Under the pieces are notes generated by a model. That model was not told the origin of the DNA and did no database searches. It was given only the letters and a program-made list of their open reading frames with translations. Positions 1-62,149 of a DNA stretch of 62,149 nucleotides are shown here, piece by piece. The stretch is from Alphaproteobacteria bacterium (GTDB lineage: Bacteria > Pseudomonadota > Alphaproteobacteria > Caulobacterales > Aquidulcibacteraceae), in assembly GCA_016124255.1 (NCBI GenBank), contig WGOB01000052.1:1-62149 (forward strand). Direction: 5' to 3'. Every line of letters starts with the position of its first letter. Position 1 is the first letter of the stretch. Both the position numbers and the translations under genes were made by a program.

Positions 1-291
1 AATGACCGCGCCGTCGCCGAAGCCGATACACGCGGCTTTGCGAAGATCGTCGTCGGCAAGAAGGGCCGGATGCTCGGCGCAACGATCGTTGGCGCCGGCG
101 CCGGCGACCTCATCGCCGCCATCGGCGTCGCCATGGCGAACAAGCTGCCGATCCGTGCACTGACGAACCCCGTCGTGGCCTACCCGACGCGCTCGGAAAT
201 CTGGAAGCGCGCCGCCGGCGCCTACTACACGCCGCTTCTCTTCTCGGCCCGCACCAAGGCGCTGGTCGGAATCCTTCAGCGGATTCCCTAG
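1..291 (+). CDS. FAD-dependent pyridine nucleotide-disulfide oxidoreductase, C-terminal fragment
   Basis: The window opens inside this gene; the frame is open from base 1 to a TAG at 289-291, giving the last 96 residues. They match the dimerisation domain of the dihydrolipoamide dehydrogenase / mercuric reductase family: a GATIVG strand, the IAAIGVAMANK helix and a NPVVAYPTRSE segment. In true lipoamide dehydrogenases this last segment reads HxHPTxSE and supplies the catalytic His-Glu pair to the partner subunit. Here Ala-Tyr occupy the His positions, so this is more likely a mercuric-reductase-like paralogue than Lpd. Family is clear; substrate is not known. Confidence 0.8.
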   Translation, partial: NDRAVAEADTRGFAKIVVGKKGRMLGATIVGAGAGDLIAAIGVAMANKLPIRALTNPVVAYPTRSEIWKRAAGAYYTPLLFSARTKALVGILQRIP

Positions 292-792
292 GCCGGATGC
301 GGCAAAGCGAACACGTCTCGCGCGATCCCATCGGGAAACATCTCTCGCGCAATCACCATCCCGCCTAGCTTAACCGTCAGCGCGCGCGCCGCCTCGTTGG
401 CGTCGTTCATATGCGTCTCGACCTGGGGCCATTTGAGCGCATCAGCCAAACGCGATCGCAGCCCGCGACGCTTCCAGAGCGTAGCCCCGCCGCCGCGCCT
501 CCGGCGCGATCCACCAGGTGAGCTCCTAGCGCGGCCACCCCTCCGGCCAGAACAGGCCGCACCCGCCGATCGTCTCCGCGTCTTCCCGCAGCTTGAGCGA
601 CCACATTCCATAGCCGCGCAACGCCCAATGCCCGATGTCGAGCGCCAAGCGCCGCCACGCCTGCGCCGGCGACATCGGCCCGCCATAGAACGCGGACGCA
701 TCGGCATCGCCATAGAAGCGCGTGTAGGCGTCAAAGTCACAAGCGCTCGGCGCGACGAGCCGGAGGCGCGCCGTCTCAAGCGACGGGATCAA
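288..792 (-). pseudogene. Broken GNAT acetyltransferase (RimJ/RimL type)
   Basis: The first 88 codons read as a typical GNAT N-terminus (LETARLRLVAPSACDFDAY, GHWALRGYGMW, GLFWPEGW), starting at a TTG (792-790) that overlaps the efp stop by 3 nt. A TAG at 528-526 interrupts the frame. The same frame then continues with the acetyl-CoA loop region (ELTWWIAPEARRRGYALEA) to about 448, where one extra base shifts the reading frame. The rest (DALKWPQVETHMNDAN, ending DVFALPHPA) lies in the shifted frame, to a stop at 290-288. Both lesions are needed to explain the family match, so this is a pseudogene or contains two sequencing errors. It resembles the intact GNATs at 30010-30561 and 33824-34381. 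Confidence 0.75.
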
Positions 793-1364
793 TCCTTCGC
801 ACGCTCGACGTAGGCGCCGTCTTCGGTGGAGACCACAACGCGGGTTCCCGTTTCGATGTGCGGCGGCACCATCGTCTTGACGCCATTGGACAGCATCGCG
901 GGCTTGTACGACGACGACGCCGTCTGCCCCTTCACCACCGGCTCGGTTTCCGTGATCTCCAGCGTCACCCGCGCCGGCAGCTCGATCGAGAGCGCCACGC
1001 CGTCGTGCAGCAGGAGAAAGCATTCCATGTTCTCGGTCAGATAGACGGCCTGATCGCCCACCGTGTCGCGCGAGACGATCACTTGCTCAAAGGAATCGGG
1101 ATTCATGAACACGAACCCGGCGTCGCCGTCGTCGAAGAGGAACGTGTGCTTCACTTCCTCGACGAACGCTTTTTCCAGCCCGTCAGTTGTCTTGTAGGTC
1201 TGCGTCGTCTTCACGCCGTCGACGATGCGGCGCATGACGATCGTCGTCGTCGGCGTGCCCTTGCCGGGCCGGAAGGTCTCGTAGGAGAGCACGACATAGA
1301 GCTTGCCGTCGTCCAGTTCGAGCACATTGCCTTTGCGGACGTCGCTGGCGATAACCTTGGCCAC
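789..1364 (-). CDS. efp: Translation elongation factor P
   Basis: 191 residues, close to the usual 185-190. It has the three-barrel EF-P layout, starting [16 protein letters not shown]. The loop FRPGKGT carries Lys35, equivalent to E. coli Lys34, the residue that receives beta-lysine. EF-P binds between the ribosomal P and E sites and relieves stalling at polyproline stretches. The modification enzymes are near: epmA starts divergently 152 nt away and epmB lies 2.4 kb further on, which suggests this EF-P is beta-lysylated rather than rhamnosylated. Downstream it overlaps a broken GNAT gene by 3 nt. Very secure. Confidence 0.97.
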
Positions 1365-1516
1365 CGGGGATGCCTTCTACCCTTCGCCCCTGTCTCAGGC
1401 CCGTCTCAAGACCGACAGACCGGGAGGGGCGCGCAAAAAACGCGGAGATTTGAGGAAAACGCTGCGTCATACAGGCATCCGCGCCCGCTTCCAAGCCCGC
1501 TCCCTTCGCCAGCCCC

Positions 1517-2449
1517 GTGACCGATAGCCCCTTCTGGACCCGCGCCCGCCACGCCGACCGCCGCCCGTTTCTGACGGCGCGCGCGACCATCATCGCCGCC
1601 ATCCGCGCCTGGTTCGCCGAACAGGGCTTCATCGAGGTCGACGCCGGCGCGCTGGTCGCCAGCCCCGGCGCGGAGGTGCATCTGCAGGCGTTCCAGACCG
1701 GCGGCCGTTACCTCCACACCTCCCCCGAATTCGCCATGAAGAAGCTTCTGGCCGCAGGCGAGGAGAAGATTTTCTTCCTCGGCAAGGTCTACCGCGCGGG
1801 CGATAGCGGCCCCTTGCATGCCCCCGAATTCACCATGCTCGAATGGTATCGTGCGCACGAACCCTACGAGCGCGTGCAGGATGACTGCATCGCGATCGCG
1901 CGCGTCGCCTGCCGCGCGACCGGCGCGCACGCGCTCTCGTGGCGCACGCACACCTGCGACCCCTTCGCCGCTCCCCGGCGCCTGACCGTTCGCGAAGCGC
2001 TCGCCGGCGGGCCTCGGCCTTCCATCCCGCACGCCGCAAGCGATCAGCCTACGGACATATTCTCCCGCGCCATAGTCGCCGTCGAGCCGACCCTCGGCCA
2101 CGACCGCCTGACGCTCCTCGATGAATATCCGATCACGGAAGCCGCCCTCGCGCGTCCGCATCCGCATGATCCAAGTCTCGCCGAACGCTTCGAGCTCTAT
2201 GCCTGCGGCGTCGAGCTCGCGAACGGCTTCGGGGAGCTCACCGATCCGATCGAGCAGCGCGCCCGCCTCGAAGCCGCGATGGCGGAGAAGGAGCGTCGCT
2301 ACGGCGCCCGCTGGCCCATCGACGAGGATTTCCTCGCCGCCCTCGCCCACATGCCGCCCGCCAGCGGCTGCGCGCTCGGCATCGACCGCCTCGTCATGCT
2401 CGCCGCCGGCGCCGTCCATATCGATCAGGTGCTCTGGACCCCGCGGTAA
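1517..2449 (+). CDS. epmA: EF-P beta-lysine ligase EpmA (GenX/PoxA, class II LysRS-like)
   Basis: 310 residues, the size of EpmA and far shorter than a lysyl-tRNA synthetase: only the class II catalytic core is present, with no N-terminal anticodon-binding domain. Motif 2 is near residue 85 (FLGKVYRAGDSG, then APEFTMLEWYRA) and motif 3 near the C-terminus (SGCALGIDRLVML). EpmA adenylates (R)-beta-lysine and attaches it to the conserved EF-P lysine. Start is a GTG at 1517 with a weak ribosome binding site, inside a 152-nt region shared with divergent efp. Family and partner are clear from sequence and context. Confidence 0.93.
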   Translation: MTDSPFWTRARHADRRPFLTARATIIAAIRAWFAEQGFIEVDAGALVASPGAEVHLQAFQTGGRYLHTSPEFAMKKLLAAGEEKIFFLGKVYRAGDSGPLHAPEFTMLEWYRAHEPYERVQDDCIAIARVACRATGAHALSWRTHTCDPFAAPRRLTVREALAGGPRPSIPHAASDQPTDIFSRAIVAVEPTLGHDRLTLLDEYPITEAALARPHPHDPSLAERFELYACGVELANGFGELTDPIEQRARLEAAMAEKERRYGARWPIDEDFLAALAHMPPASGCALGIDRLVMLAAGAVHIDQVLWTPR

Positions 2450-2451
2450 AG

Positions 2452-3252
2452 TCAGCGGACGCCCTGATTCATCCGGTCGATTTCAGCAAGCGTTTCGAGA
2501 AACGCCAGGCAATCGCCGGCGAAATCGCCCCGGACGAAGACGAAAGTCTGCCCGCCCTCAGCCGCGACGCCGCGCACGAACACAGCCGGATGCGCCGGCA
2601 CAACGGGCGTGGTCAACAGGGCGATCCGTCTTCGCTGGGCGTTGGCGATGACGCGGTATCCGTTTTCCACCGACACCTCGGCGCCGTCTTCGGTCGTGTA
2701 ATGGACCGCAAACCCGGCGATCTCCTCCGGCGACTTCGCGTGGCACTCCATCCGCCCATCGCCGCGCGTCGGAGAGCCCATCACGCGCCCCTGGTCGTCG
2801 CGAAAGGCCTCGACGCCCAGGCCCAGCCCGCTTTCTCCATTTCGCGACAACGAAATACGCAGCAATCCGAACTGCGCGAAGGTGGCGTTGTTGTACGGCG
2901 CTGGTTGTTCGACCCACGTGATCTCCAGGCAGGACGCGAGCTCGTCTCGGATCCGCAGGAACGCCGCGTCGCTATCCTCGCCGGCGTTGCACGTATAGCT
3001 CGTGGATGTGATCCGTTCGCGCTCGCCCGCGATGGCGACCGCGCAAGGGCCCTCGCCGAACGGCCGATGCGCACCAGACAGAATTGCGACGCCGTCGACG
3101 CCCGGAAGCGGATCGCCGCGCCAGAGCGCGAATTCGCTTACCGCCTCCCCAAGCATTGAACGGACGCCGGCGCAAAGATCATCCTGCGCCTGCGCGGCGC
3201 CGCCCCAGCAGACGAGCACGACGGACGTGACAAGCGCACGAAGACCTTGCAT
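2452..3252 (-). CDS. Secreted protein of unknown function
   Basis: 266 residues, with a cleavable signal peptide (residues about 1-22, ending AAQAQD). The mature part has five cysteines, which could form disulfides in the periplasm (LCAGV, GPCAVA, YTCNAG, ASCLEI, MECHAK, with another in GDCLAF near the end). I recognise no domain. It is convergent with epmA (2 nt between stops) and divergent from the GNAT gene at 3285. Codon use is typical of the window, so the frame is likely real, but no function can be assigned. Confidence 0.75.
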   Translation of the reverse strand: MQGLRALVTSVVLVCWGGAAQAQDDLCAGVRSMLGEAVSEFALWRGDPLPGVDGVAILSGAHRPFGEGPCAVAIAGERERITSTSYTCNAGEDSDAAFLRIRDELASCLEITWVEQPAPYNNATFAQFGLLRISLSRNGESGLGLGVEAFRDDQGRVMGSPTRGDGRMECHAKSPEEIAGFAVHYTTEDGAEVSVENGYRVIANAQRRRIALLTTPVVPAHPAVFVRGVAAEGGQTFVFVRGDFAGDCLAFLETLAEIDRMNQGVR

Positions 3253-3284
3253 TCAGCACCTCTACAGCCCGATTAGCATGACCC

Positions 3285-3785
3285 ATGATCATCCGCGACG
3301 CCGAACCAGACGACGCCATCGCCATCCGCGCCATCGTCGCCTCGGCATTTGGCCGGAGCGATGAGGCCCTGCTCGTCGACCAGCTCCGCGCCGACGGCGA
3401 CGCCTTCATCGAACTCGTCGCCGAAGACGAGGCCGACGGCGACCTCCTGGGCCACATCCTGTTCAGCCCCCTCGCCATCGATCGCCCGGAGGGGACCGTG
3501 ACGGCGCTCGCGCTGGCGCCGGTGGCCGCGCGCCCCGACCGTCAGAAACAGGGGATCGGCGCAGCGCTCATCCGCGCCGGGATCGAGCAGGCGCGCTTCG
3601 CCGCCATCCCTGCCATCATCCTCGTCGGTCACCCGGGCTACTACCCCCGCTTCGGCTTCTCGGCCAAAGCCGCCGAATCATTGGATGCTCCCTTCTCGGG
3701 CCCGTCCTTCATGGCGCTCGAGCTTGTACCCGGCGTTCTGGAGGCGGGCGGATCGGTCCGCTACGCGGCGGCCTTTGGGATTTGA
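3285..3785 (+). CDS. GNAT N-acetyltransferase (YhbS-like)
   Basis: 166 residues forming a single GNAT domain. The N-terminus MIIRDAEPDDAIAIRAIV is typical, the acetyl-CoA pyrophosphate loop is DRQKQGIGAAL (residues about 86-97), and the motif VGHPGYYPRFGF is characteristic of the YhbS group. Such enzymes transfer acetyl from acetyl-CoA to an unknown amine. It lies 4 nt upstream of epmB and is probably co-transcribed with it; whether it acts on EF-P or its modification is only a possibility suggested by position. Confidence 0.88.
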   Translation: MIIRDAEPDDAIAIRAIVASAFGRSDEALLVDQLRADGDAFIELVAEDEADGDLLGHILFSPLAIDRPEGTVTALALAPVAARPDRQKQGIGAALIRAGIEQARFAAIPAIILVGHPGYYPRFGFSAKAAESLDAPFSGPSFMALELVPGVLEAGGSVRYAAAFGI

Positions 3786-3789
3786 GCCG

Positions 3790-4815
3790 ATGGACGGGGC
3801 GTTTTCACCAATCGCTGCGCCGCGCGATGCGCTCGATGAGGTTGAGCGCCGCTACGCGACGGCGATCACGCCGCTGATGCAAAGCCTCATCGACCCTGAC
3901 GATCCAAACGATCCCATCGCTCTGCAATTCCGCCCCGACGCGCGCGAACTGATCACCACGCCCGCCGAGCGCGACGACCCCATCGGCGATCACGCGCACG
4001 CGCCCGTGGAGGGGATCGTTCATCGCTACCGCGATCGCTGCCTCCTGAAGATCGTGTCCGTCTGCCCGGTCTATTGCCGCTTTTGCTTCCGTCGCGAAAT
4101 GGTCGGGCCCAAGGCAGGCGGAGGACCCAAGACCGCGCCCCTCTCCGCCGAAGCGTTCGATGCCGCCCTCGCTTACATTGCTCAGCATACGGAGATATGG
4201 GAAGTTATCCTGACCGGCGGCGATCCGTTCCTGCTCTCGCCCCGTCGCGCGCGCGAACTGACGCAACGACTCGCCGCCGTCCCGCACGTCAAGATTGTCC
4301 GCTGGCACACGCGCGTGCCCATCGTCGACCCCGACCGCGTCACGCTCGAATTCGTTGATGCTCTGTGTACTGATGGAATGACGGCCTACGTCGCCATCCA
4401 CGCCAACCATCCACGCGAGATCACGCCGCAGGCCAAGACCGCGCTCGACCGTCTCGCCCAAGCCGGCATCCCGCTGCTTTCGCAAACCGTCCTGCTCAAG
4501 GGCGTGAATGACAGCGCCGAAACCCTCGAAGCCCACATGCGCGCCCTCGTCGAAGCCCGCGTGAAGCCCTACTACCTGCACCACCCCGATCTCGCGCCCG
4601 GCACGTCGCACTTCCGCGTCCCCATCGAACGCGGCCGCGAGATCGCGCAGGAACTGCAAGCCCGCGCTTCGGGTCTGTGCCAACCCACATACGTTCTCGA
4701 CATCCCCGGCGGCCACGGCAAAGCCCCCCTCGGTCCCTGCGCCATCCGCGCCGCCGACGAAGGCGTCGAACTCCGCGGCGCGGACGGCGCCTGGCGCGCC
4801 TACACGGGCGAGTGA
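3790..4815 (+). CDS. epmB: EF-P (R)-beta-lysine-forming lysine 2,3-aminomutase, radical SAM
   Basis: 341 residues from the ATG at 3790, matching E. coli EpmB in length; a longer in-frame extension upstream would overlap the GNAT gene and is rejected. The radical-SAM cluster motif CPVYCRFC puts cysteines at residues 92, 96 and 99, followed by FRREMVG. The motifs EVILTGGDPF and YLHHPDLAPGT are KamA-family signatures. EpmB isomerises (S)-alpha-lysine to (R)-beta-lysine for EpmA. Being much shorter than catabolic KamA, and close to efp and epmA, it is assigned to EF-P modification. It is followed after 3 nt by a DUF3303 gene. Confidence 0.92.
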   Translation: MDGAFSPIAAPRDALDEVERRYATAITPLMQSLIDPDDPNDPIALQFRPDARELITTPAERDDPIGDHAHAPVEGIVHRYRDRCLLKIVSVCPVYCRFCFRREMVGPKAGGGPKTAPLSAEAFDAALAYIAQHTEIWEVILTGGDPFLLSPRRARELTQRLAAVPHVKIVRWHTRVPIVDPDRVTLEFVDALCTDGMTAYVAIHANHPREITPQAKTALDRLAQAGIPLLSQTVLLKGVNDSAETLEAHMRALVEARVKPYYLHHPDLAPGTSHFRVPIERGREIAQELQARASGLCQPTYVLDIPGGHGKAPLGPCAIRAADEGVELRGADGAWRAYTGE

Positions 4816-4818
4816 TCC

Positions 4819-5079
4819 ATGCCCTTCATGGTCATCGAGCATTTCCGCGACACGCCCGCCATCGGGCGCCGCTTCCGCGAAAAGGGTCGCATGATCCCCG
4901 ACGGCGTCAGCTACATCTCAAGCTACATCGATCCCGCGACGCAGCGCTGCTTCCAGATGATGGAAGCCCCCAGCGCCGAGGCCCTCCAGCCCTGGCTCAA
5001 CGCCTGGAAGGACCTCGCCGACTTCGAGATCATCCCCGTGCAAACATCACAGGATTTTTGGGCGACGATTCCGCTCTGA
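4819..5079 (+). CDS. DUF3303-family small protein
   Basis: 86 residues with the DUF3303 pattern: MVIEHFRD at the start, FREKGRMIPDGVSYISSYID, CFQMMEAPS, then LADFEIIPV. The fold is expected to be a ferredoxin-like alpha/beta dimer of unknown function. It begins 3 nt after the epmB stop, so it is almost certainly co-transcribed with epmB. No catalytic residues can be proposed. Confidence 0.85.
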   Translation: MPFMVIEHFRDTPAIGRRFREKGRMIPDGVSYISSYIDPATQRCFQMMEAPSAEALQPWLNAWKDLADFEIIPVQTSQDFWATIPL

Positions 5080-5257
5080 ACCAATTGCAGCAGCGTGTCA
5101 CTGCTGTTAGACGCCTGCTCCCGCAAGCGCCAGCCAGGGAGGCGACCATGCCGCGTCACCGCGATCCCTTCGACAAGCCGTCCTTTTGAGCGCTCCTCGA
5201 AGCGCCGAAAAGGATTCCCGTCTGAAACGCACGTGAAGCGCGGAATGCGCACGGTGC
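5080..5257. other. Non-coding stretch between the DUF3303 gene and the SEC-C remnant
   Basis: I see no convincing gene here. A short frame from the ATG at 5149 runs only 13 codons. The sequence may be decayed upstream coding material of the SEC-C remnant that follows, but no family match is visible. Confidence 0.4.
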
Positions 5258-5399
5258 GTGGGCGATGTCGAACTCGTCGAAAAGCTCGGCCGCAACGACC
5301 TCTGCCCATGCGGTTCGCGGAGGTTGTTTCAAGCGCTGCTGCATGAAGAACGGCCGCTATGACGGCGCCGAGCGCGCGTACTACTTCCGAGAGGAGTAG
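5258..5399 (+). pseudogene. Frameshifted SEC-C zinc-binding motif remnant
   Basis: In one frame 5261-5320 reads GDVELVEKLGRNDLCPCGS, the first half of the SEC-C metal-binding motif (CxC; Cys codons at 5303 and 5309). The second half, FKRCCMKNGRYDGAERAYY ending in a TAG at 5397-5399, is in another frame one base later; one extra base near 5325-5330 explains the break. SEC-C motifs occur at the end of SecA and in small zinc proteins. No intact N-terminus is visible: in the first frame a stop lies at 5234-5236. Either a decayed gene or a frameshift error. Confidence 0.5.
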
Positions 5400-5408
5400 C
5401 TTTTCCTC

Positions 5409-5512
5409 CGTCATTCCGGACAGCGCGGAGCGCTGATCCGGAACCCAGGGGCAAACGCATTGCGCTATGATCCCCTGGGTCCCGGGTCTCGCTTCGCGAG
5501 CCCGGGATGACG
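5409..5512. repeat. Palindromic dispersed repeat, copy A
   Basis: The outer arms CGTCATTCCGG (5409-5419) and CCGGGATGACG (5502-5512) are inverted, and the inner arms GGAACCCAGGGG and CCCCTGGGTCCC are also complementary, giving a long imperfect hairpin of about 104 bp. The layout matches the repeat at 46608-46718, which shares the GGAACCCAG / CTGGGT core and the GGGTCTCGCTTCGC tract. Such elements are common in alphaproteobacterial intergenic regions. Here the last 15 codons and the stop of the kinase gene at 5465 lie inside it. Confidence 0.75.
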
Positions 5513-6037
5513 AAGTGGATGCGCGAACGACTCCAACTCAAATCCTTCAATCGCCGACGCGATCGCTGCGAGCGCGCCCTCGATGCTCATAGCGGCCGTA
5601 TCGATGCGCACGTCCGCGTCCGTATACGGAGCATATTCCCGCGCCTCGACCGCCATCCAACTCACCCGCGCCAGCCCCGGCACGTCGATCGCCCGCGTCT
5701 CCACGCGCAGGCGATGCGTCGCACGATCGGAGCAGAGAACCTCAACCCTCAGCACACGCGCCCCCGCCTCCGATGCGACGCGCCGCCAGGCCTCGCGCGT
5801 CAACGGGATCGGATTGACGCTATCGGCGATCACCATGCGCCCGAGCCGCAAATTGTCCCTCGCGGCCGCATACGCTCCGGCGTACCCAAGCGGGCCGACA
5901 TCGGCGACGCCATGGTCGCGCAACGCCTGCTCGATCATATCGATGCGCAGATAGACGCTGCCCGGATGCGCCGCCGCGAGCGCCCGCGCGATCGTCGACT
6001 TTCCTACACCAGGCAATCCCGCAAACGCGATCAGCAT
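5465..6037 (-). CDS. Small P-loop kinase-like ATPase (AAA/zeta-toxin type fold)
   Basis: 190 residues. Walker A is GLPGVGKST at residues 8-16, followed by YLRIDMIEQAL (typical of chloramphenicol-phosphotransferase/zeta-like kinases) and VIADSVNPIPLTR. The enzyme probably phosphorylates a small molecule or acts as a nucleotide hydrolase; substrate unknown. The start is 2 nt after the TAG of the TauD dioxygenase gene, so the two are co-transcribed. The final 15 residues (RHPGLAKRDPGPRGS) and the stop are encoded by palindromic repeat copy A, so the native C-terminus was probably replaced when the repeat inserted. Confidence 0.82.
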   Translation of the reverse strand: MLIAFAGLPGVGKSTIARALAAAHPGSVYLRIDMIEQALRDHGVADVGPLGYAGAYAAARDNLRLGRMVIADSVNPIPLTREAWRRVASEAGARVLRVEVLCSDRATHRLRVETRAIDVPGLARVSWMAVEAREYAPYTDADVRIDTAAMSIEGALAAIASAIEGFELESFAHPLRHPGLAKRDPGPRGS

Positions 6038-6039
6038 CG

Positions 6040-6888
6040 CTACGCCGAAAGCGGCTCACCCTCGACGGTGATGCGATGCATCATCCGCCGCTGGCCGTGA
6101 TAATCGTTGCGCGCGAAATGCCACGTCGCGCGATTGTCCCAGAAGGCGATCGAGCCCGGCCGCCAGACGAACTCGTGCGTGAAGTCCTTGCGCATGCAAT
6201 GAGCGTAGAGCTGCGCCAGCAGCGGCCCGGACTCTTCCACAGTCCACCCCTCGAACCGTACCGTGAACGCCGGGTTCACGTAGAGCGCCTTCTTCCCGCT
6301 CAGCGGATGCGTGATGACCACGGGATGCGTCACGTCCGCCAGCGTCTTGGTCTTTTCCGCATTGCCGATGCGGCCGCCGCCAGCGTCGGTGTTGCTGTAG
6401 TAGGTGTCGGGTCCTTCTCCAAAAATGTGCCGCGCCGAGTGCACCGCCCGCAGGGTGGAGAGCATCGCCTGGAACCCGGGCGAGAGCGCTTCATACGCCG
6501 CGTACATGGACGCGAACAGCGTGTTGCCGCCCGTCTCCGGCAGTTCGCGCGCCACCAGGATGGAGCCCATGGCGGGGATCTGATCGTACGAATGGTCGGT
6601 GTGCCAGCCGCCGCCGATATTGTTCTGCTGATCGCGTTCCTTCGCGACGAGCGCGATCTCCGGAAAATCCGGATGCGCGGCGAAGAAACGGTTGATGTTG
6701 ATCGGCGCCCAGCGCTCCGCGAACGCGATGTGCTGCCGCTCCGACAAGTCCTGGTCGCGGAAGAAGATCACGCCGTGCTCGGCAAAGGCCGCCCGGATTT
6801 CATCGAAATCGTCGTTTGAGAGCGCCCCGAGATCGACGCCGGTGATTTCAGCGCCGACGCCGTGAAGATGCGCGATCCGGATCGCCAT
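6040..6888 (-). CDS. TauD/TfdA-family Fe(II)/2-oxoglutarate dioxygenase
   Basis: 282 residues from the ATG at 6888, preceded by a GGAGG ribosome binding site; a 17-residue upstream extension is unlikely. Iron ligands are visible as His96 and Asp98 in GWHTDHSYD and His257 in ATWHFARND, and Arg272 (HRITVEG) is positioned to bind 2-oxoglutarate. Such enzymes hydroxylate taurine, alkyl sulfates, aryloxyalkanoates or related compounds; the substrate cannot be read from sequence. It sits directly upstream of the P-loop kinase gene. No sulfonate transporter is adjacent, so a role in sulfur scavenging is not supported by context. Confidence 0.9.
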   Translation of the reverse strand: MAIRIAHLHGVGAEITGVDLGALSNDDFDEIRAAFAEHGVIFFRDQDLSERQHIAFAERWAPININRFFAAHPDFPEIALVAKERDQQNNIGGGWHTDHSYDQIPAMGSILVARELPETGGNTLFASMYAAYEALSPGFQAMLSTLRAVHSARHIFGEGPDTYYSNTDAGGGRIGNAEKTKTLADVTHPVVITHPLSGKKALYVNPAFTVRFEGWTVEESGPLLAQLYAHCMRKDFTHEFVWRPGSIAFWDNRATWHFARNDYHGQRRMMHRITVEGEPLSA

Positions 6889-7022
6889 GGCCCGTTCCTC
6901 CACCGCCTTTATACCACAGCGCCCGCGCGCAGCGCGCAAGGCGCGCGACCGCCTTTTCCCTACGGCAGCGACTGGACTTAAGCCGCCCTTCAGGCTTTCG
7001 TCCCCGCAACAGGGAGAACGCT

Positions 7023-7919
7023 ATGGACGCCTCGAAGCTCATGTTCCGCGACGGCCTTCTGCAGGGCGAGCGCATTCTCGTCACCGGCGGCGGCACCGGT
7101 CTGGGCAAGGAGATGGCGGAGGCGTTCCTCAAGCTGGGCGCGGAAGTGATCATCTGGGGCCGGCGCGGCGAAGTGCTGAAGGAAGCCGCCGACGAGCTCA
7201 TGGGCAAGCACGGCGGCAAGGTCGTGCCGATGGCGTGCGACATCCGCGCCGCTGAGGCGATCAAGGAGAACCTGGACGAGATTTGGAGCACCGGTGCGCT
7301 CACCGGCCTCGTCAACAACGCAGCCGGCAATTTCATCTCCCGCACGCAGGATCTCTCCCCGCGCGGCTTCGATGCAATCGCCAACATCGTTTTCCGCGGC
7401 TCGTTCTACGTGACGCTCGACATCGGGAAGCGCTGGATCGAGGAGAAGCGCAAGGGCAGCGTCATCTCGATCCTCACCACCTGGGTGTGGAACGGCTCGC
7501 CCTTCACGGTGCCCTCGGCCATGTCGAAGGCCGGCCTCAACGCCATGACCCAATCGCTCGCCGTGGAATGGGGCCATTACGGCATCCGCTTCAACGCGAT
7601 CGCGCCGGGGCCCTTCCCGACCAAGGGCGCGTGGGAGCGTCTCTCTCCGGGTCAGAGCACGGACGGCTCCACCCGCCAGACGACCAACCCGATGGGGCGC
7701 GTCGGCGAGATGCACGAACTCTGCAATCTGGCGGTCTTCCTGATGGCGCCGGGCTGCGACTACCTGACCGGCCAGACCATCGCCATCGACGGCGCGATGT
7801 ACCAGGCTTCCGGCGGAAACTTCTCCGGTCTCGCCGCCTGGTCCGACGAGCAATGGGCCGCCGCGCGCGACATGATCAAGGCGTCGAACGAAAAGGACCG
7901 CGCCCAGCGCACCGCCTGA
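7023..7919 (+). CDS. SDR oxidoreductase, 2,4-dienoyl-CoA reductase-like
   Basis: 298 residues. The NADP(H)-binding glycine motif is TGGGTGLG at residues 21-28, with GRR after the second strand (fits NADPH) and NNAAGNF further on. The usual YxxxK of SDRs is replaced by a segment reading SAMSKAGLNAMTQSLA, with Lys169 but no Tyr four residues before it. This and the following FNAIAPGPFPTKGAW resemble mitochondrial-type 2,4-dienoyl-CoA reductase, which reduces dienoyl-CoA intermediates in unsaturated fatty acid beta-oxidation. The gene has a GGGAG ribosome binding site and stands alone. Confidence 0.85.
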   Translation: MDASKLMFRDGLLQGERILVTGGGTGLGKEMAEAFLKLGAEVIIWGRRGEVLKEAADELMGKHGGKVVPMACDIRAAEAIKENLDEIWSTGALTGLVNNAAGNFISRTQDLSPRGFDAIANIVFRGSFYVTLDIGKRWIEEKRKGSVISILTTWVWNGSPFTVPSAMSKAGLNAMTQSLAVEWGHYGIRFNAIAPGPFPTKGAWERLSPGQSTDGSTRQTTNPMGRVGEMHELCNLAVFLMAPGCDYLTGQTIAIDGAMYQASGGNFSGLAAWSDEQWAAARDMIKASNEKDRAQRTA

Positions 7920-7922
7920 GGC

Positions 7923-7940
7923 GGTTCCGCGTCCGGAACC
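7923..7940 (+). terminator. Hairpin just after the SDR gene
   Basis: GGTTCCG (7923-7929) and CGGAACC (7934-7940) form a 7-bp stem with a 4-nt loop, starting 4 nt after the SDR stop. There is no downstream U-tract, so intrinsic termination is uncertain; it may protect the mRNA 3' end. Confidence 0.45.
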
Positions 7941-7978
7941 TGCGACGCGCGTGAAACATTCAGTCATCGCCGGGACAC

Positions 7979-8003
7979 GCCTTGCCCTTAGCGTCGGCAA
8001 GGC
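7979..8003. repeat. Inverted repeat in the SDR-efflux intergenic region
   Basis: GCCTTGCC (7979-7986) and GGCAAGGC (7996-8003) form an 8-bp perfect stem around a 9-nt loop. It lies about 150 nt upstream of the efflux adaptor start, in a 231-nt region without a protein-coding gene. It could be part of a leader, an sRNA or a decayed dispersed repeat. Confidence 0.4.
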
Positions 8004-8150
8004 GAGGACGAACGGAGCGCCGGAAGCGGCAGTCCGATCGCACTCTCCGTGCGTAAGCATTTGCCAGGGAAAAGCTTTTCGCCGCACCCTGGCCGTGCGC
8101 GCAACGGAAGCCGAGACGCCGTCCGTTCAATTGCGGACGCTTGGGAGACG

Positions 8151-9677
8151 ATGACCGCGATGGCTGGAGCGATTGGTTGGGCGAGGACACAGGCAGCGCG
8201 CATGCCGCGCCTGATCTGGATCGTGGGCGGGCTCGCCCTGGCGATCCTTGTCATCTGGATGCTGTTCTTCCGCGGCGGCGGCGACGAAACCCCCTACCGC
8301 ACCGCGACCGTCGACCGCGGCCGCATCACCCAATCCGTAAGCGCTACCGGTTCGCTGCAGCCGCTGGTTTCGGTCAATGTCGGCACGACCGTATCCGGCC
8401 TCGTGGAGGAGGTGCTGGTCGACTTCAACTCGCAGGTCCGCGCCGGCCAAATTCTCGCCCGTCTGGAGCCCGATACGTTTGAGCAGCGCATGGAGCAATT
8501 GCAGGCGTCGCTGAGCCAGGCGCGCGCCGATTTCCAGGTCGCGGATTCAGACTATCAGCGCTACGCCCGCCTCGCTGAAGAAGGCTTCGCGTCGGAACAA
8601 TTGATGGCGCAGCAGCGGGCCTCGCGCGCCCGCGCCTCCGCCTCGGTGCAACAGGCCTCGGCGCAACTTGAAACCGCGCGTGTCGATTTCGAGCGTTCGA
8701 TCATCCGCAGCCCCATCGACGGCGTTGTCGTCGATCGCCAGGTCAACCCCGGCCAGTCCGTCGCCGCGAGCTTCCAGGCGCCGATCTTGTTCGTGATCGC
8801 GCAAGATCTCTCCCGCCTGCAAGCCAACATCACCGTCGACGAAGCCGATATCGGCCAGGTGCGCGAAACCATGCCGGTGCGCTTTACCGTCGATGCGTTT
8901 CCCGACGAAGATTTCGAAGGCCGCGTCAGCCAGGTGCGCCAGCAGGGCGTCGATACCAATGGCGTGGTCAGCTACACGGTCGTCGTCGAAGCCGAGAACC
9001 CCGGCCGCCGCTTGCTCCCCGGCATGACAGCCAACGCCTCGATCATCGTCCAGGAAACGCAAGACGTCGCACGCATCCCAAACAGCGCGTTGCGTTTCCA
9101 GCCTGTCGATGAAGCCCTGCGCGAACGCGCCCGCGCCATGATGAGCCCTGGCGAGCGCCGCGGCCGCGCCGGCGAAGCGGTGGCCCAGGAACGTGGCCCC
9201 GGCGAACGCGGACAGCGCGCAGGCGGCCAGCGCGGCGGCGCACTCGCCTTCGCCGAAGGCCTCGATCTGACCGCCGAGCAGCAGGAATTGGCGCAGAGCG
9301 CGGCCCGCAGCGCGCGCCAATCCGGCGGCGACGGCGATCGCCGCGCCCAGATGCGCCGTGTCCGCCAGGCCGTCATGGCCGCGCTCGAACCGACGCTCAC
9401 CGATGCGCAACGCGCTCGCCTCGCCGAACTGCGCGGCGCAAGCGGGGGCCCCCGCGAGACCCCCACGCGCACGGCCGTGATCTTCGTGCTGCGCAACAAC
9501 CGCCCCGAACCGGTGCGGGTGGAGCTTGGCGCAGCAGATGATGCGTACACGGAGCTTCGCGGCGGCGATCTCCGCGACGGCGATCAGATCATCACCGGCG
9601 GCGGACCTGTCGATCGCTCCAACCAGCAGATGCGCGGCGGCCCGATGGGCGGCGGCGTACGGATCCGGGGCGGCTGA
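8151..9677 (+). CDS. macA: Efflux periplasmic adaptor (MacA/HlyD family) with LTxxQ-like insertion
   Basis: 508 residues from the ATG at 8151 with GGGAG upstream; a longer in-frame start at 8049 is less likely. One N-terminal membrane anchor (residues about 17-40, LIWIVGGLALAILVIWMLFF) is followed by a lipoyl half-motif (GTTVSGLVEEVLVDFNSQV), a coiled-coil hairpin (residues about 115-185), the second lipoyl half and a beta-barrel. Residues about 325-440 are an unusual Arg/Gly/Gln-rich and helical insertion with LTAEQQ (residue 373) and LTDAQ (residue 416), before the last membrane-proximal segment. It overlaps the ATPase start (TGATG). It should link the MacB permease to the TolC-type channel. 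Confidence 0.9.
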   Translation: MTAMAGAIGWARTQAARMPRLIWIVGGLALAILVIWMLFFRGGGDETPYRTATVDRGRITQSVSATGSLQPLVSVNVGTTVSGLVEEVLVDFNSQVRAGQILARLEPDTFEQRMEQLQASLSQARADFQVADSDYQRYARLAEEGFASEQLMAQQRASRARASASVQQASAQLETARVDFERSIIRSPIDGVVVDRQVNPGQSVAASFQAPILFVIAQDLSRLQANITVDEADIGQVRETMPVRFTVDAFPDEDFEGRVSQVRQQGVDTNGVVSYTVVVEAENPGRRLLPGMTANASIIVQETQDVARIPNSALRFQPVDEALRERARAMMSPGERRGRAGEAVAQERGPGERGQRAGGQRGGALAFAEGLDLTAEQQELAQSAARSARQSGGDGDRRAQMRRVRQAVMAALEPTLTDAQRARLAELRGASGGPRETPTRTAVIFVLRNNRPEPVRVELGAADDAYTELRGGDLRDGDQIITGGGPVDRSNQQMRGGPMGGGVRIRGG

Positions 9678-10372
9678 TGGCGGGCCTCATCGCCGCCTCC
9701 GACCTCGTCAAACTTTACACCATGGGCGACGAGACGGTGCACGCCCTGGACGGCGTCAGCTTCGAGATCGATCGCGGCGGCTACGTCGCCATCGTCGGGC
9801 CCTCGGGGTCCGGCAAGTCGACTCTGATGAATTTGATCGGCGGGCTCGACACGCCCACGGACGGGCATCTCTATATTGACGGCCAGGATATCGGCGCGAT
9901 GGACGACAGTGATCTTGCTGTCTTCCGCAACCGCACGATCGGCTTTGTGTTCCAGAGCTTCAATCTCTTGCCGCGCCTCACTGCGCAGGAGAATGTGGAG
10001 TTGCCGCTCATCTACGCCGGCGTCGAGCCGAAGACGCGCAAGGCCCGCGCCAGCGAACTCCTCCATCGCGTCGGCCTCGGCGAGCGCATCTCGCACAAAC
10101 CCACCCAGCTCTCCGGCGGCCAGCAGCAGCGAGTCGCAATCGCCCGCGCACTGGCCTGCGAGCCGCAGCTTCTGCTGGCCGACGAACCCACCGGCGCCCT
10201 CGACACCACGACCGGCAAGGAAATCATGGGGCTCTTTCGCGCACTCAACGGCGAGGGCGTCTGTGTTGTGCTGGTCACGCACGATCTGGACGTCGCCGCG
10301 CAAGCCAGGCGCACCATCGAGATGCGCGACGGCAAGATCGTCCGCGACCAGCATGCGGCGGCGTCGGCATGA
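9677..10372 (+). CDS. ABC transporter ATP-binding protein (MacB/LolD type)
   Basis: 231 residues, a complete nucleotide-binding subunit. Walker A is [12 protein letters not shown], the Q-loop lies at [17 protein letters not shown], the signature is [15 protein letters not shown], Walker B is [12 protein letters not shown] and the H-loop is VLVTHD. It belongs to the MacB/FtsE/LolD group that powers mechanotransmission rather than solute passage through the membrane. The start overlaps the adaptor stop by 1 nt and its stop overlaps the permease start by 4 nt, so the three are translationally coupled. In E. coli MacB this domain is fused to the permease; here it is separate. Confidence 0.95.
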
Positions 10373-11598
10373 TCCGCCCCACCGATCTCGTCGGCGCTGC
10401 GATGCGCGCGCTGCGCGCAAACCCGATGCGCTCGGCGCTCACCGCGCTCGGCGTCATCATCGGCGTTTCGTCAGTCGTCGCGATGGTGGCGCTCGGCGCC
10501 GGCGCCCAGGCGCGCGTTGAATCGAGCATCTCCAGCCTCGGCTCCAATCTTCTGATCGTCGTCCCCGGCGCCCAGCGCGGCGCCGGCGGCGTGCGCGGCG
10601 CAGCCGGCGGGTGGGACGCGCTGACGCTTGGCGACGCCGAGGCGATCGAACGCGACGTCGCCAACATCAGCGCCGTCGCCCCGGTGCAGAACGCCAACGG
10701 CCAGATGGTCGCGAACGGCCTCAACTGGAACACGCGCGTGATGGGCGTAACGCCGGCCTATTTCATCGCCCGCGACCTCGCCGTGGAGAACGGCCGCGAG
10801 CTTGACGAGACCGACGTCTCACAGGCCCGCCGCGTGATCCTCCTCGGCCCCACGGTTGCGGAGAACCTGTTCCCCAATATGGACCCCGTCGGTCAGACGG
10901 TGCGCCTGAACGGCGGCACGTATGATGTCATCGGCGTACTGGAGACGAAGGGCCAATCTGGATTTCAAGATCAGGACGACATGGCGCTCGCGCCCCTGAC
11001 GACGGTGAAGCGTCGCATCGCCGGCCGCCGCGGCCGCGGCGATTCCATCAGCCAGATCTCGATCAAGGCCGCGAGCGAGGACGTGATCCCGCTCGTCGAG
11101 GCCGACGTGATCGATCTCCTGCGCGTGCGCCACCGCACGAACGGCGATGACGATGACTTCACGGTCCAGAACCTCGCCTCGATCACCGACGCCATGAAGA
11201 ACGCAACGCAGACCTTCACGCTTCTGCTCGCGGCCATCGCCGGCGTGTCCCTGCTCGTCGGCGGCATCGGCATCATGAACATCATGTTGGTCTCGGTGAC
11301 CGAGCGGACCCGCGAAATCGGCCTGCGCAAGGCCCTCGGCGCCCGCCGCGGCGACATCCTCAATCAGTTCGGCCTCGAAGCGATCGCGCTCTCAGTCGCC
11401 GGCGGCGCCATCGGGCTGGTGGTCGGGTTTCTGGGGGCCTGGGCGATCACGGGCGCCATGGATCTGCCCTTGGTCCTGAACGTCGAGACGCCCATTTACG
11501 CGATAGTCTTCTCTGGTCTGGTAGGCGTTACATTCGGGGCCTATCCTGCCTGGAGGGCTGCGCGGCTCGATCCGATCGAGGCGCTCAGGCGGGAATAA
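10369..11598 (+). CDS. MacB-type ABC transporter permease (FtsX family)
   Basis: 409 residues. One N-terminal transmembrane helix ([20 protein letters not shown], about residues 24-43) is followed by a large periplasmic domain with Arg/Gly-rich loops. Three C-terminal helices follow (near [36 protein letters not shown] and [19 protein letters not shown]). The [16 protein letters not shown] loop is the FtsX-family coupling motif. With the ATPase, adaptor and TolC-like protein around it, it should form a tripartite pump exporting a macrolide, peptide or siderophore-like compound; the cargo is unknown. Confidence 0.94.
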
Positions 11599-11631
11599 GC
11601 TTCAAACGACCTTCAGAACGAAGAGACGACG

Positions 11632-12882
11632 ATGATCCGCAGTCTGATGATCGCCTGCGCGGCTTCCGCGCTGATCGCCCCCGCCTACGGCGAGACCTTG
11701 GACGAGGCGGTCGCGTCCGCGGTGGAGTCCAACCCATCCCTGGCCGCCCAGCGCGCCCGTCTCGACGCCACGCGGGAGCAATTGCCGCAGGCCCGCGCCG
11801 ATCTCCTCCCGCAGCTCTCAGCCTCCGCCGGCGCGACCCGTACGAACGACGATTTCGGCTCGGACGAAGGCTGGTCCGCCGGGCTTTCTGCATCTCAGCT
11901 GCTGTTTGCCGGCGGCGGCGCGCTTGCCTCCGTCCGCCAGGCGCGCGCCAACATCGCCGGCGCCATCGCCAATTTTGAGTCCGCGGAGCAGCAGCTGATC
12001 CTGGACGTCGCTTCCGCCTATGCCGGCGTCCGCCAGGCTGAGGCCGTGCTCACGGCGCGTGAAACCACGGTCAACAATCTCACGGAGCAGCTCCGCTACG
12101 CGCAGGCGCAGTTCGACGCCGGTTTGGTGACCCGCACCGATGTCGCGCAATCGCAGGCGCGCCTCGCCCAGGCTCGGACGAATTTCGTGCAGGCCCAGGG
12201 CCAGCTCTCGGCGGCCGTCGAGGCCTATATGCGCCTCGTCGGCCGGCCGCCGTCGGAACTGACCGCGCCCCCCACCGCGGCTGGCCTCCCCACGAGCCTC
12301 GAAGACGCGCTCTCCGTCGCCGTGCGCGAGAATCCAGGCCTCCTCTCGGCCCAAGCCGCTGAAGAATCCGCCGACGCCGCGGTCGACATCGCCACGTCGA
12401 GCTTCTTCCCAAACGTCTCGCTCACGGCCGGCGCCAATCTCTCGGGCGATTTCGAGGACGGCTCGGACGATTTCTCCTCCGACTCCGTCGGCGTGCGCTT
12501 CTCCTGGCAACTCTTCTCAGGCGGCGCGACGCTCTCGCGCAATCGCCAGCAGCGCGCCCTGCGCAGCGCCGCGAATTTTGAAGTCGCCGCAGCGCAGCGC
12601 GGCGTCCGCGAACAAGTCACCACCGCCTGGACTGGGCTGCAAAGCGCGCAGGCTGCCGTGGTGTCCGCGCGCGAACAGGTCGAGGCCGCGGAACTCGCTT
12701 ATCGGGGCATCCGCCTCGAACAGGAGACTGGCCTGCGCTCGACCATCGACGTTCTGATCCAGGAGGACGATCTCCTGAACGCGCGCCTCGCGCTGGCCGC
12801 CGCGGAGCGCGATCTCGTCGTCGCCGAACGGCAATTGCTGGCGACCATGGGCGTGCTGGCGGAGAACACGCCGCGCCCCTAA
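11632..12882 (+). CDS. TolC-family outer membrane efflux protein
   Basis: 416 residues with an N-terminal signal peptide (residues about 1-18, ending PAYG). Two repeats of the outer membrane efflux domain are visible: each has long heptad helices rich in Ala, Gln and Arg and an SxxxFxG strand pair (SASQLLFAGGGAL near residue 85; RFSWQLFSGGATL near residue 290). It is the outer channel for the adaptor/ABC system just upstream (33 nt after the permease stop). Length is at the short end of the TolC family. Confidence 0.93.
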   Translation: MIRSLMIACAASALIAPAYGETLDEAVASAVESNPSLAAQRARLDATREQLPQARADLLPQLSASAGATRTNDDFGSDEGWSAGLSASQLLFAGGGALASVRQARANIAGAIANFESAEQQLILDVASAYAGVRQAEAVLTARETTVNNLTEQLRYAQAQFDAGLVTRTDVAQSQARLAQARTNFVQAQGQLSAAVEAYMRLVGRPPSELTAPPTAAGLPTSLEDALSVAVRENPGLLSAQAAEESADAAVDIATSSFFPNVSLTAGANLSGDFEDGSDDFSSDSVGVRFSWQLFSGGATLSRNRQQRALRSAANFEVAAAQRGVREQVTTAWTGLQSAQAAVVSAREQVEAAELAYRGIRLEQETGLRSTIDVLIQEDDLLNARLALAAAERDLVVAERQLLATMGVLAENTPRP

Positions 12883-12898
12883 GTTTGGGCGGCGAGAA

Positions 12899-13834
12899 TT
12901 GGCTGTGGATCCTAGACTTCAGGCGCTGCTGGACTCCGTCTCCCGTTTGGCGCCGCACATCGACATGAAAGCCTCCGCCGCGCAGGCGCGCGCCGCGTTC
13001 TGGCGTACCGCGCAGCGTTTGGAGGCGGACGCGCCGGCCCTGCAGGATCGCCGCGCCCTGACGGTGAACGGCGCCGCGGGCCCCCTCGACGCGCGTCTCT
13101 ATACCCCGTTCGCAGCCGGGGCGGCGGGGCCGGGGCTTGTGTACTTCCACGGCGGCGGCTTCGTGATGGGCGATCTCGACAGCCACGAAATGCTGTGCCG
13201 TCGCCTCGCCGCCGCGGCGCACGCGCGCGTGCTGAGCGTCGCCTACCGACTTGCGCCGGAGAACCGCTTCCCCGCCGCCGTCGATGACGCCGAAGCCGCG
13301 GCCCGCTGGGCGTTCGCGAACGCAGGCGCGATCGGCGTCGATCCCGCACGCATCGCCGTCGGCGGCGATTCCGCCGGCGGAAACCTCACCGCGGTTGTCG
13401 CCCAAGCCTTGCGCCGCGAGCCGGACTGTCGTCCCGCGGCGCAAATGTTGATCTATCCGTGCACGCAGATGGTTACGATGACGCCCTCGCAGCTCAAGTT
13501 TCGCGAAGGCTACGCCGTCACCCAGGCCGCACAGGATTTCTTCAAGGACAAATATCTCGCGCGCCGCGAAGACGCCTACGACGTCCGCTGCTCACCGCTG
13601 CTGGAGAACGATCTCGCCGGCCTGCCGCCGACCTTGTGCATCACCGCGGGCTTCGATCCGCTGCTCGATGAGGCGAAGGCCTATGCCGACAAGCTCGCCG
13701 CCGCCGGCGTGCCGGTGACGCACCGCCACTACGCCAGCCAGCCCCACGGCTTCTTCAACATGACCGCGATCTCCGCCCCCGCGCGCGACGCGATCGAAGA
13801 CGCCGGCCGCTGGCTTGCGCAAGCGCTCGCCTAA
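12899..13834 (+). CDS. Alpha/beta hydrolase (hormone-sensitive lipase family)
   Basis: About 311 residues. The oxyanion motif HGGG begins at His84, the nucleophile is Ser158 in GGDSAGGN, the acid is probably Asp253 (GFDPLLDEA) and the base His283 (QPHGFFNM). This is the esterase/lipase group IV pattern, cytoplasmic, acting on short acyl esters. The start is uncertain: TTG at 12899 or GTG at 12905, both close to a GGCGAG sequence. It lies 16 nt after the TolC gene and may be co-transcribed; its 3' end overlaps the MFS gene stop by 4 nt. Confidence 0.88.
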   Translation: MAVDPRLQALLDSVSRLAPHIDMKASAAQARAAFWRTAQRLEADAPALQDRRALTVNGAAGPLDARLYTPFAAGAAGPGLVYFHGGGFVMGDLDSHEMLCRRLAAAAHARVLSVAYRLAPENRFPAAVDDAEAAARWAFANAGAIGVDPARIAVGGDSAGGNLTAVVAQALRREPDCRPAAQMLIYPCTQMVTMTPSQLKFREGYAVTQAAQDFFKDKYLARREDAYDVRCSPLLENDLAGLPPTLCITAGFDPLLDEAKAYADKLAAAGVPVTHRHYASQPHGFFNMTAISAPARDAIEDAGRWLAQALA

Positions 13835-15021
13835 GCGCGCCGCGCCGCATAGGCCGCAACCAGCGCAGCGCACCCAAGCACGCCCGCGCCGATCCAGAAC
13901 GGCGCGGAGTGTCCGAGCTGATCAAACAGGAGCCCCGAGAACGCTGGTCCGATCACCCGCCCGAGCGCAGACGCGGATTGATTGAGCCCCATGACCAGCC
14001 CGCGCTCGTGCTCTCCCGCCTGCGCGCCCACCAGCGACGTCAGCGCCGGTGTGGCCGCGCCGCCGCCGATCGCAAGCAGCGCCAGCGCAGCGTAGGCGTG
14101 GCCGGTGGTCTGCGCCGCCGCCAGCGCCGCGAAGCCGCCGGTGAACAGCGCCAATCCGCCAACGAGCATCCGCCGCTCGCCAACCCGTTTCGCCAGCCAT
14201 CCGGCGCCGCCGCCCTGCAGACCGACCGTCATCAGCCCGAGCGCCGCGAACGCGAACCCCGTCTCGCGCGGCCCCCAGGCGAGCTGCGCGTTCGACCACA
14301 GCCCGAACGTCGTCTCCATCAGCGCCTGCGCCGCGATCATCATCAGCGTCACGCACACCAGCTGCGCGAGCGCCGGGCGCTTGAGCAGCAGGCTCATCCG
14401 CCCGTCGCGCGGCGCCCCCGCCGACCGCCGCGCGCCGGGGGGCAGCGTTTCGCGGAACAGCGCCGTCGCCGCGACCGCCGCGAGCATCGCAAACGCCGCC
14501 GCTGTGAGGCATACCCGCCGAAATCCCTCCGCATCCGGATGATCGCCCGCGATCAGCGCCGCCAGCGCGGGCCCGAAGATGAACCCGAGCGCGAACGACG
14601 CGCCCAGCAGGCCCATGTTGCGCGTGCGCGTCTGATCGTCCGCGAGATCGGTCGCGGCCGCGAACGCCGCCCCGACATTCCCCGCCATCAGACCCCCGAA
14701 CAGCCGCGCAAAACCCAGCGCCTCCACGTTCACCGCATAAGCGATCATCACGTAGGAGAGCCCGGCCCCGATCAGCCCGGCGATCAGCACCGGCTTGCGC
14801 CCGATGGAATCGGAGAGCCGCCCCCACGCCGGCGCCGCGATCAGCTGCCCGAACGAATAGGCCCCCATCGCGATGGTGGTTTCGGTGGCGGTGCCGCCGA
14901 GGTGCAGGGAGAGGAACGGAAAGATCGGGATGAAAATCCCGAACCCGATCATGCCTGTGAGCACGACCAGGAAAAGCGCCAGGAGCGATCCCCGCGCGGG
15001 CGCTTGCGCCGCCGCAGCCAT
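13831..15021 (-). CDS. MFS transporter, drug/tetracycline exporter type
   Basis: 396 residues with 12 predicted helices. After helix 2 the motif WGRLSDSIGRKPVL is the MFS motif A, and the second half contains a matching loop near AGWLAKRVGERRML. The arrangement is like TetA/TCR-type proton antiporters. Likely substrate is a drug or metabolite, unknown. The gene is convergent with the hydrolase and divergent from the crotonase gene (121 nt between the starts). Confidence 0.88.
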   Translation of the reverse strand: MAAAAQAPARGSLLALFLVVLTGMIGFGIFIPIFPFLSLHLGGTATETTIAMGAYSFGQLIAAPAWGRLSDSIGRKPVLIAGLIGAGLSYVMIAYAVNVEALGFARLFGGLMAGNVGAAFAAATDLADDQTRTRNMGLLGASFALGFIFGPALAALIAGDHPDAEGFRRVCLTAAAFAMLAAVAATALFRETLPPGARRSAGAPRDGRMSLLLKRPALAQLVCVTLMMIAAQALMETTFGLWSNAQLAWGPRETGFAFAALGLMTVGLQGGGAGWLAKRVGERRMLVGGLALFTGGFAALAAAQTTGHAYAALALLAIGGGAATPALTSLVGAQAGEHERGLVMGLNQSASALGRVIGPAFSGLLFDQLGHSAPFWIGAGVLGCAALVAAYAARRA

Positions 15022-15142
15022 AGGCAGGCCTTAGCCTGCGCCGCGCCCGCGTGCGAGGCGACGGATCGGCCCACTCGGTTGACTTGCCGCAGGAGGAGGC
15101 GGCCAAATCCCGACCGACACGCCAAGGACGATGGAGGGCCCG

Positions 15143-15952
15143 ATGAGCGACCGCGTTGCAGTCACCATGAATGGCGGCGTCGCCGACGTCCGCATGGTCC
15201 GCGCCGACAAGATGAACGCCCTCGACGATGAGATGTTCGTCGCCCTGATCGAGACCGGCGAGCGCCTGAAGCAAGACAAATCCGTCCGCGCCATCGTGCT
15301 CTCGGGTGAGGGCCGCGCGTTCTGCGCCGGGCTCGACACCTCGAATTTCGGCAAGATGGCCTCCGGCGCGCCGCGCGGAAACACGAGCCTGGAGGCGCAG
15401 AAGCGCACCCCCGGCGGCGCGAACCGCGCTCAGCAGGCCGTGATGGTCTGGCGCGAGCAGCCCGCGCCGGTGATCGCCGCCGTACATGGCGTCGCCTATG
15501 GCGGCGGCTTCCAGCTCACGCTCGGCGCCGACATGCGCTTCGTCACGCCGGACGTGAAGCTCTCGATCCTGGAGATCAAGTGGGGACTCGTGCCGGATAT
15601 GGCCGGCATCGCGCTCTTGCGCGGCATGGTCCGCGACGACGTGATGCGCGAACTCACCTACACCGGCCGCATCTTCTCCGGCGAGGAGGCGCAAGACCTC
15701 GGCATCGCCACCCGCGTCTGCGCCGATCCGCGCGCTGAAGCGCTCGCCCTCGCGGCCGAGATCGCGGGCAAGAATCCCCATGCCGTCCGCGGCGCCAAGC
15801 GCCTCATCAACGCGATGGCGGATTCCGATCAGCACGCGATCCTGAAACAGGAAACCGAAGAGCAGGTCGCCCTCATCGGCAGCCCGAACCAGGTCGAAGC
15901 CGTGATGGCCAACATGCAGAAGCGCGCCCCGAACTTTGCGGACGTCGCTTGA
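15143..15952 (+). CDS. Crotonase / enoyl-CoA hydratase family protein
   Basis: 269 residues from the ATG at 15143, which has GGAGGG 6 nt upstream; an ATG at 15131 would place the start inside the ribosome binding site. The oxyanion-hole segments are AFCAGLDTSNFG and GVAYGGGFQLTLGADMRF. The motif LEIKWGLVPDMAG retains a Glu in the usual helix. Reaction is probably hydration or isomerisation of an acyl-CoA; the exact substrate is not evident. It stands alone, divergent from the MFS gene. Confidence 0.9.
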   Translation: MSDRVAVTMNGGVADVRMVRADKMNALDDEMFVALIETGERLKQDKSVRAIVLSGEGRAFCAGLDTSNFGKMASGAPRGNTSLEAQKRTPGGANRAQQAVMVWREQPAPVIAAVHGVAYGGGFQLTLGADMRFVTPDVKLSILEIKWGLVPDMAGIALLRGMVRDDVMRELTYTGRIFSGEEAQDLGIATRVCADPRAEALALAAEIAGKNPHAVRGAKRLINAMADSDQHAILKQETEEQVALIGSPNQVEAVMANMQKRAPNFADVA

Positions 15953-15965
15953 GGCAGCGGCGGCC

Positions 15966-16742
15966 TCAGTACGCGTCGATTTCAATGGCGCCCATCTCCG
16001 GAATGCCAAGCCGCCAAGCGCCGCGCCCAAATCGGGCCTTCGCGAACTGAAGTTCGATCGAGTCTGACTCGCGAAACCGAGGTCGCCCATCGGCCGCCAG
16101 GCCATTGAAGCGCATCGCCTGCGCGGTCCATCCTTGATTGTTCCACCACCGCGCGTCGGTCGGGCTCTGCGGCGCCGCCGCCGCATTCCCCTCCGGCCAC
16201 TCGCCGAGTTGCGCAGAGACATGAATATGCAGCGGCGCGCTCAAGCCCGGCGCCGCAGCGACGAGATCCAAACCCCGCCCGCGCAGCGCCGCGCCCTGCA
16301 GGCACACCCAGACGAAATCGCGATCCTGGTGCGTCACATAGGTCAGCGCCTCGCCGACATGCCGCGCCGCACCGTGATAATCCGTACACGCTCCGTCCGT
16401 CAGCGGCGGGCTGGGGTCGCGCAACACCGTCGCGGCTTGAATATTGTGGGCGCGCGTGAAGGCGGATCGGAATGCGTCGGTCATCGCCGCCGAGGCGACC
16501 GAGGCCACCACAGCGCCGCCCACAAACAGGCCGGCAGATACACCCGCCGACGCCCCGAGAAGCCAATGAAGGGGTCGTTCGCCGCGTCGTCGCAGCCAGA
16601 GCGTGGCGGCGCCCGCCGCCATCGTGACGACCCCGAGCGCGAGCGCGACCACGGTGATCTCTATGTTGTCGTCTGCGGTCGCCAGCGCGTATCCGCACAA
16701 GCACGCGCCGAGCAGCGCCGCCGCAATCGCCAGATAAATCAT
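15966..16742 (-). CDS. Membrane protein of unknown function in the sucAB transcript
   Basis: 258 residues: three hydrophobic helices at about 1-21, 30-49 and 60-90, then a soluble domain of about 165 residues rich in Trp and Asp (CTDYHGAARHVGEAL, FVWVCLQGAALRG, WWNNQGWTAQAM). I recognise no domain. It starts 17 nt after sucB ends, in the position where many alphaproteobacteria have lpd, so it is probably read with sucA and sucB; no functional link is implied. Confidence 0.7.
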   Translation of the reverse strand: MIYLAIAAALLGACLCGYALATADDNIEITVVALALGVVTMAAGAATLWLRRRGERPLHWLLGASAGVSAGLFVGGAVVASVASAAMTDAFRSAFTRAHNIQAATVLRDPSPPLTDGACTDYHGAARHVGEALTYVTHQDRDFVWVCLQGAALRGRGLDLVAAAPGLSAPLHIHVSAQLGEWPEGNAAAAPQSPTDARWWNNQGWTAQAMRFNGLAADGRPRFRESDSIELQFAKARFGRGAWRLGIPEMGAIEIDAY

Positions 16743-16759
16743 CGCACGAGGCGCTTGCG

Positions 16760-17965
16760 CTAAAGATCGAGCAGCATCCGCTCGGGATCCTCCAGCCCCT
16801 CCTTCACGCGCACCAGGAACGTCACGGCTTCTTTGCCGTCGACGATCCGGTGATCGTAGGAAAGCGCCAGATACATCATCGGCCGGATCACGACCTGCCC
16901 ATTGATCGCCACCGGCCGGTCCTGGATCTTGTGCATGCCGAGGATGCCGGATTGCGGCGCATTCAGGATCGGCGTCGACATCAGCGAGCCGTAGACGCCC
17001 CCGTTCGAGATCGTGAACGTCGCGCCCTGCAGGTCTTCCAGCTTCAAATGTCCATCCCGCGCGCGGGCGCCGAGCTCAGAGATCTCTTTTTCGATTTCCG
17101 CCATCGAGCGCTGGTCGGCATCGCGCACCACCGGCACCACGAGGCCTTTGTCGGTCCCCACCGCGATGCCGATGTCGTAGAAATTCTTGTAGATCACGTC
17201 GTCGCCGTCGATCTCGGCGTTGACGTTCGGCAGATCCTTGAGCGCCGCCACCACCGCCTTCACGAAGAAGCTCATGAAGCCGAGCTTCACGCCGTGCCGC
17301 TGCTCGAACCCGTCCTTGTACTTCGCCCGCGCGGCCATGATCTCCGACATGTCCGCTTCGTTGAACGTCGTCAGCATCGCGGCGCTGTTCTGCGCCTCCT
17401 TCAGCCGCCGCGCGATCGTCTGGCGCAACCGCGTCATCCGCACGCGTTCTTCCCGGGGGCCGATCGCGCGCGGCGCACGCGCCGGCGCCGGCGCCTCAGG
17501 GCGCGTCACCAGCGCGTTGAGCGCATCGAGCTTGGTCACGCGTCCGTCACGGCCGCTGCCTTGAACCGACGCCAGGTCGACGCCGCGCTCGGCCGCGACG
17601 CGCTGCGCGGATGGCGCCGCCACAGTCTCCCGGCTCGCGCCGTTTCCCGGCTTGGCGGCAGGCGCTGGTTTCGCGGCCGGCGCCGGTTTGGCCTCGTCCT
17701 TCGCCGCCGGTTTCGCCGCGGCCTTGCCGCCGCCCTCGCCCAAACGCCCAAGCAGCGAGCCGATCTCCACCGTCGCGCCTTCGTCGGCGACGATGTCGGA
17801 GAGCACGCCCGCGGCCGGCGCCGGCACTTCGACGGAGACTTTGTCCGTCTCCAGTTCCACCAGCGCCTCGTCCTTGGACACCGCGTCGCCGGCCTTCTTC
17901 AGCCAACGCGCCACTGTCGCTTCGGTGATCGATTCGCCGAGCGTCGGGACGACGATGTCGGTCAT
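16760..17965 (-). CDS. sucB: Dihydrolipoyllysine succinyltransferase, E2 of 2-oxoglutarate dehydrogenase
   Basis: 401 residues. The N-terminal lipoyl domain carries the lipoylated lysine in LETDKVSVE (Lys42). An Ala/Pro/Lys linker follows (residues about 80-110), then the E3/E1-binding domain ([20 protein letters not shown], near 115-145) and the catalytic acyltransferase core, ending with [12 protein letters not shown], which holds the active His and Asp. It transfers the succinyl group to CoA in the TCA cycle. It lies 47 nt after sucA on the same strand. No lpd gene is adjacent. Confidence 0.97.
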
Positions 17966-18012
17966 GCTCTTCAGTCTCCTCGCGTGCGCGCTCCGCGCCC
18001 GCTGTTCAGTCG

Positions 18013-20991
18013 TCAGGCGAAGGCGTCGTTCAGGAACGCTTCGAGCTCCGCCAGGTGCTTGCTCATCTGCCCCGCCGCCGTCGACGCGGTGGCCGGGCGG
18101 CCGATATAGCGCGCGCGCTTGGCGCTGATATGGAGCATCTCAAGCGTGATCGCCATCCACGGCTCGACGAAGCTCCATCCGCCCATGTTCTTGGGCTCTT
18201 CCTGGCACCACACGATCTCGGCGTTCGGGAACCGCACGAATTCGTGGCTGAGCGACTTGATCGGCCACGGATAGAATTGCTCGAGCCGCAGGATATAAAC
18301 GTCGTCGATCCCGCGCTTCTCCCGCTCCTCGATCAGGTCGTAATAGACCTTGCCCGAGCAGACGATCACGCGCCGGATGTCGGCATCCGGCTTCAGCCGG
18401 ATCGACGTGGTCTCGCGCTTCGCCAGCGCATCGGCGTCGTCCCAGAGCACGCGATGGAAGCTCGTCCCCGGGCCCATCTCGTCCAACGTGGAGGCGCAAC
18501 GCCGGTTCCGCAGCAGCGATTTCGGCGTCATGACGATGAGCGGCTTACGGAAATCGCGGTGCAGCTGTCGGCGCAGCGCGTGAAAGTAATTCGCCGGCGT
18601 CGTGCAATTCACCACCTGCAGGTTCTCTTCCGCGCACAGCTGCAGGAACCGTTCAAGCCGCGCCGACGAATGCTCCGGCCCCTGGCCTTCATACCCGTGC
18701 GGCAACAACAGCACGAGGCCGCTCATCCGCAGCCATTTGCGTTCGCCCGAAGAGATGAACTGGTCGATCACCACCTGCGCGCCGTTCACAAAGTCGCCAA
18801 ACTGCGCTTCCCAGAGCGTCAGCGTGTTCGGATCCGCGAGCGAATAGCCGTACTCGAAGCCCAGCACCGCCTCTTCCGAAAGCAGCGAATCGATCACTTC
18901 GAAATGCGCCTGCCCGGCGCGAATATTGTTGAGCGGCGTATAGCGTTCTTCCGTGTCCTGATCGACGAAGTGGGAATGCCGCTGCGAGAACGTCCCGCGG
19001 CAGGAATCCTGTCCCGAGAGCCGCACCGCAAAGCCTTCGTCCAGCAATGACGCGAACGCCAGGTGCTCGCCGAGCGCCCAATCGATCGGCCCGCCCTCCT
19101 CGATCGCCTTGCGCCGCTGCTCCACCACGCGCTGCACGGTGCGGTGCATGGCGAAATTCGCCGGGATCGCCGTGATCGCGCGCCCGATCTTGCGCAACGT
19201 GTCGACATTGACCGCGGTTTTCCCGCGCCGGTCGTCGTCCTCGGGCAGCCCGAAGCCGGACCACGCGCCGTCCAGCCAATCGGCCTTGTTCGGCTTGTAG
19301 GCCCCGCCCGCGTCGAATTCCTGGTCGAGGAACGTCTCGAACTCCCTCACCCAGCCGTCGACCTCGGCGCGCGACGTCACGCCCTCCTCGACGAGACGGC
19401 CCGTATATAGACTGAGCGTCGTCGGGTGGCTCTTGATGCGCTGGTACATCAAGGGCTGCGTCATCGTCGGATCGTCGCCTTCGTTGTGCCCGAAGCGGCG
19501 ATAGCAGAACATGTCGATCACGACGTCCTTGCCGAACGTCTGGCGGTATTCGGTGGCGACCTTCGCCGCGAACACGACCGCCTCGGGATCATCGCCGTTC
19601 ACATGGAAGATCGGCGCCTGCACCATGAGCGCTGTGTCGCTCGGATAAGGCGAGGAGCGCGAGAACCGCGGCGCCGTGGTGAACCCGATCTGATTGTTGA
19701 CGATGAAATGCAGCGTCCCCCCGGTCCGGTAGCCGCGCAGCCCGGAGAGCGCGAAGCACTCCGCCACCACACCCTGACCCGCGAACGCCGCATCGCCATG
19801 GATCAAGAGCGGCAGCACACGCGCGCGCAGCGTGAAGAGACCGCTGTCGTCCTCGCGCCACGTCTGCCCTTCGGCCTGCTTCGCGCGCGCCTTGCCCAGC
19901 ACGACTGGATTGACGATCTCCAGGTGCGATGGGTTCGCCGTCAGCGACAGATGCACGCTGTTGCCGTCGAACGCGCGGTCGCTCGATGCGCCCATATGAT
20001 ATTTCACGTCGCCCGAGCCCAGCACGTCTTCCGGCGTCGCCGAGCCGCCGCCGAACTCATGGAAGATCACGCGATAGGGCTTGCCCATCACCGCCGCGAG
20101 CACGTTGAGCCGCCCGCGGTGCGGCATGCCGATGACGATGTCTTCAACGCCCATCGCGCCGCCGCGCTTGATGATCTGCTCCAGCGCCGGGATCATCGCT
20201 TCGCCGCCGTCGAGCCCGAAGCGCTTCGTGCCCGGATAGCGCTTGTGCAGGAACTTTTCGTAGACCTCGGCTTCGACCAGCTTGCGCAAGATCGCGGTCT
20301 TGCCTTCCGGCGTGAACGCGATCTGCTTGTGCGGGCCCTCGATGCGTTCCTGGATCCAGCTCTTCTCCGCCGGATCTGTGATGTGCATGAACTCGACGCC
20401 GAACGTGCCGCAATAGGTTCGTTTCAAGATCTCCAGCATTTGCGGGATGGTGGCGTTGTCCATCCCGAGCACGCCGTCGATGAAGATCTCGCGCTCGTAG
20501 TCGCCGGGCCCGAACCCAAACGAGGCAGGGTCGAGTTCGGCCGGCACATCGTCTCGCGTTTCGATGCCGAGCGGATCGAGGTTGGCCGCAAGATGGCCGC
20601 GCGTCCGGTAAGCGCGGATCATCATCAGCGCCCGGACGCTGTCGCGCGCCGCCGATTGCACGTCCACGATCGAGGCCTGCGGCAGCCGCTGGCGCGTTTT
20701 GCGCGCCATTTGCGCTTCCAATGCCGGCCAATTGCCGTCCAGAAGCGCGGTCGCCTCGGTCGGACGCGCGCCGAGATCGGGCCGCGCCCAGCTTGGCCCC
20801 GCGACCGCATGGCGCACCGCCTCGGGCGTATCGGCGAGCGCTTCGAAGAACGCGCGCCAGGACGGATCCACCGACTGCGGATCCTCCAGGTAGCGCGCAT
20901 GCATCTCTTCGACGTAGAGCGCGTTGGCGCCGTAGAGAAAACTGGTTTCAAGAAGCGCCGTGTTCGGCAGGCTTCGGACGTCGTCGGCCAT
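18013..20991 (-). CDS. sucA: 2-oxoglutarate dehydrogenase E1 component
   Basis: 992 residues, full length for a bacterial OGDH E1. The N-terminal segment ([22 protein letters not shown]) is the E2-binding helix region. The thiamine diphosphate site is GDAAFAGQG followed by NNQIGFTT. Further motifs include [19 protein letters not shown] and [14 protein letters not shown], all characteristic of the family. It decarboxylates 2-oxoglutarate and succinylates the E2 lipoyl group. GGAAGG lies 4 nt before the ATG. It leads the sucA-sucB transcript; sucD ends 175 nt upstream. Confidence 0.98.
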
Positions 20992-21071
20992 GATCCTTCC
21001 TTGCGCCGGCCCCGATGCGCGCCCTCGGAGTGCGGCGGCGCCGATCGCTTATACGGTGAGAACAGCCAGAG

Positions 21072-21091
21072 CGCGCCCCTTTTAGGGCGCG
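21072..21091 (-). terminator. GC-rich hairpin between sucD and sucA
   Basis: CGCGCCC (21072-21078) and GGGCGCG (21085-21091) form a 7-bp stem with a 6-nt loop, 76 nt after the sucD stop and 81 nt before the sucA start. It could terminate or attenuate read-through from sucD; no clear U-tract follows in either direction. Confidence 0.35.
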
Positions 21092-21166
21092 TCGCGATGC
21101 CCGCAAAGGCCGCCCAGCGGGCTCAAGGAATGCATTTTCGCCGGCGCCCCGCAGGGCGGCGAAAGC

Positions 21167-22051
21167 CTAGCCTGCGAGCAGGTCCTTCATCGCCCGGCCC
21201 ATGGCGGCGGGGTGCGGCGCGATCGTGATCCCGGCCGCCTCCATCGCCGCGACCTTGGAGCCGGCGTCGCCTTTGCCGCCGGAGATGATCGCCCCGGCAT
21301 GACCCATGCGACGACCCGGCGGGGCCGTGCGCCCGGCAATGAACCCGACGACCGGCTTTTTCCGCCCGCGCTTGGCCTCATCAGCGAGGAATTGCGCCGC
21401 ATCCTCCTCCGCCGAGCCGCCGATCTCGCCGATCATGATGATCGCCCTGGTCTCATCGTCGGCTAGGAACAATTCGAGCATTGGAATGAACTCCGTGCCC
21501 TTCACCGGATCGCCGCCGATGCCGACCGCTGTCGACTGACCGAGCCCCTCCTGCGTCGTCTGGAACACCGCCTCATAGGTCAGCGTCCCTGAGCGCGAAA
21601 GCACGCCCACCGCGCCCTTGGTGAAGATGTTGCCCGGCATGATGCCGATCTTGCAGGCCCCCGGCGTCAGCACGCCCGGGCAGTTCGGCCCGATCAGCCG
21701 CGACGATGATCTGTCCAGCTTCGCTTTCACCCGCACCATGTCGAGCACGGGGATGCCTTCGGTGATGCACACGATCAGCGGGATCTCCGCGTCGATCGCC
21801 TCTTCGATCGCGGCCGCGGCGCCCGGCGGCGGCACATAGATCACCGTCGCGTCGGCGCCGGCCTTCTCTTTAGCCTCCGCCACGCTATTGAACACCGGCA
21901 GGCCGAGATGCGTCTGCCCGCCTTTGCCTGGCGACACCCCGCCCGTCATCCGCGTCCCGTACGCGATCGCCTGTTCGGAATGGAACGTGCCGTTCCGCCC
22001 GGTGAAGCCTTGGCAGATGACGCGGGTTTCAGCGTTGATCAGAATGGGCAT
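21167..22051 (-). CDS. sucD: Succinyl-CoA ligase (ADP-forming), alpha subunit
   Basis: 294 residues, the normal length. The CoA-binding Rossmann part begins with [17 protein letters not shown], and the phosphohistidine loop is [16 protein letters not shown] with the catalytic His in [24 protein letters not shown] is the family signature. With SucC it converts succinyl-CoA to succinate with substrate-level phosphorylation. It is on the same strand as sucC but separated from it by about 4 kb of accessory genes. Confidence 0.97.
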
Positions 22052-22232
22052 TCAGCGCGTCCGCCCCGTTGCTCCCGCCTCGAGCGGGCCTCGTGGGATG
22101 TGGTGGTAGCGATCATCGTGCGCCACTGCAAACCCCTGCGCGATCGCCCCGCCGCTCAATTCTAGCTTGTGTTTGGAGACGCCTTGGCGTTCATGCTCGA
22201 CACGTCACACGCAGTCCGGCGGGGAGGATGGC

Positions 22233-22943
22233 ATGCGGCGGCTCGTTCTACTTTTATTCGCAGTTTTGTTCGTCGGCTCGTGCACGACGACGAAGCACTT
22301 CATGTTCTCGGGCGACTTCCAACGCCCGCCCGCCAACTCGCTCGTCTTGATCGTGGAGCCCGATATTCAACTCGCCATTGTCATGGCGGGCGGCACGCAC
22401 GAGCCGCGAGAGGATTGGTCATCAGCCGCGCAGCGCAATGTTGCTGAAAGCCTATCTGCACATCTGAATGAACAAGGACACTCCACACAGAGATATAACG
22501 TCGACTCGGCAATGGCTGGACGGATCGGGCAGGTAGTCAGGCTCCACACAACAGTGGGTCAGTCTATTCTTGGGTTCAACTATGGCCTGTTCTCGCTGCC
22601 GACCAAAGAAGACAACTTCGACTGGACGCTGGGGCCCGGCGTACAGGAAATAGCGGCGCAGACAAATGCGCACTACGCGCTCTTTGTTTCCGGGAACGGC
22701 TCGTATGCCTCAGGGGGTCGGGTCGCCGTCGCGGTTGGCTTAGCGATACTCGGTGTTGGCGTGCCTCTTGGTGAACAACAAGTCTTCTGTTCCCTGGTCG
22801 ACCTGCAAACAGGCAACGTTTTGTGGTTCAATGTCGCTAATGCGGGTCCGAGCGCGGACATGCGCGACCCTGAAGGCGCTGCGTCGTTGGTCAGGACGCT
22901 GATGCGGAGCTCACCCCTGCAATCCGCGACTGCAAACGAATGA
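22233..22943 (+). CDS. Lipoprotein of unknown function, first gene of the M48 operon
   Basis: 236 residues from the ATG at 22233, which has GGGGAGG 5 nt upstream. The signal peptide ends in a lipobox VGSC with the lipidated Cys17. The mature part has a hydrophobic Gly/Ala segment (GGRVAVAVGLAILGVGVPLG, about residues 166-185) between two beta-rich stretches (ALFVSGNGSYASGG; FCSLVDLQTGNVLWFN). Function unknown. It overlaps the M48 gene by 4 nt. Its base composition is visibly less GC-rich (about half G+C) than neighbouring genes and it uses codons such as ACA, ATA and AAT that are rare nearby. Confidence 0.83.
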   Translation: MRRLVLLLFAVLFVGSCTTTKHFMFSGDFQRPPANSLVLIVEPDIQLAIVMAGGTHEPREDWSSAAQRNVAESLSAHLNEQGHSTQRYNVDSAMAGRIGQVVRLHTTVGQSILGFNYGLFSLPTKEDNFDWTLGPGVQEIAAQTNAHYALFVSGNGSYASGGRVAVAVGLAILGVGVPLGEQQVFCSLVDLQTGNVLWFNVANAGPSADMRDPEGAASLVRTLMRSSPLQSATANE

Positions 22944-24187
22944 AACGGCTGCCTGCTGCGCTCTGCCTGATCGCGGCGATGGTCTCAGCGCCGCCCGAAG
23001 CTGTTAGTCAGCCGGCCCCAATGCGCGAAAGGCCGGCTGCCGACACTGATGAAGGAGGTCTGTGGGGCTTGTTCGATCGAGCCGAGATTGCGGCCCGATC
23101 ATCTGGCGAATTGATTGATGCAGCAGCGCTGAACGAATACATTCGTGAAGTGACTTGTCGCGTAGCCAGCGATGTCTGCGGTGACATTCGCATCTACGTC
23201 ATGAACCGCCCATTCATCAACGCCACCATGGCGCCGAACGGATACGCGGAAGTCTGGTCTGGGTTGCTGCTCCGAGCGCAGAATGAGGCGGAACTGGCAT
23301 TCATTCTGGGTCACGAAGTCGCGCACTACGAACAGCGTCACTCTCTTGCTCGGCTACGCAGAGCACGAAACGCCTCCACGGCATCTCTCGTCTTGGGCGT
23401 CGGATTGGCGGTCGCTGGCTCGGGCGCCGCAGCGAACAATCCAGCAATGGCAAGCGACATTCTGGACCTGACCGGTCACTTGATTGACATCGTTTATCTC
23501 GGGGCCGTCGCGTACTACTTCGGGTTTTCGAGAGAAAACGAAGGCGACGCGGACGCAATTGGCGCGGAGCGAGCAATTGGGGCTGGTTACGACCCGTTCG
23601 CGGGCGCGAGACTATGGCAAAACCTGATTTCAGAGCGCGAAACGTCCGACTTCGAGCGCACACGCCGTCAGGAAGCCCGCGCCAGCATCTTCAACACCCA
23701 CCCCTTGACCAGCGATCGCGTCGCCGCGCTCGAAGCGCTCGCCCGCGCCGCCCCGCAGAGCGGCCAGACCGAACGCGCGCGCTATCGCGCCGCGATCCGC
23801 CCCCATCTTGATCCCTGGCTGCGCGACGATCTCCGTCGCCGCGATTACGGCCAGACCCTCTTCGTGATCGACCGCCTCGCCGAAGCCGGCGAAGATCTGG
23901 GCGTCCTCAACCATTATCGCGGCGAATCCTACAGGCTGCGCCGCGGCGACGGCGATCTCGGGCGCGCCCGCGCCGCCTACGAAGAAGCCATTCGCCACCC
24001 CGACGCCCCGCCTCTCGCCTGGCGACAACTGGGTGAGATTTACGAGCGCGAACGCCGGCCTGCCGACGCGGCCGCGCACCTGCGAACCTACTTGGAGAAA
24101 ATGCCTGGCGCGAGCGATCGCCTGCTCGTTGAGCGCCGCATGACGGCGCTCGAAACCCAGGCTGGGACGGGGAGCCAAGGTCCATGA
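22940..24187 (+). CDS. Periplasmic M48-family metalloprotease
   Basis: 415 residues with a signal peptide (about 1-24). The zinc motif is HEVAH (His125, Glu126, His129), with the third-ligand region ENEGDADAIG at about 199-208. This resembles BepA/LoiP-type periplasmic proteases that monitor outer membrane assembly. The C-terminal 165 residues contain TPR-like helices (near RRGDGDLGRARAAYEEAIRH and LGEIYERERRPADAAAHLRT). Base composition changes abruptly within the gene: up to about 23680 it is low-GC like the preceding lipoprotein gene; afterwards it is as GC-rich as the rest of the window. Overlaps both neighbours by 4 nt (ATGA). Confidence 0.9.
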   Translation: MKRLPAALCLIAAMVSAPPEAVSQPAPMRERPAADTDEGGLWGLFDRAEIAARSSGELIDAAALNEYIREVTCRVASDVCGDIRIYVMNRPFINATMAPNGYAEVWSGLLLRAQNEAELAFILGHEVAHYEQRHSLARLRRARNASTASLVLGVGLAVAGSGAAANNPAMASDILDLTGHLIDIVYLGAVAYYFGFSRENEGDADAIGAERAIGAGYDPFAGARLWQNLISERETSDFERTRRQEARASIFNTHPLTSDRVAALEALARAAPQSGQTERARYRAAIRPHLDPWLRDDLRRRDYGQTLFVIDRLAEAGEDLGVLNHYRGESYRLRRGDGDLGRARAAYEEAIRHPDAPPLAWRQLGEIYERERRPADAAAHLRTYLEKMPGASDRLLVERRMTALETQAGTGSQGP

Positions 24188-24783
24188 ACACCGGCGGGAT
24201 GACGAGGACGGTACTTGTCACAGCGCTCCTGGCGGGGGCGCTCGCGCTCTCGGGCTGCGCCACCGTGACGGCCGTGCAGGGCCCCTATAATCCCGGCGGC
24301 GCATACGCCGTGACGCTCGATCGTCAGTGGTCGGACATATCCGCCATCATGACCCAGCGCCCGCGCAACGTCCGCCTCCTGTCCATCGACGGCCCTTTGC
24401 TCAACCGGCTCTATATCGCCAGCGCCATCGAGCCCGGCCAATTCTTGGTGAAGCCTGCGCGCCGCTAACTGCCGACGCCCACCTTTCGCGCCGACATGAC
24501 CGAAACCGAACTCGTCGAGTTCGTCGTCGACAGCGTCGCAGCACTCGACTACCTGCGCCCCGAAGCGCTCGACCTGCGTCCAGAGATGTTCGGCGGCCGA
24601 GACGGGGTCCGCTTCGAGATTGCGACGCAGACCGCCGCAGGCCTTGCGATACGCGGGACGGCCTTGGTCGCGCGCGTCGGCGATCGCGTGCACGTGATGC
24701 TCTACCTCGCGCCGAGCGAGCATTATTACGACCGGCTGCTCCCGGACGTGGAGCGCGTGTTCGCGAGCGCGCGGTTCAGCTGA
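24184..24783 (+). pseudogene. Lipoprotein gene split by an in-frame stop
   Basis: Reads as one continuous frame of 200 codons broken by TAA at 24466-24468 (codon 95). The first part has a signal peptide with lipobox LSGC (Cys25) and the segment YAVTLDRQWSDIS then LLSIDGPLLNRLY. After the stop the frame continues with LPTPTFRADMTETELVEFVV to a TGA at 24781-24783. An ATG at 24496 could restart translation, but that product lacks a signal peptide. GAA or GAG to TAA at one position would restore a single lipoprotein. Third gene of the M48 operon, overlapping it by 4 nt. Either a real nonsense mutation, two independent short proteins, or a base error. Confidence 0.65.
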
Positions 24784-25413
24784 TTATTCCGCGGGCGCCG
24801 TCCCTGTCGCCGCCGCGCCGGTCGGCGTGGCCACAATGCTGAGGATCATGCCGGCGACGGAATCCGGCGCGGCGTTTTCCTGCCGCTGCAGATACATGTG
24901 CCGGAACACAGCCACCCCCGGCATCGACGGCGGATTGGTCCAGAGTTGCGTCACGAACCGGTTCGGCTGCTCACGCCAATCGTCCGCCGCCGTGCCCACC
25001 CACTCGCGCACCAGCGCGCCGGGCACGGTATGCGGCGCATCGAACGCGAAGAACGAACACCCGATGACGGTCTGCCCGCTATTGTCGTAGTGCGAGAGCA
25101 CGAGATAGGCCCGCTCCTCGTCCACGAGCGGCCGGGAGAACAACCGGATCGCCTGTATTGTCATGCCCTGCGCGGCATAGCTGCGCGCCTGCGTCATGAC
25201 CCGCGGCAATTCCGGGCGCGCGCTCTCCGCCACGCTGGTCCACCCCTGCGCCTGCGCCGCCGCCTCCAACGTCGCGAAGCTCTGGCGCGCATCGATGCAG
25301 ACGTCCTGGAAGGCGGTGAACCGCGGCTCCGGCGCCGGCGCTTCTTCCGCCTCCTGCGCCGCCGCCGCGCCGGCGCACAGCACGGCCGCCAAACCCGCCC
25401 GCCAAGTTCTCAC
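24784..25413 (-). CDS. Secreted protein of unknown function
   Basis: 209 residues from the GTG at 25413, preceded by GGGAGCGAG; the signal peptide (WRAGLAAVLCAGAAAAQEA) follows directly, which fixes this start against a much longer open frame reaching 25704. The mature part has a Glu/Pro-rich start and then a domain with two Cys (DVCIDARQSF; GCSFFAFDAP) that could form a disulfide. No family recognised with confidence. It converges with the broken lipoprotein gene (adjacent stops) and is divergent from the UrcA gene, with the 11-bp repeat array in between. Confidence 0.75.
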   Translation of the reverse strand: MRTWRAGLAAVLCAGAAAAQEAEEAPAPEPRFTAFQDVCIDARQSFATLEAAAQAQGWTSVAESARPELPRVMTQARSYAAQGMTIQAIRLFSRPLVDEERAYLVLSHYDNSGQTVIGCSFFAFDAPHTVPGALVREWVGTAADDWREQPNRFVTQLWTNPPSMPGVAVFRHMYLQRQENAAPDSVAGMILSIVATPTGAAATGTAPAE

Positions 25414-25570
25414 GACCTCGCTCCCGTCCTGTCTTGCGTCGCCGCTGCCCAAAGAGCGGCTGCGCGCCTCTGGCGCAAGCCCGCGCGGCGCCAGGGCGCT
25501 CATGGGCCCGCCGCCACAGCCCCTTGTATTTACGCCGCCATTCAAGCCAGCGCGGGCGGCGTCCCATTTT

Positions 25571-25636
25571 TGACGTTTACATGACAGTTCAATCGCTGTT
25601 GTATGACGGTTCAATGACGGTTCTGAGACGGTCATC
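25571..25636 (-). promoter_or_regulatory. Six 11-bp phased direct repeats, Pho-box-like operator array
   Basis: Units start at 25571, 25582, 25593, 25604, 25615 and 25626 with exact 11-bp spacing, plus-strand consensus TGACGGTTCAA (the third unit is the weakest). On the minus strand this reads as CTGTCAT / CCGTCAT hexamer-like blocks separated by 4 bp, the geometry of PhoB boxes and of other OmpR-family response regulators. The array lies in the 244-nt divergent region, 157 nt upstream of the minus-strand secreted protein and only 22 nt before the UrcA ATG. Its orientation fits activation toward the minus strand, or repression of the UrcA gene. Confidence 0.6.
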
Positions 25637-25657
25637 AAGGACGAACGGGAGGAAGGC

Positions 25658-25981
25658 ATGAAGACGGCTGCGCTGGCGGTGGGATTGGCTGTCATTCTGT
25701 CCACGGCGGCGTTCGCCGACCCCTGGGTCGCGCCGAACGAGCGGCACGCGGTCCCCGTGACCTACGAGGACCTGGACCTCTCCCGCGCCGATGACGCCGC
25801 CGCCTTGGTCGAACGCCTGCACTCCGCCACACAGCGCGCCTGCGCGCTGCGCGAACTGGCCCACCAGGGCCCCGCCGCGCGCCGCGCCGTCCGCGCCTGC
25901 CGCGATGACGCGCTCCAGGTCGCCATCGAGCGCATCAACGAGCCGGAAGTGACGCGCGTCTACCAGTCCGCCCGCCGCTGA
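25658..25981 (+). CDS. UrcA family protein
   Basis: 107 residues: a signal peptide (about 1-20, ending AAFADP), then the UrcA core VPVTYEDLDLSRADDAAALVERLHSATQRAC and a second Cys in VRACRDDA, probably a disulfide pair. UrcA proteins are small exported proteins common in Caulobacterales and Sphingomonadales with unknown function. The ribosome binding site is GGGAGGAAGG. The upstream repeat array reaches almost to it, so binding there could block transcription or translation. Confidence 0.87.
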   Translation: MKTAALAVGLAVILSTAAFADPWVAPNERHAVPVTYEDLDLSRADDAAALVERLHSATQRACALRELAHQGPAARRAVRACRDDALQVAIERINEPEVTRVYQSARR

Positions 25982-26041
25982 CGGTCCGACGTCGCGCAAG
26001 AAGTCGATGCGGCGCGTGGGCGATCCCCACGCGCCGTGTGT

Positions 26042-27235
26042 CTAGCGCTTCACCGCCGCCACGATCTTGCGCGCGGCGTCTTCCAGATCGTCGGCGTTGA
26101 TCACATTGAGCCCGCTCTCGGCGATGATCCTCTTGCCCTCGCCGACATTGGTGCCTTCCAGGCGCACGACCAGCGGAACCTTCAGCCCAACTTCCTTCAC
26201 CGCCGCCACGACGCCCGCGGCGAGCACGTCGCACTTCATGATCCCGCCGAAGATGTTGATCAGGATGCCCTTCACCTTCGGATCGGCGGTGATGATCTTG
26301 AACGCCGCCGACACCTTCGCCTGATCGGCGCCGCCGCCGACATCGAGGAAGTTCGCCGGCTCCGCCCCGAACAGCTTGATGATGTCCATCGTCGCCATCG
26401 CGAGCCCGGCGCCGTTGACCATGCAGCCGATGTCGCCGTCGAGCGCGATGTAGGCGAGATCGTATTTCGACGCCTCGATCTCCTTGGGATCCTCTTCGCC
26501 GAGATCGCGCAGCTTCTCCCATTCCGGATGCCGGAACTCGGCGTTCGAATCGAGGCTCACCTTGGCGTCGAGACACACGAGCTTGCCGTCGCCCGTCACC
26601 ATCAAGGGATTGATCTCAAGCAGGCTCATGTCGCTCTTCGTGAACGCTTCATAGAGCGTGCCGAGCAGGCGCGCGCATTGCTGCGCCAGATCGCCGTCGA
26701 GCTTGAGGGCCGCCGCGACCTTCGCCGCGTCCGCATCGGTGACGCCCGTCGCCGGATCGATCGCGACGGTCGTGATCCGCTCCGGCGTGTCGTGCGCCAC
26801 CTCTTCGATGTTCATCCCGCCCGCATCGGACGCGACGAACGCGACGCGCCCGGCTTCGCGATCCACCAGCGCGGAGAGATAGAGTTCGCGCGCGATATCG
26901 GCGCCCTCTTCGATATAAAGCCGCTTCACCACCCGCCCGGCCTCGCCGGTCTGCAGCGTCACCAGAGTGCGCCCGAGCATCTGTTCGGCGAACACGCCAA
27001 CGTCTTCCGGCGCCTTGGCGATCCGCACCCCGCCCTTCTCGCCGGCTTGCGGCTCCTTGAATTTGCCTTTGCCGCGCCCGCCGGCATGGATCTGCGCCTT
27101 CACCACCCAGACCGACCCGCCGAGCTTCGCCGCGGCGTCGACCGCTTCCTCGGCTGTGAACGCCGCAAAGCCGCGCGGGGTGGGCGCGCCAAAGGCGCGC
27201 AGGATTTCCTTGGCTTGGTGTTCGTGAACGTTCAT
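26042..27235 (-). CDS. sucC: Succinyl-CoA ligase (ADP-forming), beta subunit
   Basis: 397 residues from the ATG at 27235 ([12 protein letters not shown], the standard SucC start, GAGGG upstream); a 29-residue upstream extension is rejected. The ATP-grasp domain has [14 protein letters not shown] and LEINPLMV, and the C-terminal part [15 protein letters not shown] with [13 protein letters not shown] forms the CoA-ligase domain. It pairs with SucD in the TCA cycle. It lies between an MFS gene and UrcA, about 4 kb from sucD and 7.8 kb from mdh, although the strand and order match the ancestral operon. Confidence 0.97.
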
Positions 27236-27302
27236 GCGGGCCCTCGACGATCCGCCTTGTGTATGGCCGGGCGGATTGGACCGCGCAACCGGGCCCCGCG
27301 CG

Positions 27303-28529
27303 TCAGTCCCGCTCCTCGCCATAGGCGATTTCAGCCGCGGCCACGCTGGTTTCCGGCTTCGGCGCGTAGGGACCCTTTTCCGTCGGCGGCGTCTCCGGCC
27401 GCGCAGCGCCGCGCCAGAACATCATGCCCGTAAGCGCCAGGGCGCTGACCGCGGCGAACCAGAACACGCCCCGCCCGCCGAGCAGATCGACCACGGCGCC
27501 GAGTGTCAGCGGCCCGAGCACCGACCCCGCCGCCCACACGAACAGGAGCCCGCTCGTCGCCTGCGCGATCCGCCCAGTCTCGGCGCGGTCGGCCATGTGC
27601 GCAACGGCGATGCCGTAATAGCAGAGCGATCCCGCGCCCCAGATTCCGTAGAGCAGCGCCGCCGCCCATAGCGCCGTCGCGTCGCGAAACAGCGCCAGCG
27701 CCAGCGCCGCGACCGCCGAAAGCCCCGTCAGCATCGCGATCACCACCCGCCGGTCGATCGAATCCGACAGCCGCCCGGCCGGCCATTGCAATGCCAGCGA
27801 CCCAAGCCACGCCGCCGAATAGAACGTCGCCGCCGCCGCCGCGCCAAACCGTTCCGCCGCGTAGAGCGGCGCCAGCGTCAGCATGCCCGAATTGACGAAG
27901 CCGGCGCCGAACGCCGCGATCACCGCCGCCGGCGCCGTATTGAACTGCGCGCGCAGCGCCAACGGCTGCGCCTTCGGCGCCGGGGGCTGCGCCGCGGAGG
28001 TGAAGCACACCGGCGCGATCGCGATCGTGGCCAATCCTGCCGCGATCATCCACGGTTCCGCAGCGCCGATCGGCAGCCCGAACAGCAGGAACGGCCCCAG
28101 CGCCAGCGCCGCCCTCGTCGCCACCAGGTAGACGCCCATGACGCTGCCGCGTTCGCTGCGCCCCACCGACGCGCTCATCCAGCTTTCCACCGCCGCGAAC
28201 ATCAACGCCACGGCGACGCCCGCCAGCGCCCGCGCCAGCGCCCACGACCATGTCTCGCCGGCGCCGTGCAGCGACAGCGTGCACACTGAGAGGATCGCAG
28301 CCGAGGCCGCGAACACCCGGATATGGCCCACCCGCGCCAGCATCGCGGTCGCGCCGATCGCCCCCAGCATGAAGCCGGCCGAATAGGCGGCCGCCACCAG
28401 GCCCAGTTCCGCCGGCGTATGCTGATCGAGCGCAAACGCCAGCGGCAGCAGGAAGCCCAGGAGCCCCTGTCCCGCCTGCAGGATCGTGACCGCCGCGATC
28501 AGCGACGCGACATTGCGCAAAGAGGTCAT
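27303..28529 (-). CDS. MFS transporter (YcaD/CynX-like)
   Basis: 408 residues with 12 hydrophobic helices. Helix boundaries include [18 protein letters not shown], a small loop after helix 2 ([11 protein letters not shown]) and the second-half loop [16 protein letters not shown], a clear MFS motif A. N-terminal residues [15 protein letters not shown] resemble the YcaD group of uncharacterised permeases. Substrate unknown. It precedes sucC on the same strand with 67 nt between, so co-transcription is possible. Confidence 0.87.
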
Positions 28530-28595
28530 GGCGCTCCCAGGCGGGGCGATTAGCAGAGCGTTCGCCCGGCCTCCATGGCCGCATTCGTCGCGCTC

Positions 28596-29159
28596 CTAAG
28601 CGAAGAAAATCCGCCACATCAGCCGCCCCGGCAGGAACGTCAGCGCCCCCGCGATCACCAGCCCGCCGATGAACATCCCTGTCATCGCGGCGCGGTGCGC
28701 CATTACGCGCTTGTTGCGGATGGCGAAAACGCCCATCGGCAACGCCACGATCACCCAGCCGCTGATCAGGTGAACGAACGAATAGAAGCCGCCATTGAGC
28801 CCAGTGATGAAGATGCTGGAGAGCGCGGTGATCGCCATGGCGCCGACCCACGCCCAGCCCAGCGTCTTGTGCATGCCCCCGCCCTTGCGGCGCAGCAGGA
28901 TCACGCACCCGATCGCGAACGCCGCCACCGCGGCATAGACGTGGATCTGGATCATCGGCGATTGCGCAAGCCAGAGGGCCAGATCCGGCCCCTCCGCCCG
29001 CCATTGCGCGCGGCGCGCGCTCTCCAGCATCTGCGGCGCAAACGGCGCGAGCCCGATCGCCAGCGCGACCAACATGAGCGGGCCCGCGAACCGGGACCAG
29101 GGCGGCCTCGCCTGCGGGGCGCTGGCCCCCTCGGCGGACGGTGGGGTGGCGTTCGGCAT
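28596..29159 (-). CDS. DUF2306-like membrane protein
   Basis: 187 residues from the ATG at 29159, with GGAGA 7 nt upstream; the much longer open frame upstream overlaps the LytTR gene and is rejected. Four to five hydrophobic helices are visible (near FAGPLMLVALAIGLAPFAPQ, VYAAVAAFAIGCVILL, WVGAMAITALSSIFI, LISGWVIVALPMGVFAI and GGLVIAGALTFLPG). The histidines in IHVYAA, GGMHKTLGW, SFVHLISG and AHRAAMTG follow the pattern of DUF2306, a cytochrome-b561-like helical bundle. Divergent from the LytTR regulator. Confidence 0.75.
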   Translation of the reverse strand: MPNATPPSAEGASAPQARPPWSRFAGPLMLVALAIGLAPFAPQMLESARRAQWRAEGPDLALWLAQSPMIQIHVYAAVAAFAIGCVILLRRKGGGMHKTLGWAWVGAMAITALSSIFITGLNGGFYSFVHLISGWVIVALPMGVFAIRNKRVMAHRAAMTGMFIGGLVIAGALTFLPGRLMWRIFFA

Positions 29160-29225
29160 TTTGCGGTCTCCATCAGATCGGCTACGCCCCGACCATGACC
29201 GCCCGCTCCGCCCCTGCATCCGCTC

Positions 29226-30032
29226 ATGCGTGAACCTGCGGACCCCGCGCGCGAAACGCCGTCCCCGACCGTTCGCGAAGCGCCAATGGCGGAGGGTTAT
29301 TGGCGGCGGCTGGCCCGCAATCTCGCCGTTGCGGCCGCGGCCGGCGGCTTTCTGGCGATCGTCAACGCCTTCGACATGGGCGAGGCCCCGCTCGCCATGC
29401 GCCTGGCCTACTGGGTGCCGCTGATGATGATCGGGGCGCTGCTGGGCGGCGTCTTCGCCAGCCTGGGCGCGCGTGTCCCGCTCGCCCGCGAGAATCCCTG
29501 GCTTCTCGGCGCGCTGATCACGCTTGGGCTGACGATCGTCGGATCCGGCTTCATCTGGATCTACACCGGAATCTTCTGGTTGGGAGGCCCGCCGCCGGCG
29601 TCGGCTTTCCCCTATTTCTTCTTCACCGTCCTGATCATCGCCGGGGCGATGACCGCGATCATGATCGCGATCAACCGGCCGGGCGTGCAGACCCATGCAG
29701 CGCCGGCCGGCGCTGCGCCCGTGCGCTTCCTCGATCGCATGCCCGCCAAGCTGCGCGGCGCCGCGCTCTACGCGGTCCAGGCGGAGGATCATTATCTCCG
29801 GCTCCACACCTCAAAGGGCGGCGATCTGATCCTCATGCGTCTCTCTGACGCCGTCGCCGAACTCGAGGGCCTGGAAGGCGCCCAGACCCACCGCTCCTGG
29901 TGGGTGGCGCGCGACGCGGTGGAGGATGTCGTGCGTGACGGGCCGCGCGTCATGCTGAAGCTCCGCGGCGGCGCGCAGGCGCCCGTGAGCCGTCCCAATA
30001 TCCGCGCGCTCAGGGAGGCGGGTTGGCTTTGA
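29226..30032 (+). CDS. Membrane-bound LytTR-family DNA-binding regulator
   Basis: 268 residues. Four hydrophobic helices occupy residues about 30-145 (LAVAAAAGGFLAIVNAF, WVPLMMIGALLGGVFASLGA, ITLGLTIVGSGFIWIY, FFFTVLIIAGAMTAIMIAI). The C-terminal 95 residues form a LytTR domain (LYAVQAEDHYLRLHTSKG, HRSWWVARDAVEDVV, VSRPNIRALREAGWL). No receiver domain is present, so the signal is probably sensed in the membrane. A start at 29286 is also possible; neither has a strong ribosome binding site. Divergent from the DUF2306-like protein, a likely target or partner; its 3' end overlaps the convergent GNAT gene by 23 nt. Confidence 0.87.
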   Translation: MREPADPARETPSPTVREAPMAEGYWRRLARNLAVAAAAGGFLAIVNAFDMGEAPLAMRLAYWVPLMMIGALLGGVFASLGARVPLARENPWLLGALITLGLTIVGSGFIWIYTGIFWLGGPPPASAFPYFFFTVLIIAGAMTAIMIAINRPGVQTHAAPAGAAPVRFLDRMPAKLRGAALYAVQAEDHYLRLHTSKGGDLILMRLSDAVAELEGLEGAQTHRSWWVARDAVEDVVRDGPRVMLKLRGGAQAPVSRPNIRALREAGWL

Positions 30033-30561
30033 GCCAGTCCGTCTTCGTCACCGCCCAGATCACGTGCGGCATGCCCGCATGCAGCGTGGCGACGCCGGGC
30101 TTTTCTCCAAGCCGCATGGCGACGTTCTGCGACGCTGCGTTGTCCACGTGAATCAGTGAAATGAGCCGCTCCGGCCTCAACGCTTCGAACGCCCAGCGCG
30201 CCGCCGCGCGCGCCGCCTCGGTGGCGTAGCCTCGGCCCCAATAGCGCCGGTCGAGCCCCCAGCCGAGCTCAAGCCCCGCCCATCCTTCCGGATTCCAAAG
30301 CCCCGCGCGCCCGACGAACGCTCCGGTGGCTTTCTCCTCCACGACGAAGAGCCCATAACCCCGCAACGCCCAATGGCCCACGAACGCGGACAGCGTCCGC
30401 CACGCCGCCGCGGGATCCTGCGGTCGCTGATCGGCGGTGAGAAAGCGCGCCACGTCCGGCTGCGCCATCATGGCGGCGAACGGCGCGGCGTCGGCGTCGC
30501 GCCAGCCGCGCAGGAGAAGCCGCTCGGTCTCGAGCGGCGCGATCGCGTTGAGATCGAACAT
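30010..30561 (-). CDS. GNAT acetyltransferase (RimJ/RimL type)
   Basis: 183 residues from the ATG at 30561, whose first base is shared with the TGA of the M28 peptidase gene (TGATG). The fold starts LETERLLLRGWRDADAAPF, followed by GHWALRGYGLFVVEE and the acetyl-CoA loop DRRYWGRGYATEAARAA. It ends with the RimJ-like LISLIHVDNAASQNVAMRLGE. It probably acetylates a protein N-terminus or small amine. It is paralogous to the broken gene at 288-792 and to the gene at 33824-34381. Confidence 0.9.
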   Translation of the reverse strand: MFDLNAIAPLETERLLLRGWRDADAAPFAAMMAQPDVARFLTADQRPQDPAAAWRTLSAFVGHWALRGYGLFVVEEKATGAFVGRAGLWNPEGWAGLELGWGLDRRYWGRGYATEAARAAARWAFEALRPERLISLIHVDNAASQNVAMRLGEKPGVATLHAGMPHVIWAVTKTDWLKANPPP

Positions 30562-31961
30562 CACTCCGCGGCCCGGAAATCCCAATCCATCTCCGCCGCG
30601 AGATAAGCCGCGATCGCCCACGCCGCCACGTTCTGGCGCATGTTCGCCGGATCGATCTTGTCGAACGTGTCGTCTGCGGTGTGATGGTAGTCGAAATAGT
30701 CTAGCCCGTTCTGGCCGAGGTCGATCACCGGCACGCCGGCGGCGCGAACCGCCGCGATATCGGCGCCGCCGAACGCCGGCTGGGTATCTGACACCATCAC
30801 GTCCGCCGCCCGCAGCGCCTGCGCCATCGCCGCATGATGTCCAGCCGCGCCCGCCCCGAACCGCGAACGGAAGCGCCAGATGCGCCCCGCGCCGAAATCG
30901 CTCTCCAACGCGAGCACATGCTGCGCCAGCGCGCCGGCGTGCACACGCGCGTATTCAGCGCCGCCGAAGACGCCGGTTTCCTCCGCGCCGGCGATCAGCA
31001 GGCGGATCGTCCGCCGCGGCCGCCGCGGCAATTGCCGGATGAGATCGGCGGCGGCGATGATGATGCCGACGCCCGCCGCGTCATCGATCGCGCCCGTGCC
31101 CTCGTCCCAGGAATCGAGATGCGCGGCCAACAGCACGATCTCATCAGGCGCTGAGCGCCCGCGGATTTCAGCGATCACGTTGCCCGATCGCGCCGCCGGG
31201 TCGCGCTCGACCGCGATGTCGAGCCGCATCCGCACCGGGCCCCGCGCGATCAGCCGCGCGATTTGATCCGCATCCGGATTGGACAGCGCCGCCGCCGGCA
31301 CGCCTGTGCCTGCCGCGAAATCGAGCGTCGTGCCCTGGTGCGGAAAGCGATGCTCGTCCGTGCCGACCGAGCGGATGACGCAGGCGGCGGCGCCCTTCTC
31401 CCGCGCCAGCCTCGGACACGCGCTCCGCCGCGGCACGGCCGCGCCATAGCCCGAGCCGTCCATCGTCGCGATCATGCCCTCGTCCACGAAGACGATTCGT
31501 CCGACTACGGACGATGGCGCGGCATCGCGAAACGCCCCCAGGCTGGCGAAGCGCACGACATCCGCCTCCAGCCCGCCCTCCGGCGTCGCCGCCGAGCCGC
31601 CGAGCGCCACGATCCGCAGCGGCTGCGGCGCCGGCGCGCTCACCGACGCCTCCTGCCGCACGGCGCGCCAGTGCGGCACAGCGAACCCTTCGATCCGGAT
31701 CATCTCGAATCGCCGCGCACGCAACTGCGCGACCGCCCACGCCCGCGCGCGCTCTTCCGCAGCCGTCCCCGCCAGCCGTGGCCCGACCTCCGTGGTGAGA
31801 CTTTCCGCAAGCCTGTAGGCCTCGTCGCTCGCCAGCGCGCGCGTGCGCAGCGTGTCCAGCGCCTCCTGCACCGCTTCTGGAATCGGTGTCGGTGTCGGCG
31901 CTTGCGCTGCCGCCCCATGCGCCAGACAGACAGCCGCAGCCGCCGCGATCAGAATTTTCAT
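30561..31961 (-). CDS. Secreted M28-family metallopeptidase
   Basis: 466 residues with a signal peptide (about 1-20). The co-catalytic zinc site of M28 is present: His and Asp in AAHLDSWDEGTG, the bridging Asp in GAIDDAAGVG, the Glu pair in IAGAEETGVFGG and Asp in ALESDFGAG, with a last His in FDYHHTADD. A PA-like insert lies around residues 110-270. The layout is that of carboxypeptidase Q / aminopeptidase-type exported enzymes. It is translationally coupled to the downstream GNAT by a 1-nt overlap. Confidence 0.9.
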   Translation of the reverse strand: MKILIAAAAAVCLAHGAAAQAPTPTPIPEAVQEALDTLRTRALASDEAYRLAESLTTEVGPRLAGTAAEERARAWAVAQLRARRFEMIRIEGFAVPHWRAVRQEASVSAPAPQPLRIVALGGSAATPEGGLEADVVRFASLGAFRDAAPSSVVGRIVFVDEGMIATMDGSGYGAAVPRRSACPRLAREKGAAACVIRSVGTDEHRFPHQGTTLDFAAGTGVPAAALSNPDADQIARLIARGPVRMRLDIAVERDPAARSGNVIAEIRGRSAPDEIVLLAAHLDSWDEGTGAIDDAAGVGIIIAAADLIRQLPRRPRRTIRLLIAGAEETGVFGGAEYARVHAGALAQHVLALESDFGAGRIWRFRSRFGAGAAGHHAAMAQALRAADVMVSDTQPAFGGADIAAVRAAGVPVIDLGQNGLDYFDYHHTADDTFDKIDPANMRQNVAAWAIAAYLAAEMDWDFRAAE

Positions 31962-32054
31962 GCTTTATCCCTCGACGGGAACTGTGACGCCCCTTGGCCG
32001 CGTTGCAAGCCGCTTCGCGCCGCGGGGCGGCGGCAGCCGCCGCCGTTCGTCGCG

Positions 32055-32528
32055 TCACAGCGGCGCGCGGCGATAGCGCAACACCTCGTCGCGCACATCG
32101 CTCTCGCCGTAGCGGAGGCGGATCACGCCGATCATCGTCTCACCCTCAAGCCGCAGCGAGAGACCCTGAAACTCCAGCACGCCGGGCGCGGCGCGCAGCG
32201 GCGCGAACCGCACCCACGCATCCTTCTCCTCCCAGCCCACGAAATCAGGGGTGAAGTGCTTCACCCGCATCTCCAGTCCAGCCTCCGTTTCCTCCAACAG
32301 CATGAGTTCATAGAACGCCACGCGCTCCTCCCGGACCAACCGGAAATAGCCGACCATCCGCCCCTGCGCCGGCGCAGACCACGATTCCTCCATCTCGCCA
32401 CCCAGCCCTTCGCCGACCCAGCGCCCCGCCAGCCAGCGCGCGTCCTCGATAGACGCCTGCGCCAACGCCGCTGGGGCGCTGCAAAACAACAGCAGGACCG
32501 CCATCGCGATCGTTCTCAACACTTTCAT
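32055..32528 (-). CDS. DUF6265-like exported protein
   Basis: 157 residues: signal peptide (about 1-23, ending ALAQAS), then DARWLAGRWVGEGLGGEMEE, SWSAPAQGRMVGYFRLVREER and VAFYELMLLEE, which is the pattern of DUF6265. The predicted fold is a lipocalin-like beta barrel that could bind a small hydrophobic ligand in the periplasm. Function unknown. It is divergent from the DUF2461 gene. Confidence 0.78.
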   Translation of the reverse strand: MKVLRTIAMAVLLLFCSAPAALAQASIEDARWLAGRWVGEGLGGEMEESWSAPAQGRMVGYFRLVREERVAFYELMLLEETEAGLEMRVKHFTPDFVGWEEKDAWVRFAPLRAAPGVLEFQGLSLRLEGETMIGVIRLRYGESDVRDEVLRYRRAPL

Positions 32529-32601
32529 CGTCGTCGCCTCCGTCGCTGTCGCCTGCTATGACGTTTGATGTGGCCTGATATCGACATTCAGGGGCTGGCT
32601 C

Positions 32602-33294
32602 ATGGCGTTCGATGGATTTTCCAAGGACTTCTTCAAGTTCCTGCGCGAGCTGAAAAAGAACAACGAGCGCGCCTGGTTCGAGGCCAACCGCGAGCGGTAC
32701 CGCAGCGCCGTGCAGGCGCCGCTCTCAGCATTCATAGCGGATTTGGCGCCGCTTCTCGCGAGGACGTCGCCGCACTTCAAGTGCGATCCCCGCCCCAATG
32801 GCGGCTCGATGTTCCGCATCCACCGCGACGTCCGCTTCGCCCGCGACAAGAGCCCCTACAAGACCCACGCCGCCGCGCATTTCCGCCACAGCGTCGGCAA
32901 GGACGTCCACGCGCCGGGCTTCTATCTGCATCTCGAGCCGGGACGCATCTTCTTCGGCGGCGGCATGTACATGCCCGAGCCGGCCGCGCTGCAAATGGTC
33001 CGTACACGGATTGCAGAGAAGAGCGCCGATTGGCGCAAGGCCAAGGAGGCGGCCTCCGTCAGTCGCGCCTACGGCGCTTTGTCCGATGGCGAAGCGCTCA
33101 CGCGCCCGCCGCGCGGCTTTGACGCCGATCACCCCATGATCGAAGATCTGAAGCGCAAGAGTTTCTTCCTGACCGCGGAGAGCGACGAGGCGGCGGCCGG
33201 CGACCCCGCCTTCGTCAAGACCGTGGCCAAGGCCTACGCCGACGCCGCGCCGCTGATGACGTTCCTGTGCGCCGCCGTCGGGGTTAAATACTAG
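32602..33294 (+). CDS. DUF2461 (TIGR02453) family protein
   Basis: 230 residues. The start FSKDFFKFLRELKKNNERAW is the family hallmark, with FRIHRDVRFARDKSPYKTHA and GPGFYLHLEPGR-like text (APGFYLHLEPGRIFFGGGMY) following. It is a cytoplasmic protein of unknown biochemical role, widespread in bacteria. An ATG at 32602 lies 9 nt after a GGGGCT sequence. Divergent from the DUF6265-like gene, convergent with the membrane protein at 33308. Confidence 0.87.
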   Translation: MAFDGFSKDFFKFLRELKKNNERAWFEANRERYRSAVQAPLSAFIADLAPLLARTSPHFKCDPRPNGGSMFRIHRDVRFARDKSPYKTHAAAHFRHSVGKDVHAPGFYLHLEPGRIFFGGGMYMPEPAALQMVRTRIAEKSADWRKAKEAASVSRAYGALSDGEALTRPPRGFDADHPMIEDLKRKSFFLTAESDEAAAGDPAFVKTVAKAYADAAPLMTFLCAAVGVKY

Positions 33295-33307
33295 CGCAGC
33301 GGCGGCG

Positions 33308-33775
33308 TCAGACCGGATACTTTGGAAAGCGCGGCCGCCAGACGCCGAGCGCAATGTTCGCAGCCGAGACGGCAAGCAGCACCCACAATGTGTTGATCTC
33401 GGCCTCAAGCAGGTGCGTCGGATCGAGCGCCGCGGGTCCGTCCGCCGGCGCGTTGGCCAAGCGCTTCGCCGCCTCCTGGATCGGGCCGAGCACGTGGAGG
33501 CCGGCTTGAAGAATGAGCACGCCCGTGGCCGCCTTAACCCAAACCCAGGCGACATCCTGAAACGCGGCGTTCGCCGCCATCGCCAAGAGCCCGCTGACGA
33601 TCGTCACCACCATCGACGGACCGATCACCCATGCGGCGATCTTCGCGATCGCATCCAAGATCGGCGCAGGATCAGCCCCGACCGACGCCGGCGCGAGCAT
33701 CGCCACGATCGCGGCCGCCCCGCCCATGAGTCCCGCCGCGCCGACCGTGTGCAGAAACTTCAAGAACCGTCGCAT
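33308..33775 (-). CDS. Small integral membrane protein (DUF2269-like)
   Basis: 155 residues with four hydrophobic helices: LHTVGAAGLMGGAAAIVAML (about 8-27), IGPSMVVTIVSGLLAMA (about 52-68), WVKAATGVLILQAGLHVLG (about 78-96) and LWVLLAVSAANIALGVW (about 131-147). A His at position 9 in the first helix and another in GLHVLG are typical of DUF2269 / b-type haem-like bundles, but this is tentative. Function unknown. Confidence 0.65.
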   Translation of the reverse strand: MRRFLKFLHTVGAAGLMGGAAAIVAMLAPASVGADPAPILDAIAKIAAWVIGPSMVVTIVSGLLAMAANAAFQDVAWVWVKAATGVLILQAGLHVLGPIQEAAKRLANAPADGPAALDPTHLLEAEINTLWVLLAVSAANIALGVWRPRFPKYPV

Positions 33776-33823
33776 GCATGGTCTCCGCTCTTGCGAAGAA
33801 ACTGGCTTCGGCGCCGCGCGATG

Positions 33824-34381
33824 TCACGCGCGATGCCGCGCGCGCCACTGCGTCTTCGTTTGTCCCCAGAGATCAATCGGCACGCTGATCGGCGCGGGCA
33901 GCATCACCTCTTCCGCCAGCACTGACGAACCAAGCCGCCGCGCCACCGCCTGCGAGGCTGGATTATCTTTGGCGATGCAGTGCACCACGCGCGTCCACCC
34001 CAGTGTGCCGAACGCCCAATCGATCGCGGCCGCCGCGCCCTCCGTCGCGTAGCCCTTGCCCTGCACCTCTTTCACCAGCCCCCAGCCGACTTCCGTGTCG
34101 GGCCAGCCGCCGCCTTCGCCGCCGGGTTGCCAGGGCCCAAGCCGCCCGACCCAGCGCCCGCTCTCTTTCTCGATCACCGAGAACATGCCGAACCCGAGCA
34201 GCGCCCATGAACCTGCAAGCTGCGCCATCTGCCGCCACGCGCCGTGCCGCGGCGCGACGCCTCCAAGCGTCCGCATCACCGCTTCATCCGCGCAGAACGC
34301 GGCGAAATCGTCGAAATCTGCCTGCACCGGCGGTCGAAGCACGAGACGCGCCGTTTCAAGCGTTGGCCCAAGCACTGTCAT
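33824..34381 (-). CDS. GNAT acetyltransferase (RimJ/RimL type)
   Basis: 185 residues. The N-terminus LETARLVLRPPVQADFDDFA, the strand SWALLGFGMFSVIEKESG, the acetyl-CoA loop KEVQGKGYATEGAAA and the RimJ-like segment VVHCIAKDNPASQAVARRLG place it in the same subgroup as the gene at 30010 and the broken gene at 288. Target unknown. It lies downstream of the redoxin gene on the same strand (41 nt between). Confidence 0.9.
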   Translation of the reverse strand: MTVLGPTLETARLVLRPPVQADFDDFAAFCADEAVMRTLGGVAPRHGAWRQMAQLAGSWALLGFGMFSVIEKESGRWVGRLGPWQPGGEGGGWPDTEVGWGLVKEVQGKGYATEGAAAAIDWAFGTLGWTRVVHCIAKDNPASQAVARRLGSSVLAEEVMLPAPISVPIDLWGQTKTQWRARHRA

Positions 34382-34422
34382 CAGCGCCTTCTGGCGCCCC
34401 GCAGATGCGAAGCCAAGCCGGC

Positions 34423-34974
34423 TCAGGGCAATCCATCGATCGTGGAGACCACGAGCGTCGGCGCCGGCCGCACGCGATAGTCCGCCTCCCCAAGCCGCGC
34501 GAGCACCTCTCCCTGAGGCGAAAGGAAGAAGATCGTCGGCACAGGCAATCCATGGCGCGCATGCCCCGGCGGGTAGGCCGGGTCGACGATATCGAACGCG
34601 CGCACGAGCCGCGACGGCGCGTCAGACAGCATCGGGAACCCGATCGCGCGCATCTGCGAGAACCGCGCCAACTTCGCCACATCGTCGGTGCTGACTGAGG
34701 CAAGCCGCCAGCCGCGCTGCTCGATCTCGCCGCGCACGCTTTCGAGCCCGATCAACTGCGCCTGGCAGTACGGACACCAATCCGCGGAACGGGTGAACAC
34801 GAGAACGAGGCCATTGCGTCCGGTAAGCTGCGCGAACGTCCGTTGCGCCCCGGCCTGATCCTGCGCAGCCACCGCCGGAACCGTGGCGCCGACGGCCGGC
34901 CCCATGTCGTGCGCGTTTGCGAACGGTGTAAAGATGAGCGCCGCCGCAGCGGCGAGTCCAGCCAGAAGCCGCAT
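34423..34974 (-). CDS. Periplasmic peroxiredoxin/redoxin-like protein
   Basis: 183 residues: signal peptide (about 1-21, FANAHD), then an AhpC/TSA-type thioredoxin fold. The active site is SADWCPYCQAQL, with two cysteines in a CPYC arrangement as in thiol oxidoreductases, and the cis-Pro loop is near PVPTIFFLSPQGEVLARLGE. It probably reduces peroxides or disulfides in the periplasm. It may be co-transcribed with the GNAT gene that follows. Confidence 0.85.
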   Translation of the reverse strand: MRLLAGLAAAAALIFTPFANAHDMGPAVGATVPAVAAQDQAGAQRTFAQLTGRNGLVLVFTRSADWCPYCQAQLIGLESVRGEIEQRGWRLASVSTDDVAKLARFSQMRAIGFPMLSDAPSRLVRAFDIVDPAYPPGHARHGLPVPTIFFLSPQGEVLARLGEADYRVRPAPTLVVSTIDGLP

Positions 34975-35028
34975 GTATGTCTCCCTTTGTCCGGGGAGTT
35001 TACGGACGGCGAGCGTCGTGCGTTACGC

Positions 35029-36051
<1,023 letters not shown>

Positions 36052-36115
36052 CTAACGCTGGCCGCGCCTGAGCGCAACGCGGTCACATCCGTTCGGTGCG
36101 TCTGCGCCGAACCGC

Positions 36116-36547
36116 CTACTTCTTGGACTTCTCGTCGTCCTTGCGCCCGGCCTCTTCTTCCGTGAGCGCGCGCACCAGATCGAGCACGCGGCGGCGCACT
36201 TTCTGGTTTTTGATCGACGCGAACATCGCCACCAGCTGAAGCCCCTCCGGCGTCGAGATGGTGTCGTAGAGGAAAGACTCGCCCTGATCTTCTGCGACGC
36301 CCGCGGTTTGCGACGCGCGCAGGCCGTCGAAGAAATGCGACACCGGCACGTCGAGCGCGGACGAAATCGAGAACAACCGGCTCGCGGCGATGCGGTTCAC
36401 GCCCTTTTCGTACTTCTGCACCTGCTGGAAGGTGACCCCGAGAAGTTCCGCCAGACGCTCCTGGCTCATGTTCATTTCGAGGCGTCGCGCCCGCACCTTC
36501 TGGCCGATTCTTTTATCTACGGCGTTCGCTGTGCGCTCATCATTCAT
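36116..36547 (-). CDS. XRE-family transcriptional regulator
   Basis: 143 residues. An N-terminal helix-turn-helix lies at about residues 13-67 (IGQKVRARRLEMNMSQERLA, GVTFQQVQKYEKGVNRI). A C-terminal segment of conserved form follows (EGLQLVAMFASIKNQKVRRR), then a Lys/Glu-rich tail. The gene follows lnt in many alphaproteobacteria, usually upstream of metK. Its ATG overlaps the lnt stop by 8 nt, so it is co-translated with lnt. Here the next gene is mdh, not metK. Confidence 0.93.
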   Translation of the reverse strand: MNDERTANAVDKRIGQKVRARRLEMNMSQERLAELLGVTFQQVQKYEKGVNRIAASRLFSISSALDVPVSHFFDGLRASQTAGVAEDQGESFLYDTISTPEGLQLVAMFASIKNQKVRRRVLDLVRALTEEEAGRKDDEKSKK

Positions 36548-38177
36548 GCCCGCTGGTCCCGGTTCTTCTTGTTATGCCGAATGGCGTACCTAACAGCGCT
36601 AGAATCAGAAAAAACACAAGCGGGGCCGTCAGATGGCCGAACTTGGTATAATATGTCGCAGGCAGCGCGGACGGCAGCGCCGCCTCTGCAAAATATACCC
36701 CTTTCGAGGTCTCCGCCACCGGTCGGCCGTAGGAATCGATGATCGCAGAAACGCCGCCCGACGCTGCGCGCGCGATCGGCAGGCCCTCCTCGATCGCACG
36801 GTAGCGTGTCATGGTGTAGTGCTGTTGCGGGCCGGTGCCGCCGCCGAACCACGCATCGTTCGAGAGCGACGCGATCCAGCCGGGCCGATCCGCGCCGCGC
36901 GGCGTCAGCCCGGTAAAAATCGCCTCATAGCAGATCAGCGCCACCACCGGCGGCGCGTCCGGCACGATCAACCGCCGCGGCGCGGGTCCCGCGCGAAAGC
37001 CCCGCCCGATCCGCGCCACCGGTTTTATGTTGGCCCATTCGATCAGCGAGTAGAGCGGAATAAACTCCCCGAACGGGACCAGCCGATGCTTGTCATAAAT
37101 CTGCGCGGCGTCGGGCAACCGCAGCCGCCCGGAGACGCCGTCGAGCACCGCGGCTGAGTTGTAGAACACGGGTTCATCGGCGCCGTTGAACGCGTAGCGC
37201 GAGAAGCCGATCACCAGCGCGCGATCGCCGAGCGCCTCGCCGATCGCCTGCTGCAGCCGCGCGTCGTCGAGCAGAAACGAGTTGAGCGCCGGTATCGCGC
37301 CCTCGGGCCAGACGACCACATTGGCGCGGTTCTCGTCAGGATCGCCGCTCGCAGCCGCAAGCATCGCCAACACCCGCAATTCCTGATCCGGCCGGTTCTC
37401 CCATTTCTCCGCCTCGCTGAGCCCCGGATCGACGACGCGCACGATCGGCCGCGATCCCGGCGCCGCCTCAACCGCTTGACCCAGCCGCTGCAGGCCCGCG
37501 CCCCACGCCAGCCCGACGCCGAGCAGCGCCGCAAAGAACGGCGCAAACCGCATCGCGCCCGGACGCGCATCCGTCAGCGTGGCGGGAGATGCAGCGACGA
37601 GAAGCGTGAGCGCTGTCAGCCCGTAGATTCCGATCGTCGAGGCGAGCTGCGAAACCGGCGCGCCGGCGGTCCAGATATAGCCCGCGAGATTCCACGGCAG
37701 CCCGCCGAACAGCACGCCGCGACCGACCTCCGCAAGGCCCGCCGCGATCGCAAAGACCCCGATGCGCCGCCAGTCGCGCCGCCAGAACCCGATCGCCAAC
37801 GCGAACGCTGCGCCCCAGAAAAACGCGAGGATCGCCGCCAACGCCAGCACGGCCGGTACGGCGAGCGCCGCAAACGTCTCCGCGTCGACTTGGAACGCGA
37901 AATAGACCCAGTGCAGCCCGACCGAGAACTGTCCAAGCCCGAACCAGAAGCCGCGCGCAAAAGCGGCGCGCCGCCGGCGCGGTTTCTCCGACGCTACGTC
38001 AAGCTGCCAGACCAGAAACGTGATCGCCGCGAAAAACGCCGGCTGCATGTGAAACGGCGCAAACCCCAGCGTCGCCAGCGCGCCGGCCGAGAACGACAGC
38101 GCATGCCCGCGCCATCCGTCCTGCGCAGCGATCCAGCGGTGCGGGGCCGACCACCCGGCGGTCTCGTTCGTCGTCAT
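36540..38177 (-). CDS. lnt: Apolipoprotein N-acyltransferase
   Basis: 545 residues from the ATG at 38177 (a TTG at 38204 is the alternative). Six to seven N-terminal membrane helices are followed by the periplasmic nitrilase-like domain. The catalytic residues are visible as Glu in VVWPEGAIP, Lys in YDKHRLVPFGEF and Cys in VALICYEAIF. It adds the third acyl chain to the N-terminal cysteine of lipoproteins, which several genes in this window encode. Part of the ybeY-corC-lnt-XRE run. Confidence 0.96.
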   Translation of the reverse strand: MTTNETAGWSAPHRWIAAQDGWRGHALSFSAGALATLGFAPFHMQPAFFAAITFLVWQLDVASEKPRRRRAAFARGFWFGLGQFSVGLHWVYFAFQVDAETFAALAVPAVLALAAILAFFWGAAFALAIGFWRRDWRRIGVFAIAAGLAEVGRGVLFGGLPWNLAGYIWTAGAPVSQLASTIGIYGLTALTLLVAASPATLTDARPGAMRFAPFFAALLGVGLAWGAGLQRLGQAVEAAPGSRPIVRVVDPGLSEAEKWENRPDQELRVLAMLAAASGDPDENRANVVVWPEGAIPALNSFLLDDARLQQAIGEALGDRALVIGFSRYAFNGADEPVFYNSAAVLDGVSGRLRLPDAAQIYDKHRLVPFGEFIPLYSLIEWANIKPVARIGRGFRAGPAPRRLIVPDAPPVVALICYEAIFTGLTPRGADRPGWIASLSNDAWFGGGTGPQQHYTMTRYRAIEEGLPIARAASGGVSAIIDSYGRPVAETSKGVYFAEAALPSALPATYYTKFGHLTAPLVFFLILALLGTPFGITRRTGTSGHE

Positions 38178-38211
38178 CGGCTGCGGGTTGGAGCCGCGCC
38201 GCAAGACGCCG

Positions 38212-39138
38212 TCAAGGGCGCGTCGGCGCCGGGGCTGCGTCTCGTGGCGCGGGACGCACGCGCACGCGCTTCACGCGCCGCGGATCGGCGTCCATGACTT
38301 CGAAATCGAAGCCGGCGGAATGGCGGATGATTTCGCCGCGCTGCGGCACCCGGCCCGCCAGCGTCACCACCAGGCCGCCGATCGTGTCGAATTCATCCTC
38401 ATGGTCCGGCAGCGACAGATCTTCCGCGCCGATCGCCGCGGCGACCTGTTCCACATCCGCACGCCCGTCCGCCTCCACGGCGCCGGACTTGGTCTCCACG
38501 AGCCCGCCGTCCTCGTCGTGTTCATCGTCGATCTCGCCGACGATCTGCTCAACAAGGTCTTCCATCGAGACGAGCCCGTCGGTCCCGCCATATTCATCCA
38601 CCACCAGCGCGAGATGGATTCGGCTCTGCTGCATCTTCAGGAACAGCGTCGATAATTTCATCGACGGCGGCACGAACAGGATTTCGCGCTTGATGCGCGT
38701 GAGGATGCGGTCGGTGAACTTCGCCTTGGCGTTTCCCTCCGTATCCGGAGCGATCTGCGCCACCACGTCGCGCACGTGCAACAGCCCGATCGGATCGTCG
38801 AGCGTGTCGCGATAGATCGGCAGCCGCGAATGCTGGCTCTCCGAGAAAATCTGCGCCGCCTCGCCGAGCGTGGCCGACGCCTCCACCGCCACGATCTCCG
38901 CGCGCGGGCGCATCGCGTCCTCCACGCGGAGCCGATCGAACCAGGCCGCCTTGAGGATCATGCTTCGCTGAGAGGCTTCTAGGTCCTCCCCGAGCGACTC
39001 GCGCGCGTGCAGCACGGCCGCGACATCGGCGGCCGCGCCGCCGTCGGCGCGGATCAGCCGCCGCGCCAGGCGCTTCCACAAGCTTCGTCGTGCAGGTTTG
39101 GTCGCGCCGTTTTCGGGCGCATCGCCAGCATCAGCCAT
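38212..39138 (-). CDS. CBS-pair / CorC_HlyC-domain protein (TlyC-like)
   Basis: 308 residues from the ATG at 39138, 2 nt after the ybeY stop. Two CBS domains (VEDAMRPRAEIVAVEA; MKLSTLFLKMQQSRIHLALV) precede the C-terminal CorC/HlyC domain (DTIGGLVVTLAGRVPQRGE). There are no membrane helices, unlike larger haemolysin-like proteins, so it is a cytoplasmic adenosine-nucleotide-sensing protein, suggested in relatives to affect metal or haemolysin-type functions. Position between ybeY and lnt is standard. Confidence 0.93.
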   Translation of the reverse strand: MADAGDAPENGATKPARRSLWKRLARRLIRADGGAAADVAAVLHARESLGEDLEASQRSMILKAAWFDRLRVEDAMRPRAEIVAVEASATLGEAAQIFSESQHSRLPIYRDTLDDPIGLLHVRDVVAQIAPDTEGNAKAKFTDRILTRIKREILFVPPSMKLSTLFLKMQQSRIHLALVVDEYGGTDGLVSMEDLVEQIVGEIDDEHDEDGGLVETKSGAVEADGRADVEQVAAAIGAEDLSLPDHEDEFDTIGGLVVTLAGRVPQRGEIIRHSAGFDFEVMDADPRRVKRVRVRPAPRDAAPAPTRP

Positions 39139-39140
39139 GG

Positions 39141-39614
39141 CTAGAATCCGCGCTCCTCCGCATAGGGGTCGGGCCATCCGATCGCCGCGAGAATCTCCCG
39201 CTCGCGCGTCTCCATGCGCGCCGCCGCGCCGTCATCGTCATGATCATAGCCCAAAAGATGCAGGAAGCCGTGAACGAGCAGGTGGGCCGCATGCTGGTCG
39301 ACGCTCTTGCCCTGCGCCCTCGCCTCGGCCTGGATCGTTTCGAGGGCGAGCGCGATGTCGCCGCGATGGCCCGCCTCGCCCTGCGCCGCGGGAAATGCGA
39401 GCACATTGGTCGCCGCCGCAACGCCCAGAAACTGGCCCTTGAGCGCCGCCAGACGCCCATTGTCGGCGAACAGCACGGTTACGCCGCCGCCGGCGCACTC
39501 CGCGCGGCCGGCTTCGCCCAGCGCACGCGATGCGAACGCCTCGACCTCCTCGACGAGCGCGCCGCGCCAGCGTTCATCCTCGACCACGCATTCGACGCAC
39601 AATCGGTCAGCCAT
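39141..39614 (-). CDS. ybeY: Endoribonuclease YbeY
   Basis: 157 residues from the ATG at 39614; it overlaps the phoH stop by 8 nt. The zinc site is HGFLHLLGYDHD (the H3xH5xH pattern of the family), preceded by NVLAFPAAQGE. It is a metal-dependent RNase acting in 16S rRNA 3'-end maturation and ribosome quality control. The longer frame starting at 39665 is inside phoH and is unlikely. Confidence 0.95.
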   Translation of the reverse strand: MADRLCVECVVEDERWRGALVEEVEAFASRALGEAGRAECAGGGVTVLFADNGRLAALKGQFLGVAAATNVLAFPAAQGEAGHRGDIALALETIQAEARAQGKSVDQHAAHLLVHGFLHLLGYDHDDDGAAARMETREREILAAIGWPDPYAEERGF

Positions 39615-40655
39615 CGCGGCGCCCGCCCTCGCGATCGGCGCGCCGTCGCGCTTCCTCGTCGTCATAGGCCTGGATGATCCGCGCCACGAGCCGGTGGCGC
39701 ACCACGTCCTGCGTTGCGAATCGGATCACGTCGACGCCGGCCAGCCCCTCCAGGATAGAGAGCGCATGCGCCAGTCCCGATTGCTCCGCACGCGGAAGAT
39801 CCGATTGCGAAGGATCGCCCGTCACCACCATGCGCGAGCCCTCGCCCAGCCGCGTCAGCACCATCTTCATTTGCAGCACGGTCGCGTTCTGCGCTTCATC
39901 CACGATCACGAACGCGTCCGCCAGCGTACGCCCGCGCATGAACGCCAGCGGCGCCACTTCGATCACCCGGCGTTCGCGCCGATTGCGCAAATCCGTCTCG
40001 CCCATCTGGCTGCGGAAAGCGTCCCAGATCGGCTGCAGATAGGGATCGACCTTCTCCGCCAGGTCGCCCGGCAGGTAGCCGAGCTTTTCGCCCGCCTCCA
40101 CCGCCGGCCGCGTCACCACGATCCGCGACACCCGCTCGGCTTTGAGCGCCTCCACGGCCGCGGCCACCGCCAGGAACGTCTTGCCCGTCCCGGCGGGGCC
40201 GACCCCGAAAATCAGATCGACGCCGTCGTCGCGCAGCGCTTCGACATAGTGCGCCTGTCGCGGCGTGCGCAGCGTCAGCCCGCCGATGCGCTGCAGCGGC
40301 CTTGGCCCTTCGCCGTCATCCTGGCCCGCATACGAGAACGCGATCGCGGCGCGGACGTCCTGATCGGCGACGCTCTTGCCGGCCCGCGCATGCGCCGCCA
40401 GCGTCTCCACGATCGACACCGCGCGTTTGAGCGCATCCCCTGCACCGGCCGCCGCCCGAAGACGAACGTCCGTACCCTGAGCATCAAGCACGACCGCGTA
40501 GCGCGGCTTGCCGCGCGCGCCGCCTGCCTCGCGGAAATCCTCCTGGATCAGCGCGAGATTCCGATGCAACGGGCCGCAAACCGCCTGCGCAATCTCCGCT
40601 GTGCGGAGCGGGACGACGTGCTCCAGGTCGCCGCCATCGCGTGCCGGGGTGTCGT

Positions 40656-40659
<4 letters not shown>
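39607..40659 (-). CDS. PhoH-family ATPase
   Basis: 350 residues, beginning with a GTG that overlaps the miaB stop (GTGA). An N-terminal KH-like region precedes the P-loop ATPase domain with [19 protein letters not shown], the [20 protein letters not shown] signature and Walker [18 protein letters not shown]. It is thought to act with YbeY in RNA metabolism. Order miaB-phoH-ybeY is conserved across alphaproteobacteria. Confidence 0.96.
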
Positions 40660-42032
<1,373 letters not shown>

Positions 42033-42112
42033 GGGAAACGGGGTAAATTCAGCAGCATGCTAACGCGGCGCCGCGGCAAAGTCGATGCGCGGCGCGAGAG
42101 GCGGGTGCACGT

Positions 42113-42544
42113 TCAGCGGGTGCGCCCTTTCTGTTGGGCCTCGTCGATCGGCACCCCGTAAAGCTCCAGCCGATGGTCGACGAGCTTGTAGCCAAGCCGC
42201 GCCGCGATCTCCTTTTGCAGCCGTTCGATCTCGGGGTCGACGAACTCCACCACCTTGCCGGTCTTCATATCGATCAGGTGGTCGTGGTGCGTCTCCGGCG
42301 TCTCTTCGTAGCGCGAGCGGCCGTCGCGGAAATCGTGCCGTTCGAGAATGCCGCTCTCTTCGAACAGCCGCACCGTGCGATAGACCGTCGCGATCGAGAT
42401 GCCGGGATCGACGGCCGCCGCGCGCCGGTGCAGCTCCTCCACGTCAGGATGGTCGTGGCTCGACGAAATGACCCGCGCAATGACCTTGCGCTGCTCGGTC
42501 ATGCGCATGCCTTTCTCGACGCAGAGCTTTTCGATTCGATCCAT
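42113..42544 (-). CDS. fur: Fur-family metalloregulator
   Basis: 143 residues. A winged helix (residues about 14-80, MTEQRKVIARVISSSHDHPD; ISIATVYRTVRLFEES) precedes the dimerisation domain with metal ligands in TPETHHDHLIDMKTGKVVEF. It lacks the C-terminal CxxC of structural-zinc Fur proteins. In alphaproteobacteria this locus encodes Fur or Mur (manganese-responsive); sequence alone does not settle which. It sits between rimI and miaB, as usual. Confidence 0.93.
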   Translation of the reverse strand: MDRIEKLCVEKGMRMTEQRKVIARVISSSHDHPDVEELHRRAAAVDPGISIATVYRTVRLFEESGILERHDFRDGRSRYEETPETHHDHLIDMKTGKVVEFVDPEIERLQKEIAARLGYKLVDHRLELYGVPIDEAQQKGRTR

Positions 42545-42643
42545 AGAATCCTCGCGGTCGTCCGTGTGGAGCGCCCGTTGCGCCCCGACATATGCGCGCG
42601 GTCGCTCGTGATGTCCAGAAACCCTAGCCGCCCGCTCGGATAT

Positions 42644-43081
42644 TCAGAGCGCAAGGCGCATGACGATCGCGTCATGGGCGCCCTGCGCATCGCGATAATA
42701 GCCAGCTCGCCGCCCGGCGATCGCAAATCCGGCGCACCGATAGAGCGCTTGCGCGGCTGCATTGTCGGCGCGCACTTCAAGGAAGAGGGCCGCTGCGCCC
42801 GCCGCTCGCGCCGCGCCGGCGGCGTCGGCAAGCAGCGCGCGTCCGACGCCGGCGCGCCGTCGCGCCGGCACAACGCCCATGGCGAGCACCTCGGCTTCGT
42901 CCGCAGCGATTTGCACCAGCGCAAATCCCGCCGGTTCAGGCGCCGCCGCCACGAGCCCAAATGTGGTTGGAAGCGCCAGAAGCCGCGCAAACGTGTCTTC
43001 CGGCCACGGCGCATCGAAGCACGCTGCGTGCAGCGCCGCGAAAATCGGCGGATGCCGCACGCGCTCGATGCGCAACCTCAC
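42644..43081 (-). CDS. rimI: Ribosomal-protein-alanine N-acetyltransferase-like GNAT
   Basis: 145 residues starting with GTG that overlaps the tsaB stop (GTGA). RimI features: WPEDTFARLL near the start, VLAMGVVPARRRAGVGRALL (acetyl-CoA loop) and FLEVRADNAAAQALYRCAGF. It probably acetylates the N-terminus of ribosomal protein S18 and other proteins. Gene order tsaB-rimI-fur is conserved. Confidence 0.93.
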   Translation of the reverse strand: MRLRIERVRHPPIFAALHAACFDAPWPEDTFARLLALPTTFGLVAAAPEPAGFALVQIAADEAEVLAMGVVPARRRAGVGRALLADAAGAARAAGAAALFLEVRADNAAAQALYRCAGFAIAGRRAGYYRDAQGAHDAIVMRLAL

Positions 43082-43713
43082 GGCGGATCCGAAAGTGGCG
43101 CGCGCAAATAGAGCGGCGTCGGCGGCGCCGAGGCCGGATCGAGCATCGCCCCGCGGATCGCAAGCGCGCGGATGTCGACGTGCGCCGCATCTTCCGCCGT
43201 TGCGCCGTCGATGCCCTGCGCGGTCACCGTCGCGCCCGGCCCGCGCAACACAAACGGCGCGCCGGCGGCAGCGTCGCGCAACGTCGCCGCCGCCACGGCG
43301 CGCTCTACGCGTTGCGGCGTCAAAACGGCGACGCCGTCACGATAGAGCGCCGCGTAGCACGCGCCTGGCGTGACGATCGTTGCGCCGCGCAGGCCGTCCC
43401 CGCCGCGCTCCAGCGCCAGCGCCTCCAGCGTGGAAACGCCAACGCATGGAATCGACAGCGCGAGCGACAATCCGCGCGCAAACGCCAGCCCGATCCGCAC
43501 CCCGGTGAAAGACCCCGGCCCCGTCGTCACCACAATGCGATCGAGCGCATCGAACGCAACGTCCGCCTCCGCCATCGCATCGCGCGCCATCAGCGCAATC
43601 CGTTCCGCCTGCCCGCGGGCCATCGCCTCGCTGCGCGCCGCCCTTACCCCGGCAGCGTCGGCGATCGCGACGGAGCACGCGTCAAGTGCCGCGTCCACCG
43701 CGAGAATGCGCAT
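43078..43713 (-). CDS. tsaB: tRNA threonylcarbamoyladenosine biosynthesis protein TsaB
   Basis: 211 residues from the ATG at 43713; an upstream open extension overlaps nifU and is rejected. The start MRILAVDAALDACSVAI and the motif TTGPGSFTGVRIGLAFARGL are characteristic. TsaB is the scaffold partner of TsaD in making t6A37 on tRNAs. It is short compared with some relatives but complete at both ends. It overlaps rimI by 4 nt. Confidence 0.94.
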   Translation of the reverse strand: MRILAVDAALDACSVAIADAAGVRAARSEAMARGQAERIALMARDAMAEADVAFDALDRIVVTTGPGSFTGVRIGLAFARGLSLALSIPCVGVSTLEALALERGGDGLRGATIVTPGACYAALYRDGVAVLTPQRVERAVAAATLRDAAAGAPFVLRGPGATVTAQGIDGATAEDAAHVDIRALAIRGAMLDPASAPPTPLYLRAPLSDPP

Positions 43714-43718
43714 GAGGG

Positions 43719-44297
43719 TCAGGCGTCCGCCTGCTCGACGGCCACGACCTCCGGCACATAGTGCCGGAGCATGTTTTCGATGCCCTGCTTCAGCGTCATC
43801 GCCGAGGAGGGGCACCCCGCGCATGCGCCCCGCATCGTCAAGCGCACGACGCCGTCTTCGTGATCCCACGAGTGGAAGAGCACGTCGCCCCCGTCGCGCG
43901 CGACCGCCGGGCGGATGCGCGTCTCGATGAGGTCCTTCAACTGCGCCACGATCTCGGCCGCCTCACCCTCGTAGACGCGCCCGTCGCCGTCCTCGCTCTC
44001 CGCCGTGGCGTCGTCGAGCAGCGTCGGCCGGCCGGCGACGTAATGCTCCATGATGGCGGCCAGCACATGCGGCTTGAGATGTTCCCATGCGAGCGCGTCG
44101 TCCTTGGTCGCCGTGATGAAGTCCGGCCCCAGATAGACGCGCCGCACGCCCTCCACGGCGAACACCGCCGCCGCCAGCGGCGATGCGGCCGCGGCCTCTT
44201 CGTTGGCGAACTCCCGCCCGCCGACCCCGAGCACATCGCGTCCGGGGAGGAATTTCAGGGTCTGCGGATTGGGGGTTGATTCAGTCTGGATGAACAT
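43719..44297 (-). CDS. NifU-family Fe-S scaffold (Nfu type)
   Basis: 192 residues from the ATG at 44297, with GAGAGG upstream. The Nfu N-terminal domain is FIQTESTPNPQTLKFLPG and the C-terminal NifU domain contains the cluster-binding CAGCPSSAMTLKQGIE (CxxC). It carries and transfers iron-sulfur clusters, plausibly to client enzymes such as MiaB, encoded nearby. tsaB starts 5 nt downstream. Confidence 0.95.
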   Translation of the reverse strand: MFIQTESTPNPQTLKFLPGRDVLGVGGREFANEEAAAASPLAAAVFAVEGVRRVYLGPDFITATKDDALAWEHLKPHVLAAIMEHYVAGRPTLLDDATAESEDGDGRVYEGEAAEIVAQLKDLIETRIRPAVARDGGDVLFHSWDHEDGVVRLTMRGACAGCPSSAMTLKQGIENMLRHYVPEVVAVEQADA

Positions 44298-44351
44298 GCC
44301 GGCCTCTCTCGCCATCTGGGCCCGCGCGCGGGCGCGATCAACCGGTTTCGC

Positions 44352-44870
44352 TCACGCCGCCGGCGGCGCTTGCGGCGCCGACGCGACGCCGCCGTCCGGT
44401 TCAGCCAGCGCGAGAAGCTGCTCACGCGGCAGCGCGCCTGGCACGATCAGCACCGGCACCGCCCGCGCGGCGAAGCTCTGCCCACGCGCCGCCAGCGTCA
44501 CCAGCGGACCCGGTCCCCCCGCCCCGGCGCCGGCCGCAAGCGCCAGCACCTTGATGCTAGGATCCTCGTCGATCAGCCGCTTGATCTCCGCCTTGAGGTC
44601 GCCCTCGCGGACGATAATTTCGACCGTGAGCCCGGATTCCGCCCAGACCTCGGCCGCATAGCGTTCCGCCAGCGCCTCGGCCGCATCGGCCGCCTGGCGC
44701 CGGATTTCCTCAGACACCGCAACCCATTCCGCTGGCGGGGTTGGCGCAATGACGCGCAGCAAGACAACGCCGGCGTCCGTGAGCTTGGCGCGGCGTGCGG
44801 CATAGGTCAGCGCCGCCGGAAACTCAGGACTTTCGTCCGCGATCACTAGATAACGAAAACGATCCGCCAT
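44352..44870 (-). CDS. Universal stress protein (UspA) family
   Basis: 172 residues from the ATG at 44870. The fold starts RYLVIADESPEFPAALTYAA, continues with VVLLRVIAPTPP and ends with KVLALAAGAGAGGPGPLV and PVLIVPGAL. The usual ATP-binding G-2x-G-9x-G(S/T) motif is weak, so nucleotide binding is uncertain. Its position between nifU and trpS is common. An open frame upstream to 44993 lacks support. Confidence 0.87.
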   Translation of the reverse strand: MADRFRYLVIADESPEFPAALTYAARRAKLTDAGVVLLRVIAPTPPAEWVAVSEEIRRQAADAAEALAERYAAEVWAESGLTVEIIVREGDLKAEIKRLIDEDPSIKVLALAAGAGAGGPGPLVTLAARGQSFAARAVPVLIVPGALPREQLLALAEPDGGVASAPQAPPAA

Positions 44871-45038
44871 GGCGTCACCTGCCCGTCGCCTTGTTCGCCG
44901 CGCGCCAGCGGAAAACGACGACTTGGGCGCTTCGTCCCGATACTTAAGTCGGCGCGGCCAAGAAGGCCAGCATCTATCCGAGTCCGCGCGCATGCGGCGA
45001 TGGGGCGCCGCGGCGTAGAACTGCCCGGGTACGGATGA

Positions 45039-45530
45039 TTAGTGTGTGTGACCCCGGCGCGAACCCAGAGCCGGCCGCTCGACCCCGGCCTCCACCTCGA
45101 CGCGCCCCGCACGCGCGAACTCCAACACCAGCGGCAGCGCATCGCCTTCGCGGAGCGTCTCGGCGATGCCGATCACCATCAGATGGCGCCCGCCCGGTGC
45201 GAATGTGACCATGCCGCCGGCCGGGATCGGCACGCCGCCCTCGATCCGCTGCATCCGCATCACCCCGCCGTCGAGTTCGACGGTCTCGTGAATCTCGACC
45301 CGCGCGGCGCCGACGACGCTCACGCCGATCAGCCGGTCCGGCGTGTCGCCCACATTCCTGAGCGTCAGATAGCCCGCCGTGACGTCGCTGCCGTTGGCCG
45401 GCGGCGCGAGAATTGGATGCCCGATCCGGATCGATCCTGACGCGTAATCATGCGCAGCCGCCCGCGGCGCGGTGAGGTGCACGGCGCTCGCCGCGGCGAC
45501 GCTGAGCAAAAGCGTGAAGAGGAAACGCAT
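45039..45530 (-). CDS. Periplasmic copper chaperone PCu(A)C
   Basis: 163 residues with a signal peptide (about 1-26). The Cu(I)-binding ligands appear in RVEIHETVELDGGVMRM and GGRHLMVIG (His, Met, then HxM), and the mature protein has the cupredoxin-like fold of the family. It delivers copper to cytochrome oxidase. It lies between trpS and usp and appears to be an addition to the otherwise conserved gene order. The C-terminus is His-containing (RRGHTH). Confidence 0.9.
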   Translation of the reverse strand: MRFLFTLLLSVAAASAVHLTAPRAAAHDYASGSIRIGHPILAPPANGSDVTAGYLTLRNVGDTPDRLIGVSVVGAARVEIHETVELDGGVMRMQRIEGGVPIPAGGMVTFAPGGRHLMVIGIAETLREGDALPLVLEFARAGRVEVEAGVERPALGSRRGHTH

Positions 45531-45536
45531 CGCTTC

Positions 45537-46586
45537 CTAGGCGCCCCAGAATCCGACGATTTTGCGGACGTCGGCCATGACCGGTTCGGCGATTGAGGCC
45601 GCTCTTTCCGCGCCGTCCTTGAGAATCTGATCGAGCGCCGCTTCGTCGGCCAGGAGCCGCCTGAGTTCAGCCGCGAGAGGCGCGAGCTTCGCCACGAGCG
45701 CCTCCGCCAGCGCGGGCTTGAACGCGCCGAAGCCCTTGCCGCCCCAGTCCGCCAGCACGGCCTCCAAGGACGCGCCCGTCGTCGATGCATAGATTCCGAC
45801 GAGGTTCTCCACTTCCGGCCGTCCGGCCAGTCCCTCTTTCGTCTCCGGCAACGGCTGCGGATCAGTCGTTGCGCGCTTGATCTTGTTCGCGATCGCGTCC
45901 GCGTCGTCGGTGAGGTTGATCCGCGACATGTCCGATGGATCGGACTTCGACATCTTCTTCGATCCGTCGCGCAGGCTCATGATCCGCGCGCCGGGGCCCT
46001 CGATCAGCGAGTCCGGCAGCGGGAAGAACGCCGGCGCTCCCGACGGCGCGCCGAAATCGTTGTTGAACTTTTGGGCGATGTCGCGCGCCAGTTCCAGGTG
46101 CTGCTTCTGATCCTCGCCGACCGGCACGTGCGTGGCCTTGTAGACGAGGATGTCCGCCGCCTGCAGCACCGGATAGTCGAACAGCCCCACGCTCATCCTC
46201 TCGGAATGCTTGCCGGCCTTGTCCTTGAACTGCGTCATGCGCTCAAGCCATCCCATCCGCGCCACGCAATTGAACACCCATGCGAGCTCCGCATGCGCGC
46301 GCACGGCCGATTGCACGAAGATGATCGAGCGCTTCGGATCGACGCCGGCCGCAAGATACGCCGCCGCGACTTCGCGCGAACGGTCGGCCAGCGTCTTGGG
46401 ATCATGATCCGCCGTCATCGCGTGCAGATCGACGACGCAATAGATGCAGTCCGCGAAGCGCTCCTGCAGCGCTACGAACTTCACCAGCGCGCCGAGATAA
46501 TTGCCCAGATGCAGCCCGTTGGTCGGCTGCATGCCGGAGAACACGCGCTGCGGGCCGGCATAGGCCGGCGGGGGTTGGTCGCTCAT
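45537..46586 (-). CDS. trpS: Tryptophanyl-tRNA synthetase
   Basis: 349 residues from the ATG at 46586; an open frame reaching 46853 passes through the dispersed repeat and is rejected. The class I motifs are GLHLGNYLG (HIGH equivalent) and KKMSKSD (KMSKS). It charges tRNA-Trp. The PCuAC gene starts 6 nt after its stop. Repeat copy B lies just upstream of the start. Confidence 0.96.
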
Positions 46587-46607
46587 CGTTGCGCTCTTAA
46601 GTCCAGG

Positions 46608-46718
46608 CCTCATTCCGGGCGAGCCGCGCGAAGCGCGGTGAGACCCGGAACCCAGAGGTCTCAAGCGCGAGCCCGCGATCCTGGGTTCCGGGTCTCGCTT
46701 CGCTCGCCCGGAATGAGG
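46608..46718. repeat. Palindromic dispersed repeat, copy B
   Basis: Perfect 17-bp outer arms: 46608-46624 (CCTCATTCCGGGCGAGC) and 46702-46718 (GCTCGCCCGGAATGAGG). The inner arms GACCCGGAACCCAG and CTGGGTTCCGGGTC are also complementary. It occupies the gap between murJ and trpS, 22 nt upstream of the trpS start. It is the same family as the copy at 5409-5512. Confidence 0.8.
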
Positions 46719-46770
46719 GTTTCCGGAGGTTGCATATTGAAAAAACCCGCGCCGCGCCAGCGCCGGAACC

Positions 46771-48378
46771 TTACTCGAATCCGCCGCCCGGCAAGCCGCC
46801 TCCCCCGTCGCGCGGCGGCCCCCGGTCGCGCCGGAACGCGGCGCGGATCTCACTGAGCGTCACCGCCCGAAACAGAAACGCGCAAGCGACATAGACGATG
46901 CCGCCGACGCCAATGAGCGCCGCGATCGCCATTTCCTTCCCGCCGAGCAGTCCTTCCAGCGTCGCCCGCTGCGAGGCGGCCAGGAAGAGGAAGCCGAACA
47001 AGACCCCGCTCGCCAGCGCCACCCGCCCCAGCCGCGCGAACGCCGCCGGCGTCGGCCCGTACGCGTCGCGTTTCATCAGTGAGCGGATCATCAGCCCGAC
47101 ATTGAGCCACGCCGCAGCGCTGGTCGCGATCGCGAGCCCCGGAAACCCCGCCACGCCGATCGAGCGCAGCCCGAAGAAGAGCGCAGCGCCCAGCCCGATA
47201 TTGAGAACCATGGAGACGATCGCGTACCGCATCGGCGCACGCGTATCCTCGCGTGCAAAGAAAGCCGGCGCATAGACCCGCGCCAACACGAACGCCGGCA
47301 CGCCCCAGCCATAATGCAAGAGCGCCAGCGCCGTATTGCGCGCATCGTCTGCCGTGAAGGCGCCGCGTGTGAACAGCCCGTCGATAATGAAGAACGGGAT
47401 CGCCAGCATCGCCGCCGCCGCCGGAAGCGTAAACGCCATGGAAAGCGCCACCGCGTCGTCGAGAGCAGCCTTCGCGCCGGCCGTGTCTTCCTCCTGCACC
47501 AGCCGCGCGAGCCGCGGCAGCATCGCCACCCCGACGGCGATCCCGATCAGGCCGAGCGGCATCTGATAGAGCCGGTCCGCCACGTTCAAGAACGCGATCG
47601 CGCCTTGTTCGAAGGACGCCAAGATCTGGCTCACCATCACATTGATCTGCAGCGCCCCGCCGGCGATCGCGCCCGGCACGGCGAGTGCGGCGATCCGCTT
47701 GACGTTCGCCGTGATGCGCGGCGGCTTGATCGTCCCGTGCGCGCCGGCGCGCTGCGCGCCCGCCCACACCCACGCCGCCTGCAACACGCCCGAAATGCTG
47801 ACCGCCACAGCCGCCGCGATCGCCGCCTGCACGGCGTCGTTCCGGAACGGCCACACGCCGATGAGCAGACAGAGGTTGAGCAGGATCGGCGCAGCCGCCG
47901 CGACAAAGAACTTCCCCCGCGCATTGAGCACACCGGAAAACAGCGTCGCCACGCTCATCGCCATCAGGTACGGCATCGTCAGCTGCGTCAGCAGCGTTGC
48001 GAGCCGGAACGTCTCTGGATCGTCCACGTAGCCGGCGAAGAGCACAAGATTGATCCACGGCATCGCCGCCACTGCCATCGCCGTCAGCGCAGCGGTGACG
48101 ACAAGCAGCACCGCGAGCGCTTCGTTCGCCATGCGGTCGGCCTCTTCAGGCCCTTTCTCCGCAAGCGTCTTGGAATAGACCGGCACGAACGCTTGGCTGA
48201 ACGCGCCTTCCGCGAAAAGCCGGCGGAAGAGGTTCGGGAAACGAAGCGCGGCAAAGAACGCGTCCGCGACCGGCCCCGCCCCCATCGCGGCTGCGATCAA
48301 AAGATCGCGCGCGAAGCCGAGCACGCGCGACACGAGCGTCAGCCCGCCGATCACCGCGGTGTTGCGCGCCAGGCTCAT
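46771..48378 (-). CDS. murJ: Lipid II flippase MurJ
   Basis: 535 residues with about 14 membrane helices. Family signatures are [60 protein letters not shown] and QAFVPVYSK at the N-terminus. It moves lipid-linked peptidoglycan precursors across the inner membrane. The C-terminal residues after helix 14 form an Arg/Gly-rich tail. It follows glnD on the same strand, in the normal order. Confidence 0.95.
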
Positions 48379-48427
48379 GCGTCCGATCGCCTCCTGCGCG
48401 GGCGCCCGGCGCCCGCGGCGCGGAGTG

Positions 48428-51265
48428 CTAACGCGCGTCGGAGGCGAGCGCCACAGCCAAGGCGCGCCGCGCGGGATCCGACGGCGCCGCCGGCGTCCCT
48501 GCGCGCAGCGTTTCCAGGAGCCCGTCCTTCAGCCGCTGCACCAGGGCCGGATCCGTGATCGGCCCGCCGCCTGGCCCTTGGACGTAGAACACGTCCTCCA
48601 CCCGCTCCCCGAGCGCGCCGATATGCGCCGAGGCGATCGAAACCTCCGCCTCCGCAAACACTGCCGCCAGCTTGGCCAGCAGCCCGGCCCGGTCGCGGCC
48701 AGAGGCCTCCACCACCGTCGATCCCGGCGTCAGCGCGTTGTCCACCCGCACCCACGGCTCGATCGTGAACGCCGCCAGGCGCTGCGACAGCGCCGCTGGG
48801 GCAGACACGCGCACATCGCTCGCGGCCGCCGTCTGCAGCCGCTGGATCAGCCGTTCGAGACTGTAGGGATCGTCGAGACCAAACGGCTTGCCGTCCGCGG
48901 CGTGCACTGAGAACACGTCGAACGCACGCCCATCGCCCGTCGTGTTGATGCGCGCATCGATGATGTCGGCGCTGGAATTGGCGAGCGCGGCGGCAAGGCT
49001 GGCGAACAGGCCTTTCCGATCCGGTGCGATCACCAGGATCTCGGTCACGCCGCGCCCCGGCCGGGGCCGCGCCGCGACATGGATGCTCTTGCCCTGCTGC
49101 AGCGCCGCGTCGGTTTCCTGCGCATGCCAGGTGAGCGCGTCGAAATCGAACGCAAGCCAATACGCCGGCTCCATCGCGTCGAGGCTTGTCGCCAGCCGCA
49201 CCGCCGCCATGGCGCCGATCGCGTCGTCGATCTCGGCCCGCACGCCCGCGGCCCGCCCCGCCAGCCTTTGGCGCACGCCCGCCTCGTCGCTGTGCCCGCC
49301 CTGCAGCGCCGCCTCGGTGAACCCGTAGAGATCGCGCAGCACCTGTCCCTTCCAATCGTTCCAGATGCCTGGCCCGACGGCGCGGATATCCGCCACCGTC
49401 AGCACCAGAAGCAGGCGCAGCCGCTCCAACGTGCCCACCACTTGCGCAAACTGCGAGATCGTATGGGGATCGCCGATGTCGCGCTTCTGCGCCGTGTCGC
49501 TCATCATCAGGTGATGGCGCACCAGCCATCCGACGAGATCGGTCTCCTCCTCCAGCAGCTTGAGCCGTTGGCACGCCGCACGCGCGGCCTTCTCGCCGAT
49601 CACGCACTGATCGCCGATGCCTTTGCCCATGTCGTGGAACAGCATCGCCAGATAGAGCGCGCGGCGCATCTGCACCTTCGGCATGATCTCGCTTGCGAGC
49701 GGATGTTGATCCCTGCACCGTCCGTTTTCGATGTCGGAAATGATCGACACCGCGCGCAGCGTGTGCTCGTCGACCGTGTAGTGATGGTACATGTTGAACT
49801 GCATCTGCGCCACGACGCGCCCGAACTCGGGCACGAAGCGGCCCAAAACGCCGGTCTCGTTCATCAGCCGCAGCACAGCGCCCGGATTGCGCGCGGACGT
49901 CGCGGCGTTCAGAAACGACGCGATCGCGCGCGGGTCGTCGCGCACGCCGGCGTCGATGCGCCGCAAGCGGCGGTCGATCAGCCGGATGAGATCGGGATGC
50001 AGGTCGAGATCGTGCGCGTCGGCGATCTCGAACACGCGCAGCATGGCGACGGGATCGTCGAACGTTGCGGCGCTCTCCGCGCTGAGCCGCCCGCCCACAA
50101 GGACGAAGCCCGGCTCCGCGAAGCTCCGGTGCGTCCGCGCCAGCGCAGCGCCGCCCGAGAGCACCCGCGCCAAGTTGATCGGCCCGCTCTTCGCGTGATC
50201 GCCCTCGAGTTTTGCGCACAAGGTTCGCGTCAGCGCGCCAACGTCCTTCGCGACCAGGAAGTAGTGCTTCATGAACCGCTCGACGCGCGGCTGCCCCTCG
50301 CGCTCGTCGTAGCCGAGCCGCGCCGCGATCTCGGGCTGCAGATCGAACGACAGCCGCTCTTCCGCGCGCCCGGTCAGGAAATGCAGGTGGCAACGCACGC
50401 TGTACATGAATTCGAGCGCACGCCGAAACCGCTTGCCGTCTTCCTGGGAGAAAACGCCCTTGCGGATATATTCCGCGCCCTTGCGATAGCCGTACACGTG
50501 CCGCGCCATCCAGAACAGCGTGTGCAGATCGCGCAGCCCGCCTTTGCCCTCCTTCACGTTGGGCTCGACCATGTAGCGCGAGGCGCCGGCGCGGACGTGG
50601 CGCACGTCGCGCTCTTTCAGCTTCGCCGCGATGAACGCCGCGTGGCGCCCCTCCGTCACCTCCTTGCGAAACCGCTCGCGCAATTTCTCCGTCAGCGCCT
50701 TATCGCCGGCGACGTGCCGCATCTCCAGGAGCGCGGACTCGATCGTGTGGTCGCTCCGCGCCAGCCTGATGCATTCGTCCACCGTGCGCGAAGAGAACCC
50801 GACCTTGAGCGACAGATCGTAGAGCCGGTGCAGCATGTACTCCGTCACGCTCTCAGCCCACGGCGTGAGCTTGTAGTCGCGCAGGAACAGGAGATCGATG
50901 TCCGATGACGGCGCAAGCTCGCCGCGCCCGTAGCCGCCGACCGCGATCACCGCGAACTTCTCGCCCGCCGTCGGATTGCGCGATCGGAACACATGCACGG
51001 TCGTAAAATCGTAGAGCGCCTCGATCACGACATTCGCGACCTTGGAGAGCAGCCGCGCCGTGGCGAATCCGTTCTCCCCCGCTTCGAGCCGCTCCTTCGC
51101 GATCGAGCGTCCCCGGAACAGCGCGCCGTGCAGCAATTCGCTCGCGCGGCCGCGCAGCGCCGCATCGTCTCCGATATGATCGAGCGCCGCTGCGGTGAGC
51201 TGGGCGCGCAGCCGCGCGCCGTCGACCACGTCGTCGATCCGGGCAGGCTTGATCCGTCTGGCCAT
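48428..51265 (-). CDS. glnD: Bifunctional uridylyltransferase/uridylyl-removing enzyme GlnD
   Basis: 945 residues. The nucleotidyltransferase site is GGYGRGELAPSSDIDLLFL, the next domain carries VEPNVKEGKGGLRDLHT, the HD phosphohydrolase has LFHDMGKG, and two C-terminal ACT domains bind glutamine (LVIAPDRKGLFASLA; EASGRDRAGLLAKLA). It uridylylates and de-uridylylates PII proteins in response to nitrogen status. Between mutS and murJ as in most relatives. Confidence 0.97.
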   Translation of the reverse strand: MARRIKPARIDDVVDGARLRAQLTAAALDHIGDDAALRGRASELLHGALFRGRSIAKERLEAGENGFATARLLSKVANVVIEALYDFTTVHVFRSRNPTAGEKFAVIAVGGYGRGELAPSSDIDLLFLRDYKLTPWAESVTEYMLHRLYDLSLKVGFSSRTVDECIRLARSDHTIESALLEMRHVAGDKALTEKLRERFRKEVTEGRHAAFIAAKLKERDVRHVRAGASRYMVEPNVKEGKGGLRDLHTLFWMARHVYGYRKGAEYIRKGVFSQEDGKRFRRALEFMYSVRCHLHFLTGRAEERLSFDLQPEIAARLGYDEREGQPRVERFMKHYFLVAKDVGALTRTLCAKLEGDHAKSGPINLARVLSGGAALARTHRSFAEPGFVLVGGRLSAESAATFDDPVAMLRVFEIADAHDLDLHPDLIRLIDRRLRRIDAGVRDDPRAIASFLNAATSARNPGAVLRLMNETGVLGRFVPEFGRVVAQMQFNMYHHYTVDEHTLRAVSIISDIENGRCRDQHPLASEIMPKVQMRRALYLAMLFHDMGKGIGDQCVIGEKAARAACQRLKLLEEETDLVGWLVRHHLMMSDTAQKRDIGDPHTISQFAQVVGTLERLRLLLVLTVADIRAVGPGIWNDWKGQVLRDLYGFTEAALQGGHSDEAGVRQRLAGRAAGVRAEIDDAIGAMAAVRLATSLDAMEPAYWLAFDFDALTWHAQETDAALQQGKSIHVAARPRPGRGVTEILVIAPDRKGLFASLAAALANSSADIIDARINTTGDGRAFDVFSVHAADGKPFGLDDPYSLERLIQRLQTAAASDVRVSAPAALSQRLAAFTIEPWVRVDNALTPGSTVVEASGRDRAGLLAKLAAVFAEAEVSIASAHIGALGERVEDVFYVQGPGGGPITDPALVQRLKDGLLETLRAGTPAAPSDPARRALAVALASDAR

Positions 51266-51432
51266 GCGCTTACTTTCGCTCCATGCGGAGGCGATGGGAA
51301 ACGCTTAAGCTTCGTTCATGAATCGAGCGTCACCATCGCAAACGCAAACTTGCCCGAATTGCCGGGCTGAGTGATGCTCAGGGGCTGGGCGCGGGCTGGC
51401 TGCGTTCCGGTAGGATGTGAGGAGCGCCGCAC

Positions 51433-51795
51433 ATGCGGTCAACGCGCACCAACACGCGCTTAGCGCCGGTCGAGGGCGACGAGGTCAGAATTCGTCCCAT
51501 CGACCAGTCGGAGCGGCGCGAGCTTCTCCTCGAGGAGCGCATCCTTCGCTCCCAGATCATGCGGGAGCGGTCGTCCGCCTACTGGTTCGCCGCCACCAAG
51601 TGGGGGATCGCCGGCCTCGTGATCGGCATCTGCGCCGGCGGCTATCTGATGTACGTCGCCATGCTGGGGTCGGTTCCGCTTGTCGAGAACTCGATGTTCC
51701 GCGCTCAGGCCGTGGAAGCCGCCCGCACGCAATTGGAGCAGGCCTCCGGCGTCGAGCCGGCCGAAGCGCCCGCCGAAGGCCAGCCGCGCCGCTGA
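51433..51795 (+). CDS. Small single-pass membrane protein
   Basis: 120 residues: a charged N-terminal part with heptad-like Glu/Arg helices (RRELLLEERILRSQIMRERS), one membrane helix at about residues 57-79 (WGIAGLVIGICAGGYLMYVA), and an Ala/Glu/Pro-rich tail. No family recognised. It is the only plus-strand gene between mutS and glnD; it ends 17 nt before the mutS stop. Plausible but function unknown. Confidence 0.62.
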   Translation: MRSTRTNTRLAPVEGDEVRIRPIDQSERRELLLEERILRSQIMRERSSAYWFAATKWGIAGLVIGICAGGYLMYVAMLGSVPLVENSMFRAQAVEAARTQLEQASGVEPAEAPAEGQPRR

Positions 51796-51812
51796 CCTTT
51801 AGGCGCTGGCCC

Positions 51813-54515
51813 TCAAGGCTTTTCCTCCTTCAGCATCGCCTTTAGGGCGTAGATGAGATCGAGCGCCTCGCGCGGGCTGAGGGTGTCTGCGTCCGCCGCC
51901 TCCAGCCGCTCCGCCAGCGCGTCCGCAACGCCGCGCTCAGGGGGCGCCGACGCCGCATGGTCGAACAGCGGCATCGCCTCGGCGGCGTCCGCCAGCCTGG
52001 CCCCCCGCGTCGCCTCCAGCCGCGCCAGCACCGCCCGCGCCCGGTCCACGACGCTCTTCGGCGCGCCGGCCAGCTTCGCCACCTGAATGCCGTAGGAGCG
52101 GTCCGCCGCCCCCGGCGCCACCTCGTGCAGGAACACGAGGTCCCCCTTCCACTCGCGCACCTTGAGGTGCGCGTTGGCGCAAGCCGGCAGCCGCCCGGCC
52201 AGATTGGTCAGTTCGTGATAGTGAGTCGCGAACACGGTTCGCGCCCGATTCGCGTCGTGCAGATGCTCCGCCGTCGCCCAGGCGATCGCCAGCCCGTCGA
52301 AAGTCGCCGTCCCGCGGCCGATCTCGTCGAGCACGACAAGCGATCTCGGCCCCGCCTGATGCAGGATGGCCGCAGTCTCCACCATTTCAGTCATGAATGT
52401 GGAGCGCCCCCGCGCCAGATCGTCGGACGCCCCCACCCGGGCGAACAGCCGGTCGACGATCCCCAGCCTGAGCCGCGCCGCTGGCACGTAGAGCCCCGCC
52501 TGCGCCAGCACGGCCAGAAGCGCGATCTGCCGCAGATACGTGCTTTTCCCCGCCATATTGGGCCCGGTGACAAGCAGCAGCCGCGCGCCCGCCTGCCCTT
52601 CGCCGTCCAGCCGCACGTCATTGGCCGCAAAACCCTCGCCCGTCCGCCGGAGCGCATCCTCGACGACGGGATGACGCGCGGCCTCCGCAATCAGCGCGGC
52701 GCTCTCATCAACGTCCGGCCGCACAGCGCGCGATTCTTCCGCCCACTCCGCCCCGCCGGCCGCGACGTCGAGCACCGCGAGCGCCGCCGCCGCCGCCCGC
52801 AGTTGCGGCGCCACCGCTTCCGCGCGCGCCGCGAACGTCTTGAACAATTCCATTTCGCGCGACAGCGCCGCATCGCCGGCGCGCGCGATCTTGGCGTCGA
52901 GTTCGGAAAGTTCCGTCGTCGTGAACCGCACCGCGTTTACGTTTGTTTGCCGGTGGATGAAGCGCGCGCTCAAGGGCGGCTGCAGGAACGCCTCCGCCGC
53001 CTTCGCACTGACCTCCACGTGATAGCCGAGCATGCCGTGATGTTTGATCTTCAGCGTCGGAGTTCCGGTTTCATCCGCATACTGACTTTGCATGCCGGCG
53101 ATAACGGACCGGCTGTCGTCACGCAGCCGCCGCAGCGCGTCGAGGCTCGGATCGAACCCTGCCGCAATGAACCCGCCGTCGCGCGCGGCGAGAGGAAGCT
53201 CTACCGCCAGCGCGCGCTCCAGATCGCGCTGGAGCGCCGCCAGCTCGGTCTGCTCCGCAGATGACAGCGCCGCGCACGCCGCCTCGATCTCCACAGGCGC
53301 ATCGCCGTGAACGCCAAGGCTCCGCGCCGCGGCGTCCCCGCCGGCCGCCAGCCCGTCGCGCAGCGCCGCCAGATCGCGCGGCCCCCCTCGGCCAAGCGCA
53401 AGCCGCGTCTGCGCCCGTGCGATGTCGCCGGCGGCCTTCAGCGCCTGCCGCACACCCGCGCGCCGCGCGCCGTCTGATAGCAGATAGGCGATCGCGTCGA
53501 GCCGCGCCGCGATCCGCGCAGGATCGGTCAGCGGCCGCGCCAGCCGTTCCGCCAGCAGCCGCGCGCCCGCCGCCGTCACCGTGCGGTCGACGCTCCCCAG
53601 CAGCGACCCATCGCGCGAGCCGCGCAAGGCGCGGTCGATCTCCAGCGCCGCCCGCGTCGCCGGATCGATCGTCATGAAGTCCTGCGCCGCATCCTGCCGC
53701 GGCGGCGACAGCCGTGGCGCCGCTCCCGCCTGGGTGAGTTCGACATAATCGACGATCAGCCCCAGAGCAGAGAGCTCGGCGCGCCCGAAGGCGCCGAACG
53801 CGTCGAGCGCGGCGACCTCGAACAGCGCCTTGAGCCGGCGCTCGGCCGCGCGGTGATCCGCCTTCACCGCCGGCCGCGCCGTGACCGCGGCGCCCGCAAG
53901 CGCCGCCGCCGCGCACACGGACGCGAGATCGCCGTCCGTGCACACGATCTCGGCCGGCTTCAGCGCGTAGATTTCATCCTCAAGCCGCCCCGCATCGACG
54001 ACCCGCACGCCAAGCTCCCCCGTCGACACATCCGCAAACGCCAGCGCACAGGAATCCCCGTCGCGCGCCGTCGCCGCCAGCAGGTTCGCAGCGCGCGCAT
54101 CGAGCAGCCCCTCTTCTGTCAGCGTGCCGGGCGTGACCAGCCGCGTCACCGCGCGCCGCACGATCGATTTGGACCCGCGCTTCTTCGCCTCGGCCGGATC
54201 CTCCATCTGCTCGCACACCGCGACGCGAAATCCGGCGCGGATGAGCTTCAGGAGGTAAGCGTCGGCCTGCCGCCAGGGCACGCCCGCCATCGGGATGTCT
54301 TTGCCCTGGTGCTGTCCGCGCCGCGTCAGCGCGATGCCGAGCGCCGGCGCCGCCTGCTCGGCGTCCTCGAAAAAGAGCTCGTAGAAATCGCCCATCCGGA
54401 AGAACAGGATCGCATCCGGATAATCGGCCTTGGCCGCGAAATATTGCGCCAGGAACGGCGACGCCGCCTCGCGCGGCGCCGGGTTCGCGCGCGTTCTGTC
54501 GCTCGAATCGGCCAT
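51813..54515 (-). CDS. mutS: DNA mismatch repair protein MutS
   Basis: 900 residues from the ATG at 54515. The mismatch-wedge motif is FFRMGDFYELF, Walker A is TGPNMAGKSTYLRQ, Walker B is LVVLDEIGRGTATFDG and the helix-turn-helix follows (SYGIQVAKLAGAP). It recognises base mispairs and starts repair. The C-terminal extension (SPREALDLIYALKAML) is the tetramerisation segment. Divergent from maeB. Confidence 0.97.
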   Translation of the reverse strand: MADSSDRTRANPAPREAASPFLAQYFAAKADYPDAILFFRMGDFYELFFEDAEQAAPALGIALTRRGQHQGKDIPMAGVPWRQADAYLLKLIRAGFRVAVCEQMEDPAEAKKRGSKSIVRRAVTRLVTPGTLTEEGLLDARAANLLAATARDGDSCALAFADVSTGELGVRVVDAGRLEDEIYALKPAEIVCTDGDLASVCAAAALAGAAVTARPAVKADHRAAERRLKALFEVAALDAFGAFGRAELSALGLIVDYVELTQAGAAPRLSPPRQDAAQDFMTIDPATRAALEIDRALRGSRDGSLLGSVDRTVTAAGARLLAERLARPLTDPARIAARLDAIAYLLSDGARRAGVRQALKAAGDIARAQTRLALGRGGPRDLAALRDGLAAGGDAAARSLGVHGDAPVEIEAACAALSSAEQTELAALQRDLERALAVELPLAARDGGFIAAGFDPSLDALRRLRDDSRSVIAGMQSQYADETGTPTLKIKHHGMLGYHVEVSAKAAEAFLQPPLSARFIHRQTNVNAVRFTTTELSELDAKIARAGDAALSREMELFKTFAARAEAVAPQLRAAAAALAVLDVAAGGAEWAEESRAVRPDVDESAALIAEAARHPVVEDALRRTGEGFAANDVRLDGEGQAGARLLLVTGPNMAGKSTYLRQIALLAVLAQAGLYVPAARLRLGIVDRLFARVGASDDLARGRSTFMTEMVETAAILHQAGPRSLVVLDEIGRGTATFDGLAIAWATAEHLHDANRARTVFATHYHELTNLAGRLPACANAHLKVREWKGDLVFLHEVAPGAADRSYGIQVAKLAGAPKSVVDRARAVLARLEATRGARLADAAEAMPLFDHAASAPPERGVADALAERLEAADADTLSPREALDLIYALKAMLKEEKP

Positions 54516-54635
54516 GGCCTTCCCTAGCACACCGACGCCCCGTGCGCGGCGGCGCAGCTTCCATTGACGTGAGAGGGGCCGGGGCTAGGTTGCCGCTCCT
54601 CCCGCATGAGCCGAGCCGCAGGCGCCCGAATCGAC

Positions 54636-56912
54636 ATGTCCGACGAGAAACGCTCCTTCACCGACGCGGAGGCGCTCGCCTTCCACAAGCAGCCGACCCC
54701 CGGCAAGCTCTCCGTCACGCCGACCAAGCCGATGGCGACGCAGCGCGATCTGTCGCTCGCGTATTCGCCCGGCGTCGCCGTCCCCGTGAAGATCATCGCC
54801 GACGATCCCGACAAGGCCTACGACTACACCTCCAAAGGCAATATGGTCGCCGTCATCTCGAACGGCACCGCCATTCTCGGTCTTGGCAATCTCGGCGCGA
54901 TGGCCTCCAAGCCGGTCATGGAAGGCAAGGCGGTCCTCTTCAAGCGGTTCGCCGACGTGGATTCCATCGACATCGAAGTCACGACTCAGGACGTCGAGGA
55001 ATTCATCGTCACGGTGCGAAACATCGGCCCGAGCTTCGGCGGGATCAACCTGGAGGACATCAAGGGCCCCGAATGCTTCATCATCGAGAGCCGCCTGCGC
55101 GACGAACTCGACGTCCCCGTCTTCCATGACGATCAGCACGGCACCGCCATCATCGCCGCCGCCGGCCTGATCAACGCCTGCGAACTCACCGGCCGGCGCA
55201 TGGAGGACATCAAGGTCGTCGTGAACGGCGCCGGCGCCGCCGGCCTTTCCGTCGCCGGCCTGATCAAGACCCTCGGCGTCAAGCACGATAACGTCATCAT
55301 CTGCGATCGCGAAGGCGTCATCTATCACGGCCGCAAGAAGGGCATGGATCAGTTCAAGACCGCCCACGCGGTCGAGACCGAGGCGCGCACGCTCGCCGAC
55401 GCGCTCAAGGGCGCCGATTGCTTCATGGGCCTCTCCGTCGCCGGCGCGGTGACGAAAGAGATGATCAAATCCATGGCCAAGAAGCCGCTGGTCTTTCCGA
55501 TGGCCAACCCGGACCCCGAAATCCTCCCTGAGGAAGTTCTCGAAGTCCGCAAGGACGCCATCATCGCCACCGGCCGCTCCGACTACCCCAACCAGATCAA
55601 CAACGTCTTGGGATTCCCCTATATCTTCCGCGGCGCGTTGGACGTCCGTGCACGGACGATCAACGAGGAGATGAAGGTCGCCGCCGCCCGCGCGCTGGCG
55701 GCGCTTGCGAAGGAGGACGTGCCCGACGCCGTCGCCGCCGCCTATGCCGGCCGGCGGCTGAAGTTCGGCCCAGACTACATCATCCCCACGCCGTTCGACC
55801 CGCGCCTCATCTCGCACGTGCCGCCCTACGTGGCGCAAGCCGCGATGGAGACGGGGGTCGCGCGCAAGCCGATCGAGGACATGGCCGCCTACCGCGACCG
55901 CCTCGCCCAGCGCCTCGATCCGTCCGCCGCCTTCCTGCAGGGCGTGCACAATATGGTTCGCCGCGCGTCCAAGAAGCGCATCATCTTCGCCGAGGGCGAG
56001 GAGCAGGCCGTGATCCGCGCCGCCTTCACCTTCCGCGACATGGGTCTCGGCGAGCCGATTCTCGTTGGTCGCGACGAGCAGGTGCGCGAGAACATCGCCT
56101 TGGCCGGCTTGGCCGATGAAGAGCCGATGGCCATCGTCAACGCCCGCCTCTCCGATCACAATGCTCTGTACACGAACTATGTCTACGAGCGCGGCCAGCG
56201 CTACGGCATGCTGCACCGCGACGCCCAGCGCCTGGTCAACCAGGACCGCAACGTCTTCGCCGCCTGCATGGTCGCATTCGGCCACGCCGACGCGATGGTC
56301 GCCGGCGTCACCCGCAATTTCTCAACCGCGCTGGACGATGTGCGCCGCGTTATCGATCCCAAGCGCGCCGCGCGCGTCATGGGGATGTCCATCATCCTCA
56401 CGCGCGGCCGCACGATCTTCATCGCAGACACCAGCGTCACCGAGTTCCCGGAGCCGGACGAGATGGCGCAGATCGCCATCCAGGCTGCTTCCGCCGCAAA
56501 GCGCATCGGCGTCACCCCGCGCGTCGCCTTCCTCTCGCATTCGACGTTCGGCAATCCGCGCGGCGTCCGCGCCGAACGCGTGCGCGAGGCGGTCTCCATT
56601 CTCGATCGCCGCGAAGACGTCGATTTCGAGTACGAGGGCGAGATGAGCCCGGAGGTCGCGCTCAATCCCGAGGCGCGCCGGCTTTATCCATTCTCCCGTC
56701 TCACCGGCGAAGCCAACATCTTGATCATGCCGGCGATCCACTCCGCCGCGATCTCGACCAACCTCCTGCAGGCGCTCGGCGGCGCGACGGTGATCGGCCC
56801 GCTGCTGCTCGGTCTGTCCGCGCCTGTTCAGCTCGCGCCCCTCGGCGCCAGCGTCCCCGACATCGTCTCAGCCGCGACCATGGCCGTGTTCGACCTTCTC
56901 CCGAACGATTAG
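54636..56912 (+). CDS. maeB: NADP-dependent malic enzyme with C-terminal phosphotransacetylase-like domain
   Basis: 758 residues from ATG 54636 (ATG 54606 is also possible). The malic enzyme part has YSPGVAVPVKIIADDP, DDQHGTAIIAAAGLINA and the NAD(P)-binding VVNGAGAAGLSVAG. Residues about 430-758 form the phosphotransacetylase-like regulatory domain (IIFAEGEEQAVIRAA, VAGVTRNFSTALDDV). It converts malate to pyruvate and CO2, giving NADPH. The PTA domain is usually catalytically inactive and senses acetyl-CoA. Convergent with the AmpG gene. Confidence 0.96.
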   Translation: MSDEKRSFTDAEALAFHKQPTPGKLSVTPTKPMATQRDLSLAYSPGVAVPVKIIADDPDKAYDYTSKGNMVAVISNGTAILGLGNLGAMASKPVMEGKAVLFKRFADVDSIDIEVTTQDVEEFIVTVRNIGPSFGGINLEDIKGPECFIIESRLRDELDVPVFHDDQHGTAIIAAAGLINACELTGRRMEDIKVVVNGAGAAGLSVAGLIKTLGVKHDNVIICDREGVIYHGRKKGMDQFKTAHAVETEARTLADALKGADCFMGLSVAGAVTKEMIKSMAKKPLVFPMANPDPEILPEEVLEVRKDAIIATGRSDYPNQINNVLGFPYIFRGALDVRARTINEEMKVAAARALAALAKEDVPDAVAAAYAGRRLKFGPDYIIPTPFDPRLISHVPPYVAQAAMETGVARKPIEDMAAYRDRLAQRLDPSAAFLQGVHNMVRRASKKRIIFAEGEEQAVIRAAFTFRDMGLGEPILVGRDEQVRENIALAGLADEEPMAIVNARLSDHNALYTNYVYERGQRYGMLHRDAQRLVNQDRNVFAACMVAFGHADAMVAGVTRNFSTALDDVRRVIDPKRAARVMGMSIILTRGRTIFIADTSVTEFPEPDEMAQIAIQAASAAKRIGVTPRVAFLSHSTFGNPRGVRAERVREAVSILDRREDVDFEYEGEMSPEVALNPEARRLYPFSRLTGEANILIMPAIHSAAISTNLLQALGGATVIGPLLLGLSAPVQLAPLGASVPDIVSAATMAVFDLLPND

Positions 56913-56943
56913 GCCGGCGCGGACCGCCGGCTTCCAGCCGGCC
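56912..56943. terminator. GC-rich inverted repeat between convergent maeB and ampG
   Basis: GGCCGGC (56912-56918) and GCCGGCC (56937-56943) can pair, with a further GCCGGC at 56926-56931 that offers an alternative partner. It lies in the 55-nt gap between two convergent genes and may end transcription from either side. No U-tract is visible. Confidence 0.4.
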
Positions 56944-56967
56944 AGACGCACCGCGCGGCGCTCGCTC

Positions 56968-58350
56968 TTATCCCGCTTGCGGCGCAGCGTCTCCGCTCGC
57001 GGCTCTGCGTTGCGTGCTGCGGTTCAGGAAATAGCAGAGCACCACCGCGGGAATGCCGACAAGCGCGGTGCCGATAAAGAAAAGTGAGAACGCCTCCATC
57101 AGCGGCCGCGTCTCCTGCAGCGTATCGACGATTTGGCCGGAGAAGCCTTTCAGCACCTTGCCGAGCAACGAATAGAACGACGTCAGCAGCGCATATTGCG
57201 TCGCCACATAGCCGAAGCTCGTCAGGCTCGACATGTACGCCACGAGCGCCGCGCCCGCGAACCCTTCGCTGAAATTCTCCGTGAACAGCACGCCCGACAA
57301 CAGCGGCGCAGAATATCCCTGCGCCGCGAGCAGCGCATAGCCGAGATTCGAAGCCGGCCCGATCACAGCGCCGACCAGCAGTGTCGCGCCGAATCCGAAC
57401 CGCAGCGCGCAGAACGCCGCCGCCGTGATTCCCAGCAGCGTTCCCGGCAGCCCGAAGAACAGACGCACTGACCCAATCACCGCGCGCGTCGTCTCCGCGT
57501 CAGGGCTGATGCCGACGTCGATGTAGAACGGATTCACCATCGGCCCCATGACGAAGTCCGGCAGGCGATAAAGGCTGATCGCCGCAAGCATCAGGAGCGC
57601 CATCGCGCCGTGGGTCTGGAAGAACTTGATGAACGGCCCGACGATGGAATCAATCAGGCCGCGCGGCGTCCAGATCGCCGGCAGCGCCGACGATTCCTGC
57701 GCCGCAGGCTCGCGCGCAAACACGGTCGCCGCCAGCGCGATCGCCATGAGCGCGCCGAACACGATGTAGGATCCTTCCCAGCCGATCCCGGCCGCGAGGA
57801 AGAAGATCAGGGTCATCGAGCATTGCAGCGCGATGCGATAGCCGAGCTGGAACGCCGAGGTCATCAGCGTCAGCTCTTCCTCACCCTGAGAGGACTCGAT
57901 CCGCCATGCGTCAACGACGATGTCCTGCGTCGCCGATGCGAACGCCACGACGAGCGCAGCAACGCCAAGAAGTAAGAGCCCGCCCTGCGGCCCGATCATC
58001 GCCATGGCGACGAGCGCGCCGCCGACAATGATCTGGGACAGCGCCATCCAGCTGCGCCGACGGCCGAGAAAACCAAGCAACGGCGCGTCCATGCGATCGA
58101 TGATCGGCGCCCAGAGAAACTTGAAGGAATAGGCGAGCCCGACCCACGAGATGAAGCCGATCGCCGTGAGCGTCGTGTCGTTCTCGCGCAGCCAGGCGCC
58201 GAACGTGTTGCCCGTCAGCATGAACGGCAGCCCGCTGCCGAAGCCGAGCGCCAGCGCCAGCAGAACCTTTGGCTGCCGAAGGGATCCCAACACGTCGCGC
58301 CAGCCGACAGCGCGGCGCGGTTGCTCCGGAGCGGCGGCGGCGGTCGACAT
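56968..58350 (-). CDS. AmpG-like MFS permease
   Basis: 460 residues with 12 or more membrane helices. The N-terminus VLLALALGFGSGLPFMLTGN and the segment FKFLWAPIIDRMDAPLLGFL followed by GRRRSWM are AmpG signatures. AmpG imports anhydro-muropeptides during peptidoglycan recycling. No recycling or beta-lactamase gene is adjacent, so the substrate is inferred from family only. It is downstream of the hybrid kinase on the same strand (24 nt gap). Confidence 0.88.
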   Translation of the reverse strand: MSTAAAAPEQPRRAVGWRDVLGSLRQPKVLLALALGFGSGLPFMLTGNTFGAWLRENDTTLTAIGFISWVGLAYSFKFLWAPIIDRMDAPLLGFLGRRRSWMALSQIIVGGALVAMAMIGPQGGLLLLGVAALVVAFASATQDIVVDAWRIESSQGEEELTLMTSAFQLGYRIALQCSMTLIFFLAAGIGWEGSYIVFGALMAIALAATVFAREPAAQESSALPAIWTPRGLIDSIVGPFIKFFQTHGAMALLMLAAISLYRLPDFVMGPMVNPFYIDVGISPDAETTRAVIGSVRLFFGLPGTLLGITAAAFCALRFGFGATLLVGAVIGPASNLGYALLAAQGYSAPLLSGVLFTENFSEGFAGAALVAYMSSLTSFGYVATQYALLTSFYSLLGKVLKGFSGQIVDTLQETRPLMEAFSLFFIGTALVGIPAVVLCYFLNRSTQRRAASGDAAPQAG

Positions 58351-58374
58351 GCGGAAACTCCGTTCGGATGCGCC

Positions 58375-60192
58375 TCAGACCCTGGCCGCCTTCGCACGCG
58401 CCGTAAAGCGCGCCGCGACAGCGGCGAGCCGCGCCGGCTCGATCGGCTTGGTCAGGAAATCGTCGAGCCCAGCCTCGTGCGCGCGCCGCCGGTCGCCCTC
58501 CCCGGCGTCGGCGGTAAGCGCAACAAGCGGCGCTCCCGCACTCGCCCCGCCATCCGCCTTGAGCCGCCGGGCCGCCTCCAGCCCATCCACCCGCGGCATG
58601 CGCAGGTCGAGGATTACCAGGTCATACGGCGCCGCCCGCGCCGCCTCCACCGCCTCATGCCCGTCATTCACCGCATCCACCACCGCGCCCGCGCGCGTCA
58701 GGATCGTGCGCGCGATCAGGGCGTTGACGGGATTGTCCTCCGCCAGCAGCACCCGCATGCCCGACAATTCCGGCGCATGCTCTCGGTCATCGTCCGCATA
58801 CGGATCGAAGCGCGCGCCAGGGTCGCGCCCAATCGCGATCAGGAGCCGCTCGGCCAGCGACCGGCGCCGCACCGGCTTCACCACGTAGTGCTTCACCCCG
58901 GCCGCGCGGAAGCGTTGCACCGCATCGCGGTCTTCCTGCGGCGCCAGCGCCACCACCGGAACGTCGCCGGCCGCAAGCGCCCGGATCGCGCCGTCGTCGA
59001 GGCCCGCGCCGTGATCGACGATGATCACGTTTGCGCCCGTCGCGGCGAAATTGTCCGTACACCGAACAACGTCCCCGCCGAGCCCGGTGATCGATGCGCC
59101 GATGCTCTGCGCAAGCACTTCGGATCGCGCGACCAGCGCCGCGCGCACCGCCGCGAGTTGCGGCGGCGCCGACGGCGCCGGCGCGAACGGCGCAGGCCAT
59201 TCCATCCAGAACGCCGCGCCCTCGCCGGCGCGGCTGTCCACGCCGGCCTGCCCGTTCATCGCCGCAGCCAGCCGTTTCACGATCGCCAGCCCGAGCCCCG
59301 CGCCGCCATAACGCCGCGAGATCGTGGCGTCCGCTTGGCTGAACTCGCCGAAAATCTCGGCCTGCTTGTCCGGCGCGATGCCCGGCCCCGTATCGCGCAC
59401 AATGATCTTGACCCGCCCGCCCGCGCGCCCGCCGCGCGGCAGCCCGATCTCGATCGTGACGCCGCCCGTTTCAGTGAACTTGACCGCATTGCCGACGAGA
59501 TTGAACAGAACCTGCCGCACACGGCTCTCATCGCCGATGACATGTGTCGGCGCCCCCGCGCGCAGCAGCACCGCGATCTCGATTCCTTTTTCGTGCGCCT
59601 TGGGGCTCATCAGCTCGGCCGCCGATTGCGCCGTCGCCTCAAGATCGAACGGCGCATCCTCAAGCTCGATCTTGCCCGCCTCCAGCCGCGAGTAGTCGAG
59701 GATCTCGTTGATCAGATCGAGCAGGTGCTCGCCCGACTGCCGCACGGTGCGCACATAGTCGCGCGCATCCGCCTCCAGCGGCGTTTGCGCCAGGAGCCCG
59801 GTCATGCCGAGGATTCCGTTGAGCGGCGTGCGCAATTCGTGCGTCAGCGTGGCGAACAGCAGCGTCTTGGCGCGATCGGCCTCGCGCGCGGCGTCGGCGC
59901 GGTCGCTGACGTCGCGCGCGAACGCGATGCGCGTGCCGTCGAGCAACCGCCTCTCGGCCCATTCGTAGAGCCGCCCATCCGGCGCCGGCGCATCAAAGCG
60001 GCGCAGGCCGCCCACGAACGGCGGCGGCTCGATGCGCCCCCAAGGCGGCCGCCGCGATCCGAGCACGTGTCGGAACACGGCGCGAAACGCCGCATTCGCG
60101 CTCAGCACCGCGCCGTCCGCGGCGAGGTGGGCGCCCGGATCGGGCGCGTGCTCGAATGCATCGAGCGGGACGATTTCCGCGGCGCGGCTCAC
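58375..60192 (-). CDS. Cytoplasmic hybrid sensor histidine kinase/response regulator
   Basis: 605 residues and no membrane helix. A short PAS-like region (about 10-95) is followed by a dimerisation domain with the phospho-acceptor His118 in LTHELRTPLNG. The ATPase domain carries the N box (VLFNLVGNAVKF), DTGPGIAPDK and GGAGLGLAIVKRLAAAMNG. A degenerate receiver follows (about 330-450; no N-terminal acidic pair, but Lys in HYVVKPVRR), then a full receiver with LLAEDNPVN, the phospho-acceptor Asp in LVILDLRMP and the Lys in FLTKPIEP. No output domain, so a phosphorelay partner is expected elsewhere. Confidence 0.92.
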   Translation of the reverse strand: MSRAAEIVPLDAFEHAPDPGAHLAADGAVLSANAAFRAVFRHVLGSRRPPWGRIEPPPFVGGLRRFDAPAPDGRLYEWAERRLLDGTRIAFARDVSDRADAAREADRAKTLLFATLTHELRTPLNGILGMTGLLAQTPLEADARDYVRTVRQSGEHLLDLINEILDYSRLEAGKIELEDAPFDLEATAQSAAELMSPKAHEKGIEIAVLLRAGAPTHVIGDESRVRQVLFNLVGNAVKFTETGGVTIEIGLPRGGRAGGRVKIIVRDTGPGIAPDKQAEIFGEFSQADATISRRYGGAGLGLAIVKRLAAAMNGQAGVDSRAGEGAAFWMEWPAPFAPAPSAPPQLAAVRAALVARSEVLAQSIGASITGLGGDVVRCTDNFAATGANVIIVDHGAGLDDGAIRALAAGDVPVVALAPQEDRDAVQRFRAAGVKHYVVKPVRRRSLAERLLIAIGRDPGARFDPYADDDREHAPELSGMRVLLAEDNPVNALIARTILTRAGAVVDAVNDGHEAVEAARAAPYDLVILDLRMPRVDGLEAARRLKADGGASAGAPLVALTADAGEGDRRRAHEAGLDDFLTKPIEPARLAAVAARFTARAKAARV

Positions 60193-60322
60193 GCGCCGGA
60201 TGAAGCGCTCGGAGCGTTAAGATTGTCTAAGAAGGCGTAGCGCGATCGCATCCGGCGCGACCGAGACCTGTCTGCGCGCGTCGTGCGGGCGCGCGCCCGC
60301 GTCCACCGCGCTAGGGCGTCTT

Positions 60323-60360
60323 CCGACCATACGCGATCGCCCCTGCGATCGAATGGTCGG
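60323..60360 (-). terminator. Strong hairpin after comM
   Basis: CCGACCAT (60323-60330) pairs with ATGGTCGG (60353-60360), and inside it CGATCG (60334-60339) pairs with CGATCG (60346-60351), separated by a short CCCCTG loop. It starts 18 nt after the comM stop on the minus strand. No U-run follows, so it may be a factor-assisted terminator or an mRNA-stabilising element. Confidence 0.5.
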
Positions 60361-60377
60361 AGAAATCGGATGTTGCA

Positions 60378-61919
60378 CTAGGCCTCCGCCGCCGCAAGCG
60401 GCCCGCGCTCCGCGCCAGCCCACACCCGCTTGAGACTCAAGGCTTCTGCGATATGCACGCGCTTCACCCCGCCGGCGCCGTCGAGATCGGCGATCGTGCG
60501 CGCGACCCGCAGCGTGCGGTGATAGGCCCGTGCGGAAAGCGCCATGCGCTCCGCCGCGAGCGACAGCAGCGTGCGTCCTGCCGCATCCGCCGACGCCGCC
60601 GCCTCCAGCGCCGCCCCGTCGAGCCGCGCGTTGATGGTGTCGCCGCTGCGCCCCGCAGCGCGTGCGCGCGCCGACTGCGCCGCCCGCGCCGCAGCGACCC
60701 GCGCCGCCGCCTCCGCCGTTCCCTCCGGCGCGGCCGGGAGCGCGAGATCGGCCGCCGTCACCGGGGGCACGTCGAGCTGAATGTCGATCCGATCGAGCAG
60801 CGGCCCCGAGAGCCGGCCCTGATATTCGATCGCGCAGCGCGGTCCGCGCCGGCACCCGCCGACGCCGTTTCCCCCGCCGCAGCGGCACGGGTTCATCGCC
60901 GCCGCCAGCATGACGCGCGCCGGGTAGGTGATCCGATGATTGGCCCGCGCGATCGACACTTCGCCGGTTTCCAGCGGCTGACGCAGCGCGTCGAGCGCTT
61001 GCGGCGCGAACTCCGGCAATTCGTCAAGGAAGAGCACGCCGTGATGCGCAAGCGAAATTTCGCCAGGCCTGGCCTTCAGGCCGCCCCCAACCAACGCCGC
61101 CATCGAAGCCGAATGGTGCGGCGCCCGGAAAGGCCGCGTCCGCGTCAGCCGCCCGCGCTCCAGCATCCCGGCCACGCTCTGGATCTGGCTGACCTCGAGA
61201 AGTTCTCCCGCCGACAGCGGCGGCAGAAGGCCACGCAGCCGCTGCGCCAGCATCGACTTGCCCGAGCCCGGCGGACCGCACAGCAGGATGTTGTGACCCC
61301 CGGCCGCAGCGATCTCCAGCGCCCGCTTCGCCTGCTCCTGCCCCCGCACATCGCGCAGATCCGGAACCGGCCCGCCATCCACAAGATCCCCGCGCGCTGC
61401 CGGACGCACCACCCCTGAGCCGCGGAAATGATTGATCAGCGCGATCAGAGACGGGGCGGCGATCACCCGTCCGTCGGCCCACGCGGCTTCAGCCCCGCAC
61501 GCCTCGGGGCAGATGAAGCTCAAATCCAGCGCCTGCGCCGCCATCGCCGCGGGCAACACGCCGGGCGTCGCCGCGAGCGACCCGTCGAGCCCAAGTTCGC
61601 CGAACGCCAGCGCGGTTTCCAGCGCGTCCTTAGGCACGACGCCGATCTCCGCCATCAGCGCCAACGCGATCGGAAGATCGTAGTGCGCGCCCTCCTTGGG
61701 CATGTCCGCGGGGGCGAGATTGACGATGACCCGCCCGGCCGGCACCGCCAGGCCGAGGCTTGCGAACGCGGCGCGCACCCGCTCCCGGCTCTCCGAAACG
61801 GCTTTATCGCCCAGCCCGACGATCACGATCCCCGGCACGCCTCCGGCGAGCTGCACCTGAACGTCGATCGGTTTGGCCTCGAGGCCGGCGAACGCGACTG
61901 TGGTGGCCCCCGACGCCAT
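60378..61919 (-). CDS. comM: YifB/ComM-family Mg-chelatase-like AAA ATPase
   Basis: 513 residues. The N-terminal ChlI-like domain reads GVPGIVIVGLGDKAVSESRE, Walker A is CGPPGSGKSMLAQRL, Walker B and the sensor region are GVLFLDELPEF, and NPCRCGG forms part of the zinc-like loop (AAMNPCRCGGGNG). ComM is a helicase that promotes branch migration during natural transformation. It ends 18 nt before the hairpin. A perfect DnaA box lies 28 nt upstream of the start. Confidence 0.95.
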   Translation of the reverse strand: MASGATTVAFAGLEAKPIDVQVQLAGGVPGIVIVGLGDKAVSESRERVRAAFASLGLAVPAGRVIVNLAPADMPKEGAHYDLPIALALMAEIGVVPKDALETALAFGELGLDGSLAATPGVLPAAMAAQALDLSFICPEACGAEAAWADGRVIAAPSLIALINHFRGSGVVRPAARGDLVDGGPVPDLRDVRGQEQAKRALEIAAAGGHNILLCGPPGSGKSMLAQRLRGLLPPLSAGELLEVSQIQSVAGMLERGRLTRTRPFRAPHHSASMAALVGGGLKARPGEISLAHHGVLFLDELPEFAPQALDALRQPLETGEVSIARANHRITYPARVMLAAAMNPCRCGGGNGVGGCRRGPRCAIEYQGRLSGPLLDRIDIQLDVPPVTAADLALPAAPEGTAEAAARVAAARAAQSARARAAGRSGDTINARLDGAALEAAASADAAGRTLLSLAAERMALSARAYHRTLRVARTIADLDGAGGVKRVHIAEALSLKRVWAGAERGPLAAAEA

Positions 61920-61946
61920 CAGCGCCCCCCGAAATGCCCGCGAGAC

Positions 61947-61955
61947 TTATCCACA
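61947..61955 (+). promoter_or_regulatory. Perfect DnaA box upstream of comM
   Basis: TTATCCACA matches the DnaA-box consensus exactly. It lies 28 nt upstream of the comM start, beside an AT-rich tract (GTAAACAAATAAGGAACAAA at 61970-61989) that probably holds the comM promoter. A single box is not an origin; DnaA could regulate comM here, but chance occurrence is possible. Confidence 0.5.
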
Positions 61956-62024
61956 GGCGACCCCGTCAGTGTAAACAAATAAGGAACAAAAAGGCAACCC
62001 GGAACGAACCTCGTGACATAACGT

Positions 62025-62149
62025 TCATCCAACGCCGTCGCGTCCCCACGCGCCGCGCAAGTGGTGCGGCGCCAGACCCGCACCCACCACCATGACGTCG
62101 AAGCGCAGCCGCGTCCCGTCCAGCCGCCACCGCCGCGCCGCCGCCATCG
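62025..62149 (-). CDS. yraN: YraN/UPF0102-family protein, C-terminal fragment
   Basis: The frame enters from the right edge and ends at a TGA (62027-62025), giving about 40 residues: RRWRLDGTRLRFDVMVVGAG followed by LAPHHLRGAW. The RFDVxxV strand and the final H-x-x-x-AW are typical of the UPF0102 (endonuclease-like) family, which is often next to comM in alphaproteobacteria. The N-terminal part lies outside the window. Confidence 0.75.
   Translation of the reverse strand, partial: MAAARRWRLDGTRLRFDVMVVGAGLAPHHLRGAWGRDGVG

Follow-up and report, generated by a model that had tools for sequence, protein, structure and literature searches.

The window analysed here is a stretch of 62,149 nucleotides from an alphaproteobacterium of the Aquidulcibacteraceae (contig WGOB01000052.1; its genome is G000 below). 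At the locus of interest, the genes sucD and sucC bracket a small gene of the urcA family, and upstream of that gene lies a run of short direct repeats phased at 11 bp. The features of the locus are as follows.

21167–22051: sucD
22940–24187: gene for an M48-family peptidase with TPR-like repeats
24784–25413, minus strand: divergent gene whose product is unclassified and probably secreted, with an uncertain GTG start (sequence)
25570–25635, plus strand: 11-bp phased array of PHO-box-type half-sites, ATGACRG-N4 (periodicity, matrix scan, conservation)
25570–25580: array unit 1, TTGACGTTTAC
25581–25591: array unit 2, ATGACAGTTCA
25592–25602: array unit 3, ATCGCTGTTGT
25603–25613: array unit 4, ATGACGGTTCA
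25614–25624: array unit 5, ATGACGGTTCT
25625–25635: array unit 6, GAGACGGTCAT
25576–25581, plus strand: candidate -35 of urcA, TTTACA, mostly in the spacer before unit 2 (conservation)
25581–25587, plus strand: best half-site, ATGACAG, which reads CTGTCAT on the minus strand (sequence)
25599–25604, plus strand: candidate -10 of urcA, TTGTAT, 17 bp from the -35 (conservation)
25603–25620, plus strand: best two-unit box, ATGACGGTTCAATGACGG (matrix and genome pattern scan)
25647–25656, plus strand: ribosome-binding site, GGGAGGAAGG (sequence)
25658–25981, plus strand: urcA-family gene of 107 aa, with an N-terminus that looks by eye like a signal peptide and two conserved Cys (TIGR04433, alignment of seven homologues)
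26042–27241, minus strand: sucC, downstream of urcA (Pfam ATP-grasp_2/Ligase_CoA)

The urcA product scores 49.8 bits against TIGR04433, for which the cut-off is 25, and the homologues in G010, G011, G047 and G052 also lie above that cut-off. Confidence in the predicted structure was modest (mean pLDDT, 74.1), and the fold is uninformative on function because the sole match in a structural search had E = 7. As in G000, urcA stands between sucD and sucC in G010, G047, G052 and G024; neither suc gene was found in the stretches examined for G011, G055 and G028. In G010 and G047 the urcA locus likewise has a homologue of the M48-family peptidase gene beside it. The divergently encoded protein to the left of the array matched no Pfam family and no NCBIfam model above cut-off, and among eight loci tested a homologue of its gene occurs only in that of G010 (L078).

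The periodicity of the array is clearly borne out. As the preliminary description had claimed, an 11-bp period runs over 66 bp, with 35 of 55 positions identical at a lag of 11, the maximum over the whole window; within the array, identity is 12–28% at lags of 5–21 other than 11 and 61% at lag 22. None of 2000 dinucleotide shuffles of 25414–25657 attained 35 such identities (the top value was 30), and TRF reported a period of 11 at 25581–25623 and again at 25605–25632. The minus-strand blocks that had been described were found as well, namely one CTGTCAT and two CCGTCAT. The period-11 array is therefore real, but the earlier count of six units was generous. The strong half-sites number three (ATGACAG, ATGACGG and ATGACGG); TTGACGT is a partial one, and ATCGCTG and GAGACGG are poor or degenerate. 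Counted by eye, units 1 to 6 match ATGACAG at 4, 7, 4, 6, 6 and 4 of 7 positions, with the TGAC core intact in unit 1 and broken in unit 3.

The array also has the geometry of a PHO box, as had been proposed, in that 7-bp direct repeats resembling CTGTCAT are separated by 4-bp spacers. A half-site matrix was built from 14 transporter sites (10 of pstC, two of pstS and two of pitA), none of them from the window's genus. With this matrix the array outscores everything else in the window: its two-unit scores are 14.1 and 12.2 bits (next unrelated place, 4.8), and its three-unit score is 11.8 (next, 4.5). The array's scores were attained by none of 1000 shuffles for three units, none of 1000 for five and one of 1000 for two. 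The exact sequence pattern ATGACRG-N4-ATGACRG has its sole occurrence in the 3.34-Mb genome at 25603–25620.

The same genome encodes PhoB (TIGR02154, 343 bits). Its PstB and PstS were also confirmed against NCBIfam, its PhoU lies above the model cut-off, and the PhoR-like kinase of the operon has TIGR02966 as its best model, at 249 bits and below the cut-off of 334. Reading the array as a Pho box had carried the expectation of like sites upstream of pstS or phoB, and such sites are present. A two-unit box of 11.7 bits lies before pstS on contig 30 (L111:4475), where the next place in the 9-kb stretch scores 6.8, and another of 11.3 bits lies on contig 47 (L110:8938) between the phoR-like gene and pstB-phoU-phoB, where the next place in the 14-kb stretch scores 1.8. 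Both are weaker than the array, and in both the CTGTCAT-like blocks point toward the gene. No box accompanies the second PstS-like domain gene (L112, contig 50); nothing in its 9-kb stretch scores above 3.6 bits. Because of its rank with the pst/pit matrix, the genome's own boxes and the presence of PhoB, the array is a site that PhoB would be expected to bind. The letters thus read support a PHO-box-type operator at 25570–25635, and we consider it quite probable that PhoB is the binder.

The pst system of this genome is split, with pstS-pstC-pstA on contig 30 and the phoR-like kinase gene, pstB, phoU and phoB on contig 47; a box accompanies each half, and pstC and pstA were identified by eye. 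Another two-unit PHO-like site, TAGACGGTTCAATGACAG, occurs at 13902–13919 of contig C37 (L072:3903), shortly before a gene starting MSVWTDENVALLRKLW, a start that we take to resemble that of the cell-cycle regulator GcrA.

Arrays of this kind are not confined to the window. A three-unit pattern was built from the array and its homologous arrays and, with one mismatch allowed, was run over 60 genomes of the family. It matched in 19 of them, and the backwards-read control matched in none; the window's own array was missed because its third unit is degenerate. The matches define 29 loci, of which 15 lie before transporter genes (pstC in 11, pstS in two and pitA in two), eight (five arrays) before urcA, two before a gene for a small exported protein, two before an acid phosphatase gene and two elsewhere. 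In all 15 of the pst/pit arrays CTGTCAT points toward the gene. Eight of the 15 transporter loci were tested with HMMs, the others being assigned by near-identical protein starts, and the urcA genes so tested were those of G015, G047, G052 and G011 (L090, L128, L129 and L126).

At the PitA-like transporter genes of G017 and G018 (L102 and L092), the three-unit box stands near the start with CTGTCAT toward the gene; NF033774 is the best model and scores under its cut-off, L102 having been tested and L092 assigned by likeness. The small exported protein of G003 and G006 (L081 and L101) is UrcA-like by eye, with several TGAC repeats before its gene in the pst-type sense, and the L081 protein matched no NCBIfam family.

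The gene that the array serves can be approached through its relatives. Searches gave 42 urcA-like matches in 26 of the 60 family genomes, and the 30 with a locus were compared upstream. Arrays precede all eight of the best urcA homologues (G000, G010, G024, G055, G052, G028, G011 and G047), weakly so in G028, which has two good units only. All eight are reversed relative to urcA, and their best three units end 46–74 bp before the start codon. The other 22 urcA-like genes have no array, with a three-unit score never above 1.9; one of them (L054, in G026) scores 13.4 with two units, in the opposite sense, and 1.9 with three. A reversed array also lies roughly 110 bp ahead of the start of a urcA gene of G015 that falls outside the 42 matches (27 bits; cut-off, 25). 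In G010, which belongs to the same genus, the array occupies the orthologous position, and on inspection nothing else between the two genes is as well preserved. A random null for the upstream comparison was set aside, as it had been drawn from array-holding loci and its upper quantiles were inflated. A wider pattern scan returned nine stretches, four of them the urcA loci of G055, G047, G024 and G052 and five in unrelated bacteria, where about four would be expected by chance on our own estimate.

The left neighbour, by comparison, is not constant. It is the same secreted protein gene in G000 and G010, sucD in G047, a codirectional gene in G052 and other divergent genes in G024 and G011, presumably glyoxalase-like and oxygenase-like, respectively. 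Since urcA is the constant partner across relatives and the left neighbour varies, the array would belong with urcA, which is most likely its target. The earlier suggestion that the secreted protein is the regulated gene is not supported by this comparison, in which CTGTCAT points away from urcA, and that gene is disfavoured as the main target. No leftward -10 was seen by eye in G024, G052 or G011.

Interleaved with the array is a second conserved element. TTTAC is kept in seven of eight homologues; among seven representatives, TTTAC[AG] occurs in six and TTNTAT, 17 bp on, also in six, with G028 as the exception for both. G010 keeps TTTACG but has TTAGAT for the -10. The conserved letters sit in the spacers before units 2 and 4, and the other spacers vary. 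When spacers were permuted, in a test chosen after the alignment had been viewed and based on the seven representatives with the near copy G010 left out, the conservation was equalled by 1 of 16384 permutations for TTTAC and by 3 of 2187 for TTNTAT. A generic sigma-70 scan of the region found no promoter; that scan requires an A as the second letter of the -10, which the candidate, a weak one, lacks. Inspection by eye of six urcA loci found no promoter downstream of the array. On its conservation, TTTACR-N17-TTNTAT is likely the core promoter of urcA.

The mechanism that we infer, in its promoter, its binder and its sign alike, is that of an OmpR-family operator, most likely for PhoB, that is built into the urcA core promoter and represses urcA in low phosphate; taken as a whole, this reading seems to us plausible while falling just short of probable. 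With ample phosphate, RNA polymerase would use TTTACA-N17-TTGTAT, and urcA would be made. In low phosphate, phosphorylated PhoB would spread head to tail over the 11-bp half-sites along one face of the DNA. The half-sites so bound would be found both in the gap from -35 to -10 and outside it, in an orientation opposite to that at pst genes, and the row of PhoB would shut polymerase out and turn urcA off. Repression is favoured because the regulator's half-sites overlie the presumed core promoter, and it is more likely than activation; sites of CenR at genes predicted to be repressed and the PHO box of orfA-pit in Sinorhizobium meliloti, both described below, are precedents.

The best surviving alternative is that PhoB activates urcA, or urcA together with the divergent gene, in low phosphate as it would at pst genes, and we regard this as rather unlikely. 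Half-sites and spacing equal those at pst genes, and the pst-type orientation holds for the left gene, a neighbour that nevertheless varies among relatives. PhoB-activated genes would have CTGTCAT pointing toward the gene and upstream of the -10, as in 15 of 15 pst/pit arrays, whereas the arrays of urcA are reversed in 8 of 8. Moreover, the half-sites cover the candidate -35 and -10, and the gap from array to start codon is just 22 bp, which leaves no room for a usual promoter 3′ of the array. The step from orientation to repression is weakened by two acid phosphatase genes (PF03767; L096:1501-1526 in G030 and L097:1501-1526 in G033), which also have reversed three-unit arrays near their start codons, at 31 and 29 bp, respectively. 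These arrays end in TTGACA, with a possible -10 beyond by eye, and since phosphatase genes are expected to be activated, a reversed array need not mean repression. Excerpts of the literature describe PhoB in general as a positive regulator (PMC3131613) and also as activating or repressing according to the position of its site (PMC10294691). A box close to the start is likewise no proof of repression, as excerpts of one paper suggest that rosR, whose PHO boxes stand near the start codon, is stimulated by E. coli PhoB (PMC3131613).

Another OmpR-family regulator, above all CenR of the envelope stress response, could conceivably bind the array in place of PhoB, and this is somewhat less likely again. 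The CenR motif TGA-N8-TGA fits the array and shares its period of 11 bp, and UrcA is probably an exported protein. According to excerpts of one study, 28 of 31 CenR sites lie upstream of the -35 and are codirectional with transcription, and the other three, at genes for which repression is predicted, are placed between the -35 and the start site (PMC9275681). The codirectional sense is also that of the urcA arrays, provided that the CenR motif is written in gene direction. Scores run the other way, however. The best pair in 8 of 8 urcA arrays is higher with the pst/pit matrix (13.5–23.5) than with a CenR matrix made from the 31 published sites (5.7–13.2), and 20 of 27 single unit pairs also score better with the Pho matrix, the two matrices being not mutually calibrated. 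In addition, A precedes TGAC as a rule in the arrays, whereas G or T does so in CenR sites. Upstream of tolQ, a CenR target elsewhere, no pair as good as those of the urcA arrays occurs within 350 bp at 30 family loci, where the two-unit Pho score peaks at 12.7 and TGA-N8-TGA occurs exactly in 2 of the 30. This test carries little weight, as it presupposes that CenR controls tolQ in this family too.

The remaining explanations are all very improbable. The alphaproteobacterial LexA SOS box is GTTC-N7-GTTC, which also has a period of 11, and one copy lies at 25609–25623 with a degenerate chain to its left; an SOS operator was rejected, as GTTC-N7-GTTC is not conserved among the urcA homologues and is lost in G024, G055, G052, G011 and G047, where the TGAC blocks persist. 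UzcR is an OmpR-family regulator, and a UzcR or ChvI site, as for the metal-responsive urcA of Caulobacter, would suit a downstream gene of the UrcA family. It was rejected because the published motifs, given in excerpts as CATTAC-N6-TTAA for the UzcR half-sites and TTGC-N3-GCAA for ChvI (PMC9731502), are by eye absent from the array. A chance repeat of no function, in whose favour stand the poor half-sites 3 and 6, is the least credible of all and is ruled out at the sequence level by the shuffles and by the conservation of the array inside an otherwise poorly conserved intergenic stretch.

A similar layout also occurs in another family of the order. A pattern drawn from the urcA arrays had matches in 13 of 398 genomes, and a control pattern gave three matches. 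Seven of the 13 lie within the family and confirm nothing, since the pattern was drawn from those arrays; of the six others, G375 and G260, with matches before other genes, were left out of the comparison. In four genomes of the other family, ATGAC repeats are woven into promoter-like elements before a gene for an exported protein of 117–131 aa, the elements reading TTGACA-N17-[CG]TATAT in three genomes and a looser TTAACA-N17-TTATAT in one. The exported-looking protein of these loci (L133–L136, in G142, G214, G162 and G091) is unrelated to the urcA product and, for the one tested (L133), matched no Pfam or NCBIfam family. The divergent neighbour there encodes a protein of 316–327 aa, which at L134 resembles MotA/ExbB weakly, scoring under the cut-off.

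Considering these layouts together, it is possible, though we would lean against it, that the urcA clade has been rewired from metal or envelope two-component control to PhoB through a reversed, multi-unit, promoter-woven operator, such that phosphate starvation switches off this gene for a small exported protein. If so, a "promoter-embedded Pho silencer" would be a recurring device, the same layout having evolved in a second family of the order, and the UrcA protein would be linked to phosphate. A conserved operator whose layout should silence would also offer a clean way of learning how the sign of PhoB action depends on where its sites lie and which way they face. No paper dealing with UrcA and PhoB together was found in the open-access literature, most subscription papers lying outside the search, and the available main-text parts of the Caulobacter PhoB-regulon paper do not name UrcA (PMC11208175).

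Compared with known systems, the array would be a PHO-box-type operator of a known sort with an unusual layout. It resembles the PHO box of PhoB (CTGTCAT-N4-CTGTCAT) in its 7-bp half-sites, its 11-bp direct-repeat period and its T-leaning spacers, and its half-site is one found before pst genes in the same bacterial family; it differs in having several units rather than one pair, in being reversed relative to the downstream gene and in overlying the probable core promoter. Caulobacter crescentus urcA, as described in excerpts of one paper, likewise places a gene of the UrcA family behind an OmpR-family operator, but the operator letters are different, and the controlling system, UzcRS, activates the gene in response to U, Zn and Cu (PMC8963506). 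The CenR-repressed promoters of Rhodobacter sphaeroides, in the portions of that study available, also have an OmpR-family direct-repeat operator between the -35 and the start site, and differ in the letters of half-site and spacer and in having a single pair (PMC9275681). Finally, the orfA-pit genes of Sinorhizobium meliloti, another gene system and one likened here by description, are repressed on Pi starvation and have a PHO box shortly before the point where translation begins, according to excerpts of PMC3131613, and so share with the proposed urcA operator both the position just before the start codon and the lowering of expression when phosphate is scarce.
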